Assembly: GCA_020343595.1 (NCBI GenBank)
Contig: CP070802.1
Span: 749,228 to 792,935, forward strand
Source of the DNA: Caldifarciminota bacterium
GTDB taxonomy: Bacteria; Hydrothermota; Tepidihabitantia; SM23-42
DNA length: 43,708 nucleotides
Direction: 5' to 3'
Part shown: positions 1-43,708 of the stretch, piece after piece
Layout: the number at the start of each line of letters is the position of its first letter
How positions within the stretch are numbered: the stretch's first letter is position 1
Notes under the pieces: model-generated
Seen by the model: only the letters and a program-made list of their open reading frames with translations
What the model was told of the DNA's origin: nothing
The model's database searches: none
Position numbers and translations under genes: made by a program

Positions 1-110
1 ATACCTGGGTTACCTGGCGCCGCATAAATCTTCCTGACTCTCTTCGCCTTGCTCAGTTTCCAGGCAAGGGCATGCTCGCGACCGCCACCTCCAACGATCA
101 AGATTCTCAT
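1..110 (-). CDS. purD: Phosphoribosylamine-glycine ligase (GAR synthetase), 5' end only
   Basis: Only the first 36 codons are in the window; the gene runs off the left edge. The reverse-strand reading from ATG at 108-110 gives [20 protein letters not shown], followed by residues ending AAPGNPG. This is the signature N-terminus of PurD: the GGGGREHA nucleotide-binding loop and the A-PGNPG segment. By family, the enzyme ligates glycine to phosphoribosylamine with ATP in step two of purine synthesis. Its ATG overlaps the TGA of the upstream GGGP synthase gene (ATGA, 107-110), so the two are probably translationally coupled and share the promoter at 844-871. A link between purines and ether-lipid synthesis is not obvious; the pairing may be mere operon packing. 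Confidence 0.9.
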
Positions 111-835
111 CGTAATCTCCTCATTATATCTTTGAATTTGGTTTCGGACTGCTCAATGATACTGCCTAATACTACGAAATCCGCGCCGGCATCGAAGGTT
201 TTCCTGATTTCATCATATTCTCTGAGCCCGCCGCCGACGATCAGAGGAATATCGATATTGTGTCTTACTTTCTTGACCATGGTATTTGGTACTGGATTCT
301 GAGCACCGCTGCCGGCCTCGAGATAGATGCACTTCATACCGAAATACTGTCCTGCCAGTGCATGCGCAACCGCAATCTCGGGTTTGGCTCGCGGTATCGG
401 CCGGGTGTTCGATATGTATTCAACAGCAGTGAAATTACCGGATTCAACCAGGATGTATCCAACCGGGATGACTTCCAGACCGCATTCCTTTATCATGAAC
501 ACCGCCTTTACTTGCTCGCCGATGAGAAACTCCGAGTTCCGGCCGCTCAGCAAGGACAGGAAGAAGATCGCACTGGCACTCGAACACACCTGGTGCGAGC
601 CGCCCGGAAATAATATTACCGGGCAATTTGCGTTGTCGCTCACCCCGCTTACGAACTTGTCAAAATGAGGAGTTACCAGTATGGAAGAGCCAATGAGTAT
701 CGCTTTGATGCCGTTGTCACATACCAGTTTTGTCACTGTCCCGGCATCTTCTGTGGAAATACGGTCCGGGTCAAGTAGAGCAAAAACACCCGGTTTTGAT
801 CCATTTAGCTGGTCATAAATCGACCCGGTTTTCAT
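107..835 (-). CDS. Geranylgeranylglyceryl-phosphate synthase family protein (PcrB/GGGPS)
   Basis: A 242-residue TIM-barrel prenyltransferase. By family it condenses sn-glycerol-1-phosphate with a polyprenyl diphosphate, the first committed step of archaeal-type ether lipids. Visible motifs in order are FALLDPDR (about residues 18-25), a GSS strand end, FPGGSHQV (phosphate-binding loop), [17 protein letters not shown], and IVGGGLR near residue 200, followed by GADFVVLGS. Length and motifs fit group II GGGPS, which includes archaeal and Bacteroidetes-type enzymes, better than the Bacillus heptaprenyl enzyme PcrB; that subgroup call is by recollection of motifs, not a tree. A consensus promoter lies just upstream and the predicted transcript starts within about 2 nt of the ATG. 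It overlaps purD by 4 nt. Prenyl chain length cannot be read from the sequence. Confidence 0.85.
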
Positions 836-843
836 GCTGCTTG

Positions 844-871
844 ATTATACATTTCTTAGCAGAAAAATCAA
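844..871 (-). promoter_or_regulatory. Sigma70-type promoter for the GGGPS-purD operon, near-leaderless
   Basis: On the minus strand: TTGATT (866-871), 16 nt spacer, TATAAT (844-849). The start codon begins 9 nt after the last base of the -10, so the leader would be about 2 nt. There is no Shine-Dalgarno sequence. It is back-to-back with the promoter at 891-918. Confidence 0.7.
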
Positions 872-890
872 GGGGGGAAAACGGGGAAGC

Positions 891-918
891 TTGACAATTC
901 CAGAATAATGCGTAAAAT
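891..918 (+). promoter_or_regulatory. Sigma70-type promoter for the cNMP-binding gene, predicted leaderless
   Basis: TTGACA (891-896), 16 nt spacer, TAAAAT (913-918). The GTG start at 925 begins 7 nt after the -10, where transcription itself should begin. One of six promoters in the window with this same geometry. Confidence 0.75.
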
Positions 919-924
919 CAAGGT

Positions 925-1440
925 GTGAAAGAACTGGAGAAAGTCAGGCTTTTCAAGTACATGACGCCCCAGGAGGTCAGCTGGATGATGGTCCGCTGGC
1001 ACGCCAGGGAAGTACCCGAAGGCTCTGTTATTATAAAGGAGGGTACGACCGGTGACGAGATGTTCATCATTGAAGCGGGACGTGTGGAAATTTACCTTGT
1101 GCGCGGTGATGTTGTCTTATTATTGACCGAGCTTCAGGAATCCTTCTTCTTCGGAGAAATGTCGATCATGACCGATAAACCGAGAGCGGTCACGGCCAAA
1201 GCTAAGACCGATACTAGGTTACTTGTATTGAAAAAGCGTGACTTTATGGACGTTGTGAATGAAAATCCGAAGGTAGCCGCCAAGTTCCTCCTGGCAATGA
1301 CCGAGGATTTGTCCAACAGGATAATCACAACGAACAATAATTTGGAGACTTATTTCCTGATTAATCAGGCGATTGTTGATAACAAATCGTTCAGAGATCT
1401 TTACATACTTGCCCAAAAGGCCCCATCGTCTAGTGGTTAG
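925..1440 (+). CDS. Cyclic-nucleotide-binding domain protein, no output domain
   Basis: 171 residues with a GTG start. Residues about 5-120 form a CAP/PKA-type cyclic-nucleotide-binding beta-barrel. The phosphate-binding cassette FGEMSIMTDKPRAV contains the Glu and Arg that contact cyclic-nucleotide phosphate in family members. No helix-turn-helix or catalytic domain follows, so this is a stand-alone sensor module rather than a Crp-type regulator; its partner is unknown. The predicted transcript is leaderless. The last seven codons and the TAG stop (1438-1440) lie inside the tRNA-Glu gene, so the protein ends KAPSSSG, read from tRNA sequence. Either the natural stop was lost and the tRNA supplies one, or the overlap is ancestral. 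The tRNA is probably cut out of the same primary transcript, which would destroy the 3' end of this mRNA. Confidence 0.8.
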   Translation: MKELEKVRLFKYMTPQEVSWMMVRWHAREVPEGSVIIKEGTTGDEMFIIEAGRVEIYLVRGDVVLLLTELQESFFFGEMSIMTDKPRAVTAKAKTDTRLLVLKKRDFMDVVNENPKVAAKFLLAMTEDLSNRIITTNNNLETYFLINQAIVDNKSFRDLYILAQKAPSSSG

Positions 1441-1493
1441 GACATCACTCTTTCAAGGTGGAGACACGGGTTCGAGTCCCGTTGGGGCCACCA
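1419..1493 (+). tRNA. tRNA-Glu (anticodon TTC)
   Basis: A 75-nt cloverleaf with encoded CCA. The acceptor stem GGCCCCA (1419-1425) pairs with TGGGGCC, followed by discriminator A1490 and CCA 1491-1493. The D arm contains TAGTGGTTAG. The anticodon loop CTTTCAA (1450-1456) carries TTC at 1452-1454. The T arm contains GGGTTCGAGTCCC. The anticodon stem includes two G-T pairs. Its first 22 nt overlap the end of the upstream CDS, and the OmpA-family gene begins 19 nt downstream, so all three may share a transcript. Confidence 0.95.
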
Positions 1494-1511
1494 TTTGAAC
1501 AAGGAGAGGTT

Positions 1512-3542
1512 ATGAAAAAAATATTGTTTGTGATTGTAATGACCGTAATCGCTGCATCGGCCCAGGAGATCTCTATCTATGGTAACCGTGGTATGTTCAA
1601 ACTGCAATATGCACAGCCCCATGATATGGGCATGCTATCATTTCACCTGGCTGCCATGGAAAGATTCGAACAAAACAGGGTTGAAATTGCCGGCGATTCT
1701 GTGAACGACCGCAGACATTTCCTGGAAACTGTGGTAGGTATATCTTACGCAATCAACAACTATGTCGAAACACGTTTTCACGCGGCACCGCTGGTCAAAT
1801 ACTATGAGGCGAACGACTATCCAGTGACACGTGGCGACCCGGATCCGGTTGTTGGCATTAGCCAGTATGAGATCGGCTTGAAAATTGGCTATCCGATAAT
1901 CGTCGATGAACTGAGTCCTACGCTTTATGCATTCGGCATTGATTCCCGCGTCGATTTTGGCCCTGGTCTTTCAACCGATTTCTTCGGCAATGCGCTGAAC
2001 AAGGACCGGATGCTCTACGAGGATTCGATGTACCGAATGCCTCCTTATATCCCACATGACCCGGATTACGGCTTTACCGCACTCTTTGATTTCAGAACCG
2101 GCCCCTTTGCCGCCCATCTCAATATCGGCTATGTAATAACGGGTGACGATGAAAACCCCGGGTATGTGACGCCGACTGATTTCGCGGCACTACAGCGCCC
2201 CAACTTCGTTCCCCACGGTATCGGCATCGAAATCGTGCCGTCAGAGGGACTCAAACTCCTGTTCGAGACCTATGGCTATACCACCCCTGACTTTGAATCT
2301 GAATCTCTCTGGGTCACGCCTGGCCTGCGTTTTGGTTCCAAGAGTGTAGCATTCGACGTCGGTTGTGAACTCGGACTTGTCGGCACATGGTACTGGAAAG
2401 CATTTTTCAATTTCTCTGGTGGTTATGATCTGGCACAGAAGCCCAAAGTGCCGATCGCTCGCGTCTTCGGGAGAATCTCCGATGCGAAGACCGGCACCCC
2501 ACTCGCAGGAACCATTAGCTTCCCAGACACCCAGCAGGAGCCAGTACAGACATCGACTGACGGTACTTACGAATTATCTCTGGCACCTGGCAGCTACCGG
2601 ATTCGCGGCGACGCTACTGATTACAGGTGGCGTGAGCAGGGGCTCGTACTCAAGGATGGGGACAAGATAATGCTCGATTTTCAGCTGAACAAGAAACCGG
2701 TGGCAAAGATAGCCGGCAGAATATATGATGCCGAAACAAACGCTCCGGTGGTTGCGACGATCACCTTCCCCCAGACCGAATTTCCAAAGGTCGTGACTGA
2801 TACATCCGGTTTCTATACGGTGACGCTGCTGCCGGGAACTTTCAGGATGCGCGTTGAAGCCACTAATTTCCAGCCTATGGAAAAAACCCTTAATCTGGCT
2901 GACGATGAAACAAAGGTCGTTGATATCGCCATGCACACGGGCGGTATTCTAACCGGTAAAGTATCCGAGTTTGAAACCGGCAAGGCTCTACTCGCGCAGA
3001 TAACGTTCGTTAATACTAGTGTTCCAAAAATAACTACCGATGCAATCACGGGCATATACAAGGTTGCCGTCCCACCGGGTACCTACTCGGTCATGGTCGA
3101 AGCCGAGGACTATATTGCCGAAAGCGTGCCGGTCGTGGTGGCAAAAGACGAAACAAAGATACAGAACTTCGTTCTTAAGCCTGTTCCGAAAGTGGGCGAG
3201 AGGGTCGTCTTGAGAGGCATCACCTTCGATTTCAACTCGGCCGTTATCAAACCGGTTTCTTATCCAGTGCTGGATGATGCAGCACGGGTATTCAAATCAA
3301 AACCAACAATGAGAGTCGAAATAAGCGGCCACACCGACAGCATTGGTTCTGATTCCTATAATATGAAACTCTCTAATCAGCGCGCTAATTCGGTGCGAGA
3401 TTACTTCATAAGGTATCACAATATCGATCCGAGCCGTCTCATCGCCGTGGGTTACGGCGAAACCCAGCCAGTCGCCGATAACCGGACGCGCAGCGGCCGT
3501 GACATGAACAGGCGTATTGAATTCAAGGTGCTAAGCTGGTAA
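1512..3542 (+). CDS. Outer-membrane beta-barrel protein with three carboxypeptidase-regulatory-like repeats and C-terminal OmpA domain
   Basis: 676 residues. The start at 1512 is set by AAGGAGAGG (1500-1508) and by the signal peptide that follows (KKILFVIVMTVIAASA-Q); the longer frame would begin inside the tRNA. Residues about 18-310 look like a beta-rich barrel region with alternating aromatic and polar strands. Three repeats of about 80 residues follow (about 313-395, 396-474, 475-555). Each has a GRI-DAET-like opening, a TDTSGFY/TDGTY core and a PG(T/S)(Y/F)R-type turn, typical of CarboxypepD_reg folds. Residues about 559-676 are an OmpA peptidoglycan-binding domain with ISGHTDSIGSD and a final NRRIEF. 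By family it should tether the outer membrane to peptidoglycan. No own promoter was found, so it is probably read through from upstream. Confidence 0.85.
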   Translation: MKKILFVIVMTVIAASAQEISIYGNRGMFKLQYAQPHDMGMLSFHLAAMERFEQNRVEIAGDSVNDRRHFLETVVGISYAINNYVETRFHAAPLVKYYEANDYPVTRGDPDPVVGISQYEIGLKIGYPIIVDELSPTLYAFGIDSRVDFGPGLSTDFFGNALNKDRMLYEDSMYRMPPYIPHDPDYGFTALFDFRTGPFAAHLNIGYVITGDDENPGYVTPTDFAALQRPNFVPHGIGIEIVPSEGLKLLFETYGYTTPDFESESLWVTPGLRFGSKSVAFDVGCELGLVGTWYWKAFFNFSGGYDLAQKPKVPIARVFGRISDAKTGTPLAGTISFPDTQQEPVQTSTDGTYELSLAPGSYRIRGDATDYRWREQGLVLKDGDKIMLDFQLNKKPVAKIAGRIYDAETNAPVVATITFPQTEFPKVVTDTSGFYTVTLLPGTFRMRVEATNFQPMEKTLNLADDETKVVDIAMHTGGILTGKVSEFETGKALLAQITFVNTSVPKITTDAITGIYKVAVPPGTYSVMVEAEDYIAESVPVVVAKDETKIQNFVLKPVPKVGERVVLRGITFDFNSAVIKPVSYPVLDDAARVFKSKPTMRVEISGHTDSIGSDSYNMKLSNQRANSVRDYFIRYHNIDPSRLIAVGYGETQPVADNRTRSGRDMNRRIEFKVLSW

Positions 3543-3561
3543 TCATCTAAGTAATGGTAAC

Positions 3562-3589
3562 AAAAAAGGGGGCTCAGGCCCCCTTTTTT
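3562..3589. terminator. Bidirectional intrinsic terminator between convergent genes
   Basis: A perfect stem: A6 and GGGGGC (3562-3573), loop TCAG, then GCCCCC and T6 (3578-3589). The A and T runs let it work on both strands, ending the OmpA-family gene and the convergent GGDEF gene. The stop codon of the latter (3588-3590) overlaps it. This is the only convincing intrinsic terminator I found in the window. Confidence 0.9.
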
Positions 3590-6500
3590 ATTCGCTTCTA
3601 GTCCCGGCGATCTCTTGTTCTATCTTGTCCAGATATCTCAGATTGCCGATAACCTTGAAGATCTTATCTGCTTCAAGGAACATCTTCAATGCATCTTTGG
3701 ATTTATCTTCACGTTTGTAGGCAACACCTCTCAGATAGAAAATTTCACCGGATATTTTGTTCGGCGGCAGACCTCGAAGATAGGTCTGTGCCTGTCTGAA
3801 TAATGTCTGACATCTCGAGTTCTCGCCTAATACGGCCAAGATCCGGGCACGGTATATCAGGTTGTATATTCTATACAAAACATTGCTCTCCATCTTGAGC
3901 TGCGCGGTCATTCTTTTCACAAGACCCGCAGCCTTTCTTTTCTGTCCCGCTCTCAAGTAATACTCTACCTCTTCCATCAGGCAATCGATGTTGAGGAATT
4001 TTATATTTATGTCTGCTGCAACATCAAGCGCCGTTTGGAGATATCTTCTTCCTTTCTTGATCTTCCCTTTTTCGCGATAGAGTTCACTCAGGCTGATGCC
4101 GGCGAAAATGATGCCTTCATAAAAGGATATATCCTTAGCAAGTCTCAACGAATGCCGGAAATAATCCAGTGCCTGATCACTCATCAATCGGTTGTGACTG
4201 ATCATCCCCAGGTTATTGTGGAGAAGCACGATCGTTCTTTTGGCTCCTATCAATTTCGCCTTTGTCAACGCTTCCAGACAATATGCCTCGGCCTTTGGTA
4301 GATCGTAATTCGCGTACATCACTCCAAGATTATTCAATGTTATCAGAATACCTTCCTGGTAGCCCACTTCCTGATAGATACTGAGTGCACGATTGAAAAA
4401 CCTCTCACTCATGGTGATATTGAATTTTCCCTGGTAGTTAAGCCCCAGGTCGACGAAGCAGGCGGCAATGTTCTTCTTGTCGCCGATCGACCTTCTGATC
4501 CGCAGGCTTTTCTTGATATACTGCTCTGCACTATTGAATTTCCCCATCCTCAGCAGGACGACGCCGAGTATGACGTACGCATCGCCGAGCGTCTGCCTGT
4601 TAACATACTTCTTCCTTTTCAATATGTCAAAGCACTCTTCTCGTGCTCGTGCATACTGCCCCATCCTTGTATATAGCCATGCGATCGCCGCTCTGAATAT
4701 ATACACAGCATTTGAACCCTTTGTGATCTTCACTCCTTTTTCGTAGTACTTCAAGCTTCTTCTATATTGCCCCATTTTCTCATGGACATTCCCTAACTTC
4801 TCGTATATACGATAGGCATGCGGGTTGATCTTCAAGCATTTACGCAGAAGATCCAATGCTCGGCTGTAGTGACCGATCGAAATATGAATATCGGCAAGGG
4901 CAAAATTTATCTGGAAGATCTGCTCAATATTGTCCTCGTATTTAAGAGCGGTCTCGTAGAACTGAAGGGCAAGGCTGTGAGCGTAATTGTCTCGCGCCTT
5001 CAGGGCAGCCTTCTTTGAATAATCTAATGTCTTCGGAGCATTTCTTGCATGCGTGAAATGATTTACCAGTTCCTCATAGTAATCCGAGATACTACTATGG
5101 AATGTTGTCTCTATCGCCTCTCCGACCGAACGATGGTAGCTTCGTAGATTGCTCCGTGTTATGTTTTTATATACTATCTGACGGACTATATCCTCCGAGA
5201 AGAAATAAGTGTCCGCAGTCCTATTCTTCAAGAATCCCGTTCTGCATAGCTCATCCAATTCCTCCAGTATCTGACCTACATTCCGTTTACTGGCAAGCGC
5301 AATGATCTCCGGAGAAAACTCCTGACCAAAGACCGCAGCGATCTCCAGAAATGCTTGTGTTTCGGGATCGAGCTTTTCGTATTTCCTCTTTATCGTTTCT
5401 TCAATCGTTGAGGGAATCGAGACCGCACTGCCTTTCGCCAAAACCCACTCATTGCCATCCCAATGAAGCCTCTTGCTGTGCCAGTAAGCTTTCAGAATCT
5501 CTTCAATGAAGAACGGATTGCCACCGCTTTCCTTATTGATCAACCGGGCGACGGGCGGCGGGACCTTACCCATTACAGACTCCAGGAGTTGATTGGTCTG
5601 AACGTCGCTCAAAGGGCTGAGCGTGATCTGAGTATAGAGACGTTCCCGTGCCCACAGCCCGAGGTAATTTGAGAGCGCAGAATTCTTCTTCTCTTCGATA
5701 CGATACGTGCCAAAGATCGCCAAGCTGTTTCTTGTGCTTCGCATCAGGAAATCCAGCAGCTCAATGCTCGGCCGGTCTGCCCAATGCAGATCGTCGATAA
5801 AGAGAATAGTCGTACCCGGATAAACTGCCTCGGATAATTTGCCAAGAAACTCACTGATAGCGTGATACAAACGATACTTGTCCAGTTCTTCGACCTCGAC
5901 AGTACGGAGTATTCCAGACACCGGCAGTAGTTTCGCGAGTTCGCTCTGGTAGATCTCTGCCATTCTCTTGAATGTCTGCTGCACCAGGGAAAAATCGCTG
6001 TTGAGCATATCCCGCAACATGTTCTTGAATGGATGATACGCAACCAGTGCGAGAGCCTCATACGCATTGCCCCTCGCAACGATCTGGGTGTTCAAACGGT
6101 CCTTGATTTCCATTACGAATCTGGTCTTACCTATTCCCACGGTACCGGCTATGAAAATCGTTTTGAACTCCTTCAGCTGATTGATACACCAATTGGTTTC
6201 GTCTTCACGGCCGATCGTCACCGGAGAGGGTATTCTCAACCGCCTGACAGCCGTGTGCCTCACGCCTATCCGGTTCTTTCCCTCTCGCTTTGCCTGGTAC
6301 ATCAGCACGTCTGCATGGTCGATCAAATTATCCGCTTGTGCTCCATTATCCGGGAAAACCGCAAAACCGATACTACATTGAATCTTGTGGGTTCGCACTT
6401 CAACCTCTGCAAGGGTTGCGATGATGCGGCGGCCCAGCTCCAGGACCCCGCCAGCCGAACTGTTGGGCATAAGCACGAAGAACTCATCCCCGCCATAGCG

Positions 6501-6740
6501 TACAACGCTGTCGACCTCCCTGACGTTCTCACGTAAAAACTCGCCGAATTTCGCCAGCACGCGGTCACCTTCAAGGTGTCCGAACTTATTGTTGATGCTT
6601 CGAAAATCATCAACGTCGACCAGCATCAGTGCGAATTTTGTGTCAAACCTCTTGGCGCGCTTGATTTCATTGTCGATCCAATAGCGCATATAGCGCCGGT
6701 TGTAACAATTTGTGAGGTCGTCGCGATATATTTCCTTCAT
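3588..6740 (-). CDS. Multidomain regulator: GGDEF (diguanylate cyclase) + AAA/NACHT-like ATPase + TPR array
   Basis: 1050 residues from ATG at 6740. Residues about 1-165 are a GGDEF domain with DDLTNCYNRRY, an intact GGDEF motif (83-87) and an RxxD inhibitory I-site (REVD, 74-77) five residues before it, so it should make c-di-GMP and be product-inhibited. Residues about 175-480 form an ATPase like that of MalT/adenylate-cyclase-type regulators, with Walker A GTVGIGKT (199-206) and Walker B ILFIDDLHWAD (Asp 315-316). The C-terminal half is tetratricopeptide repeats with recurrent A-x-Y-x-(K/R)-A-L signatures. There is no DNA-binding domain. The TTG start 24 nt upstream (6764) is unlikely because it lies inside the promoter spacer. 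Putting a cyclase at the N-terminus of an ATPase/TPR sensor suggests ligand- or partner-gated c-di-GMP signalling, but the input is unknown. Confidence 0.85.
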   Translation of the reverse strand: MKEIYRDDLTNCYNRRYMRYWIDNEIKRAKRFDTKFALMLVDVDDFRSINNKFGHLEGDRVLAKFGEFLRENVREVDSVVRYGGDEFFVLMPNSSAGGVLELGRRIIATLAEVEVRTHKIQCSIGFAVFPDNGAQADNLIDHADVLMYQAKREGKNRIGVRHTAVRRLRIPSPVTIGREDETNWCINQLKEFKTIFIAGTVGIGKTRFVMEIKDRLNTQIVARGNAYEALALVAYHPFKNMLRDMLNSDFSLVQQTFKRMAEIYQSELAKLLPVSGILRTVEVEELDKYRLYHAISEFLGKLSEAVYPGTTILFIDDLHWADRPSIELLDFLMRSTRNSLAIFGTYRIEEKKNSALSNYLGLWARERLYTQITLSPLSDVQTNQLLESVMGKVPPPVARLINKESGGNPFFIEEILKAYWHSKRLHWDGNEWVLAKGSAVSIPSTIEETIKRKYEKLDPETQAFLEIAAVFGQEFSPEIIALASKRNVGQILEELDELCRTGFLKNRTADTYFFSEDIVRQIVYKNITRSNLRSYHRSVGEAIETTFHSSISDYYEELVNHFTHARNAPKTLDYSKKAALKARDNYAHSLALQFYETALKYEDNIEQIFQINFALADIHISIGHYSRALDLLRKCLKINPHAYRIYEKLGNVHEKMGQYRRSLKYYEKGVKITKGSNAVYIFRAAIAWLYTRMGQYARAREECFDILKRKKYVNRQTLGDAYVILGVVLLRMGKFNSAEQYIKKSLRIRRSIGDKKNIAACFVDLGLNYQGKFNITMSERFFNRALSIYQEVGYQEGILITLNNLGVMYANYDLPKAEAYCLEALTKAKLIGAKRTIVLLHNNLGMISHNRLMSDQALDYFRHSLRLAKDISFYEGIIFAGISLSELYREKGKIKKGRRYLQTALDVAADINIKFLNIDCLMEEVEYYLRAGQKRKAAGLVKRMTAQLKMESNVLYRIYNLIYRARILAVLGENSRCQTLFRQAQTYLRGLPPNKISGEIFYLRGVAYKREDKSKDALKMFLEADKIFKVIGNLRYLDKIEQEIAGTRSE

Positions 6741-6749
6741 CTCCAAACG

Positions 6750-6778
6750 ATTATAATCACTCAACTAAGTGAAGTCAA
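6750..6778 (-). promoter_or_regulatory. Sigma70-type promoter for the GGDEF/AAA/TPR gene
   Basis: On the minus strand: TTGACT (6773-6778), 17 nt spacer, TATAAT (6750-6755). ATG 6740 begins 10 nt after the -10, giving a leader of about 3 nt. A hairpin, ACGACA (6792-6797) with TGTCGT (6804-6809), lies just upstream of the -35 and could be an operator. Confidence 0.7.
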
Positions 6779-7173
6779 CTGACGCCTATGAACGACATAC
6801 GTTTGTCGTGTTCGTATCTCGTATTCGTGGGAAACTGCGACGAAAGAGGCTTATTGTTGTGGTTATTTGTTTTTGCTGCCAGTATTGTCACCGGGTTTGG
6901 TCCTTTGTTGCGAACCATAAAACGTACAACCAAGACCATACAGGCAGCCAAACCCAACAACTATGGCGATCGTCCCGCGGTCTCGAAAAGCGGTACGTTA
7001 TCGAGACACGGATTCGGTTTCGTGCCGTGGGACGTAACCTTTTTGGACGAAACGGGCCTCGTAACCGATAAACGTCACCAATATTTCAGTATCTGTTTTG
7101 GTAGTTTGGATTTGAGTATTGGAATTTATTTAGGATTTCGTGCTTCGAATTTCGGATTTCCCTCGCTAGAGGG
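6779..7173. other. Gene-free spacer with several inverted repeats and degenerate TTTNGG-type sequence
   Basis: About 395 nt between two minus-strand genes. Small ORFs on both strands have no start signals or recognisable product. Visible structures are ACGACA/TGTCGT (6792-6809), GTCTCGA/TCGAGAC (6980-6986 with 7001-7007), a GTTTCGT/ACGAAAC pair around 7017-7055, and CCCTC-GCTA-GAGGG (7160-7173) directly after the permease stop. About 7095-7160 is a low-complexity run of TTTGGA, TTTAGG and TTTCGG units. The hairpin at 7160-7173 lacks a T-tract on the minus strand, so I do not call it a terminator. Confidence 0.5.
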
Positions 7174-8418
7174 TTATTCGTATCTCAGTGCTTCTATCGG
7201 GTTGAGCCCGGCCGCACGCCGCGCCGGGTAGATACCGAAGAAAATACCCACCGCAGCAGAAAATCCGAAGCCGAGAATCACCATCCACAGCGATACCGAA
7301 GCTTTGAGTGGGGAAACGACCGAGATGAGCCAGGCAAGGATCAAACCGAACATAATACCGATGACTCCACCGATGAGAGCAAGGAATACTGATTCAACCA
7401 GAAACTGCGAGAGGATGTTCTGGTTGGATGCACCAACTGCCTTCCGTATCCCGATTTCCCGGGTACGTTCGGCAACGGAAACGAGCATAATATTCATGAT
7501 ACCGATACCGCCGACCACCAGCGAAATCGCCGCGATCGCTACGATCGCGATGAATCCTACGCGAGTAATATTCTGATATATCTCCATCAGCATCTGCTGC
7601 GTGCCTATCTCAAAATCATCCTTTTTGTCGAAAGACAGCCCGTGTCGCCGGCGCATCAATTCTCTCACTTCATCTATCGTCTTCTCGGACTGACCGGTTT
7701 TTGGCTTGATGTCAACTGAATATCCAAAGAATGCCCGTTCAATTACCGACTCTCCCCGCGGAAATATCTTCTCAAAGAACGTATAGGGCATAACCAGCAT
7801 GTTATCCATGCTTTGTCCGAGGAAGGCTCCTTTTTCTCTGAATACGCCGATTATCTTCAGACGGTGACCACGCACGTTCAATTCCTTACCTACGGGCGAG
7901 CCTTCCGGAAAAATGTTCTTGGCAACGTATGAACCTATTATGCACAAAGCACGGCGATGCGTAACATCATCGCGCGTAAAATCACGGCCGCTTTCGACAA
8001 AGCGATTATTCACCTTTGAGAAATTCTCGGCAGAACCGATGACACGTACCGAAGCAACTTCCTTATCTCGATACTTGAGTTTTGTCAGTTGCTGTGATAT
8101 TTCCGGGATCGCCACATCGACCGACGGTAGTTGATTGATCGCCTCGGCATCTTCGGGCGTGAGATCAGGACGGTTTGCGATCTCCTCGATGTTCCGCGGC
8201 CCGGCCATGACAATCGGCGACTTACTTAGGAACACAAGGTCTGATCCGATCGACTGTATCTGTTCGGCAACCGAACGGTTCAGCCCTTCGATCAATGAAA
8301 GGATCGCGATCACTGTGCTGACCCCGATTATGATGCCAAGCGCTGTAAGAAATGACCGCAAGCGATGGGTTTTGAAGGTCTGTAACGACAGGGATACCTT
8401 TAGCCACAAATCATTCAT
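7174..8418 (-). CDS. MacB/FtsX-type ABC transporter permease
   Basis: 414 residues. One transmembrane helix near the N-terminus (about 20-45, SFLTALGIIIGVSTVIAILS) is followed by a periplasmic MacB core domain (about 50-270). Three C-terminal helices include GGIGIMNIMLVSVAERTREI, the FtsX/MacB permease hallmark. The protein ends NPIEALRYE, usual for the family. There is no fused ATPase; that is supplied by the preceding gene, whose TGA overlaps this ATG by 8 nt. With the adaptor and TolC genes upstream this is the inner-membrane part of a tripartite exporter that probably works as a mechanotransmission pump. Substrate (peptide, lipid or macrolide) cannot be inferred. Confidence 0.85.
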   Translation of the reverse strand: MNDLWLKVSLSLQTFKTHRLRSFLTALGIIIGVSTVIAILSLIEGLNRSVAEQIQSIGSDLVFLSKSPIVMAGPRNIEEIANRPDLTPEDAEAINQLPSVDVAIPEISQQLTKLKYRDKEVASVRVIGSAENFSKVNNRFVESGRDFTRDDVTHRRALCIIGSYVAKNIFPEGSPVGKELNVRGHRLKIIGVFREKGAFLGQSMDNMLVMPYTFFEKIFPRGESVIERAFFGYSVDIKPKTGQSEKTIDEVRELMRRRHGLSFDKKDDFEIGTQQMLMEIYQNITRVGFIAIVAIAAISLVVGGIGIMNIMLVSVAERTREIGIRKAVGASNQNILSQFLVESVFLALIGGVIGIMFGLILAWLISVVSPLKASVSLWMVILGFGFSAAVGIFFGIYPARRAAGLNPIEALRYE

Positions 8419-9094
8419 TCTGAATCATCCCATCCCTCAGGCGGACCGTCTTGCTCGCATGCGAGGCGACCGTAGAATCGTGTGTGACCATTACGACCGT
8501 GTTACCTTCCGCCACCAGTTTATCGAAAATATCCATGATCTCAGCGCCGGTCCTCGAATCGAGATTGCCGGTGGGCTCATCGGCGAAAATCACCTTGGGG
8601 TCGTTTACTAAGGCGCGGGCAATGGCAACACGCTGGCATTCGCCACCTGACATTTCATTTGGCCGGTGGTTCATCCGATCGCCCAAACCGATCTTCTCCA
8701 GAATCTTTCTTGCCTTCCTAACGCGTTCTTTTTTGCTAACTGCTGCGTAAATCAACGGCAATGCTACGTTCTCGGTTGCCGTCAGCCTCGGGAGAAGGCT
8801 GAAGCTCTGAAAGACAAAACCGAAAAAAGTGTTTCTCACCTTTGCCAGTTCCAGGTCTGTGTAGCTGGAAACCAACTTGTCTTCAAGATAGTATTCCCCG
8901 GACGTCGGGGTATCGAGACAGCTAAGGATGTGTATCAAAGTAGACTTCCCAGATCCGGAAGCACCCATTATCGATATGTAATCATTGGTCTTGATCTCGA
9001 TTGTGACCCCGCGCAAGGCTTCCACCGCAACTTTCCCGCGCCAGTATGTCTTGCAGATGTCGAGTGCCCGGCAAATTGTCAGGTTTTTTTTCAT
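8411..9094 (-). CDS. ABC transporter ATPase, LolD/MacB type
   Basis: 227 residues, a complete nucleotide-binding domain. Motifs are Walker A GASGSGKST (44-52), Q-loop Gln96, signature MSGGECQRVAIARAL (from about 148), Walker B VIFADEP (about 168-174), the D-loop GNLDS, and H-loop His205. It has the length and motif spacing of LolD/MacB/FtsE enzymes. It overlaps the adaptor gene upstream (ATGA) and the permease downstream by 8 nt, so all three are probably translationally coupled and made in fixed proportion. It should power the permease encoded next. Confidence 0.9.
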   Translation of the reverse strand: MKKNLTICRALDICKTYWRGKVAVEALRGVTIEIKTNDYISIMGASGSGKSTLIHILSCLDTPTSGEYYLEDKLVSSYTDLELAKVRNTFFGFVFQSFSLLPRLTATENVALPLIYAAVSKKERVRKARKILEKIGLGDRMNHRPNEMSGGECQRVAIARALVNDPKVIFADEPTGNLDSRTGAEIMDIFDKLVAEGNTVVMVTHDSTVASHASKTVRLRDGMIQNE

Positions 9095-10191
9095 AGGGTG
9101 TCGGAATTCGGGCTTTCGAATTTCACTTTTTGCCCGTCTTTCAACGTGCTCAGCACACGATAGGGACCTACAACCACGGTATCGTCTTCTTCAATACCCG
9201 AAATGATCTCGGTTTCCTCATCACTCGATACACCAACGGCGATTTCCCTCAAAACCGCTTTACCGTCCTGGATCAAGAAGACGGTCTCTACCAACTCATC
9301 GTCAATCTCACGTTTGCCCGAAGCCTGGATAGGAATTTTCAACACATCTGTCTTCTCGCTTGTTATGATGTCGGACTTGACATTCATCCCCGGCCTCAGA
9401 AGCGGAGAGAAATCATGGAGGTCGATCTCTACCTCAAAATCGGTAACCTCATCGGTGCTGAGCTGGCTCTGAATTGGCATGAGACCCACTCTGATTACCG
9501 TTCCAGCGTATGTTGAATCGGGCAAGGCATCGGCGATCACCTCTGCTTGCTCGCCAACCCTCACGTCTGGAACATCAGTTTCGTCGATCTTGACAACGGC
9601 GATCATCTGGGACATGTCGGCTACCGTCATCATCACTGTCCCGCCGTAGTTGAGCGCCCCCATGACCGCAGTTTCGCCTTCTTCTACATTAATCTTCATT
9701 ACCTTACCGGAGATAGGCGAATATATCCTCGTCTTGCGGTAAGTATCCAGCGCTTGTTCATAGGAAGCCTTGGCTGTTTTGTAGCTCAATTCCACTCGTT
9801 CGAAACTCTCCAGCGAGATCAAATTCTGTTCGATCAATTTCTCGGCTCTCTGAAGATCCTGCTCTGCCTGCTTCAGATTGGCGAGTGCCAGATCACGCGT
9901 TGCGCTGGCCTGTACATCATCTAATTCAATTAGCAGATCGCCCTTCTTAACATGATCACCCTCGCGATATCGTATTCTCTTCACGCGTGCGATCGTTTCT
10001 GCCGAGATATCGATCTGTGCCTTGGCCTTGAGTTCGCCCGAGGCCGTAACGACCGAGGTAATTTTACCACGCTTAACCAGGCTCACGTCGACTTTTTCTC
10101 CTGAATCTCCCTGGTTCAGATTCAACACAATGATTATCACGACAACCACAATGGCGCCGATAATTATGAGTAATCTCTTTCTCTTCATCAC
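9091..10191 (-). CDS. MacA/HlyD-type periplasmic adaptor subunit
   Basis: 366 residues. An N-terminal signal-anchor helix (about residues 6-24, LLIIIGAIVVVVIIIVLNL) leads into a membrane-fusion protein. A lipoyl half-motif is at about 55-90 (RVKRIRYREGDHVKKGDLLIELDD), an alpha-helical hairpin at about 95-160, and the returning lipoyl half carries SPISGKVMKINVEEGE. A beta-barrel and a membrane-proximal domain follow. It would link the MacB-like permease to the TolC-like channel across the periplasm. It overlaps the TolC gene by 4 nt and the ATPase by 4 nt. The order TolC-adaptor-ATPase-permease is common for MacAB-type exporters. Confidence 0.88.
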   Translation of the reverse strand: MMKRKRLLIIIGAIVVVVIIIVLNLNQGDSGEKVDVSLVKRGKITSVVTASGELKAKAQIDISAETIARVKRIRYREGDHVKKGDLLIELDDVQASATRDLALANLKQAEQDLQRAEKLIEQNLISLESFERVELSYKTAKASYEQALDTYRKTRIYSPISGKVMKINVEEGETAVMGALNYGGTVMMTVADMSQMIAVVKIDETDVPDVRVGEQAEVIADALPDSTYAGTVIRVGLMPIQSQLSTDEVTDFEVEIDLHDFSPLLRPGMNVKSDIITSEKTDVLKIPIQASGKREIDDELVETVFLIQDGKAVLREIAVGVSSDEETEIISGIEEDDTVVVGPYRVLSTLKDGQKVKFESPNSDTL

Positions 10192-11429
10192 TGCTCCTTA
10201 CCGAGTGCTAACGTGCCCAGTAAGTAAGAAAATGTTGCCTGCTGCACGTAGTAGTCGCTCAACGCTGAAGAATAGGAAACACGAGCATCGTAGACAGATT
10301 TCTCGGCGGTCAAGAAATCCAGGAATGACGTCACACCCAAGGCATACCGCTCGCGAGAGATGACCGCAGCCTCGTTTGCCGCATCGAGACTTTTCTCCGC
10401 GTACTGCAGTTTGTCGAGTGACTCCCTTAACAAGTAGTAGGTCGTACGTAGTTGCTTTTCGGTTTCTAACTCCGCCCTGCGCTCGGCAAATTCACTGCGT
10501 CTTAGATCATTCTTCGCATTCAAATATCTGAATACCAGATTCTTGATTTCAAATATCGGGAAACTCACGCTGATCCCGTAGTTCTTTACGGCGTTGTCCC
10601 GGTAATACTGGAAATCAAATACGAACGTATCACTGCTCACGTTATAGCCATAGAAAAGAGAGATACGAGGCAGGAATGCCAGATAAGATGAAATGAGATT
10701 GATCTTCGAGAGGTCTCTGAGCTGCCTGGCAAGACGCACCTCGTAGTTCACCGCATGGAGAATTTTCGTTAGGGAATCCAGATCAGGCATATCGGTCACT
10801 TCAGGGGCAATGAGAGTATCAATAGGATAAATATACCCGGATGTTCCCAATATGGACCTGAGCTCTTCCTGTGCTGATATCTCCAGCGTTCGTGCCCTCG
10901 ACCTGTCCTGCTGAGCATTGAGATAGAAAACCTCACCCTGCAGCAACTCCAGCCTCGATGCCGAACCCAGCTCGTATTTTGCCTGGACCAGATTCAAATT
11001 TTCCTGCGCCCTCTCGAGCGTAATCTCTGATGAATTCAACAGTTCATAAGCGTTGATCAGATTATAGTATGCTGTTTTTATCCTCAGGATTAGGTTTGAT
11101 ATATCCGCCTGGTGTTGTATGTTATTGCCGCCAAGTTCACCCCGCGCAACGAAGATGGAACTTATTATATCAAGGTCGAATAGCGGCATATTGATGTTCA
11201 TCGCGCCGGTATAATCGCTGCTCGTGAAACCGTCAAACTCACTCTTTGTATACGTTCCCGTGACATTGATCGTCGGAAGAAGATTCGCAAGGCTCTGGTA
11301 GAATTGAATGCGTGATCTGTCAAGCGCAACCCGTGACTCATGGTATATCGGGCTGTTCTGGAAAGCAATGTCTATTGCCTGCGAGACTGAGAGAGAATCG
11401 ACCTGCAGGAATAATGCTAGGATTATCAT
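10188..11429 (-). CDS. TolC-family outer-membrane efflux protein
   Basis: 413 residues. A short N-terminal hydrophobic segment (MIILALFLQ) followed by LSVSQAIDIAFQNSP marks an exported TolC-family protein. Long amphipathic helices and the duplicated pattern (for example YNLINAYELLNSSEITLERA and, in the second half, YYLLRESLDKLQYAEKSLDAA) are family hallmarks. It forms a trimeric outer-membrane channel with a periplasmic alpha-barrel. The start has no clear Shine-Dalgarno sequence and follows the Yip1 gene by about 30 nt. The signal peptide is unusually short, so an alternative start cannot be excluded. It is the first of four overlapping genes of one exporter. Confidence 0.85.
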   Translation of the reverse strand: MIILALFLQVDSLSVSQAIDIAFQNSPIYHESRVALDRSRIQFYQSLANLLPTINVTGTYTKSEFDGFTSSDYTGAMNINMPLFDLDIISSIFVARGELGGNNIQHQADISNLILRIKTAYYNLINAYELLNSSEITLERAQENLNLVQAKYELGSASRLELLQGEVFYLNAQQDRSRARTLEISAQEELRSILGTSGYIYPIDTLIAPEVTDMPDLDSLTKILHAVNYEVRLARQLRDLSKINLISSYLAFLPRISLFYGYNVSSDTFVFDFQYYRDNAVKNYGISVSFPIFEIKNLVFRYLNAKNDLRRSEFAERRAELETEKQLRTTYYLLRESLDKLQYAEKSLDAANEAAVISRERYALGVTSFLDFLTAEKSVYDARVSYSSALSDYYVQQATFSYLLGTLALGKEQ

Positions 11430-11459
11430 TATTATACTATTTTAGACAGAAGATAACGT

Positions 11460-12134
11460 TTACATTCCTCGGCCGAATATCCTGCCGAGTCCGATACCAG
11501 CAAATATCGAAACCAACCAGATGATAAAAACGAGTATGTAGGCGTTCTTCCTTGGGATACCATTGGTAATACTGATGCCGATGCTGACCAGTATCATCTC
11601 CCAGATGATGAAGAAATCAAAGCCGGCAAGCAGTTGGTGGGCGAAAGTATCTCTCCCAAGACCGGTAGCGAACATTGCGAGTGAGGTTGTCACGTATGGT
11701 GATTTTGTGATCGCGATCATGATCAGTTTCAGAATCGCCGATGGTACAACCACCAGTGCTGAAAAGCATATGACCGAAAATATCTTCTTGAACCCGCTCT
11801 CGCCACCGAAAAGGGGTACGAAGAGATTGGTTGCGACGGTAAAAATGAGTATCAGAATAACGGTGAAGATCGCGGCACTCAGCGCGCCAGAAATTATGGC
11901 TACTGGCCCCTGAGTGAACTGTCTTGCCTGTTCCATCTGCTCCTCGGACAAACCTCTTTCCCTCATTACCTCTTCCTGTCGCATCGTTATTTCTTCCCGG
12001 GCAAGATTCACCGTCAATACAGCCGTCAAAGCCACAACCGCCAGGACGATCGCTAATGGTAGAATCCACCGGGGTTTTTCCTTCAATGCTGTGAATACCT
12101 TGCGTGGCGCAAAGTATATATCCAGTATGCCCAT
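11460..12134 (-). CDS. Yip1-domain membrane protein
   Basis: 224 residues. The opening (GILDIYFAPRKVFTALKEKPRW followed by a hydrophobic helix) is typical of bacterial Yip1 family proteins. About five transmembrane segments are visible, with a charged helical stretch at about 50-75 between the first two. Function in bacteria is not established. AAGGAG sits 6 nt before the ATG. It leads the minus-strand exporter operon, separated from tolC by about 30 nt, which suggests co-transcription but not necessarily joint function. Confidence 0.75.
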   Translation of the reverse strand: MGILDIYFAPRKVFTALKEKPRWILPLAIVLAVVALTAVLTVNLAREEITMRQEEVMRERGLSEEQMEQARQFTQGPVAIISGALSAAIFTVILILIFTVATNLFVPLFGGESGFKKIFSVICFSALVVVPSAILKLIMIAITKSPYVTTSLAMFATGLGRDTFAHQLLAGFDFFIIWEMILVSIGISITNGIPRKNAYILVFIIWLVSIFAGIGLGRIFGRGM

Positions 12135-12183
12135 AACAACTCCTTTCTGGCTACTCTATATTACGTATGAACAAGGGAATATG

Positions 12184-12228
12184 TTTCAGTATAGAAGTAC
12201 TGAAATCCGCTCGTTACTATTAGTAACG
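12184..12228. promoter_or_regulatory. Two adjacent inverted repeats in a divergent intergenic region
   Basis: TTTCAGTA (12184-12191) and TACTGAAA (12198-12205) are separated by 6 nt. Directly after comes CGTTACTA-T-TAGTAACG (12212-12228), an 8-bp perfect dyad around one base. They lie between the divergent Yip1 and 116-residue membrane protein genes. Their size and A/T-rich cores would suit a dimeric winged-helix regulator, and an ArsR-type gene lies 460 nt away. That assignment is inference only. Confidence 0.45.
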
Positions 12229-12273
12229 ATTTTACGCATAAATTCAGCGATGTCAACGCTGTAGAGGCATATA

Positions 12274-12301
12274 TTGACACAACATGCCATATCAATATCT
12301 T
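12274..12301 (+). promoter_or_regulatory. Sigma70-type promoter for the small membrane protein
   Basis: TTGACA (12274-12279), 16 nt spacer, TATCTT (12296-12301). The expected start of transcription (about 12307) gives a leader of about 14 nt holding AGGAGG (12311-12316) before ATG 12321. An in-frame ATG at 12306 would instead be leaderless, five codons longer. Confidence 0.55.
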
Positions 12302-12320
12302 TAGTATGCAAGGAGGAAAT

Positions 12321-12671
12321 ATGGTAAACAAGAAACGGTTGTTGATCGCGACCCTGTTCGGGGTGCTTTCAGGTATTGTCTGCTGGATCCTGGCATCGTC
12401 TGAAGGACCCACTCCGTGGTTTTTCGCTCTGTCGACCATTCTCAGCCGGACGCTCATCGGTTTTGCCATCGGCATCAGTGTGTTCAAGATCAAATGGTGG
12501 CTGCACGGCATCATCATGGGTTTCATCTTCAGCATTCCCATGGCTCTACAAGGATTTTATGTACCGGGTAAAGAAATGTATATCTTGTTCGGCACGATCA
12601 TCATGGGGATCATCTACGGTTTCTTCATTGAACTCTTTACGACCGTCGTCTTCAAGGCCGGAGCGAAATAA
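12321..12671 (+). CDS. Small integral membrane protein, unknown function
   Basis: 116 residues with about four transmembrane helices, connected by short loops. I do not recognise the family with confidence. The start at 12321 is chosen because AGGAGG ends 4 nt before it; the in-frame ATG at 12306 would start before that ribosome-binding site and add MQGGN. It is divergent from the Yip1/exporter operon, across a region with two dyad sequences, and convergent with the ArsR-type gene. The neighbourhood suggests a regulated membrane function, but nothing in the sequence says which. Confidence 0.65.
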   Translation: MVNKKRLLIATLFGVLSGIVCWILASSEGPTPWFFALSTILSRTLIGFAIGISVFKIKWWLHGIIMGFIFSIPMALQGFYVPGKEMYILFGTIIMGIIYGFFIELFTTVVFKAGAK

Positions 12672-12689
12672 CCGGGAAGAATTTCAGAC

Positions 12690-13007
12690 TCAGTATTCGC
12701 GGCTCCTGAGACGCTTAAGGAGCGTTTCGAGTTCGTCTAGGATCGTTCCGACCGCACTATCTTTAATCGAGTAGACCTTACTCTCTCTCAGATTCTCGTA
12801 TCGAACAAGATCGATCTCCCTGAGGTGTCGCAATACCGTGCTGACTGTAGTGAGTGAAAGCTTCAGCTTCGCGGCAATGGCCGATGGAGTACAGCCGTCC
12901 CGCATCAGAAGTTTGATTATCTGGTAAGCCGTGGGGTTGCCCAGCACCCTGCAAATTCGTGAACTCCGGTAATCGATTTCGGACACTCTTCTCTTTTCGC
13001 TTCTCAT
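12690..13007 (-). CDS. ArsR-type winged-helix transcriptional regulator
   Basis: 105 residues from ATG 13007. The winged helix-turn-helix runs from about residue 17 to 85: RICRVLGNPTAYQIIKLL, then SAIAAKLKLSLTTVSTVLRHL as the recognition helix, then a beta-wing VRYENLRESKVYSI. No metal-binding cysteine pair (ELCVCDL-type) is present, so it is not a classical metal sensor. The open frame continues upstream to 13136, but that extension is poor in family sequence and an AT-rich -10-like TATTATATAT lies within it, so I chose 13007. There is no Shine-Dalgarno sequence. The dyads at 12184-12228 are candidate operators. Confidence 0.75.
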   Translation of the reverse strand: MRSEKRRVSEIDYRSSRICRVLGNPTAYQIIKLLMRDGCTPSAIAAKLKLSLTTVSTVLRHLREIDLVRYENLRESKVYSIKDSAVGTILDELETLLKRLRSREY

Positions 13008-13148
13008 TTTGCCCGCATATATAATACAAATTACATCCATCATTCTACAACAGTTAATTTGCCAGCACTCTGTGTCTCGTAGAGATTGGCGAATTCGTAA
13101 ATTGTGAGAAACCAACACCTTCTGCACGAATAGCACCGGTTATCCGCG

Positions 13149-13176
13149 TTGAAATTCTTTCTGCATTATATATAAT
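13149..13176 (+). promoter_or_regulatory. Sigma70-type promoter for the DUF554 gene, predicted leaderless
   Basis: TTGAAA (13149-13154), 16 nt spacer, TATAAT (13171-13176). ATG 13183 begins 7 nt after the -10, and no Shine-Dalgarno sequence is present. Confidence 0.72.
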
Positions 13177-13182
13177 AATTCC

Positions 13183-13869
13183 ATGATCGGGACGATCGTT
13201 AATGTAATACTCGTAATTGCCGGCAGTCTTCTCGGGCTGCTCCTGAGAAAGGGTATCCCTGAAAATATCAGCAAGATTATCATGATCGGTTTGGGCCTCT
13301 TCACCTGCGTGCTGGGCGTGAAAATGGGCATCCAGATGCAGCGGCCGCTCGTCGTCGTTTTGAGCTTGATACTCGGCGGTGTGTGTGGAGAAATATTGCA
13401 TATCGAAGATTTCCTCGAGGGGATCGGCGAAAAACTGAAACGCCTCGCCAAGAGCCAGGGCGAGGCGTCCTTTGCCCAGGGTTTTGTTTTTGCCAGCCTC
13501 CTCTTCTGTGTCGGTCCTATGACCATACTCGGTTCGATCCAGGCCGGCCTTCAGAACAAACCCGAACTGCTCCTTATCAAATCACTAATGGACGGCGTAT
13601 CATCGGTCATTCTCGCCTCGGCTATGGGTCTTGGCGTCATCTTCTCAGCGATCACCGTCCTCGTGATCCAAGGCGGGCTTACATTACTTGCGCAGCAGTT
13701 CAGTTTCCTGACCGATCCGACCTATCTAAATGATTTCACTTCGGTCGGCGGCATCATGATCTTTGCCATCGGGCTCAAACTGCTTAACATCAAAATCATC
13801 AAGGTCGGTAACCTGCTGCCGGCATTGGGATTTGTTATTATCCTTACTTTCATAGCTGGATTAATCTAG
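13183..13869 (+). CDS. DUF554 family membrane protein
   Basis: 228 residues with about six or seven hydrophobic helices. The N-terminus (MIGTIVNVILVIAGSLLGLL) and the SLLFCVGPMTILGSIQAGL segment are hallmarks of DUF554 (YqgA/YdfK-like) proteins. Members are inner-membrane proteins of unsettled function; transport has been suggested for the family. The gene stands alone with a predicted leaderless promoter, and ends about 35 nt before the riboswitch promoter. No terminator is visible between them. Confidence 0.85.
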   Translation: MIGTIVNVILVIAGSLLGLLLRKGIPENISKIIMIGLGLFTCVLGVKMGIQMQRPLVVVLSLILGGVCGEILHIEDFLEGIGEKLKRLAKSQGEASFAQGFVFASLLFCVGPMTILGSIQAGLQNKPELLLIKSLMDGVSSVILASAMGLGVIFSAITVLVIQGGLTLLAQQFSFLTDPTYLNDFTSVGGIMIFAIGLKLLNIKIIKVGNLLPALGFVIILTFIAGLI

Positions 13870-13903
13870 TTACATCACATTATTCCCAGTAAATTATGTT
13901 ATC

Positions 13904-13932
13904 TTGACAAATTTCACCAGCAGATATATACT
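13904..13932 (+). promoter_or_regulatory. Sigma70-type promoter for the cobalamin-riboswitch transcript
   Basis: TTGACA (13904-13909), 17 nt spacer, TATACT (13927-13932). Transcription is expected at about 13938, exactly at the 5' edge of the riboswitch. Confidence 0.65.
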
Positions 13933-13937
13933 CATCT

Positions 13938-14100
13938 GGCTGGTGGATTCAAGGGAAGCGCCGTGAGAATCGGACGTGGTCGCCGCCACTGTGATTCCAT
14001 CTTTTCTGTGATCAAGGAAAGCCACTGTTACCGCAGTATTCATGTTCTGCAGGACGGGAAGGCTGATCAGAGCAGGATAAGCCAGGAGACCTATCCCCAG
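13938..14100 (+). ncRNA. Cobalamin (B12) riboswitch
   Basis: Conserved core elements appear in order: AAGGGAA, then GTGAGAATCGG, then CGCCGCCACTGTG (around 13981), a second AAGCCACTG, and the B12 box AAGCCAGGAGACCT (14079-14092), flanked by GGATA/TATCC. About 20 nt later comes the AAAGGAGG ribosome-binding site of the TonB receptor. No run of T follows, so control is more likely by blocking translation than by termination. CCTT (14111-14114) can pair with part of the ribosome-binding site. It predicts that the downstream receptor imports cobalamin or a corrinoid and is shut off when B12 is plentiful. Confidence 0.9.
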
Positions 14101-14132
14101 TCACAAATAACCTTCGGACGAAAGGAGGATGC

Positions 14133-16121
14133 ATGATATTTCTGCTTATATCCTTGCTGACTGGACAAATCATCTATGAAATGGATGAGGTCGTGGTCAC
14201 TGCGCACCGCTATCCCGCGCTCTTGAAAGACGCAGCGGTTGCGGTCATGATCATCGAACGGGAGGAAATCGACCGATTGAAACCCCTCAACCTCGGCGAG
14301 GTGCTCAACGCTGCAGCCGGCGTTGATTTCAAGGATTACGGCACGCCCGGCGGCGTGAACAGCATTTCCTTGCGCGGAGTGCCGAGCAATGGCACTCTGG
14401 TACTTGTCAATGGCCATATGCTGAATGCGGTAACCAATGGAATGGCGGATCTCAGCATGATCGATATTAATACGATCGAAAGGATCGAGGTGGTCAAGGG
14501 CCCGGTCGCAAGCCTCTACGGTGCCAATGCGCTCGGCGGGGTCGTGAACATAATCACCAAACGTGAATTGAGACGACCAGAAATCGCGATAATATTCACG
14601 CCCGCCACACCAATGCTTGATGATCCCCTGCATACAAACGATCTTTCGGTCAGACTTGGATTACCGGTAAAGGGAACACAATTTGACTTCAGCGGCAGTT
14701 ACGGGAATTCTGAAGGTTACCGGAGCAACAGTGATCTGACACGATATCACATCACCGGTTCGATAATCCACAAATCAGAGCGCGCAGAAGTAACTTCGTT
14801 TATAAACTACAGCCAGAAGGAATATGGAATTCCCGGCCCCATGCCGCTCGTGGACAGTTTGCATCCAGTACCGCAATTCGGCGACAGTACTGCAACATCA
14901 GTCTTTGACCAGGAAATTGACCGCTCGCTGCTAATGCATCTGAGTGTGGACCTGCAGATATCCGACAATATCAGATGGCACAACAAAATCCTTGGTGACC
15001 GGAAACGTACTGTATATAATACTACATACGGCGGATGGTCTGGTGATACGATAAACGAAAAATATGATTACCTGACTCACATGTTCGGTTTCAACACGAT
15101 GTTGACCGCGCGTTGGGAGAAACTTTCATTCACGCTCGGGCTGGACGCGACCTATGACACACTCCTCACCAAGACCGTATCAACTATGAATGGCGACACG
15201 AACTGGCATGCGAGTTCAAATAACGTCGGAATATGGACTGAAATGCAGGTAAACCTGAACGATATCTTGTCTGCCACGCCCAGTATCCGTTACGACCGTA
15301 ATTCTGCCTTTGGCGATTTCCTCTCACCCGCGATCGGCATTTCTTACGCGCCGACCGAAATGCTCTGGCTCAAACTTTCGGCAGGAAAAACGTATCGGGC
15401 ACCGACGTTCAATGATCTCTACTGGCCGCAATCCGGCAATCCCGACCTCAAACCAGAGCACGGCTGGGCGTATGAGATACGTGCTGAGAGTTCACCGCTG
15501 CCCAGCCTATTTGCGGCAGTCTCTTTTTTCCTGCGTACCGTGAGGGATCGAATCGCCTGGTTGCCGCAGGATAATAATTTGTGGCAGCCGCAGAATGTTA
15601 ATTATCTTGCAATACGGGGGCTTGATCTGGAATTAAAACATCAGATCGCCAACTTTCTCGAGCACACTGTCGAACTAACGTATTTGGACGCCCGGCAAAC
15701 GAACGATGAGATCGTTTATGACTATTATGATTGGATCGCAGATACCTCTCTGACGATCTATGAAGAGGTAGAGCGCCCAGCTGCCTTCACGCCGGATTTC
15801 ACCATTTCATCCGTATTGAATTTCAAATTACCAAAGGATCTTGGATTCACTATTTCCGGGCAGTATGAATCTCGAAAGGTCAATTATTACGCAAACTATG
15901 ACGCATACCCGGTCGTGTCCATGGATGAAAAGGTTCTGGATGATTACATAGTCATCAACGCCGTCGTCAACAAGCAGATTTTCAACAGAATCTCACTATC
16001 TGCCGGAATTAAGAATTTGTTCGATACCAACTATTCGCTGCAATTCGGCAATACAATGGAAGACCGTGATTACCCTATGCCGGGCAGGATGTACTTCGTT
16101 CAGTTTATCGTGAAATATTGA
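14133..16121 (+). CDS. btuB: TonB-dependent outer-membrane receptor, probably for cobalamin
   Basis: 662 residues. A short signal sequence is followed by a TonB-box-like DEVVVTAHR at about residue 20. The plug domain (about 25-145) has LGEVLNAAAGV, SISLRGVPSNGTLVLVNG and IERIEVVKGPVASLYGANAL-GGVVNIIT, all standard receptor signatures. The rest is a beta-barrel ending in FVQFIVKY with a terminal aromatic, as required for Bam insertion. AAAGGAGG (14121-14128) lies 4 nt before the ATG. The cobalamin riboswitch upstream is the main reason for naming the ligand; the protein alone would only be a TonB receptor. No btuCDF or tonB gene is in the window. The stop codon overlaps the -35 box of the rnpB promoter. 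Confidence 0.85.
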   Translation: MIFLLISLLTGQIIYEMDEVVVTAHRYPALLKDAAVAVMIIEREEIDRLKPLNLGEVLNAAAGVDFKDYGTPGGVNSISLRGVPSNGTLVLVNGHMLNAVTNGMADLSMIDINTIERIEVVKGPVASLYGANALGGVVNIITKRELRRPEIAIIFTPATPMLDDPLHTNDLSVRLGLPVKGTQFDFSGSYGNSEGYRSNSDLTRYHITGSIIHKSERAEVTSFINYSQKEYGIPGPMPLVDSLHPVPQFGDSTATSVFDQEIDRSLLMHLSVDLQISDNIRWHNKILGDRKRTVYNTTYGGWSGDTINEKYDYLTHMFGFNTMLTARWEKLSFTLGLDATYDTLLTKTVSTMNGDTNWHASSNNVGIWTEMQVNLNDILSATPSIRYDRNSAFGDFLSPAIGISYAPTEMLWLKLSAGKTYRAPTFNDLYWPQSGNPDLKPEHGWAYEIRAESSPLPSLFAAVSFFLRTVRDRIAWLPQDNNLWQPQNVNYLAIRGLDLELKHQIANFLEHTVELTYLDARQTNDEIVYDYYDWIADTSLTIYEEVERPAAFTPDFTISSVLNFKLPKDLGFTISGQYESRKVNYYANYDAYPVVSMDEKVLDDYIVINAVVNKQIFNRISLSAGIKNLFDTNYSLQFGNTMEDRDYPMPGRMYFVQFIVKY

Positions 16122-16146
16122 CACTAACATCCTGGAGGATTATAAT
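16118..16146 (+). promoter_or_regulatory. Full-consensus sigma70 promoter for rnpB
   Basis: TTGACA (16118-16123), 17 nt spacer, TATAAT (16141-16146): a match at all twelve positions with ideal spacing. The first base of the P1 helix is 16152, 6 nt after the -10, as expected for the transcription start. The -35 overlaps the TGA of the receptor gene. Confidence 0.9.
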
Positions 16147-16231
16147 TCCCTGTGGGGTAATCGGATAGCCGCTCCACGTGAGAGGAAAGTCCGGGCTTCA
16201 CAGGGCAGGATGCTTCCTAACTGGAAGCCCC

Positions 16232-16435
16232 GCACCTTTGGTGACACATGAGATCGATAAACAGTATCTTGAAAGGAGATGCCGCCGTCCTCCAGAGAAC
16301 AGAAGACGAGGCCTGCTCTGAGAGTATTACAGGCGATCTCACAGTTGTAACCACAGGCTATGACCTTGCGTTTTGTCAAACCGTTGCATTTTTGATGAAA
16401 CCTCGATGCACAGCCTGTTGTATCACCAAAGGTGC
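16232..16435 (+). repeat. Insert copy 1 in RNase P RNA (P9 position)
   Basis: 204 nt bounded by GCACCTTTGGTG (16232-16243) and its complement CACCAAAGGTGC (16424-16435). The flanks CCCC and GGGGG extend the same helix, so the insert caps P9. Internal stems: GAGATCG/CGATCTC (16250-16256, 16334-16340), GTATCT/AGATGC (16264-16269, 16277-16282), CAGAG/CTCTG (16293-16297, 16316-16320), ACAGGCT/AGCCTGT (16353-16359, 16412-16418) and TGCAT/ATGCA (16385-16389, 16406-16410). It is homologous to copy 2. Confidence 0.85.
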
Positions 16436-16468
16436 GGGGGGAAAGTGCCACAGAAAACATACCGCCCA

Positions 16469-16671
16469 GCACCTTTGGCGGTACATGAGATCGACGCCAC
16501 GACTGCGAAGAAGAAACTTCCGCGTCCTTCAGAGAAATATGGATGAAAACCTCTCTGATGAGATTACGGGCGATCTCAATGCTGTAACTGCAGGCTTGAT
16601 GTTGTGTTGCATCAAATCGCTGGAATTTTGACAAAGCATCAATGCACAGCCTGTTGTGCCACCAAAGGTGC
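16469..16671 (+). repeat. Insert copy 2 in RNase P RNA (P12 position)
   Basis: 203 nt bounded by GCACCTTTGG (16469-16478) and CCAAAGGTGC (16662-16671); the flanks CCCA and TGGG lengthen the helix to 14 bp. It shares with copy 1 ACATGAGATCGA, CGTCCT, CAGAGAA, GGCGATCTCA, CAGGCT and ATGCACAGCCTGTTGT. Corresponding stems: GAGATCG/CGATCTC (16487-16493, 16571-16577), GCGAAG/CTTCCGC (16505-16510, 16517-16523), CAGAG/CTCTG (16530-16534, 16553-16557), GCAGGCT/AGCCTGT (16590-16596, 16648-16654), TGCAT/ATGCA (16608-16612, 16642-16646). Confidence 0.85.
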
Positions 16672-16951
16672 TGGGTAAGGGTGAAATGGCGAGGTAAGAG
16701 CTCACCGCTCTGATGGTGACATCAGAGGTCCCGTTAAATCGGGATTCTCGTCCTAATAGGACGGAATATGGCAAACCCCATCCGAAGCAAAACCAAGCAG
16801 TTCCAGTAGAGGCGGCCCGTCTCTTCTTGCCGTTAAAAGCGGTCGGGGCTGGAACGGGTAGGTTGCGCAGAACCCGGCAGTGATGCCGGGACAAGAGAAA
16901 TGGCTATCAATTACAGAACCCGGCTTATAGATTACCCCACATCTTGAACAG

Positions 16952-16980
16952 TTGACAACGAGTAACCATCTAAGTATCAT
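16952..16980 (+). promoter_or_regulatory. Sigma70-type promoter for recJ-pgeF
   Basis: TTGACA (16952-16957), 17 nt spacer, TATCAT (16975-16980), starting 12 nt after the 3' end of rnpB. The leader to ATG 17038 would be about 50 nt. Same -10 sequence as the promoter at 43622-43650. Confidence 0.65.
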
Positions 16981-17037
16981 ATACAAAGGTTCTGTGGATC
17001 TTCCCGAACCTGATTTTTATTTCACCTGCATGAATTC

Positions 17038-18729
17038 ATGACCAAATGGCAACCTAAGAACGATAGCGCTGAGGCAACCGCGCTGCAGATACGGGGCAAG
17101 AAAGTACCACGCGCAATAGTCCAGATCCTGCAGAACCGTGGTTACAAAACTCCCCAGGCCATCGAGAAGTTCTTTGCACCATCCCTTTCGGACCTGCACG
17201 ATCCGTTCCTGCTGCATGATATGGAAAAAGCTGTCACACGTATCAACCGCGCCATCGGAAAAAAGGAAAAAGTGTTGATCCATGGCGACTATGATACCGA
17301 CGGCATCACCGGGACCGCGCTGCTGGTCAGGAATCTCAGGAAGTTTGGTTTAGACGTGCAGCACTATATCCCTCACCGTATTGAAGAAGGTTATGGTCTA
17401 TCCTCCAGTGGTATCAACCGTGCGATTGAAGAAAAGTGTACCTTAATGATCACGGTCGACTGTGGCAGCGGCGCCATCAACGAGATTGCACGCGCAAATA
17501 GCCACAACATCGATGTCATTGTCTGTGACCACCATCAGCCGAAAGACAATCTACCTGATGCCCTGGCTATCATTAATCCCAAACTTCCAGGGAGCAAATA
17601 TCCCTTCAAGGAACTTGCCGGGGTTGGTGTCGCTTTCAAGCTACTTGCCGCACTTCAACACCGAACGGGGAAACCAATGGAAGACTTGTACATCGATTTG
17701 GATCTTGTCGCGCTCGGAACTGTGGTGGATGTCGTTCCTCTGGTCGAAGAAAACCGCATTCTCGCAAAATACGGTATGAAAAGAATACTGCGCAGCACGA
17801 AGAAAGGCATCCAGGCGCTATTGAAGGAAACGGGCATCAGCAAAGAACTCAATTCATACCATCTGAGTTTCATAATCGGACCGCGTATAAATGCCTGCGG
17901 TCGGTTGCACGATGCAAAGATCGCTTTAGAACTCCTGCTAACTGAAGACATGCCCCATGCGCTCAAGCTCGCGCACAGCCTCACGGTCGATAATGAAGAA
18001 AGAAAGAAGATCCAGGATGAGATGTACGCAAACGCAGTATCGATCATGAAAGAAGAGAACCGGGATAAGGATCGGATCATTGTACTGGCTGGTGATGACT
18101 GGCATGAGGGTGTACTTGGTATTGTTGCTTCCAGGATCGCCACCGAGAATTTCCGGCCGACCATAATACTAACCATGAAGCAGGATACAGCAAAGGGGTC
18201 GGCGCGTTCAATCCCAGGGTTCGACATCACCGAAGCAATAGGTACCTGCTCCGCTTTGCTGAACAAGTTCGGCGGGCACACTCAGGCTGCAGGGCTGGAA
18301 ATGAACCAGGATAACCTTGAACGTTTCAGAACCTGCATCAATGAACATGCGCAGAATCTTGACGCATGGGTTTTCGAAAAACAAAGCTACTACGACGCCA
18401 GACTCGGTTTGGACGAGATAACCAGCGAGCTGGTGCATTTTCTGAAATACTTCGAACCTACCGGTATCGCCAACCCGCAGCCTGTCTTTTTGAGCGAAAA
18501 CCTCGAGGTCGTCGGTGTACCACGCGTGATCGGTACGAATCATTTGAAGATCTCGCTCCGCCAGGGCAAGAAAGTCTTTCCTGCTATTGCCTTCGAACGG
18601 GCCGACGAAATACTCGGCATTGAGATCGGCAAAACACGAGTCAATTGTCTATACTCTCTTGCCGAAGATTCATATCTCGGCAAGAAAAAGACCAGCCTGA
18701 AGGTAAAGGAATTGGAGAAGATAGCATGA
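17038..18729 (+). CDS. recJ: Single-stranded-DNA-specific exonuclease RecJ
   Basis: 563 residues, the usual size. The DHH phosphoesterase core shows LIHGDYDTDGITG (about 80-92), TVDCGSG and VIVCDHHQPKD (about 160-170), which carry the metal-binding aspartates and histidines. The DHHA1 part has VLGIVASRIA and FGGHTQAAGLEM, and a C-terminal OB-like domain closes the protein. RecJ degrades single-stranded DNA 5' to 3' in recombination and mismatch repair. No strong ribosome-binding site precedes the ATG. The stop overlaps the start of pgeF (ATGA, 18726-18729). Confidence 0.93.
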   Translation: MTKWQPKNDSAEATALQIRGKKVPRAIVQILQNRGYKTPQAIEKFFAPSLSDLHDPFLLHDMEKAVTRINRAIGKKEKVLIHGDYDTDGITGTALLVRNLRKFGLDVQHYIPHRIEEGYGLSSSGINRAIEEKCTLMITVDCGSGAINEIARANSHNIDVIVCDHHQPKDNLPDALAIINPKLPGSKYPFKELAGVGVAFKLLAALQHRTGKPMEDLYIDLDLVALGTVVDVVPLVEENRILAKYGMKRILRSTKKGIQALLKETGISKELNSYHLSFIIGPRINACGRLHDAKIALELLLTEDMPHALKLAHSLTVDNEERKKIQDEMYANAVSIMKEENRDKDRIIVLAGDDWHEGVLGIVASRIATENFRPTIILTMKQDTAKGSARSIPGFDITEAIGTCSALLNKFGGHTQAAGLEMNQDNLERFRTCINEHAQNLDAWVFEKQSYYDARLGLDEITSELVHFLKYFEPTGIANPQPVFLSENLEVVGVPRVIGTNHLKISLRQGKKVFPAIAFERADEILGIEIGKTRVNCLYSLAEDSYLGKKKTSLKVKELEKIA

Positions 18730-19355
18730 ATGCATGGCGTCAGGTCACTCGCGGGAAGGTTAGCTATTTCCAATATTCTTGGGGCAACTCATCAGCGATA
18801 TACTCGTTAAAGAATGGTCAGGATGACCTGATTCGCCAATTTGAACCGGTTTTCTTGAAGCAAATCCATTCCAATATTATTGTCGACATCGACGTGCAAG
18901 AAGAACGTACTGGAGACGGTTTGATAAGTACAGAAAAACGAAATATCGGCCTAAAGATCGCCGATTGTCTGCCAGTTTATTTATTTACGCCACAAAGAAC
19001 ATGTATCATTCACTGCGGATGGCGCGGCATAATCGGCGGCATAGCGAAAGGAGCAAGTAATTTACTGAAGGAATTCCACTACGTACTGGGAGCATCGATA
19101 GGACCCTGCTGCTACGAAGTCAAGCACGACGTCGTCAACCAATTCACTCCAGATCATCAGAACGCGCTGCAGCAACGCCAGGGCCGTCACTACCTCGATT
19201 TGAAGGCAGCGGTTGTCAATGATCTCGGCAAGGAGAATCTGCTTGCTTCACTTGATTTCTGTACCAAGTGTCATCCTGAATATTTCTATTCACACCGGCG
19301 GGGCGATAGTGAGCGCAACTACGCACTAATAGCACACAACCAGACCGTTGATTGA
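18726..19355 (+). CDS. pgeF: Laccase-domain protein PgeF/YfiH (peptidoglycan editing factor / purine nucleoside phosphorylase family)
   Basis: 209 residues from ATG 18726, which overlaps the recJ stop; the longer open frame has no start signal. Zinc-site motifs of the family are present: FLKQIHSN (His), GLKIADCLPV (Cys) and CIIHCGWRGI (His), followed by GASIGPCCYEV and FSH-like YSHRRGDSERN. Members were first called polyphenol oxidases; later work assigned peptidoglycan editing and purine nucleoside phosphorylase activity. The protein is a little shorter than the usual 240-250 residues, missing some N-terminal sequence. The promoter of the next gene overlaps its stop codon. Confidence 0.88.
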   Translation: MNAWRQVTRGKVSYFQYSWGNSSAIYSLKNGQDDLIRQFEPVFLKQIHSNIIVDIDVQEERTGDGLISTEKRNIGLKIADCLPVYLFTPQRTCIIHCGWRGIIGGIAKGASNLLKEFHYVLGASIGPCCYEVKHDVVNQFTPDHQNALQQRQGRHYLDLKAAVVNDLGKENLLASLDFCTKCHPEYFYSHRRGDSERNYALIAHNQTVD

Positions 19356-19379
19356 CACATCTCGGTTTCGGAATAAAAT
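19352..19379 (+). promoter_or_regulatory. Sigma70-type promoter for the C11 peptidase operon, predicted leaderless
   Basis: TTGACA (19352-19357), 16 nt spacer, TAAAAT (19374-19379). ATG 19386 begins 7 nt after the -10 and no Shine-Dalgarno sequence is present. The -35 overlaps the pgeF stop codon. Confidence 0.75.
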
Positions 19380-19385
19380 GACTTG

Positions 19386-21452
19386 ATGAAGATTTTTCTT
19401 ATCTGTCTCCTGACACCCGTTATCCTTTTTTCTCAGGATTGGACAATGCTTGTTTATGTTGCGGCGGACAATGACCTTGCGCAGTGGGCGGATTCAGACC
19501 TTGTGGAGATGGAACTTGTTGGCAGCAACCAGAACGTGTCGGTTGTTGCGCAGGTCGATAAACCATATATCGGCGCCAGGCGTGTATTCGTTAATCAAGG
19601 ATCTTCCCAGGTCCTGCAGGAACTCGGTATCATCGACATGTGCTCATGGGAAACCCTGTACGACTTTCTTGCCTGGGGAATAAGCAACTTCCCCGCCGAC
19701 CGGTACCTCGTGATATTATGGGACCATGGTTCAGGGTGGACCGCAATGCCTAATCGTTCATTCGGCGCCGATTGGTCAAGCGGCAATGTTCTGAGCATTG
19801 CCAACGGCGATTTTCGAAGGGCGCTGGAAAATGCCTACGACTACACTGGTGAGCGAATCGATCTTTTTGCCTTCGATGCATGTCTGATGCAGCAGGTTGA
19901 GGTTGCCTTCGAGCTCAAGGATTTCGCTCATGTATTCCTCGCTCCCCAGTCAATAATGCCGCTACCCGGTCTCCGCTACAATGACATAATCCAAACCATC
20001 CACCAAGATCCCGGCATAAACGCTGCAAACCTTTCGCGCAGCATCGCGCAAAGCACTGTGAACAATTACCAAAACATCCAGCCGATCTCGATTGCATCGG
20101 TCAGCCTCTCGAGAATGAACGAGATACAGAAAGATTTCTGGTACCTCGCTGATGTCCTGCTGTATGGATCGCCCGGCCCGGCAGTGCGTGCAGTGAGGCG
20201 CGATGTTCAAACGATTCCCGCGATCGGGTGCACACCTGACACCAGCGATGATTTCATCGACCTGGGAGATTTCATTCTGCGGCTCGATGATATCTACACG
20301 GACGATGCGGTCGATCGTCTCATCGATTCCTACGGGGAAGCAATACTATACATCGCTCACTGGGGAGATGTTTTTGCTCAGACCTCAGGAATGACCGTCT
20401 GGTTCCCTGATGTATATCGGCAGTTCAAACAGCTGTACGAAAACTACGAAAATCTTGAGTGGAGTGCTTCGAACTGGCTAGGATTTCTGAACTGGTACTA
20501 TGACAGCGATGACATCAGGCCGACCAGCCCGTCATTACAGGCGACTGCACCCGGCAATGACAATGCCTTCACCTTAAGTTGGTCTGGGGCTCATGACCTT
20601 GCACCACTCAAATATGACGTATTTGAAATGTCCGGTTTGACAACAGTTTTCAGCGATCCTTGCGAGGATTCAACCCAGTGGTACTTCTCTGGTTTCGAAC
20701 TAACTCCGGTGAATCAACATTCAGGCAGCTATTCTTTCTTCTCGGGCAACGCCGGTTATCTCAACAACTACATCGAAACCAAAGACAACGTCATACTCGA
20801 AGGACCTGGTATGATAGAGCTGTTCCTTCACTATAATACCGAAGAGATGGCTGATTCGCTGATCATCGAGTATGGTACGTTCCAGGACGTGCATTACGGA
20901 TATTCAGACGGTTGGACCCAAAGAAAAACCATACTACCCGAGGGGGATCATCCCCTCCGGATATTCTACCGAACCAATGGTTTTAACAATCTGGGCGGTT
21001 GCTACATAGATGACATACAGATCTCCGCGCTCACGGACGGTCGCATTGCAGGTAGCGATATTGCTGAAACCCACCTCGGTTTCTTCAACGTACGACGCGG
21101 CACACATCAATACGTAATTCATGCTGAGGATTTCTATGGCAACACAAGCAACCTCAGTAACATGGTAACAGTTGACATCGAAGAATACGCTACTCCTTAC
21201 TCGATCCCAAACCCGTTCCAGGCATCCTGCTATATCGCTCTTGATTATCCTGACACGCTCAACCCCACGGTCGAGATATTCTCACTGCGCGGCGTACGCC
21301 TCAAAAGATTCGAACCTGACCATATCATTGACAAGAGGATCTTCTGGGATGGCAAGGATGAAAATCAACGAGATGTCGCGTCGGGTGTATATATTATCCT
21401 GGTCAAAGATGCCGGGTTCAAGAAAGTCGGAAAGATCGCAAGGCAGAGATGA
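19386..21452 (+). CDS. Secreted clostripain-family (C11) cysteine peptidase with C-terminal FlgD-like/sorting domain
   Basis: 688 residues from ATG 19386; a TTG one codon earlier is also possible. A signal peptide (KIFLICLLTPVILFS-Q) precedes the caspase-like C11 domain at about 18-370. It contains WDHGSGW (catalytic His114) and FDACLMQQVE (catalytic Cys166), the standard dyad context. Next come a beta-sandwich region (about 395-600) and an approximately 80-residue C-terminal domain starting at SIPNPFQ, with EIFSLRGVRLKRF, WDGKDENQRDVASGVYIILV and KVGKIARQR. That last domain is the FlgD-Ig/type IX-like cargo fold common in FCB-type bacteria, suggesting export across the outer membrane or surface anchoring. 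The stop overlaps the next gene (ATGA). Confidence 0.85.
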   Translation: MKIFLICLLTPVILFSQDWTMLVYVAADNDLAQWADSDLVEMELVGSNQNVSVVAQVDKPYIGARRVFVNQGSSQVLQELGIIDMCSWETLYDFLAWGISNFPADRYLVILWDHGSGWTAMPNRSFGADWSSGNVLSIANGDFRRALENAYDYTGERIDLFAFDACLMQQVEVAFELKDFAHVFLAPQSIMPLPGLRYNDIIQTIHQDPGINAANLSRSIAQSTVNNYQNIQPISIASVSLSRMNEIQKDFWYLADVLLYGSPGPAVRAVRRDVQTIPAIGCTPDTSDDFIDLGDFILRLDDIYTDDAVDRLIDSYGEAILYIAHWGDVFAQTSGMTVWFPDVYRQFKQLYENYENLEWSASNWLGFLNWYYDSDDIRPTSPSLQATAPGNDNAFTLSWSGAHDLAPLKYDVFEMSGLTTVFSDPCEDSTQWYFSGFELTPVNQHSGSYSFFSGNAGYLNNYIETKDNVILEGPGMIELFLHYNTEEMADSLIIEYGTFQDVHYGYSDGWTQRKTILPEGDHPLRIFYRTNGFNNLGGCYIDDIQISALTDGRIAGSDIAETHLGFFNVRRGTHQYVIHAEDFYGNTSNLSNMVTVDIEEYATPYSIPNPFQASCYIALDYPDTLNPTVEIFSLRGVRLKRFEPDHIIDKRIFWDGKDENQRDVASGVYIILVKDAGFKKVGKIARQR

Positions 21453-22336
21453 AGAGGAAGATTGCACTCATTGCACACGGTGGCGCCGGCGGGATAAATT
21501 ATGCCCGCCGTCGTCTTCGTGGCCTCAAAGAGGCCGTCGAAGCGGGTTACGACATACTCTGCCGGGGTGGATCGAGCCTCGATGCCGTCGAGAAAACAGC
21601 CGTCATACTCGAAGATAAACCGGTCTTCAATGCGGGCACTGGTTCCTATTTGAACCTGACGGGTGAAGTAGAAATGGATGCTTCGATTATGACCAGCGAA
21701 CTGAAATTCGGCGCCGTCGGTGTGATTCGGGACGTCAAGAATCCTATTACCATCGCACGAATGATCATGGAGAAAACAGATCACCTCCTGCTTTGTGGTG
21801 AGAATGCTATAAAATTCGCCCGCTACATGGGTCTGCCCTACTACGACCCGAAGACAAAGGAAAAAGAACTCATCTGGCAAAGAAAAAGACGAAAGCGTGA
21901 AAGCAGATATTTCGGCAATGTATGGGCATTTGACAACTATTCCGGCACAATTGGGGCGGTTGCGATCGACACGCAGGGATCGATTTCTGTCGCCACATCA
22001 AGTGGCGGGATTAATCTGCGGTTGCCGGGCCGGGTGGGCGACACACCCATCATCGGCGCGGGGACCTACGCTGACCCCAATGGCGGAGTCAGTACGACCG
22101 GACATGGTGAAGAAATAATGAGGCAGCTTCTTGCCTATCGAGCCGTGACATTGATGTCAAGACTGCGCGCGCCCGAAGCAGGAAGACGAACGCTGGCTCA
22201 TGCGACAAGGTCAGGCTGCCGGTGTGGAATGATCGGCATTGACAAGAACATCAACATGCTGTGCCTCAACAACACCAAAGCCATGTCGTGGTGCTATATC
22301 AAGAATGGCAAAATGGCAACTTTTCTCGATGACTAA
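21449..22336 (+). CDS. Isoaspartyl peptidase / plant-type L-asparaginase (Ntn-hydrolase)
   Basis: 295 residues. The N-terminus IALIAHGGAGG and the NAGTGSYLNLTGEVEMDASIM segment are family hallmarks. SGTIGAVAID holds the nucleophile Thr167, at which the precursor should cut itself into alpha and beta subunits; GNVWA and ATSSGGINLRLPGRVGDTPIIGAGTYAD follow and shape the active site. Members hydrolyse beta-aspartyl dipeptides and asparagine. There is no signal peptide, so it acts in the cytoplasm. Its ATG overlaps the stop of the secreted C11 peptidase by 4 nt, so the pair could take up and finish degrading peptides, an inference from coupling only. Confidence 0.9.
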   Translation: MKRKIALIAHGGAGGINYARRRLRGLKEAVEAGYDILCRGGSSLDAVEKTAVILEDKPVFNAGTGSYLNLTGEVEMDASIMTSELKFGAVGVIRDVKNPITIARMIMEKTDHLLLCGENAIKFARYMGLPYYDPKTKEKELIWQRKRRKRESRYFGNVWAFDNYSGTIGAVAIDTQGSISVATSSGGINLRLPGRVGDTPIIGAGTYADPNGGVSTTGHGEEIMRQLLAYRAVTLMSRLRAPEAGRRTLAHATRSGCRCGMIGIDKNINMLCLNNTKAMSWCYIKNGKMATFLDD

Positions 22337-22364
22337 TTGACAAACAGGTCGTGCTATATATAAT
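22337..22364 (+). promoter_or_regulatory. Sigma70-type promoter for the zinc-ribbon miniprotein, predicted leaderless
   Basis: TTGACA (22337-22342), 16 nt spacer, TATAAT (22359-22364). ATG 22370 begins 6 nt after the -10. Confidence 0.75.
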
Positions 22365-22369
22365 TCCCA

Positions 22370-22567
22370 ATGGCCAAAATCGATAACGTATTGTGCCCGG
22401 TATGTTTATTCACCTCTAATTATATCAATCTGATAATTACCGACGAAGAATTCTACATGTGTCCCAAGTGCAAAGCAACCTTCTCCTATGAAGAACTAAT
22501 GCAGTTATATACGATTGGCCAATTCAGCTACGAGATCAACAAAACGAAACACAAACCAAACCCGTAG
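22370..22567 (+). CDS. Zinc-ribbon miniprotein
   Basis: 65 residues. Two CxxC knuckles, CPVC (9-12) and CPKC (31-34), are 18 residues apart and flank a beta-rich linker, which is the layout of a zinc ribbon. The rest is a short helix (YEELMQLY) and a basic tail. No family name comes to mind. An optimal promoter with the start codon 6 nt from the -10 supports it being a real gene. It is convergent with the DUF4388 gene, 18 nt apart, with no terminator visible. Confidence 0.7.
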   Translation: MAKIDNVLCPVCLFTSNYINLIITDEEFYMCPKCKATFSYEELMQLYTIGQFSYEINKTKHKPNP

Positions 22568-22585
22568 TTCCGACCAAGTTTCTTT

Positions 22586-23551
22586 TCAGAATAGATCGTC
22601 AACTTCTTGCGCTGACGGCAAGCGTTGGTGCTTGTAGAAAAAAATCTTGCGGTAATCGTCGTGTGCATCGGCATGCTCATCCTTGCAGCACCAATTGAAG
22701 GAAAACACGCGGGTATGTGCCATTACGCCGCCAGCCACAATTTCGACAATCAGAATCCCTGCTGCTACGGCGACTGCAATTGGAGCCGCCAGGGATTTAA
22801 TTGATATTTTTATTTTTGGTTCCTTCTTCTTGACCGACGGTTTCGCGTAGGCAACCTCGATCTGTCCGGTTGATTGCAGATGATATAAGCATGCATAAGT
22901 ATGAAACTTACCCAACCCAGAGATTTCCAGAAGATCGTCAACACTGCGCCTTTCATCGATCAGGGACAACACACGTGCTTCATCTTCCTTCAGTTGTAAC
23001 TTCAGCTCCGGACGATCGACGCGCTTGAATACGATATCGCCCGACGGAACGGCCTTCGAAATCCTCGGCCATTCATCAAGACGACGCGCTGATTCGAGTA
23101 TCAGTCCTTCGGTATGCATCCTGATCTTGATGACGCTCTTGGGATAGATCAATACGCCCTCTTCAAACTTGAACTCACCTTCATTCCAGGTGAACAACTC
23201 ATCCATTACTTCCTGAATCTTGAACTTTATCGTGCGTTCAATTTCCTCTATTGTCAGGTATTTGTCCTCAATGATGATGTTGATGACCGGCCTCTTGGTC
23301 TCACGATGAATATCCTCAATCATCTCGAACAGATTCTTGCCGATCATGCCCGACTTGACCAGATATGTTTCCAACCTTTCTGCCCGCTCTCCCACTTCAA
23401 AAAAGGCCCCAGCAACATCGCCATCAATGAAACCAACATCTGCTACCTCGGGGTATTTCTTGATCTTAAGGACACCGGTGAGCTGCTCGCGTGAAATCAG
23501 CTGAAGGACGCTGGTTATATTCAGGCTTCTTAGATCGCCCTCAATCGCCAT
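22586..23551 (-). CDS. DUF4388 (PATAN-type) protein with C-terminal membrane helix
   Basis: 321 residues from ATG 23551, 7 nt after AGGAG; a GTG at 23557 is too close to that site. The N-terminal DUF4388 domain runs to about 150, with LRSLNITSVLQLISREQLTGVLKI and VGFIDGDVAGAFF, and WNEGEFKFEEG at its end. This domain is common in gliding and two-component systems of myxobacteria and related groups. A winged-helix-like part follows (EARVLSLIDERRSVDDLLEISG). One hydrophobic helix lies near 258-280 (AAPIAVAVAAGILIVEIVAGGVM), so the DUF4388 part faces the cytoplasm if topology follows positive-inside. The last 11 nt of the upstream membrane gene overlap it. Confidence 0.75.
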   Translation of the reverse strand: MAIEGDLRSLNITSVLQLISREQLTGVLKIKKYPEVADVGFIDGDVAGAFFEVGERAERLETYLVKSGMIGKNLFEMIEDIHRETKRPVINIIIEDKYLTIEEIERTIKFKIQEVMDELFTWNEGEFKFEEGVLIYPKSVIKIRMHTEGLILESARRLDEWPRISKAVPSGDIVFKRVDRPELKLQLKEDEARVLSLIDERRSVDDLLEISGLGKFHTYACLYHLQSTGQIEVAYAKPSVKKKEPKIKISIKSLAAPIAVAVAAGILIVEIVAGGVMAHTRVFSFNWCCKDEHADAHDDYRKIFFYKHQRLPSAQEVDDLF

Positions 23552-25265
23552 GAACACTCCTGATCGCTAAAAACGTGTAAATATACGCAAAGAAGGCTAC
23601 TACTGCAGCAACAACCACGAAGATGGAAGATAGTGGCAAGCTTATCCATCCGGCAGGCTTGACAAGGAATTGAGGGAAGAGTAATGGTGTGTAGGCAAAC
23701 ATAACCACGAAGACTACAAACAGACCTGAGAAATTTCTATTCAAATAAACCAAACCGGCACCCGGAACAATGATGTTCAACAAATACGCTATCGTCTTCT
23801 TCATCCGGCGCCGGCGATTCCCGACCGAATGCCGCAGCAACTGTTCCATTTCCACATTCTCGGTCGTCTTCAATTTCGCGAAACACTTAATGCAAATCAC
23901 TTCATCGGCCTCTGCTTCCTGACACTTTCTGCAGACTGCCCGGCCGCACGTACCACAATAGAAAGGCGGAGAGAATCTGAAGGGAAGAAAAGATAGAACG
24001 AAGAGCGCCAATGCTGCGAAGAATAATAATGGATTTATCGTGCCAAAAAGATCGAGTTTCTCAGAAAGTAGCGCCCGATATAACTCACCAGTGGACGGCA
24101 TGATATCCAGAGGTTCCGTGGATGATGACGAAAAGCCGCGTCGTCGCGCCTCGGCCATGTATCTTGATGACTCACTGTATTCGAGTATTCTCAACTTCAG
24201 AAGACCCATATTGAAGAACGGTTCGCCTTTGCTACCCGCCCGCATTGCATAGCTATACAAAGTTTCCGCTCTTGCCTCCTCACCGTAGACAAAATAGATA
24301 TTCGCTAGATTGTTCACAACTGCGATCTCACGACGCCCTCTGTAGTACATTTCCTCGTAAAGCGACATGGCTTCTTCAAGACGGCCCCGCTGCTTCAGAG
24401 CATAGGCCTGGAAGAGTTTGTCCTGCTCGTCATCCGTGTCGATTGTCACGCTGTTGTCGTATTGCACCATTTCATATAGTCTGAAGTTCTTCGACTCCCT
24501 CGATAGAAACCGCATCAAATCGTGCAGCGGCATTGAGAGAATGAAAATTGCAGCCAGGGAAATCAGAATACCCCTCAACCAATTCCGCTCGCGTTTGTTG
24601 AAAACGAACAAAAGGAGAACCGCGTAGCTCGCGAAAATTAGAAACACATTTCGCAACACCAGCACTGGAAAGAGCAAAACGACAAAACCTATTATTCCTT
24701 TGAGTCTCCCGTGTTCCTGTATATCAATACGGTGACTCACGGCTGGAAGGTAGAATATTGTCTTGGCTGCGACATACACAAACCCGCACATGAATGTTGC
24801 AAGAAAGATCAGCACAATAGCGTTGGCAATGAAGAATATCTGGGTCCTAAAATCTCTAAAAACCGGAAGGGCAAGGGCGGCTATCAATGGATCGGCATTT
24901 CGCGCCCTGACGGCCAAGGCAATCAGGGAAAGGAAATTCTCGACTGCCGAGGAATCCAGATGGCTGGCGAGATTGAGTTTACTCATTGCTGTCTCATAAT
25001 CGGCAGCCTCCTTGGCCTCCCAGCGCAATACGGCGGCAATGTGGAAGTTGCGTCGAAAACTGGTCCGCAATAGAAGAGAATCAGCCTGCGGATCACTTGC
25101 GGTGTTACGCCAGAACCATAACACTACCGGGTCATCGGCGAAATCAGATATTTCGTATGAACCCTGCGTTAGACCGACAAAAATATCCTCGCTTCTGGGC
25201 GACTGGAGAAAAGCCTCATAACGCGTTTCGAATTGAAAAACCAAGAGTAAAGCTACCGCCAACAT
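23541..25265 (-). CDS. Polytopic membrane protein with TPR-like repeats and a treble-clef-like cysteine cluster
   Basis: 574 residues. Hydrophobic segments lie at about 1-12, 140-165, 190-225 and 235-255. A TPR-like helical region follows at about 280-370 (AYALKQRGRLEEAMSLYEEM, NNLANIYFVYGEEARAETLY). A further helix and a cysteine cluster CGTCGRAVCRKC...CIKC come next (about 440-465), then three more helices to the C-terminus. No known family is recognised. It overlaps the DUF4388 gene, so the two are likely partners at the inner membrane. The predicted transcript is leaderless. The zinc knuckle between membrane helices is unusual and should be cytoplasmic. Confidence 0.7.
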   Translation of the reverse strand: MLAVALLLVFQFETRYEAFLQSPRSEDIFVGLTQGSYEISDFADDPVVLWFWRNTASDPQADSLLLRTSFRRNFHIAAVLRWEAKEAADYETAMSKLNLASHLDSSAVENFLSLIALAVRARNADPLIAALALPVFRDFRTQIFFIANAIVLIFLATFMCGFVYVAAKTIFYLPAVSHRIDIQEHGRLKGIIGFVVLLFPVLVLRNVFLIFASYAVLLLFVFNKRERNWLRGILISLAAIFILSMPLHDLMRFLSRESKNFRLYEMVQYDNSVTIDTDDEQDKLFQAYALKQRGRLEEAMSLYEEMYYRGRREIAVVNNLANIYFVYGEEARAETLYSYAMRAGSKGEPFFNMGLLKLRILEYSESSRYMAEARRRGFSSSSTEPLDIMPSTGELYRALLSEKLDLFGTINPLLFFAALALFVLSFLPFRFSPPFYCGTCGRAVCRKCQEAEADEVICIKCFAKLKTTENVEMEQLLRHSVGNRRRRMKKTIAYLLNIIVPGAGLVYLNRNFSGLFVVFVVMFAYTPLLFPQFLVKPAGWISLPLSSIFVVVAAVVAFFAYIYTFLAIRSVHGD

Positions 25266-25271
25266 CAGGAA

Positions 25272-25299
25272 ATTATAGAAGAAATTGCATTCTTGTCAA
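25272..25299 (-). promoter_or_regulatory. Sigma70-type promoter for the TPR membrane protein-DUF4388 operon, predicted leaderless
   Basis: On the minus strand: TTGACA (25294-25299), 16 nt spacer, TATAAT (25272-25277). ATG at 25265 begins 7 nt after the -10. Confidence 0.78.
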
Positions 25300-25368
25300 T
25301 ACTCAATCGATACTTAATTCTGATAATGACCGATTGTACGCATAAGTGCCATTTTTCAAGCACTTTTC

Positions 25369-25396
25369 TTGACTTTCACACCATATTGACTATAAT
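25369..25396 (+). promoter_or_regulatory. Sigma70-type promoter for the kor operon
   Basis: TTGACT (25369-25374), 16 nt spacer, TATAAT (25391-25396). The leader of about 57 nt ends in AAAGGAGG (25448-25455) before ATG 25460, so this operon is leadered, unlike many neighbours. Confidence 0.75.
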
Positions 25397-25459
25397 AATT
25401 ACTGGTTACATCATATACCACGTCGATGAATCAAAATAGCTATCAGAAAGGAGGATTTA

Positions 25460-25666
25460 ATGCCTCAAGTTAAAATTCTGGAGGAAGTTTGCAAGGGTTG
25501 TGGTCTTTGTTGCGATGACGTCTGCCCGGTGAATATCCTCATTCTGGCGAATCGGATCAATTCAAGCGGTTATCATCCAGCTGAAGTTACGGACAATACT
25601 AAATGTACCGGATGCGGCTACTGCTTCAAAATCTGCCCGGAACCAGCAATCGAAGTGTACAAGTAG
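25460..25666 (+). CDS. korD: 2-oxoacid:ferredoxin oxidoreductase, delta (ferredoxin-like) subunit
   Basis: 68 residues with two [4Fe-4S] motifs, CKGCGLCCDDVCP (about 12-24) and CTGCGYCFKICPEPA (about 50-64). Each has the CxxCxxC...CP layout of a bacterial ferredoxin. It shuttles electrons from the TPP-bearing core to soluble ferredoxin. An excellent AAAGGAGG ribosome-binding site precedes it. It is the first of four genes in the order delta-alpha-beta-gamma, which is typical of the four-subunit 2-oxoglutarate and branched-chain 2-oxoacid enzymes. Confidence 0.9.
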   Translation: MPQVKILEEVCKGCGLCCDDVCPVNILILANRINSSGYHPAEVTDNTKCTGCGYCFKICPEPAIEVYK

Positions 25667-25676
25667 AGGAGAAGAA

Positions 25677-26741
25677 ATGCCAGAGCGAAAACTTATGTAC
25701 GGCAATCACGCAATCGTTGAAGGTGTGATCGCGGCGGGCTGCCGGTTCTTTGCAGGATATCCTATTACCCCCCAGAATGAGATCCCTGAATTTATGTCAA
25801 TCAGGATGAACGAAATAGGTGGCGTATTCATTCAAACCGAGAGCGAGATCGCGGCTATCAATATGCTCTTTGGCGCCGCAGCGGCAGGCAAACGGGCGAT
25901 GACATCATCTTCTTCACCCGGTATCAGCCTGATGCAGGAAGGGATTTCTTACATTGCTGGTGCCGATATTCCGGTGCTCGTCGTAAATGTCATCAGGGGC
26001 GGGCCAGGTCTCGGAAATATCGCACCGGCTCAATCTGATTACTATCAGGGAACCAAGGGCGGCGGCCATGGCGATTACTTCACAATAACCCTGGCGCCCA
26101 ATTCGGTACAGGAACTGTATGAATTCCCCAAATTAGCATTTGAACTAGCCGAGAAATATCGCAATCCAGCACTGATACTTGCCGACGGTCTGCTCGGACA
26201 GATGATGGAACCGGTCGAGTTCACGCAAGCCCCAGTCGACCCGGACACACTGCGTGAGCCACCCTATGCCTTGAGCGGATGCAAAGGCAGGGAGCGCCGC
26301 GTCGTCCGCTCATATGACCTGAAACCGGGAAAGCTGGAGGAAATGAACTGGCAAAGGTTGAAGAAATACCAGAAGATTCAGGAGACGGAACAAAGATTTG
26401 AAGCGACGGCGTGCGATGATGCGGAGCTTGTTATTATTGCATATGGAACGTGCGCTCGTGTTTGTGACGCCGCGGTCCGTATCGCACGCGCCAAGGGACA
26501 GAAAATTGGATTGCTCAGACCAATAACCCTTTGGCCGTTTCCCAATAAAATCATGTCTGAGATGTCGAAAAGAATCAAGAACTTCCTGGTGGTTGAAATG
26601 AACATGGGACAGATGATCGATGATGTCAAACTGGCCACCGAGTGCAGAAGCAAAATCCATTTCCACGGTCGACCCGGAGGTGGCGTACCAACGCCTCCCG
26701 AGATATATGAGAAGATCAAAACGATCATGGGAGGTGCATGA
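25677..26741 (+). CDS. korA: 2-oxoacid:ferredoxin oxidoreductase, alpha subunit
   Basis: 354 residues. YGNHAIVEGVIAAGCRFFAGYPITPQNE (opening 25 residues) is the pyrimidine-binding domain of 2-oxoacid oxidoreductase alpha subunits. SPGISLMQEGISY and RGGPGLGNIAPAQSDYYQGTKGGGHGDY follow; the latter is the usual substrate-side loop. Domain II covers about 240-340. It works with the beta subunit to decarboxylate a 2-oxoacid to its acyl-CoA, reducing ferredoxin. Whether 2-oxoglutarate (Kor) or 2-oxoisovalerate (Vor) is the substrate cannot be decided here. The last codons overlap the next gene (ATGA). Confidence 0.88.
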   Translation: MPERKLMYGNHAIVEGVIAAGCRFFAGYPITPQNEIPEFMSIRMNEIGGVFIQTESEIAAINMLFGAAAAGKRAMTSSSSPGISLMQEGISYIAGADIPVLVVNVIRGGPGLGNIAPAQSDYYQGTKGGGHGDYFTITLAPNSVQELYEFPKLAFELAEKYRNPALILADGLLGQMMEPVEFTQAPVDPDTLREPPYALSGCKGRERRVVRSYDLKPGKLEEMNWQRLKKYQKIQETEQRFEATACDDAELVIIAYGTCARVCDAAVRIARAKGQKIGLLRPITLWPFPNKIMSEMSKRIKNFLVVEMNMGQMIDDVKLATECRSKIHFHGRPGGGVPTPPEIYEKIKTIMGGA

Positions 26742-27490
26742 TGAAACAGCTCTTTGGTAGGCCTCAGGGACTAACCGATGTTCTTCAACGGTATTGCCCC
26801 GGATGTGGTCACGGCATCGTACACAGAATAATCGGCGATCTACTGGTTAAACTGGATATCCGGGAACGCGCGGTCGGTATCGCGCCAGTTGGTTGTTCGG
26901 TATTCGCTGACGAGTATTTCAATTGCGATATGATACAACCCCCGCACGGGAGGGGACCGGCGGTTTCGACCGGAATCAAGCGAGCTCGACCTGACTGCTT
27001 TGTCTTCAGTTATCAGGGAGATGGCGACCTTGCGGCGATCGGCACGGCCGAAATAGTACACGCGGCAGCGCGCAATGAGAATATCACAATTATCTTCATT
27101 AACAACGCTATCTTCGGCATGACCGGCGGTCAACTTGCACCGACAACTCTCCCCGGGATGAGATCGACAACATCGGTTCAAGGACGCGACATCAAGACGC
27201 AGGGCTATCCAATAAAAGTCTGCGAATTGCTTGCCGGCCTGGATGGACCTCACTATCTCGTCAGGACTGCAGTGAACGCCCCGAAGAACATCATTGCTAC
27301 TGAAAAAGCGCTGAAAACGGCATTCGTCAACCAGCTCGAGAACAAGGGCTTCTCCATGGTTGAGATCCTTTCAATGTGCCCCACAAACTGGGGACTGACT
27401 CCAATCCAGTCGAAAAAATGGATCGATGACACGATGATTAAATACTATCCACTTGGCGAGTACCGAAATCGAGCAAAGGAGGAGCGATGA
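26738..27490 (+). CDS. korB: 2-oxoacid:ferredoxin oxidoreductase, beta (TPP-binding) subunit
   Basis: 250 residues. RYCPGCGHGIVHRIIGDLL carries the cysteines and conserved GHG of the beta subunit. GDGDLAAIGTAEIVHAAARNENITIIFINNAIFGMTGGQ (starting at about 93) is the thiamine-diphosphate/magnesium motif GDGX...NN. It lacks a ferredoxin domain, in keeping with a separate delta gene. It overlaps both neighbours by 4 nt. SD-like AAGGAGG lies before the next gene within its C-terminal codons. Confidence 0.9.
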   Translation: MMKQLFGRPQGLTDVLQRYCPGCGHGIVHRIIGDLLVKLDIRERAVGIAPVGCSVFADEYFNCDMIQPPHGRGPAVSTGIKRARPDCFVFSYQGDGDLAAIGTAEIVHAAARNENITIIFINNAIFGMTGGQLAPTTLPGMRSTTSVQGRDIKTQGYPIKVCELLAGLDGPHYLVRTAVNAPKNIIATEKALKTAFVNQLENKGFSMVEILSMCPTNWGLTPIQSKKWIDDTMIKYYPLGEYRNRAKEER

Positions 27491-28020
27491 CAATGGAGAT
27501 CATTATTTCTGGATTCGGTGGACAGGGAGTGGTTTCCTCGGGTATAATCCTTGCACACGCCGGGCTGACCGAGGACAAGAATGTTACCTTCTTCCCCTCT
27601 TACGGTGCGGAAATGCGAGGAGGTACTGCCAACTGTTCGGTCGTTATATCAACCGATCCGGTCGCTTCGCCAATCGTTGCGAGCCCTGATGTGGTCGTTA
27701 TTATGAATGAACCTTCTCTCACTCGATTTGAGCCCATAGTAAAGCCTGGTGGTATTCTTTTCTACAATAAAACATTGATCAAATCAGTCCCAAAGAGAAC
27801 AGATATTACGGTAATCCCGATTGAAGCTAACGCGATCGCTGAAGAACTTGGTCAGGGTCGAATCGCGAACATGGTGATGCTCGGCGCACTCATCAAGAAG
27901 ACTGGAATCCTCAAGGTCGATACGCTGAAGATGGCGCAACGTGAGCGCTTCACCAAGGCGGGCGAAGATCAATTATCATTGAATGACAGGGCGTTGGACC
28001 GCGGCTATGATCAAGTATGA
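27487..28020 (+). CDS. korC: 2-oxoacid:ferredoxin oxidoreductase, gamma subunit
   Basis: 177 residues. The N-terminus IISGFGGQGVVSSGIILAHAG and FFPSYGAEMRGGTANCSVVIS are the coenzyme A-binding gamma-subunit signatures. PVASPIVASPDVVVIMNEPS follows. AAGGAGG (27477-27483) precedes its ATG, which overlaps the beta-subunit stop by 4 nt. It completes the delta-alpha-beta-gamma set. Reduced ferredoxin made here could feed the radical SAM enzyme encoded next, an inference from adjacency only. Confidence 0.9.
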   Translation: MTMEIIISGFGGQGVVSSGIILAHAGLTEDKNVTFFPSYGAEMRGGTANCSVVISTDPVASPIVASPDVVVIMNEPSLTRFEPIVKPGGILFYNKTLIKSVPKRTDITVIPIEANAIAEELGQGRIANMVMLGALIKKTGILKVDTLKMAQRERFTKAGEDQLSLNDRALDRGYDQV

Positions 28021-28080
28021 CCAGGGATATCTTCACTTCCTGGCTCATATAGCTCATGCCGCTGCAACAGGTAGATATCT

Positions 28081-30510
28081 TTGCAAAAGATAAGCAAGCT
28101 GGATGAACTCTTACCTCTGGTAAGAAAACCAATTCGCTATACAGGTGGCGAATACAACATTACGCTGAAGAAAAGCCCGACAATAAACGTCGGGCTCGTC
28201 TTCCCCGAGATCTATGAATTGGGCATGTCGAATCTCGGGATCAAGATCGTATACCATCTCTTCAACCGCAGGGAAAACATTCAGTGCGAGAGGGTCTTCG
28301 CTCCGTGGCCGGATTTCGGAGACAGAATGCGTGAACACTCTATAAAGCCCTACGGGCTCGAGACCAGACGCGAGATCGACGATTTCGATCTTCTGGGATT
28401 TTCACTGCAGAGCGAGCTGTGCTATACTACAGTCTTGCATATCCTCGATCTGGCTGGTATCCCTTTCCGTGCCGTCGATCGAAGTTCCAAACATCCAATT
28501 CTCATAGCCGGCGGTCCTGCGACGTTGAACCCGAGACCCATGTCTTCGGTTTTCGATGCGTTTGTCGTTGGCGACGGGGAAAACGTAATTCCTGGAATTA
28601 CCGAAATACTCGAGGACATACCGGCGGCAGAAAAGGAGGACCGCCTTCGCGCCCTGTCCAGACTACCGGGTGTCTGGGTACCAAAATTGCACGGATATGA
28701 CATCACGATACAGAAGCAGATGGTTAGTAAACTCGATGAAAATACAGTGCCCTTCCCGCCGATGTTGCCCACATGTGATATAACACATGACCGGTATGTT
28801 GTCGAAGTCATGCGTGGCTGCACCTGGGGTTGTCGTTTCTGCCAGGCGGGTTATACAAATAGACCGTTGCGCGTAAGGTCTGAATCAGAAGTACTACGGG
28901 CTGTGGAAAAAGGCCTGCGCCAGACCGGGTGGGAAGAAGTCTCGCTCCTCTCGTTTTCAATCCTCGATTATCCCGACCTGCTCAATCTCATAAGGAAACT
29001 CAATGAGATCCTCAGGAAGCGAATGGTCAGCATCTCGTTACCGGCCATGCGCGGTGAATTGTTCACCGAAGACCTTGCTCTATTACTCAAGGAAATCAAA
29101 AAGAGCGGACTGACATTTGCTCCCGAAACAGCGAGCGACGAGTTGAGGCGCCGATTGAACAAATCATTCTCCAATGACCGGCTGATCGACTCAATCCAGA
29201 CGGCTTACCGTACAGGCTGGAAGCAGGTAAAACTCTACTTCATGGTCGGACTACCATTCGAAACTGATGCTGATATCAAGGAAATAACCAGGTTGAGTGA
29301 TACCATCCTGAATGCCTGCCCCAAAGGCAGTCTTAAACTGTCGGTCAGTTCGTTCGTGCCCAAACCGCACACACCGTTCGAATCCGTCGAATTCGCGCCG
29401 ATTGATGCATTGAAGGAAAAAATCGAGAATATCAAAGCACACAAAAAACGCCGGGTTGAAGTCAAATATCAGTCTCCCGAAGTCTCCTATGTCGAGGCAC
29501 TATTGTCCCGGTCAGACGAAAGGATATTTCCTGTTATTGAAGCCGTCTACCGGGCCGGCGGGAAATTCGAAGAATGGCGCGAAGGCTTCGATTTCTCGCG
29601 TTGGGAGACAGCTTTACAGCAGCACGGTATATCGCCAGCCGAATGGCTGAAACCAAAGACAGAGAATCCCTGGGACATCGTCGATGTAGGGATCAGCAAA
29701 GAATTCCTGACCAAAGAATTTCAAAGATCCCGGCTCGCTCTTACGACTGAAAATTGCTTCTACGAAAAATGCGTAAAATGCGGCGCATGCGACGGGGATC
29801 GCCCGACACATTCTGAGGGTGATGACAAATATCTCAGCGTCACACCAACTTTAAAAAGTACTGGAAACCAAGTCATCTACAGGGTAAAATACTCGGTCGG
29901 TGAGGACTTCAGATATGCCTCGCACCTTGATATTGCCAGGGCTATTTACCGTGCACTTCGCAGGTCAGACCTTCCGATCAAATTCACTCAGGGGTTTTCA
30001 CCTATTCCCAAGGTCTCATTCTGCCCTCCGAAAAGTGTCGGGCAGATAGCAAAAGGTGATTTCTTCGATGTCTATCTCGAGACAGAGTACTTCGGAAACA
30101 TTTCGAGGGAATTGAACGCACGATTCCCACCGGGTATCCGGGTGCTGGACATCCGCGCCATCAACCCGGGAACGGTATCTCTGTCCAGCTCTATTAATCT
30201 GATAAACTACGAGGTTAATATCGATAAAGAAGACCTGAAGAAATCAATCGACCTTAATTCGGAAGTACCGATCTACGTGAATACGAAGTCCGGCCAGAAG
30301 GATCTAAAGACTGGACTCGATTCTTTATCGATCGCGAATGGTCCTCTTTCATGCGGTCTTTTTTACGGCGGTGGGCAGGTCAATATCTACGATCTTCTTT
30401 CGTATTTGACAGAACTCCCACCTGACCAGGCCAAACGTTTTAAGGTAACAAGAACTACAATGTTCATCAAAAAAGAAAGTGAAAAAATCTCTCCGATGGA
30501 GGTCAAGTGA
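28081..30510 (+). CDS. B12-binding-type radical SAM protein (TIGR03960-like) fused to a DUF2344 domain
   Basis: 809 residues from TTG 28081 (AGGTAG 12 nt upstream). The N-terminal part opens like other TIGR03960 proteins (KPIRYTGGEYN) with a Rossmann-type B12-binding-like region at about 35-175. Radical SAM motif RGCTWGCRFCQAG places cluster cysteines at 247, 251 and 254. A second cysteine group, CFYEKCVKCGAC, lies at about 560-575. DUF2344 begins near 595 with the YASHLDIARAIYRALRRS and KFTQGFSPIPKVSF segments. The fused arrangement, followed by RNase E/G, is common in bacteria; a role in RNA or ribosome modification is often suspected but unproven. No cobalamin His motif was identified by eye. 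The TGA overlaps the next start (GTGA). Confidence 0.85.
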   Translation: MQKISKLDELLPLVRKPIRYTGGEYNITLKKSPTINVGLVFPEIYELGMSNLGIKIVYHLFNRRENIQCERVFAPWPDFGDRMREHSIKPYGLETRREIDDFDLLGFSLQSELCYTTVLHILDLAGIPFRAVDRSSKHPILIAGGPATLNPRPMSSVFDAFVVGDGENVIPGITEILEDIPAAEKEDRLRALSRLPGVWVPKLHGYDITIQKQMVSKLDENTVPFPPMLPTCDITHDRYVVEVMRGCTWGCRFCQAGYTNRPLRVRSESEVLRAVEKGLRQTGWEEVSLLSFSILDYPDLLNLIRKLNEILRKRMVSISLPAMRGELFTEDLALLLKEIKKSGLTFAPETASDELRRRLNKSFSNDRLIDSIQTAYRTGWKQVKLYFMVGLPFETDADIKEITRLSDTILNACPKGSLKLSVSSFVPKPHTPFESVEFAPIDALKEKIENIKAHKKRRVEVKYQSPEVSYVEALLSRSDERIFPVIEAVYRAGGKFEEWREGFDFSRWETALQQHGISPAEWLKPKTENPWDIVDVGISKEFLTKEFQRSRLALTTENCFYEKCVKCGACDGDRPTHSEGDDKYLSVTPTLKSTGNQVIYRVKYSVGEDFRYASHLDIARAIYRALRRSDLPIKFTQGFSPIPKVSFCPPKSVGQIAKGDFFDVYLETEYFGNISRELNARFPPGIRVLDIRAINPGTVSLSSSINLINYEVNIDKEDLKKSIDLNSEVPIYVNTKSGQKDLKTGLDSLSIANGPLSCGLFYGGGQVNIYDLLSYLTELPPDQAKRFKVTRTTMFIKKESEKISPMEVK

Positions 30511-31982
30511 GAAAGAAGGATATCATTGTCAACATATCAAACTCTGAAACGAGAATAGCGGTTATGCAAAACGGCAATTTCGCGGAATTCTACCTCGACC
30601 GCGCCGAAAGAACAAGTATTGTAGGAAATATCTACAAGGGGAAGGTCCTCAATCTGATCTCCGGATTGAAAGCAGCCTTCGTGAACATCGGCATCGAGAA
30701 GAATGGATTCCTACCGCTCAATGAAATTCCGTTCGAGGAGTTCTCTCAGCTCTTTGAGAGTGAAATCGAAATGGAACAGGAACGCCGACCCGAAGAGATA
30801 AAGCTTCGGGAGAACCAGGAAATTATCGTCCAGGTCACCAAGGACTCCTACGGCATAAAGGGTCCGCGTATCACGTCCTATATATCCATCCCGGGCCGTT
30901 ACGTAGTCCTGCTCGTTAATGCCAAGAACGTAGGCATATCACGAAAGATCCGTCAGCGGCGGGTGCGTGAGATGCTCTTTAGAACCGGCAAGCACGTCAA
31001 GCCGCCTGGTATGGGATTGATCATCAGAACAGCGGCGTCTCGTGCAAAACCTGAAGAGATCAGAAAAGAAGTCGAAGTGCTTAAGCGCGACTGGGATAGA
31101 AACATGGAAAAAGCCAAGAACCCGGCGCCCATTCTGATCTATGAAGAACCGGATGCATTGATAAAAACTGTCCGCGATATATTCAATAGTGAAGTCCGGA
31201 ATCTATTCGTCGATTCGCCAGCAGCATACAATAAGATAATCAGTTATCTCGGCAAAGTATCACCACGTATGCGATCGCGCGTAAAACTGTACCGGGATTC
31301 ACAGCCGATATTCGAAAAATACTCCGTGGAAGAAAAACTCAAGAGCATACTTGAAAGAAAGATCTGGCTGCCGAGTGGCGGATACATTGTCCTCGACCAG
31401 ACTGAGGCACTGGTGACCATTGACGTCAACACGGGCAAGTCATCGAAGGAAAAGCAAGCCGAGAGACTGGCGTTGTCTACTAATCTCGAAGCACTCAGGG
31501 AGATCGTCCGTCAGCTAAGGCTTCGTGACATTGGGGGTCTGGTTATCGTCGATCTGATCGATCTTTCAAAAAGAGACAATATCGACCGGATGTTGCGCGA
31601 ATTCAAATCAATGATACGCGAGGATAAAGCGCGTTATCGAATAGGTGGCATCAGTGAGTTCGGCCTTCTTGAGTTCACTCGTGAACGCTCGCGGTCCAGC
31701 ATCACCTCAAGCCTCAGCGAATCATGCCCAGCCTGCAAGGGCCGGGGCAGAACGATGTCCCGGATGAGCACATTCGGTTACATCGAACGGTGGTTCATGC
31801 AAAATGGAAAGAATATACGAGGAAAAATGATTGAACTGCAGACCTCGCCGAGGCTCGCAGATTTTCTCAGCCTTCAGCACTCCGGAACGATAGCCGCAAT
31901 TGCTAAAGAATACAATCTTATTTTGCGCATCAAAGCGGATTACGCTTTCAACGAAGGAGATTTCAAGGTCGTGGTGCTCTGA
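30507..31982 (+). CDS. rng: Ribonuclease E/G family endoribonuclease
   Basis: 491 residues with a GTG start overlapping the previous stop. An S1-like domain (about 35-125, GNIYKGKVLNLISGLKAAFV) leads into the RNase H-like and DNase I-like catalytic core. VTIDVNTGKSS gives Asp306 and IVDLIDL gives Asp349, matching the two magnesium ligands of E. coli RNase E (Asp303, Asp346). The zinc-link SCPACKGRG joins subunits into dimers. Length fits RNase G rather than RNase E; there is no long unstructured scaffold tail. It processes rRNA and starts mRNA decay. In a genome with many leaderless mRNAs, which would carry 5'-triphosphates, its 5'-end sensing could matter. Confidence 0.92.
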   Translation: MRKKDIIVNISNSETRIAVMQNGNFAEFYLDRAERTSIVGNIYKGKVLNLISGLKAAFVNIGIEKNGFLPLNEIPFEEFSQLFESEIEMEQERRPEEIKLRENQEIIVQVTKDSYGIKGPRITSYISIPGRYVVLLVNAKNVGISRKIRQRRVREMLFRTGKHVKPPGMGLIIRTAASRAKPEEIRKEVEVLKRDWDRNMEKAKNPAPILIYEEPDALIKTVRDIFNSEVRNLFVDSPAAYNKIISYLGKVSPRMRSRVKLYRDSQPIFEKYSVEEKLKSILERKIWLPSGGYIVLDQTEALVTIDVNTGKSSKEKQAERLALSTNLEALREIVRQLRLRDIGGLVIVDLIDLSKRDNIDRMLREFKSMIREDKARYRIGGISEFGLLEFTRERSRSSITSSLSESCPACKGRGRTMSRMSTFGYIERWFMQNGKNIRGKMIELQTSPRLADFLSLQHSGTIAAIAKEYNLILRIKADYAFNEGDFKVVVL

Positions 31983-32005
31983 TACTACAAGGAAAGGGAT
32001 TGAAA

Positions 32006-33901
32006 ATGCATGGATTCAATGAGCGTATTAGCGACAGCGAAATAAAGAAACTGCAGGAATTTGCCCGGCTCTGCCGCGGCGACATCATAAAGATGACGAC
32101 CATCGCGGGTTCCGGCCATCCTGGTGGCTCCATGTCATCGATCGATATCTACCTTACACTCTACGCGCACGCCAGGATTTCTCCGGATGCGGTCCACGAT
32201 ATCTCACGCGACCGGATAATTGTGAGCCACGGGCATACGTCTCCCGGTGTTTATGCTTGTCTTGCGCGGCTTGGTTTCATAGACCATGACGACCTTTTAT
32301 ACTCTTTCAGGAAAGCGGATAGCCCTTATGAGGGGCACATCGAACGCAATGTTCCCGGCGTCGAATGGACAACAGGCAATCTTGGCCAGGGATTATCTGC
32401 TGGATGTGGCTTCGCTCTCGCTGCTCGACTGCAAGGATTGGACTACCACACGTTCGTCGTGATGAGCGACGGTGAGCAGGCAAAGGGTCAGGTCGCAGAA
32501 GCCAGACGGTTTGCTCGCAAGTATGCAATCAATGCGCTCACCGTGATCATCGATCATAATCACATTCAAATCTCGGGCAGGACCGAGCAAGTCATGCCGG
32601 TCAACATAAAAGAGAATTTTCTTGCCGACGGTTGGCGTGTACTGGAGATACCTGGACACGACTTCGCAGAAATCCACGGTGCGGTACGGCAGGCAATCTC
32701 TGACAAAAATAATCCCTGTGTGATCATTGCCGAAACGGTGATCGGCAAGGGCGTCTCGTTCATGGAGAACAAACACGAATACCACGGACGAGCATTGAAG
32801 AAGGAGGAATGCGAAAAGGCGCTGAAAGAACTCAATATTGAAAACGATATTGAAGCGATCTGCGCATCTGGTAAAGACAGGAAGATAACCGACCATCGTC
32901 ATCATACCGCCCCGCTGCCGCAGCTGAAGATTGGTTCACCGAAACAACATCAAAAGGAAACACACCCAAGGGTCGTTTTCGGTAATGTCATGAAGGAACT
33001 CGCGCAGGTCAATCCTGAAACCCCGATCGCCGTGTTTGACTGCGACCTGGCCGAATCGGTGAAGACGAACGGTTTTGCCGAACTACGGCCCCACAATTTC
33101 TTCGAAGCGGGCGTCAGTGAACACTCAACAGCAACCACGGCGGGTGCGCTGTCGATCAACGGGGTGATTACGGTCTGGGCTGATTTCGGCGTGTTCGCAA
33201 TCGATGAAGTCTACAACCAGCTCCGGCTTAACGATATCAATCAAACAAATCTGAAGGTCATCGCCACTCATCTCGGATACAATGTCGGGCCAGATGGCAA
33301 AACCCACCACTGCATTGACTACATTGGTCTCATCAGAGGACTCTTTGGTTTCAAGATCATCATCCCGGGCGATCCAAATCAAACCGATCATGCTGTCCGC
33401 TACATGATGTCACAACCAGGTAACTGGGTGATGGGGATAAGCCGGTCGAAATTGCCGGTACTCACGACCGAAGATGGTAAGTTAAGCTACGGTATGGACT
33501 ACAAATTCGAATACGGCAAGTGCGACATGCTGAGAGATGGGAAGGACTGCGCGATATTTACTTATGGTCCTGTGGTTCCAATTGTGTTGAGCGCCTGGAA
33601 GAAGCTGAAGGACGAAGGCATCAAGGCTGCTGTCATCAATGCACCATGTCCTCTCGATGTCGACCAAGGCACTCTTGAGCGAGCAGCGCATACAGGACTC
33701 GTAGTTACGTGCGAAGACCACATTCCGACCACCGGGCTAGGGAGCACGATCGCCAATTTAATCTCGCTTAACAGTCTCACGACGACCGTCGTCCAAATCG
33801 GTATCGGCGAATACGGTTCCTCAGACGAGCATGTCAACCTCTACAGAAAATACGGACTGGATGTGGATGCAGTGGTAAGAAGAGTAAAAGAACATCTCTA
33901 A
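32006..33901 (+). CDS. tkt: Transketolase (full-length)
   Basis: 631 residues from ATG 32006, which is 8 nt after AAGGAAAGG; a TTG two codons earlier would be too close. TIAGSGHPGGSMSS and RIIVSHGHTSPGVYA open the TPP-binding domain. MSDGEQAKGQVAEARRFARK replaces the usual GDGE start of the thiamine motif with SDGE and continues to an HN instead of DN end (VIIDHNH). The pyrimidine domain starts at about 320 and the C-terminal domain at about 505. It is a single chain, unlike split archaeal enzymes. Transketolase moves two-carbon units in the pentose phosphate pathway. The altered thiamine motif hints at a subfamily with different substrate handling. Confidence 0.82.
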   Translation: MHGFNERISDSEIKKLQEFARLCRGDIIKMTTIAGSGHPGGSMSSIDIYLTLYAHARISPDAVHDISRDRIIVSHGHTSPGVYACLARLGFIDHDDLLYSFRKADSPYEGHIERNVPGVEWTTGNLGQGLSAGCGFALAARLQGLDYHTFVVMSDGEQAKGQVAEARRFARKYAINALTVIIDHNHIQISGRTEQVMPVNIKENFLADGWRVLEIPGHDFAEIHGAVRQAISDKNNPCVIIAETVIGKGVSFMENKHEYHGRALKKEECEKALKELNIENDIEAICASGKDRKITDHRHHTAPLPQLKIGSPKQHQKETHPRVVFGNVMKELAQVNPETPIAVFDCDLAESVKTNGFAELRPHNFFEAGVSEHSTATTAGALSINGVITVWADFGVFAIDEVYNQLRLNDINQTNLKVIATHLGYNVGPDGKTHHCIDYIGLIRGLFGFKIIIPGDPNQTDHAVRYMMSQPGNWVMGISRSKLPVLTTEDGKLSYGMDYKFEYGKCDMLRDGKDCAIFTYGPVVPIVLSAWKKLKDEGIKAAVINAPCPLDVDQGTLERAAHTGLVVTCEDHIPTTGLGSTIANLISLNSLTTTVVQIGIGEYGSSDEHVNLYRKYGLDVDAVVRRVKEHL

Positions 33902-34031
33902 TCTGAAGAGCCTACGTTTAGAATCTAATTCGATTGATCAAGCCGAATTTCGGCACCACGCACTATTTTTCGAGCTCGTCATTGATCTTTGCGATCATTA
34001 GATACAAGCAGTAAACCGTCAACCTGAGTAG

Positions 34032-34445
34032 ATGAAGAAACCCTACAAATACCTTGACCACACCGCCGATCTCGGAATTGAGATCCGGGGACAGAATCGT
34101 GAGGATCTGTTCATCAATGTCGGCCGTGCGATATTTGAAACCCAGATCACCGGTGCCATACGGTCAAGCAAAGAGCGATCAATAGAGCTAACCAGCGATT
34201 CGCTCGGCGATCTCATCATCGAGTGGTGCCGTGAACTGCTTTACATATTTTCTGTTGAGGGGTTCATCCCCAAACAGTATCGGATCAAAATTGAAGGGCA
34301 ATCGTTACAGGCCAATCTGTGTGGCGACGAGTTTGACGCAAAACGTCACCAGGTGAGAATCGAAATTAAAAATCCAACTTACCATGATTTCTTTCTCGAG
34401 GAGAAGAAAGGTAAGTTCAAAACAAGAATCATTTTTGATGTATGA
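34032..34445 (+). CDS. Archease family protein
   Basis: 137 residues. KYLDHTADLGIEIRG at the N-terminus and EWCRELLYIFSVEGFIP in the middle are the archease signatures; the conserved Asp near the start and the acidic site are metal ligands in known structures. Archease speeds guanylylation and turnover of the RNA ligase RtcB and is widely co-encoded with it. No rtcB is in this window. Its TGA lies just before the ribosome-binding site of the next gene. No clear promoter or Shine-Dalgarno sequence was found in the 130 nt upstream, which otherwise hold nothing recognised. Confidence 0.9.
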   Translation: MKKPYKYLDHTADLGIEIRGQNREDLFINVGRAIFETQITGAIRSSKERSIELTSDSLGDLIIEWCRELLYIFSVEGFIPKQYRIKIEGQSLQANLCGDEFDAKRHQVRIEIKNPTYHDFFLEEKKGKFKTRIIFDV

Positions 34446-34456
34446 AAGGAGAAAAC

Positions 34457-35020
34457 ATGAAAATCAAGGCAACAGGTTATCTATCATTCGCTTGCCTGCT
34501 ACTACTGCTGATCCCTCCTTTGGCACAGGCAGAGGAAGCAGAAGCAGTTGCCGAGAGTACTTATACAGAGGCACATTGCCACCAGCGATTCGCCATTGAA
34601 TGCAATAACGCCGTCTGGAGCCTCCTATCGAAAGAATCCAGGACCACGGGGGAAGACGAAGACCTGATCCATGCTGCTCATGCTTCGCATTACCATTGGG
34701 CCAGGATTGGAAAACCGATCAATATACAACGAGGGCACTGGCTGATCTCTCATGTCTACGCGGTCTTGAACATGCCTGACCCAGCGTTATATCACGCCAG
34801 CAAGTGTCTGGCCCTGACCGAAGAACACGGTTTTGTGGATTTTGACCTGGCGTATGCCTACGAAGCAATGGCCAGAGCCAATGCGGCGGCAGGCGACGAG
34901 AAGGAAGCGGTCAAATATCTGAATTTAGCTCGTCAAGCGGCCGAGAAAATAGAACTGGACGAGGACCGCCAGCTCTTCATTAGCGATCTGAAAACCGGAC
35001 CATGGTACGGGATCGAGTAA
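34457..35020 (+). CDS. Exported TPR-like protein, unknown function
   Basis: 187 residues from ATG 34457, 5 nt after AAAGGAG; an earlier in-frame ATG (34442) precedes that site. A signal peptide runs to LAQA (about residue 25). Mature sequence contains ECNNAVWSLL, LIHAAHASHYHWARIG, HVYAVLNMPDPALYHASKCLAL and FDLAYAYEAMARANAAAG. These resemble a widespread small TPR-like family that is usually cytosolic in other bacteria, so the signal peptide is worth noting. His and Cys residues are frequent in the first half (AHCHQRF, AAHASHYHW). Function unknown. It sits between archease and an MFS transporter. Confidence 0.7.
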   Translation: MKIKATGYLSFACLLLLLIPPLAQAEEAEAVAESTYTEAHCHQRFAIECNNAVWSLLSKESRTTGEDEDLIHAAHASHYHWARIGKPINIQRGHWLISHVYAVLNMPDPALYHASKCLALTEEHGFVDFDLAYAYEAMARANAAAGDEKEAVKYLNLARQAAEKIELDEDRQLFISDLKTGPWYGIE

Positions 35021-35047
35021 AGAAGCATCGGGAATGCCGATAGAATA

Positions 35048-36337
35048 ATGAACAACGGCCGAAGACCAAAAAGCAACACACTGCTTAACCTCTCATCGTT
35101 CCAGATCCTGACGATGTTCCGGAGAGGTCTGTTCTATAGTTACCTCTCGATATATCTGCGGTTCTTCCTCGGGCTGAGCGTTACGGAAACCACCCTGTTC
35201 GCCACCCTACCCATGGTGCTGAACATCGTCTTCCAGAGATTTGTCTGGGGGATACTGTCTGACAAATATCAGAAGAGAAGAACACTGATCATCCTCGGTG
35301 AAGTTCTGGCCGCGGTCGGTACTGCCCTTGTCTGGTATTTCCACAAGGTCCCTGTCAGCAAACACGCAGCAGGATATGTGATCATCGTCGGCCTTTCTCT
35401 TGTTGAAATATTCTGGTCAATGTCGAATATCGGATGGAGCGCAATCATTTCCGATCTCTACCCAGATGAGGAGCGCACCGGTGTCCAGGGAAGGCTATCG
35501 AGCCTTGGCGCGCTGGGCCGAATGGCTGGTGTGCTGATCGGGGGTTTTGCATACGACGGCCTTGCGCGGTACTATGAAGGATGGGGTTTTGACCAGGGAT
35601 TCTTGTTCTTTGTCGCATCTGCGACGATGTTGATATCAACCATACCAATGTTCTTTGTCCCCGAAGGCGGAGTGAAGACGGAGAAGACCGAACATACCGA
35701 CACACGCGTCGATGTCAAAGAAGCATATCGTGTTTTCACGATCTTCCTCATAGCAATGATCTTCATCAATTTTGGACGCAACTCGATCGCGGTCATAAAA
35801 GCCCAGTACCTTTCGCTCGATACCGGATTCAACGTATCAAGCCAGCTTCTTGGTTATATCGTGAACATGCAATCACTCGGTATTTTCATCTTCGGCCTCT
35901 TTATCACGCGCCTTTCCCGCCGCTACAGAGATGTGAACTTGCTTTATGTAGGTACACTCATCGCAATCATCAGCCTCATGGGTTTCGCCTTTGCTTCCCA
36001 CCTGGCGGTCATCTTCGTAAGTAATCTACTGGCCGGCGTATCAATGGTCGTGATATTGGCAGCATCCTACTCATACGCTTCGAGATTGATACCCCCTGCT
36101 CACCGCGGCAAGCAGTTTGCGTGGTTCAATGCAACCTTCTTCCTCAGCTGGGGTGTTGCCGGAACCCTAATTGCCGGACCGCTAATAGATATTCTGTTGA
36201 GAACCGGCGCATCACAGGTCTTTGCCTACCGGATTTCATTCGTGTCATCGGCGGCACTCGTCGTTGTCGGTCTGATCATACTCTACACGGTAGAAAGGAT
36301 GAACAGTAGGCTACTGGCAAGGAAACATCCACACTGA
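35048..36337 (+). CDS. Major facilitator superfamily transporter
   Basis: 429 residues with about 12 transmembrane helices. The cytoplasmic loop between helices 2 and 3 has WGILSDKYQKRRT, the MFS motif A (G-x3-D-x2-GRR-like). A long charged loop near the middle (GGVKTEKTEHTDTRVDVKE) separates the two halves. The substrate cannot be told. It follows the exported TPR-like gene by 27 nt without its own strong signals, so the three genes archease-TPR-MFS may form one unit. A hairpin at 36363-36384 (7-bp stem ACTGCTT/AAGCAGT) lies after its stop, with a weak T-rich tail, and might end the transcript. Confidence 0.82.
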   Translation: MNNGRRPKSNTLLNLSSFQILTMFRRGLFYSYLSIYLRFFLGLSVTETTLFATLPMVLNIVFQRFVWGILSDKYQKRRTLIILGEVLAAVGTALVWYFHKVPVSKHAAGYVIIVGLSLVEIFWSMSNIGWSAIISDLYPDEERTGVQGRLSSLGALGRMAGVLIGGFAYDGLARYYEGWGFDQGFLFFVASATMLISTIPMFFVPEGGVKTEKTEHTDTRVDVKEAYRVFTIFLIAMIFINFGRNSIAVIKAQYLSLDTGFNVSSQLLGYIVNMQSLGIFIFGLFITRLSRRYRDVNLLYVGTLIAIISLMGFAFASHLAVIFVSNLLAGVSMVVILAASYSYASRLIPPAHRGKQFAWFNATFFLSWGVAGTLIAGPLIDILLRTGASQVFAYRISFVSSAALVVVGLIILYTVERMNSRLLARKHPH

Positions 36338-36389
36338 GCACACGCGATTTGTCAGAGACCCAACTGCTTCGCGGAAAAAGCAGTCTGTC

Positions 36390-36417
36390 TTGACTTTGTT
36401 CCATTTCTGCATACAAT
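36390..36417 (+). promoter_or_regulatory. Sigma70-type promoter for the V-ATPase-fusA-lgt-comF run, predicted leaderless
   Basis: TTGACT (36390-36395), 16 nt spacer, TACAAT (36412-36417). ATG 36423 begins 6 nt after the -10; no Shine-Dalgarno sequence. Confidence 0.72.
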
Positions 36418-36422
36418 AGGCT

Positions 36423-36743
36423 ATGAAATTGATCGAAGAAATCAAGAAAGCCGAAGAAAAGGGCGAAATTCTGAAGAAAAATGCCGCAAGCGGAGGCCAG
36501 GCATTGATCGAAAAAGCACGAAAAGCAGGTGAAGAAGAATTGACGGCTCTTGATGAGTGGAGGGAAAAAGAGCTTAAGACGGCTCTGGACAAGGCTCAGA
36601 AGAATATTGACAGCGAGGTGAAGAAGATCGACGCGGAACATGAGAAGACCTTGAAGAAAATCAATGAATTATATAAGAAAAACAAAGATATAACCATTAA
36701 GAAGATCCAAGAAATAATCCTCAAATGGCCGTACTCCCGGTAG
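36423..36743 (+). CDS. V/A-type ATP synthase subunit H/G-like (peripheral stalk)
   Basis: 106 residues, highly charged and almost wholly helical with Lys/Glu heptad character. It is the expected size and position for the stalk subunit that pairs with subunit E (NtpF/AhaH). KKNAASGGQALIEKARKAGEEEL resembles the family's opening coiled coil (first 20 residues of that stretch are the clearest). The protein has no membrane helix. Its frame overlaps the start of subunit I by 19 nt. Assignment rests on composition and context more than on motifs. Confidence 0.7.
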   Translation: MKLIEEIKKAEEKGEILKKNAASGGQALIEKARKAGEEELTALDEWREKELKTALDKAQKNIDSEVKKIDAEHEKTLKKINELYKKNKDITIKKIQEIILKWPYSR

Positions 36744-38815
36744 AAAAAATCCACATTGTCGTCTACAAGGACATAAAGGATAAGTTCCTTCAAGCGCTGC
36801 AGAAAGAAGGAATAATCCATATCACAGAACAGGAGGAATCGACCACTAGGGTATCGACCGACGACTTGAGCCGTATCGATGACGTCCTCAATCAGTTGAC
36901 TACCTACAAGAAGCGCAACCCTCTCTCCATGTTCTTCAATGTTAGACGCCCCATGCCATATGATGCATTCGTTGAAGCGACCAGATCCTATGACCATGAG
37001 AAAACCGTTGCCCAGCTTGAATCTATCAAAAGCGAAAGGGATAGGCTGTCGAGTCGTGTGAGACAGATTGAGGATGAGATATCACTGCTTTCACCCTGGA
37101 AGCCATTCGGCTCAGATCTGGCGACCCTTTACGAATTCAAACACACCGACAGTCTACCAGTCATGATCCCTTCTTCAGACCTATTCGAGCAACTATCCGA
37201 TGCAATCGCCGACATACCGTATTCCCAGGAAAAAGTGAATGCGGTCGGCACGGCCCAGTACCATATCTTCTTCGTACAAAAGGAGCAGAGCGCACAACTA
37301 CGCGCCCGGCTTATCGAGAATGGCTGTGAAATCACTGATTTCCTCACGCGCAAGGGCATTCCAAGAGAATTGCTTCGGAAACTCGAACAGGAGCTGACCA
37401 CAACTCATCAGAAGGTTGCGGAATTGAATGAACTCGAAAAGACACTGTCCCAGGAAATAGACAAACTGGAAGCGAAGGCTGACCTTCTTTCGATCGCCAA
37501 GAAGAAAGAAGACCTTGCGACGGCTCTCCCCGAGACAATAAGCACAACGAATATAATCGGCTGGGTACTCAAGCGTGACCTCAAACGGCTGGATAGAATT
37601 GTTGATAGATTTGGACTCGTTTTCTACGAGAAGATCGAAAAGGATGCGGATGAGAGACCACCAGTGGCTTTGCGAAATGTAACCCTTAGCCGTCCCTACG
37701 AAATGCTGGTGAAACTCTATAGTATGCCAGACCCGAAGGAGTATGATCCAACACCGTTTTTGGCATTCTTCTTCCCGGTCATGTTTGGTCTGTGCATTAC
37801 CGATGCACTCTACGGCATAATGTTGATCCTCATTTCGCTGTACCTGATGCGCCGTGTCACCGGTGATAGAAGTCTGTTCAGAATACTATTTGTCGGCGGC
37901 ATCCTCACGATATTCGCAGGTGCTATCGTTGGGGGATGGGGGGGTGATATCTTTGAATATATTGGGTTCCAACCGCTCATCGATTTTCGCAAGGCGCTCA
38001 TGTTGTTCGACCCGGTGACCAATCCCATGATCTTCATTGCCATCGCCTTAGGCCTTGGTTTCATTCACATGATGCTCGGCATCGCCATTGAGATCTACGA
38101 TGACATCAAGAACGGAGAATACGGCCAGGCGATTTTCGCCAACCTCACGTGGTTCATAATCCTACCGTCCATCATTCTGTATTTCAGCATCTTCTCGTCA
38201 TTTCCTGCGGCAAAGATGGTGCTCGAGATAATACTCTGGACATGCATAGTCGGAGTCGTCCTTGCCTCTCACCCGGAAGGTAAACCCAAGGTCATTGACC
38301 AGATCATATGGGCACCAATAGTGTTTCTGCTATGGTATGCGTTAACCAGCTTTGCATTCGGATTCCTCGGCATCGAATATGTGATCAAAGTACCGGCATT
38401 CGCCTACTTGCTCGCCACCCCCCTGCTCATACTGGAGTTCACCCGAATGAAAGAGATGAAGAAGGTGCTGGGCAAGGCTGCCTGGGGGCTGTATAATCTA
38501 TACGGTATATCGAGCTATCTCGGCGTTCTCCTTTCATATGTAAGATTGATGGCACTGGGCATGGTCACCGGCGTGATCGCGATCGCCATCAACAAAATCG
38601 CCTGGATGATAACCGGTATACCGGTTCTGGGTATCATACTGGTAATCGTCATCCTAATCCCCAGCCATCTATTCAATCTGATCATCAATGCACTGGGTGG
38701 TTTTATTCACACGATGCGCCTTCAGTATATCGAGTTCTTCGGCAGGTTTTACAGCGGCGGCAGCAAACCATTTAAGCCGTTTCAGATGGAAACAGACTAT
38801 GTCGAAATCAAATAA
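36725..38815 (+). CDS. ntpI: V/A-type ATPase subunit I (stator, a-subunit homologue)
   Basis: 696 residues. The N-terminal half (about 1-360) is cytoplasmic with long coiled-coil stretches (TTHQKVAELNELEKTLSQEI). The C-terminal half has about seven or eight transmembrane helices, with PFLAFFFPVMFGLCITDALYG as the first. LYGISSYLGVLLSYVRLMALGM contains the functional arginine helix (SYVRL), and NALGGFIHTMRLQYIEFFGRFY is the standard C-terminal signature. It forms the ion half-channels next to the K ring. It starts within subunit H. About 80 nt of spacer, mostly a tandem octamer repeat, separates it from subunit K. Confidence 0.9.
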   Translation: MAVLPVEKIHIVVYKDIKDKFLQALQKEGIIHITEQEESTTRVSTDDLSRIDDVLNQLTTYKKRNPLSMFFNVRRPMPYDAFVEATRSYDHEKTVAQLESIKSERDRLSSRVRQIEDEISLLSPWKPFGSDLATLYEFKHTDSLPVMIPSSDLFEQLSDAIADIPYSQEKVNAVGTAQYHIFFVQKEQSAQLRARLIENGCEITDFLTRKGIPRELLRKLEQELTTTHQKVAELNELEKTLSQEIDKLEAKADLLSIAKKKEDLATALPETISTTNIIGWVLKRDLKRLDRIVDRFGLVFYEKIEKDADERPPVALRNVTLSRPYEMLVKLYSMPDPKEYDPTPFLAFFFPVMFGLCITDALYGIMLILISLYLMRRVTGDRSLFRILFVGGILTIFAGAIVGGWGGDIFEYIGFQPLIDFRKALMLFDPVTNPMIFIAIALGLGFIHMMLGIAIEIYDDIKNGEYGQAIFANLTWFIILPSIILYFSIFSSFPAAKMVLEIILWTCIVGVVLASHPEGKPKVIDQIIWAPIVFLLWYALTSFAFGFLGIEYVIKVPAFAYLLATPLLILEFTRMKEMKKVLGKAAWGLYNLYGISSYLGVLLSYVRLMALGMVTGVIAIAINKIAWMITGIPVLGIILVIVILIPSHLFNLIINALGGFIHTMRLQYIEFFGRFYSGGSKPFKPFQMETDYVEIK

Positions 38816-38823
38816 CCGTTCTC

Positions 38824-39375
<552 letters not shown>

Positions 39376-39376
39376 C

Positions 39377-39940
39377 ATGTCGACTCAACAGGTTACCGAG
39401 AAGATCATCCAGGACGCAAAGAAGAACGCGCAGGAAATCCTTCAACAATATAAGGATGAAGCGAAGAAGATAGCTGCTGATTTCACACAACGTATCGAGC
39501 AGAAAAAGCAGAAAATCCATAAAGAAATCGAAGAAAGGAAAGAGACCGAAATAATGCGGGGGATTTCCCAGCACCGTCTTGCGCTCAATAGAAAGCAGAC
39601 CGGGCACAAGCAAGACCTCATCAACGCAACTATCGAAGAAGCAATATCAAGACTCAACGATCACGATGAATATCCTGCTTTCCTGAACGCGCTGATAAAA
39701 AAGAGTGGCGAGAAAGAAGGCGAGCTGCTGCTCAGTAAGGATGACCTGAAACGATACCGTTCGGACCTGGAGAAATTCCTCGCCAAAGAGAAATTGGAAT
39801 TGAAGATCGTTGAGGATGATAGAATCAGGGGCGGGCTAATAATAAAACGGGGTACAACTAACTACATTGGTTCGCTCGAAATAATTCTCGAATTGCTGAA
39901 CGAGGAACTGGCCATCGCGATTTCAAAATCAATGTTTTAA
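39377..39940 (+). CDS. ntpE: V/A-type ATPase subunit E (peripheral stalk)
   Basis: 187 residues. The N-terminal half is a charged helix (EKIIQDAKKNAQEILQQYKD), as in stalk subunit E, and the C-terminal half is the mixed alpha/beta domain (about 95-187) with GGLIIKRGTTNYIGSLEIIL. It pairs with the H/G-like subunit to hold the catalytic head. The order H-I-K-E matches the usual operon. The usual next genes, C, F, A, B and D, are missing here and an EF-G-like gene follows 12 nt later. Confidence 0.85.
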   Translation: MSTQQVTEKIIQDAKKNAQEILQQYKDEAKKIAADFTQRIEQKKQKIHKEIEERKETEIMRGISQHRLALNRKQTGHKQDLINATIEEAISRLNDHDEYPAFLNALIKKSGEKEGELLLSKDDLKRYRSDLEKFLAKEKLELKIVEDDRIRGGLIIKRGTTNYIGSLEIILELLNEELAIAISKSMF

Positions 39941-39952
39941 AGGAGGTTATCC

Positions 39953-41986
39953 ATGGCTGAAAATGATATCAGAAATATCGGATTGTTCGGACATGCGGGA
40001 AGCGGTAAAACAACGATAGCCGACGGCCTTCTATATCTTGCTGGCGCCAACACAAGATTTGGAAAAGTCAACGAACAGACATCGGTCTTTGACACCGAAC
40101 CCGAAGAGCAGGAGAAAGTATGCAGCCTTAACCTCGGGCTCGCATCGTTCAAACACAAAAATGTTCTTATCAATATAATCGACACGCCTGGTTACGCCGA
40201 CTTTATCGGCGAGGCGATAAGCGGAATTGAAGCCGTCGACTGCGCAGTAATCGTCGTTGATGCGGTCGGAGGCATCGAGGTTGGAACCGAAAGACTGCTG
40301 AATGAAATAACCAAAAAGAGCATACCGGTCGTATTCTTCATTAACAAACTGAACAAAGAAAATACTGATTTCCAAAAAACCCTATCTGCAGTCGCAGAAG
40401 CATACAAGAAGAGTGTTGTTGCCTTGACAATACCCATAGGTGAAGCGAGCAAACTGAGCGGCGTCGTCGACGTGATAAACGGTAAGGCCTACGAGACCAA
40501 GGGGAAGGAAATACCGGTTCCGGATGAGATGAAGGATGCAATACAGAAATATCGCGACAAGTTCATTGAAGCTGCAGCTGACCTTGACGAAGCGCTAATG
40601 AACAAATACATCGAAGGCGAGAAAGTAGAGCTGGCAGAATGTCTCGAGCCAGTCAAAGAAGGCGTCACCTCGGGAAAGGTTGCGCTCTGTCTTACCGGCG
40701 ATGCGATGGAATTGATCGGCGTGAGCAATCTACTTGATACTGCCATTGATTTCGTGCCAACCCCGCAAATGTTATCCGACATACAGGTGGCCGGCAAGAG
40801 CATAAAGAGGGAGGATGCTTCCCCATTCCTCGGTTATGTCTTCAAAACCGTGGTCGAACCGCACCTTGGCGAAGTATGTTACACGCGCATACTAAGCGGT
40901 AAAGTAAAGAGCGGAGATGTCGTTGATAATACGACAAAGTCCTCTGAGGAGAAGATCAACCAGATATTCCTGATCAAGGGCAGAGAAAAAACCGAGATCG
41001 ACGAACTGAATACCGGCATGATAGTCGGTCTGGTCAAGCTAAAGAATACCAATACTGGCGACACCCTCACAAAAGGTGTAGAGGTCACGCTTCCACCCAT
41101 AGTATTCCCCACACCATCGATCTCAATGGCGATTGTGCCCAAGGAAAAGGGCGACGAGGAAAAGATTTCAACCGGTCTGACTCGACTGCATGACGAGGAT
41201 CCGACGTTCGCGTTCGCCTTTGACCCGGAGATAAAACAATTAATAATATCTGGTATTGGTGAACTCCATCTCGACATCATCCTGGCGCGGTTGAAAAGGA
41301 AATACAATGTCAGTGTTGATCTGGTGAAACCGCGCATGAAATATCGTGAGACCTTCACCAAGAAGACCAGCGCCCAAGGGAAGTATAAGAAGCAGACCGG
41401 CGGTCACGGTCAGTACGGCGACTGCTGGTTGAAGGTAGAGCCCCTGGAAAGAGGCACTGGTTTCGAGTTCGTCGATGAGATCGTCGGTGGCGCGATCCCA
41501 TCCAGGTATATACCATCGGTCGAAAAGGGCGTTAAAGAAGGTCTCGAGCACGGTTTTCTTGCTGGCTACCCGTTGACTGACATAAGGGTAATTGTTTATG
41601 ATGGTTCTTATCACCCTGTCGATTCGTCGGACATCGCATTCAAGATCGCTGCATCGATGTCGCTGAAGGCGAATGCGGAAAAAGGCGGCGTGGTACTACT
41701 TGAACCGATCGAGGAAGTGGAAGTCTTTGTGCCTGAGTCATTCATGGGAGATGTCATTGGCGACTTGAACAGCCGCCGCGGTAAGATAATGGGAATGGAA
41801 GGCGAAGGCAAGATACAGAAGATCAAGGCGCTCGTTCCTATGGGGGAAATGTACAAGTACTCCACCAGTCTACGTTCAATGACCCAGGGTCGTGGTTTCT
41901 TCAATGTGAAGTTCAGTCATTACGAAGAAGTCCCGCGCGATGTTTCTCAGAAAATAGTGGACGAAGCGAAGAAATCAAAAGAATAG
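39953..41986 (+). CDS. EF-G-like translational GTPase (FusA2 type)
   Basis: 677 residues, AAAGGAGG upstream. G1 is GHAGSGKTT (residues 14-22), G3 DTPGYADF, and G4 reads NKLN where canonical EF-G has NKxD. The switch region reads DTEPEEQEKVCSLNLG and lacks the ERGITI sequence. Domains II-V follow, with MKYRETFTKK and GKYKKQTGGHGQYGDC in domain IV, and GDVIGDLNSRRGKIMGME in domain V. The GTPase-switch changes are usual in FusA2-type paralogues, whose role is unclear and may be in translation stress or hibernation. It follows subunit E of the V-ATPase and precedes lgt with no gap. Confidence 0.85.
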   Translation: MAENDIRNIGLFGHAGSGKTTIADGLLYLAGANTRFGKVNEQTSVFDTEPEEQEKVCSLNLGLASFKHKNVLINIIDTPGYADFIGEAISGIEAVDCAVIVVDAVGGIEVGTERLLNEITKKSIPVVFFINKLNKENTDFQKTLSAVAEAYKKSVVALTIPIGEASKLSGVVDVINGKAYETKGKEIPVPDEMKDAIQKYRDKFIEAAADLDEALMNKYIEGEKVELAECLEPVKEGVTSGKVALCLTGDAMELIGVSNLLDTAIDFVPTPQMLSDIQVAGKSIKREDASPFLGYVFKTVVEPHLGEVCYTRILSGKVKSGDVVDNTTKSSEEKINQIFLIKGREKTEIDELNTGMIVGLVKLKNTNTGDTLTKGVEVTLPPIVFPTPSISMAIVPKEKGDEEKISTGLTRLHDEDPTFAFAFDPEIKQLIISGIGELHLDIILARLKRKYNVSVDLVKPRMKYRETFTKKTSAQGKYKKQTGGHGQYGDCWLKVEPLERGTGFEFVDEIVGGAIPSRYIPSVEKGVKEGLEHGFLAGYPLTDIRVIVYDGSYHPVDSSDIAFKIAASMSLKANAEKGGVVLLEPIEEVEVFVPESFMGDVIGDLNSRRGKIMGMEGEGKIQKIKALVPMGEMYKYSTSLRSMTQGRGFFNVKFSHYEEVPRDVSQKIVDEAKKSKE

Positions 41987-42745
41987 ATGCGACCAGTACT
42001 AATCGAATTTGGCGGCATAGGGATACCAGCGTACGGCGTGATGCTTGCGGTATCGTTCCTCGCCGCACTCTGGTATGTAAAACGTAAAGCTCCGAAGTTC
42101 GACATCTCTGGTGTAATAATCGAAAATCTTGCTTTCTATATCATGCTCGGCGTCGTGATCGGTGGCCGGTTACTCTATGTAGCATTCCACTGGGAGCAAT
42201 ACCAAAACGACTTCATCGGCATATTCAGGATATGGGAAGGCGGCATGATGTTCTTTGGCGGTTTCCTTGGTGGATTTCTGCTCGGCGCACTATACATGCG
42301 GAGGCAGAGAATTCCCATATCTAAGATCGCCGATCTTGTTGCACCATCATTGGGCCTCGGATTATTCTTCACACGCATTGGATGCTTTTTTAACGGGTGC
42401 TGTTTTGGTGAACCATCAGCCCTGCCCTGGGCAGTACGATTTCCGCCGGAGTGCGTGGCCGGAGCTTCGCCGATCGGCACGCAAGCACTCCATCCCACAC
42501 AACTCTATGAATCGGTGTTCGGTCTGGCGCTGTTTTTCTTTTTGAACAACCGGCTCGGTAGATCTGAACGCAAAGGTGCCGTCTTTGCCCAGTTTTTGAT
42601 ATTCTACGGCGTCTTCCGTTTCGGAATTGACCTGATACGCTACTATGAAAATAGCGCCAATTATTGGATCAACCAGGTTATCGCCCTGGGTCTAATCATC
42701 GCTGGGATCGTAATGCTCGTCCGGCCCGTAAAAAAGCCGTCTTGA
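41987..42745 (+). CDS. lgt: Prolipoprotein diacylglyceryl transferase
   Basis: 252 residues with about seven transmembrane helices. It starts one base after the EF-G stop. GGRLLYVAFHW, FTRIGCFFNGCCFGEPS (the Lgt signature) and HPTQLYES are all present; in E. coli the matching His and Arg sites are catalytic. It moves diacylglycerol from phosphatidylglycerol to the lipobox cysteine of lipoproteins. An organism with Lgt makes glycerol-3-phosphate phospholipids for at least some purposes, which is interesting beside the archaeal-type GGGPS. The TGA overlaps the TTG start of comF. Confidence 0.93.
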   Translation: MRPVLIEFGGIGIPAYGVMLAVSFLAALWYVKRKAPKFDISGVIIENLAFYIMLGVVIGGRLLYVAFHWEQYQNDFIGIFRIWEGGMMFFGGFLGGFLLGALYMRRQRIPISKIADLVAPSLGLGLFFTRIGCFFNGCCFGEPSALPWAVRFPPECVAGASPIGTQALHPTQLYESVFGLALFFFLNNRLGRSERKGAVFAQFLIFYGVFRFGIDLIRYYENSANYWINQVIALGLIIAGIVMLVRPVKKPS

Positions 42746-43452
42746 CCTCTTTTTCAGATGTCCTGAAACCCCTACTCGACTTCATCCTGCCGCAGTCATG
42801 TATCCTCTGCCGCAAAGAGATACAACGCGGGATGATCTGTGACAACTGCCTTGATTATCTCCCCCTTGTGAACCCTCCGGTATGTACGTCGTGCGGTCGG
42901 CCAATAGCAAAAGGTACGCACTGCTCTTTTTGCCGCGGCGAACCGTCGGCTGACCATGGACGCGCCTGGATGCTCTTCATACCTCCTGCTGACAAGGTAA
43001 TCCATCACTTCAAATACCGGCGCAAAACCCGTCTTGCAGATCTGCTCGGCCGTGCCATGGCCGGAATAGTCCGAGCCGATCATATCTTGTCAAGCGCCGA
43101 CATCATTACGCCAATTCCGTTGCACTGGTGGAAGCGAACACGCCGTGGACATAATCAGTCAGACATTCTTTCGCGTCTAATAAGCAGGGAAACGGGTATC
43201 AGGTTAGAGTATATTCTACGCAGGATCAAAAATACCCGTACGCAGACCCGCCTCAATGCAGAACAACGTAGGGAAAACGTCCGGAATGCCTTCGCCTTAG
43301 GCAATGGTTGTGTTCAAAGCAAAAAAATCCTGCTTATCGATGACGTACTCACCACCGGCGCAACCATGAACGAATGCGCCCGTCTCTTGAAAGAACACGG
43401 CGCGGCTGCGGTCTACTCGTGCGTCGCCGCAATAACGCCGGACAAAAGATAG
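42742..43452 (+). CDS. comF: ComF-family amidophosphoribosyltransferase-like protein
   Basis: 236 residues if it starts at TTG 42742 (TTGA overlap with the lgt stop); the open frame upstream to 42664 overlaps lgt heavily and has no start signal. Two zinc knuckles, CILCRKE...CDNC and CTSCGRP...CSFC, lead into a PRTase fold with the PRPP loop KILLIDDVLTTGATMNEC. HHFKYRRK and PIPLHWWKRTRRGHNQSDIL are ComF hallmarks. In competent bacteria the family helps take up DNA; a role here is inferred. It is the last gene before a 218-nt spacer. Confidence 0.9.
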   Translation: MTSFSDVLKPLLDFILPQSCILCRKEIQRGMICDNCLDYLPLVNPPVCTSCGRPIAKGTHCSFCRGEPSADHGRAWMLFIPPADKVIHHFKYRRKTRLADLLGRAMAGIVRADHILSSADIITPIPLHWWKRTRRGHNQSDILSRLISRETGIRLEYILRRIKNTRTQTRLNAEQRRENVRNAFALGNGCVQSKKILLIDDVLTTGATMNECARLLKEHGAAAVYSCVAAITPDKR

Positions 43453-43499
43453 TCCACAGGTTGAGGTTGAGATGCTAGACAGAATCGTTGGACGGATTG

Positions 43500-43583
43500 C
43501 GGTTTCGAAAGGCGAATCGGATGGCGGCTAGCGGTGTCGTCAGTCGAAGCCGACTAACGATACCGTAACGCATCTCGAAACCG
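43500..43583. other. Long nested inverted repeat after comF
   Basis: Outer arms CGGTTTCGA (43500-43508) and TCGAAACCG (43575-43583) pair perfectly over 9 bp. Inside, CGGTGTCGT (43532-43540) pairs with ACGATACCG (43557-43565) with one G-T pair, and AGTCG (43542-43546) pairs with CGACT (43551-43555) around AAGC. It has no T-tract. It could be a palindromic repeat element or a structured RNA. Confidence 0.55.
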
Positions 43584-43621
43584 AGAGACATAAATCGAGT
43601 GCTATGTGTCCGTATGCAGCG

Positions 43622-43650
43622 TTGACATCACCTGTCTTTCCGAATATCAT
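43622..43650 (+). promoter_or_regulatory. Sigma70-type promoter for the partial gene at the right edge
   Basis: TTGACA (43622-43627), 17 nt spacer, TATCAT (43645-43650). Expected start at about 43657, giving a leader of about 14 nt before ATG 43671. Confidence 0.65.
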
Positions 43651-43670
43651 TATTTCCTGAGAGAAACACG

Positions 43671-43708
43671 ATGTTAGTGAATCTGAGCAAAATCCTACCC
43701 CATGCGCG
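43671..43708 (+). CDS. 5' end of a possible class II fructose/tagatose-bisphosphate aldolase
   Basis: The first 12 complete codons give MLVNLSKILPHA; the gene then leaves the window. Class II aldolases often open M-LVNLKEILxxA. This is too little for a firm call. A good promoter sits 21 nt upstream of the ATG. Confidence 0.4.
   Translation, partial: MLVNLSKILPHA

Follow-up and report, generated by a model that had tools for sequence, protein, structure and literature searches.

The RNase P RNA gene of the window

The window is a stretch of 43,708 nucleotides from a Caldifarciminota bacterium (contig CP070802.1) whose genome is assembled as one contig of 2.37 Mb. Within the window, a TonB-receptor-like gene (14133-16121) precedes the RNase P RNA gene, rnpB, and a RecJ-like gene follows it from 17038, both being named by eye. 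A cobalamin riboswitch (RF00174, 59.2 bits) is located at 13927-14121, just upstream of the TonB-receptor-like gene.

The preliminary description of this locus, made from the letters alone, proposed an RNase P RNA doubled in length by two homologous inserts of 204 and 203 nt that share the same terminal complement and extend two different helices. An alignment with RF00010 confirms this proposal. The whole model aligns on both sides of the inserts with the conserved core retained, the RNA belongs to class A, and the inserts fall in P9 and P12 as had been supposed (Table 1). At 791 nt, the gene is the longest rnpB match among 147 genomes of the phylum, most others measuring 330-440 nt. The lengths are also correct when the inserts are measured from GCACC to GGTGC (16232-16435, 204 nt, and 16469-16671, 203 nt); the spans given in Table 1 include the flanking C and G runs. 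The two inserts match each other across their full length (E = 2e-22), and each is bounded by a terminal inverted repeat of about 20 nt with an initial C run. The arms pair to form a terminal helix that joins the host helix and extends it. Compared to shuffled sequences, the folding z-scores of the two inserts are -8.3 and -6.7, and most of this signal comes from the terminal helix.

Table 1. Features of the rnpB locus, in window coordinates.
Feature	Position	Strand	Remarks
rnpB, class A RNase P RNA with two large inserts	16153..16943	+	RF00010, 201.9 bits (gathering score 100), model 1-367/367
Insert 1 at P9, putative ORF-less derivative of a palindrome-ended GIY-YIG element	16228..16439	+	RF00010 placement, sequence homology
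Insert 1, left terminal inverted repeat	16228..16248	+	21-nt arms, 95% complementary
Insert 1, internal helix, 5' strand TGAGATCG	16249..16256	+	helix 2 of the five-copy alignment
Insert 1, internal helix, 3' strand CGATCTCA	16334..16341	+	aligned with the nuclease DLK-motif codons of intact elements
Insert 1, right terminal inverted repeat	16419..16439	+	
Insert 2 at P12, putative second ORF-less derivative	16465..16675	+	~70-73% identical to insert 1
Insert 2, left terminal inverted repeat	16465..16485	+	21-nt arms, 90% complementary
Insert 2, internal helix, 5' strand TGAGATCG	16486..16493	+	
Insert 2, internal helix, 3' strand CGATCTCA	16571..16578	+	
Insert 2, right terminal inverted repeat	16655..16675	+	

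The genome has a single rnpB match and encodes rnpA, and no match to a HARP-type protein (PF08745, PIN_5) was found in any genome of the family. Together, these observations suggest that the insert-bearing RNA is probably the working RNase P RNA of the organism. The window genome contains no further copy of the 211-nt insert, and a pattern search found no solo CCCGCACC/GGTGCGGG hairpins elsewhere in it; thus, the element is not generally active. Among 100 relatives, copies of the insert were found only in the congeners G017 and G019 and never outside rnpB.

A further insert in the same gene follows P14 (16730-16768) and takes the form of a double hairpin, CCCGTTAAATCGGG-ATTCTCGTCCTAATAGGACGGAAT. 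The pattern is present once in the window genome and twice in G007, where both copies are in rnpB (P13 and P14). It is absent from the other genomes of the family, and two unrelated-looking matches were found elsewhere in the phylum. The double hairpin may be considered another module duplicated between RNase P helices, one for which no ORF-bearing relative is known.

Inserts in the rnpB genes of family relatives

Inserts of the window kind are present in 8 of the 21 rnpB-bearing genomes of the family, and the occupied helices differ from one to the next. The window genome (G000) has them at P9 and P12, G017 at P12, and G019 at P12 and on a hairpin on the 3' side of P17. In G020, inserts at P9, P12 and the P17-side hairpin are partly deleted. 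The remaining four genomes retain a nuclease ORF in various states: intact at P12 in G004 and at P9 in G012, truncated at P12 in G006, and, in G008, which has inserts at P9 and P12, broken at P9 by a stop and a frameshift. Three congeners (G014, G015 and G018) have no inserts; their P9 and P12 are short hairpins, several of which are of the GCACC/GGTGC type.

In a tree of the copies, the P12 inserts of G000 and G017 group together (88%), as do the P12 and P17-side inserts of G019 (88%). The tree therefore implies that, within a lineage, one or more copies moved from one helix to another. The inserts diverge far faster than the gene that carries them, with identities of 58-73% compared to approximately 95% for the rnpB backbone.

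Three other observations concern rnpB genes in this class. On contig 16 of G008 (L030), rnpB lacks everything between P2/P3 and P12 and is joined via an intact GIY-YIG element; either the sequence is chimeric or two copies of the element have recombined. An unrelated P9 insert, GCACCTTTCAATTYCTTCCTCTCCCTTGATGGGAGAGG...GTAGGTGC, is common to three members of one genus (L010 in G010, L014 in G009 and L018 in G011). In another family of the class (L065, G061), an rnpB of approximately 650 nt has palindrome-ended inserts at P12 (CAGCACTTATG...CATAAGTGCTG) and P19 (CCAGCACCTATGCTC...CATAGGTGCTGG) together with a GCACC-type hairpin at P18.

The ORF-bearing GIY-YIG element

In relatives, the intact element is approximately 295-305 nt in length and consists of a terminal inverted repeat of about 20 nt and an ORF for a GIY-YIG nuclease of about 80 amino acids. 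ORF-bearing elements occupy P3, P9, P12 and the P17-side hairpin of rnpB. The GIY-YIG gene is the only ORF within them, and no DDE or HUH transposase was found in the element. Intact ORFs of some 80-86 amino acids begin with MYYVYILKKYGGSEIYIGYTSDLKRRFKEHN in the G004 P12 element and MFYVYVIRSKKDKEFYIGCTNDLKRRFAEHN in the G012 P9 element; a third is on contig 16 of G008, in the apparently chimeric rnpB. The intact ORFs match Pfam GIY-YIG (PF01541) with E-values of 2e-11 to 4e-18. Among five of them, pN/pS is approximately 0.2-0.4, with pS near saturation, which indicates that the nuclease ORF is under purifying selection.

The window genome also contains a relative with an open frame outside rnpB (C1:2075049-2075285). 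This copy has a perfect inverted repeat of 23 nt, CGTCCCGCACCTTTCGGGGTATA, and its ends match those of the rnpB inserts. In both G019 and G008, the counterpart of this copy immediately follows a tRNA-Ser gene on its 3' side; in the window genome, the sequence just upstream of the copy is masked.

Relationship of the ORF-less inserts to the element

On sequence grounds, the window inserts are homologues of the ORF-bearing GIY-YIG elements from which the ORF has been lost. Three short motifs are shared by most ORF-bearing and ORF-less members of the window-type subfamily at similar positions: TGAGATY starting at +22/+23, RATCTCA at +105 to +110, and CAGCCT at 28-29 nt from the 3' end. When the interiors of five ORF-less copies were used as a profile with the internal stem kept, the P12 inserts of G004 and G008 and the P17-side insert of G020 scored above approximately 3,200 Markov decoys. 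In the converse search, the 211-nt interiors were shortened by 22 nt at either end, so that the terminal sequences and a portion of the internal helix were absent, and were compared to a profile of ORF-bearing interiors; the match was not significant. The homology therefore rests on the ends, the spacing of the motifs and the intermediate forms together.

A trace of the coding sequence can be read by eye in the residual frame of the window-type copies, which has VLQR...ITGDL where intact elements have ILKK...YTSDL. This frame has a pN/pS of 0.8-1.2, so coding constraint has been lost. An open frame of 127 amino acids at 16248-16631 was considered as a hidden protein; it lies in the same residual frame and was set aside as a remnant. 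Since the window copies are ORF-less, whereas relatives at the same helices encode the nuclease, they are classed as derivatives and not as autonomous members.

Fold of the ORF-less form

The five ORF-less copies, 211-212 nt in length and drawn from three congeners, were analysed for a common fold. This may be described as a terminal helix, an internal helix of 8 bp and a long hairpin, with 91% of cells paired in the five-copy structure. The covariation score of 0.246 exceeds the 0.186 obtained with shuffles (1 of 500 as high) and the 0.05-0.11 of slid versions; with five related sequences, it is supportive of a common fold but not conclusive. Within the internal helix TGAGATCG/CGATCTCA, 15 of 16 columns are invariant, compared to 39 of 154 elsewhere in the interior (P = 9e-8). 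Relative to shuffles, the 211-nt interiors without an ORF are more stably folded (z = -1.1 to -2.2), which is not the case for most ORF-bearing interiors. A compact fold thus seems to have been kept after the ORF was lost, and the ORF-less copies may have acquired a structural role.

Relatives beyond the family

Across 84,980 species genomes, a scan found 391 relatives; the 80 best were taken for analysis. Most of these 80 have near-perfect terminal repeats that begin with a C run, while in some the repeats are weak or absent. Related elements occur in the Candidate Phyla Radiation (CPR) and in several other phyla. Among the best 80 of 391, rnpB is the host at P3 (L105, L129, L132 and L159) and at P12 (L085, which is the G004 element, and L153 in Planctomycetota). 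The same set includes elements in 23S rRNA (L101, L116, L118, L143 and L160) and in 16S rRNA (L122), and tRNA genes also host or adjoin elements. The 23S rRNA gene of L116 belongs to a cultured isolate, Desulfofundulus thermosubterraneus DSM 16057, in which expression and processing could be tested.

In L129 (Falkowbacteria) and L132 (WOR-3), an intact P3 element is accompanied in the same rnpB by short hairpins with the same terminal sequence. Judged by these shared ends, the two loci repeat the situation of the window independently, in an unrelated lineage. The rnpB of L159 likewise has a P3 element and a related short hairpin.

At tRNA-Ala and tRNA-Val sites, 9 nt of the tRNA 5' end (for example GGGCCGTTA) occur in duplicate, one copy on each side of the element. 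Junction repeats of at least 6 nt were found for 11 of 64 elements, compared to 0.6 expected from shuffles. In rnpB, the target site is itself a palindrome and no target duplication can be defined; insertion there could therefore differ from that at the tRNA sites. All counted cases are in the sense orientation with respect to the host gene (8 in rnpB, 6 in rRNA and 18 next to tRNA genes).

Origin of the inserts

The two inserts of the window are very probably ORF-less remnants of a palindrome-ended GIY-YIG mobile element of about 0.3 kb, located within helices of rnpB. The preliminary description had offered three possibilities, namely an RNA-level mobile element, a duplicated binding domain for a protein, or a tether. 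Its suggestion of mobility is upheld, with the modification that the element is better seen as one of DNA, equipped with a nuclease gene, than as an RNA-level one, since the intact copies found in these helices in relatives code for a GIY-YIG protein. The binding domain and the tether are disfavored by the patchy distribution of the inserts, by the different helices that they occupy among congeners, and by their homology to ORF-bearing elements.

A course of events may be proposed for such an element. Because its ends would pair in the transcript, insertion at the apex of a helix would simply lengthen that helix, and the core of the host RNA could fold as before. In intact copies, the nuclease is probably translated from the transcript of the host gene; the host transcript is presumed to serve as mRNA since all cases are in the sense orientation and the element is too small to hold much regulation of its own. 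Movement would probably proceed through a GIY-YIG cut, by way of a double-strand break and templated or end-mediated repair, and at the tRNA sites the 9-nt duplications point to a staggered break. Counting against this explanation, the UPF0213 proteins, which are among the GIY-YIG proteins of similar size, have no known role in mobility. Copies would have inserted at P3, P9, P12 and the P17-side hairpin of rnpB, and the ORF would later have disappeared from them, leaving the palindromic ends around a compact interior. ORF-less copies would arise by decay and deletion, ending as bare hairpins, and may have been moved in trans or by recombination. The inserts probably stay in the mature RNase P RNA.

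The conservation described above could alternatively reflect a domain of the host RNA that was duplicated within rnpB for use in protein docking, as a tether, or as a stabilizing peripheral domain. We regard this as unlikely. The common fold of the five copies with its covariation, the near-invariant internal helix, and the folding of ORF-less interiors beyond shuffles where ORF-bearing interiors mostly show none are what such a domain would lead one to expect, but avoidance of misfolding alone could also keep structure. Furthermore, close congeners do without inserts, the helices used differ from species to species, the inserts match ORF-bearing elements in position and motifs, and they have diverged well beyond the rnpB backbone. 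An origin as self-splicing introns has even less to recommend it and is considered very improbable. GIY-YIG proteins are often intron-encoded homing endonucleases and one of the ORFs matches TIGR01453 weakly, below the cut-off; however, no Rfam intron family reached its gathering score in the window or any rnpB locus scanned, and the group I catalytic core (RF00028) is unmatched in the window. The terminal helix joins the host helix without splice-site architecture, and ORF-less forms are simple rods or three-way junctions. That the repeat is an assembly duplication or chimera, which the preliminary description had named as a reason to abandon its reading, can be given practically no credence. 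Nothing in the window points to it, even if the related contig 16 of G008 (L030) may be such a case; the two copies have diverged by some 30% on a single-contig genome, and equivalent inserts are present in several independent assemblies, congeners included.

A remaining question is whether the 211-nt form is a dead relic of the GIY-YIG element or a non-autonomous, MITE-like derivative still moved in trans by the nuclease of the C1:2075049 copy. The latter is a refinement of the preferred explanation and does not exclude it; we hold it to be possible but somewhat doubtful. Consistent with continued movement are the constant length of 211-212 nt, the conserved ends and internal helix, the occupation of different helices in sister species, and the full-length copy with matching ends in the window genome. 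Against this, no copies were found outside rnpB in the 100 genomes searched, the closest copies are about 30% diverged and so give no sign of a recent burst, and recombination within the gene accounts for the spread equally well.

More broadly, the remnants in the window may belong to a widespread class of minimal elements, composed of palindromic ends and a GIY-YIG gene alone, that specialize in sense-orientation insertion into the helices of structured RNAs that are essential, namely RNase P RNA and 16S and 23S rRNA, and at tRNA genes, make 9-nt duplications of the target, use the transcript of the host ribozyme as mRNA, and leave ORF-less hairpins that lengthen the host RNA. This generalization is put forward tentatively, at somewhat short of even chances. 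If true, it would describe a GIY-YIG-driven transposition system and a source of peripheral helices in RNase P RNA and rRNA.

Comparison with known systems

Insertions in CPR rRNA that contain GIY-YIG proteins and show no match to group I or group II introns have been reported (Tsurumaki et al. 2024, PMC11270868). Those insertions are sparse, occur at poorly conserved sites and were judged to be outside the context of homing; palindromes, inverted repeats, hairpins and RNase P are unmentioned in the main text of that paper (PMC11270868). The elements described here resemble them in having a small GIY-YIG ORF inside a structured-RNA gene, in a sparse and non-intron setting, and the wider family was likewise found in 16S and 23S rRNA. 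In contrast, the host in the window is RNase P RNA and not rRNA, and the organisms are bacteria of the WOR-3 group and others. Near-perfect terminal repeats, occupation of several helices per RNA, ORF-less structured copies and 9-nt tRNA duplications further distinguish the present elements. Searches of the open-access literature found nothing relevant on GIY-YIG or homing endonucleases in bacterial rnpB, on Rickettsia palindromic elements in RNase P RNA, or on terminal-repeat GIY-YIG elements at tRNAs. Within that literature, no earlier report was found of the palindromic ends, of RNase P RNA as a host, or of copies in multiple helices.

Among solved structures, the nearest relatives of the nuclease by sequence are UPF0213/YhbQ-like proteins of the same domain size (PDB: 1zg2, E = 5e-7, and 1ywl, E = 3e-5), although these entries are free-standing hypothetical proteins. 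We know of no palindromic element that hosts a protein of this type.

The intervening sequences of 23S rRNA encode the S23/IVP four-helix protein (PF05635) and are excised by RNase III without religation. They are similar to the present element as terminally paired insertions at the helix apices of a structured RNA, with an ORF that is present or lost, but the element described here encodes a GIY-YIG protein (PF01541) and resides in RNase P RNA. Rickettsia palindromic elements and bacterial MITEs are short palindrome-ended repeats that are tolerated through self-folding. The present inserts differ in having a known relative with a nuclease ORF and in occupying a catalytic RNA. The STRR repeats of cyanobacteria, reportedly described in rnpB by Vioque in 1997, also lengthen RNase P RNA with repetitive DNA; these, however, are short tandem repeats with neither a palindromic element nor an ORF.

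The peripheral helices of RNase P RNA, a textbook ribozyme, differ greatly among bacteria, with no known source of new helices. Insertion, duplication, loss of the ORF and reduction to a bare hairpin can be followed here in a single bacterial family and recur in unrelated phyla. The proposed remnants would thus offer a concrete mechanism by which essential RNAs grow, through palindromic mobile elements, and would connect RNase P RNA with the unexplained GIY-YIG insertions in CPR rRNA.

Two further groups of GIY-YIG relatives have distinct surroundings. In L043 and L054, elements with ends of the CCCTGTGTAAT/ATTACACAGGG type appear to interrupt genes for four-helix-bundle proteins, which we take to be S23/IVP-like, the protein of the classical 23S rRNA intervening sequences. 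In L154 and L156, ends that resemble integron attC sites (GCCTAAC/GTTAGGC) flank the GIY-YIG ORFs, and some relatives of this type may travel as integron cassettes.
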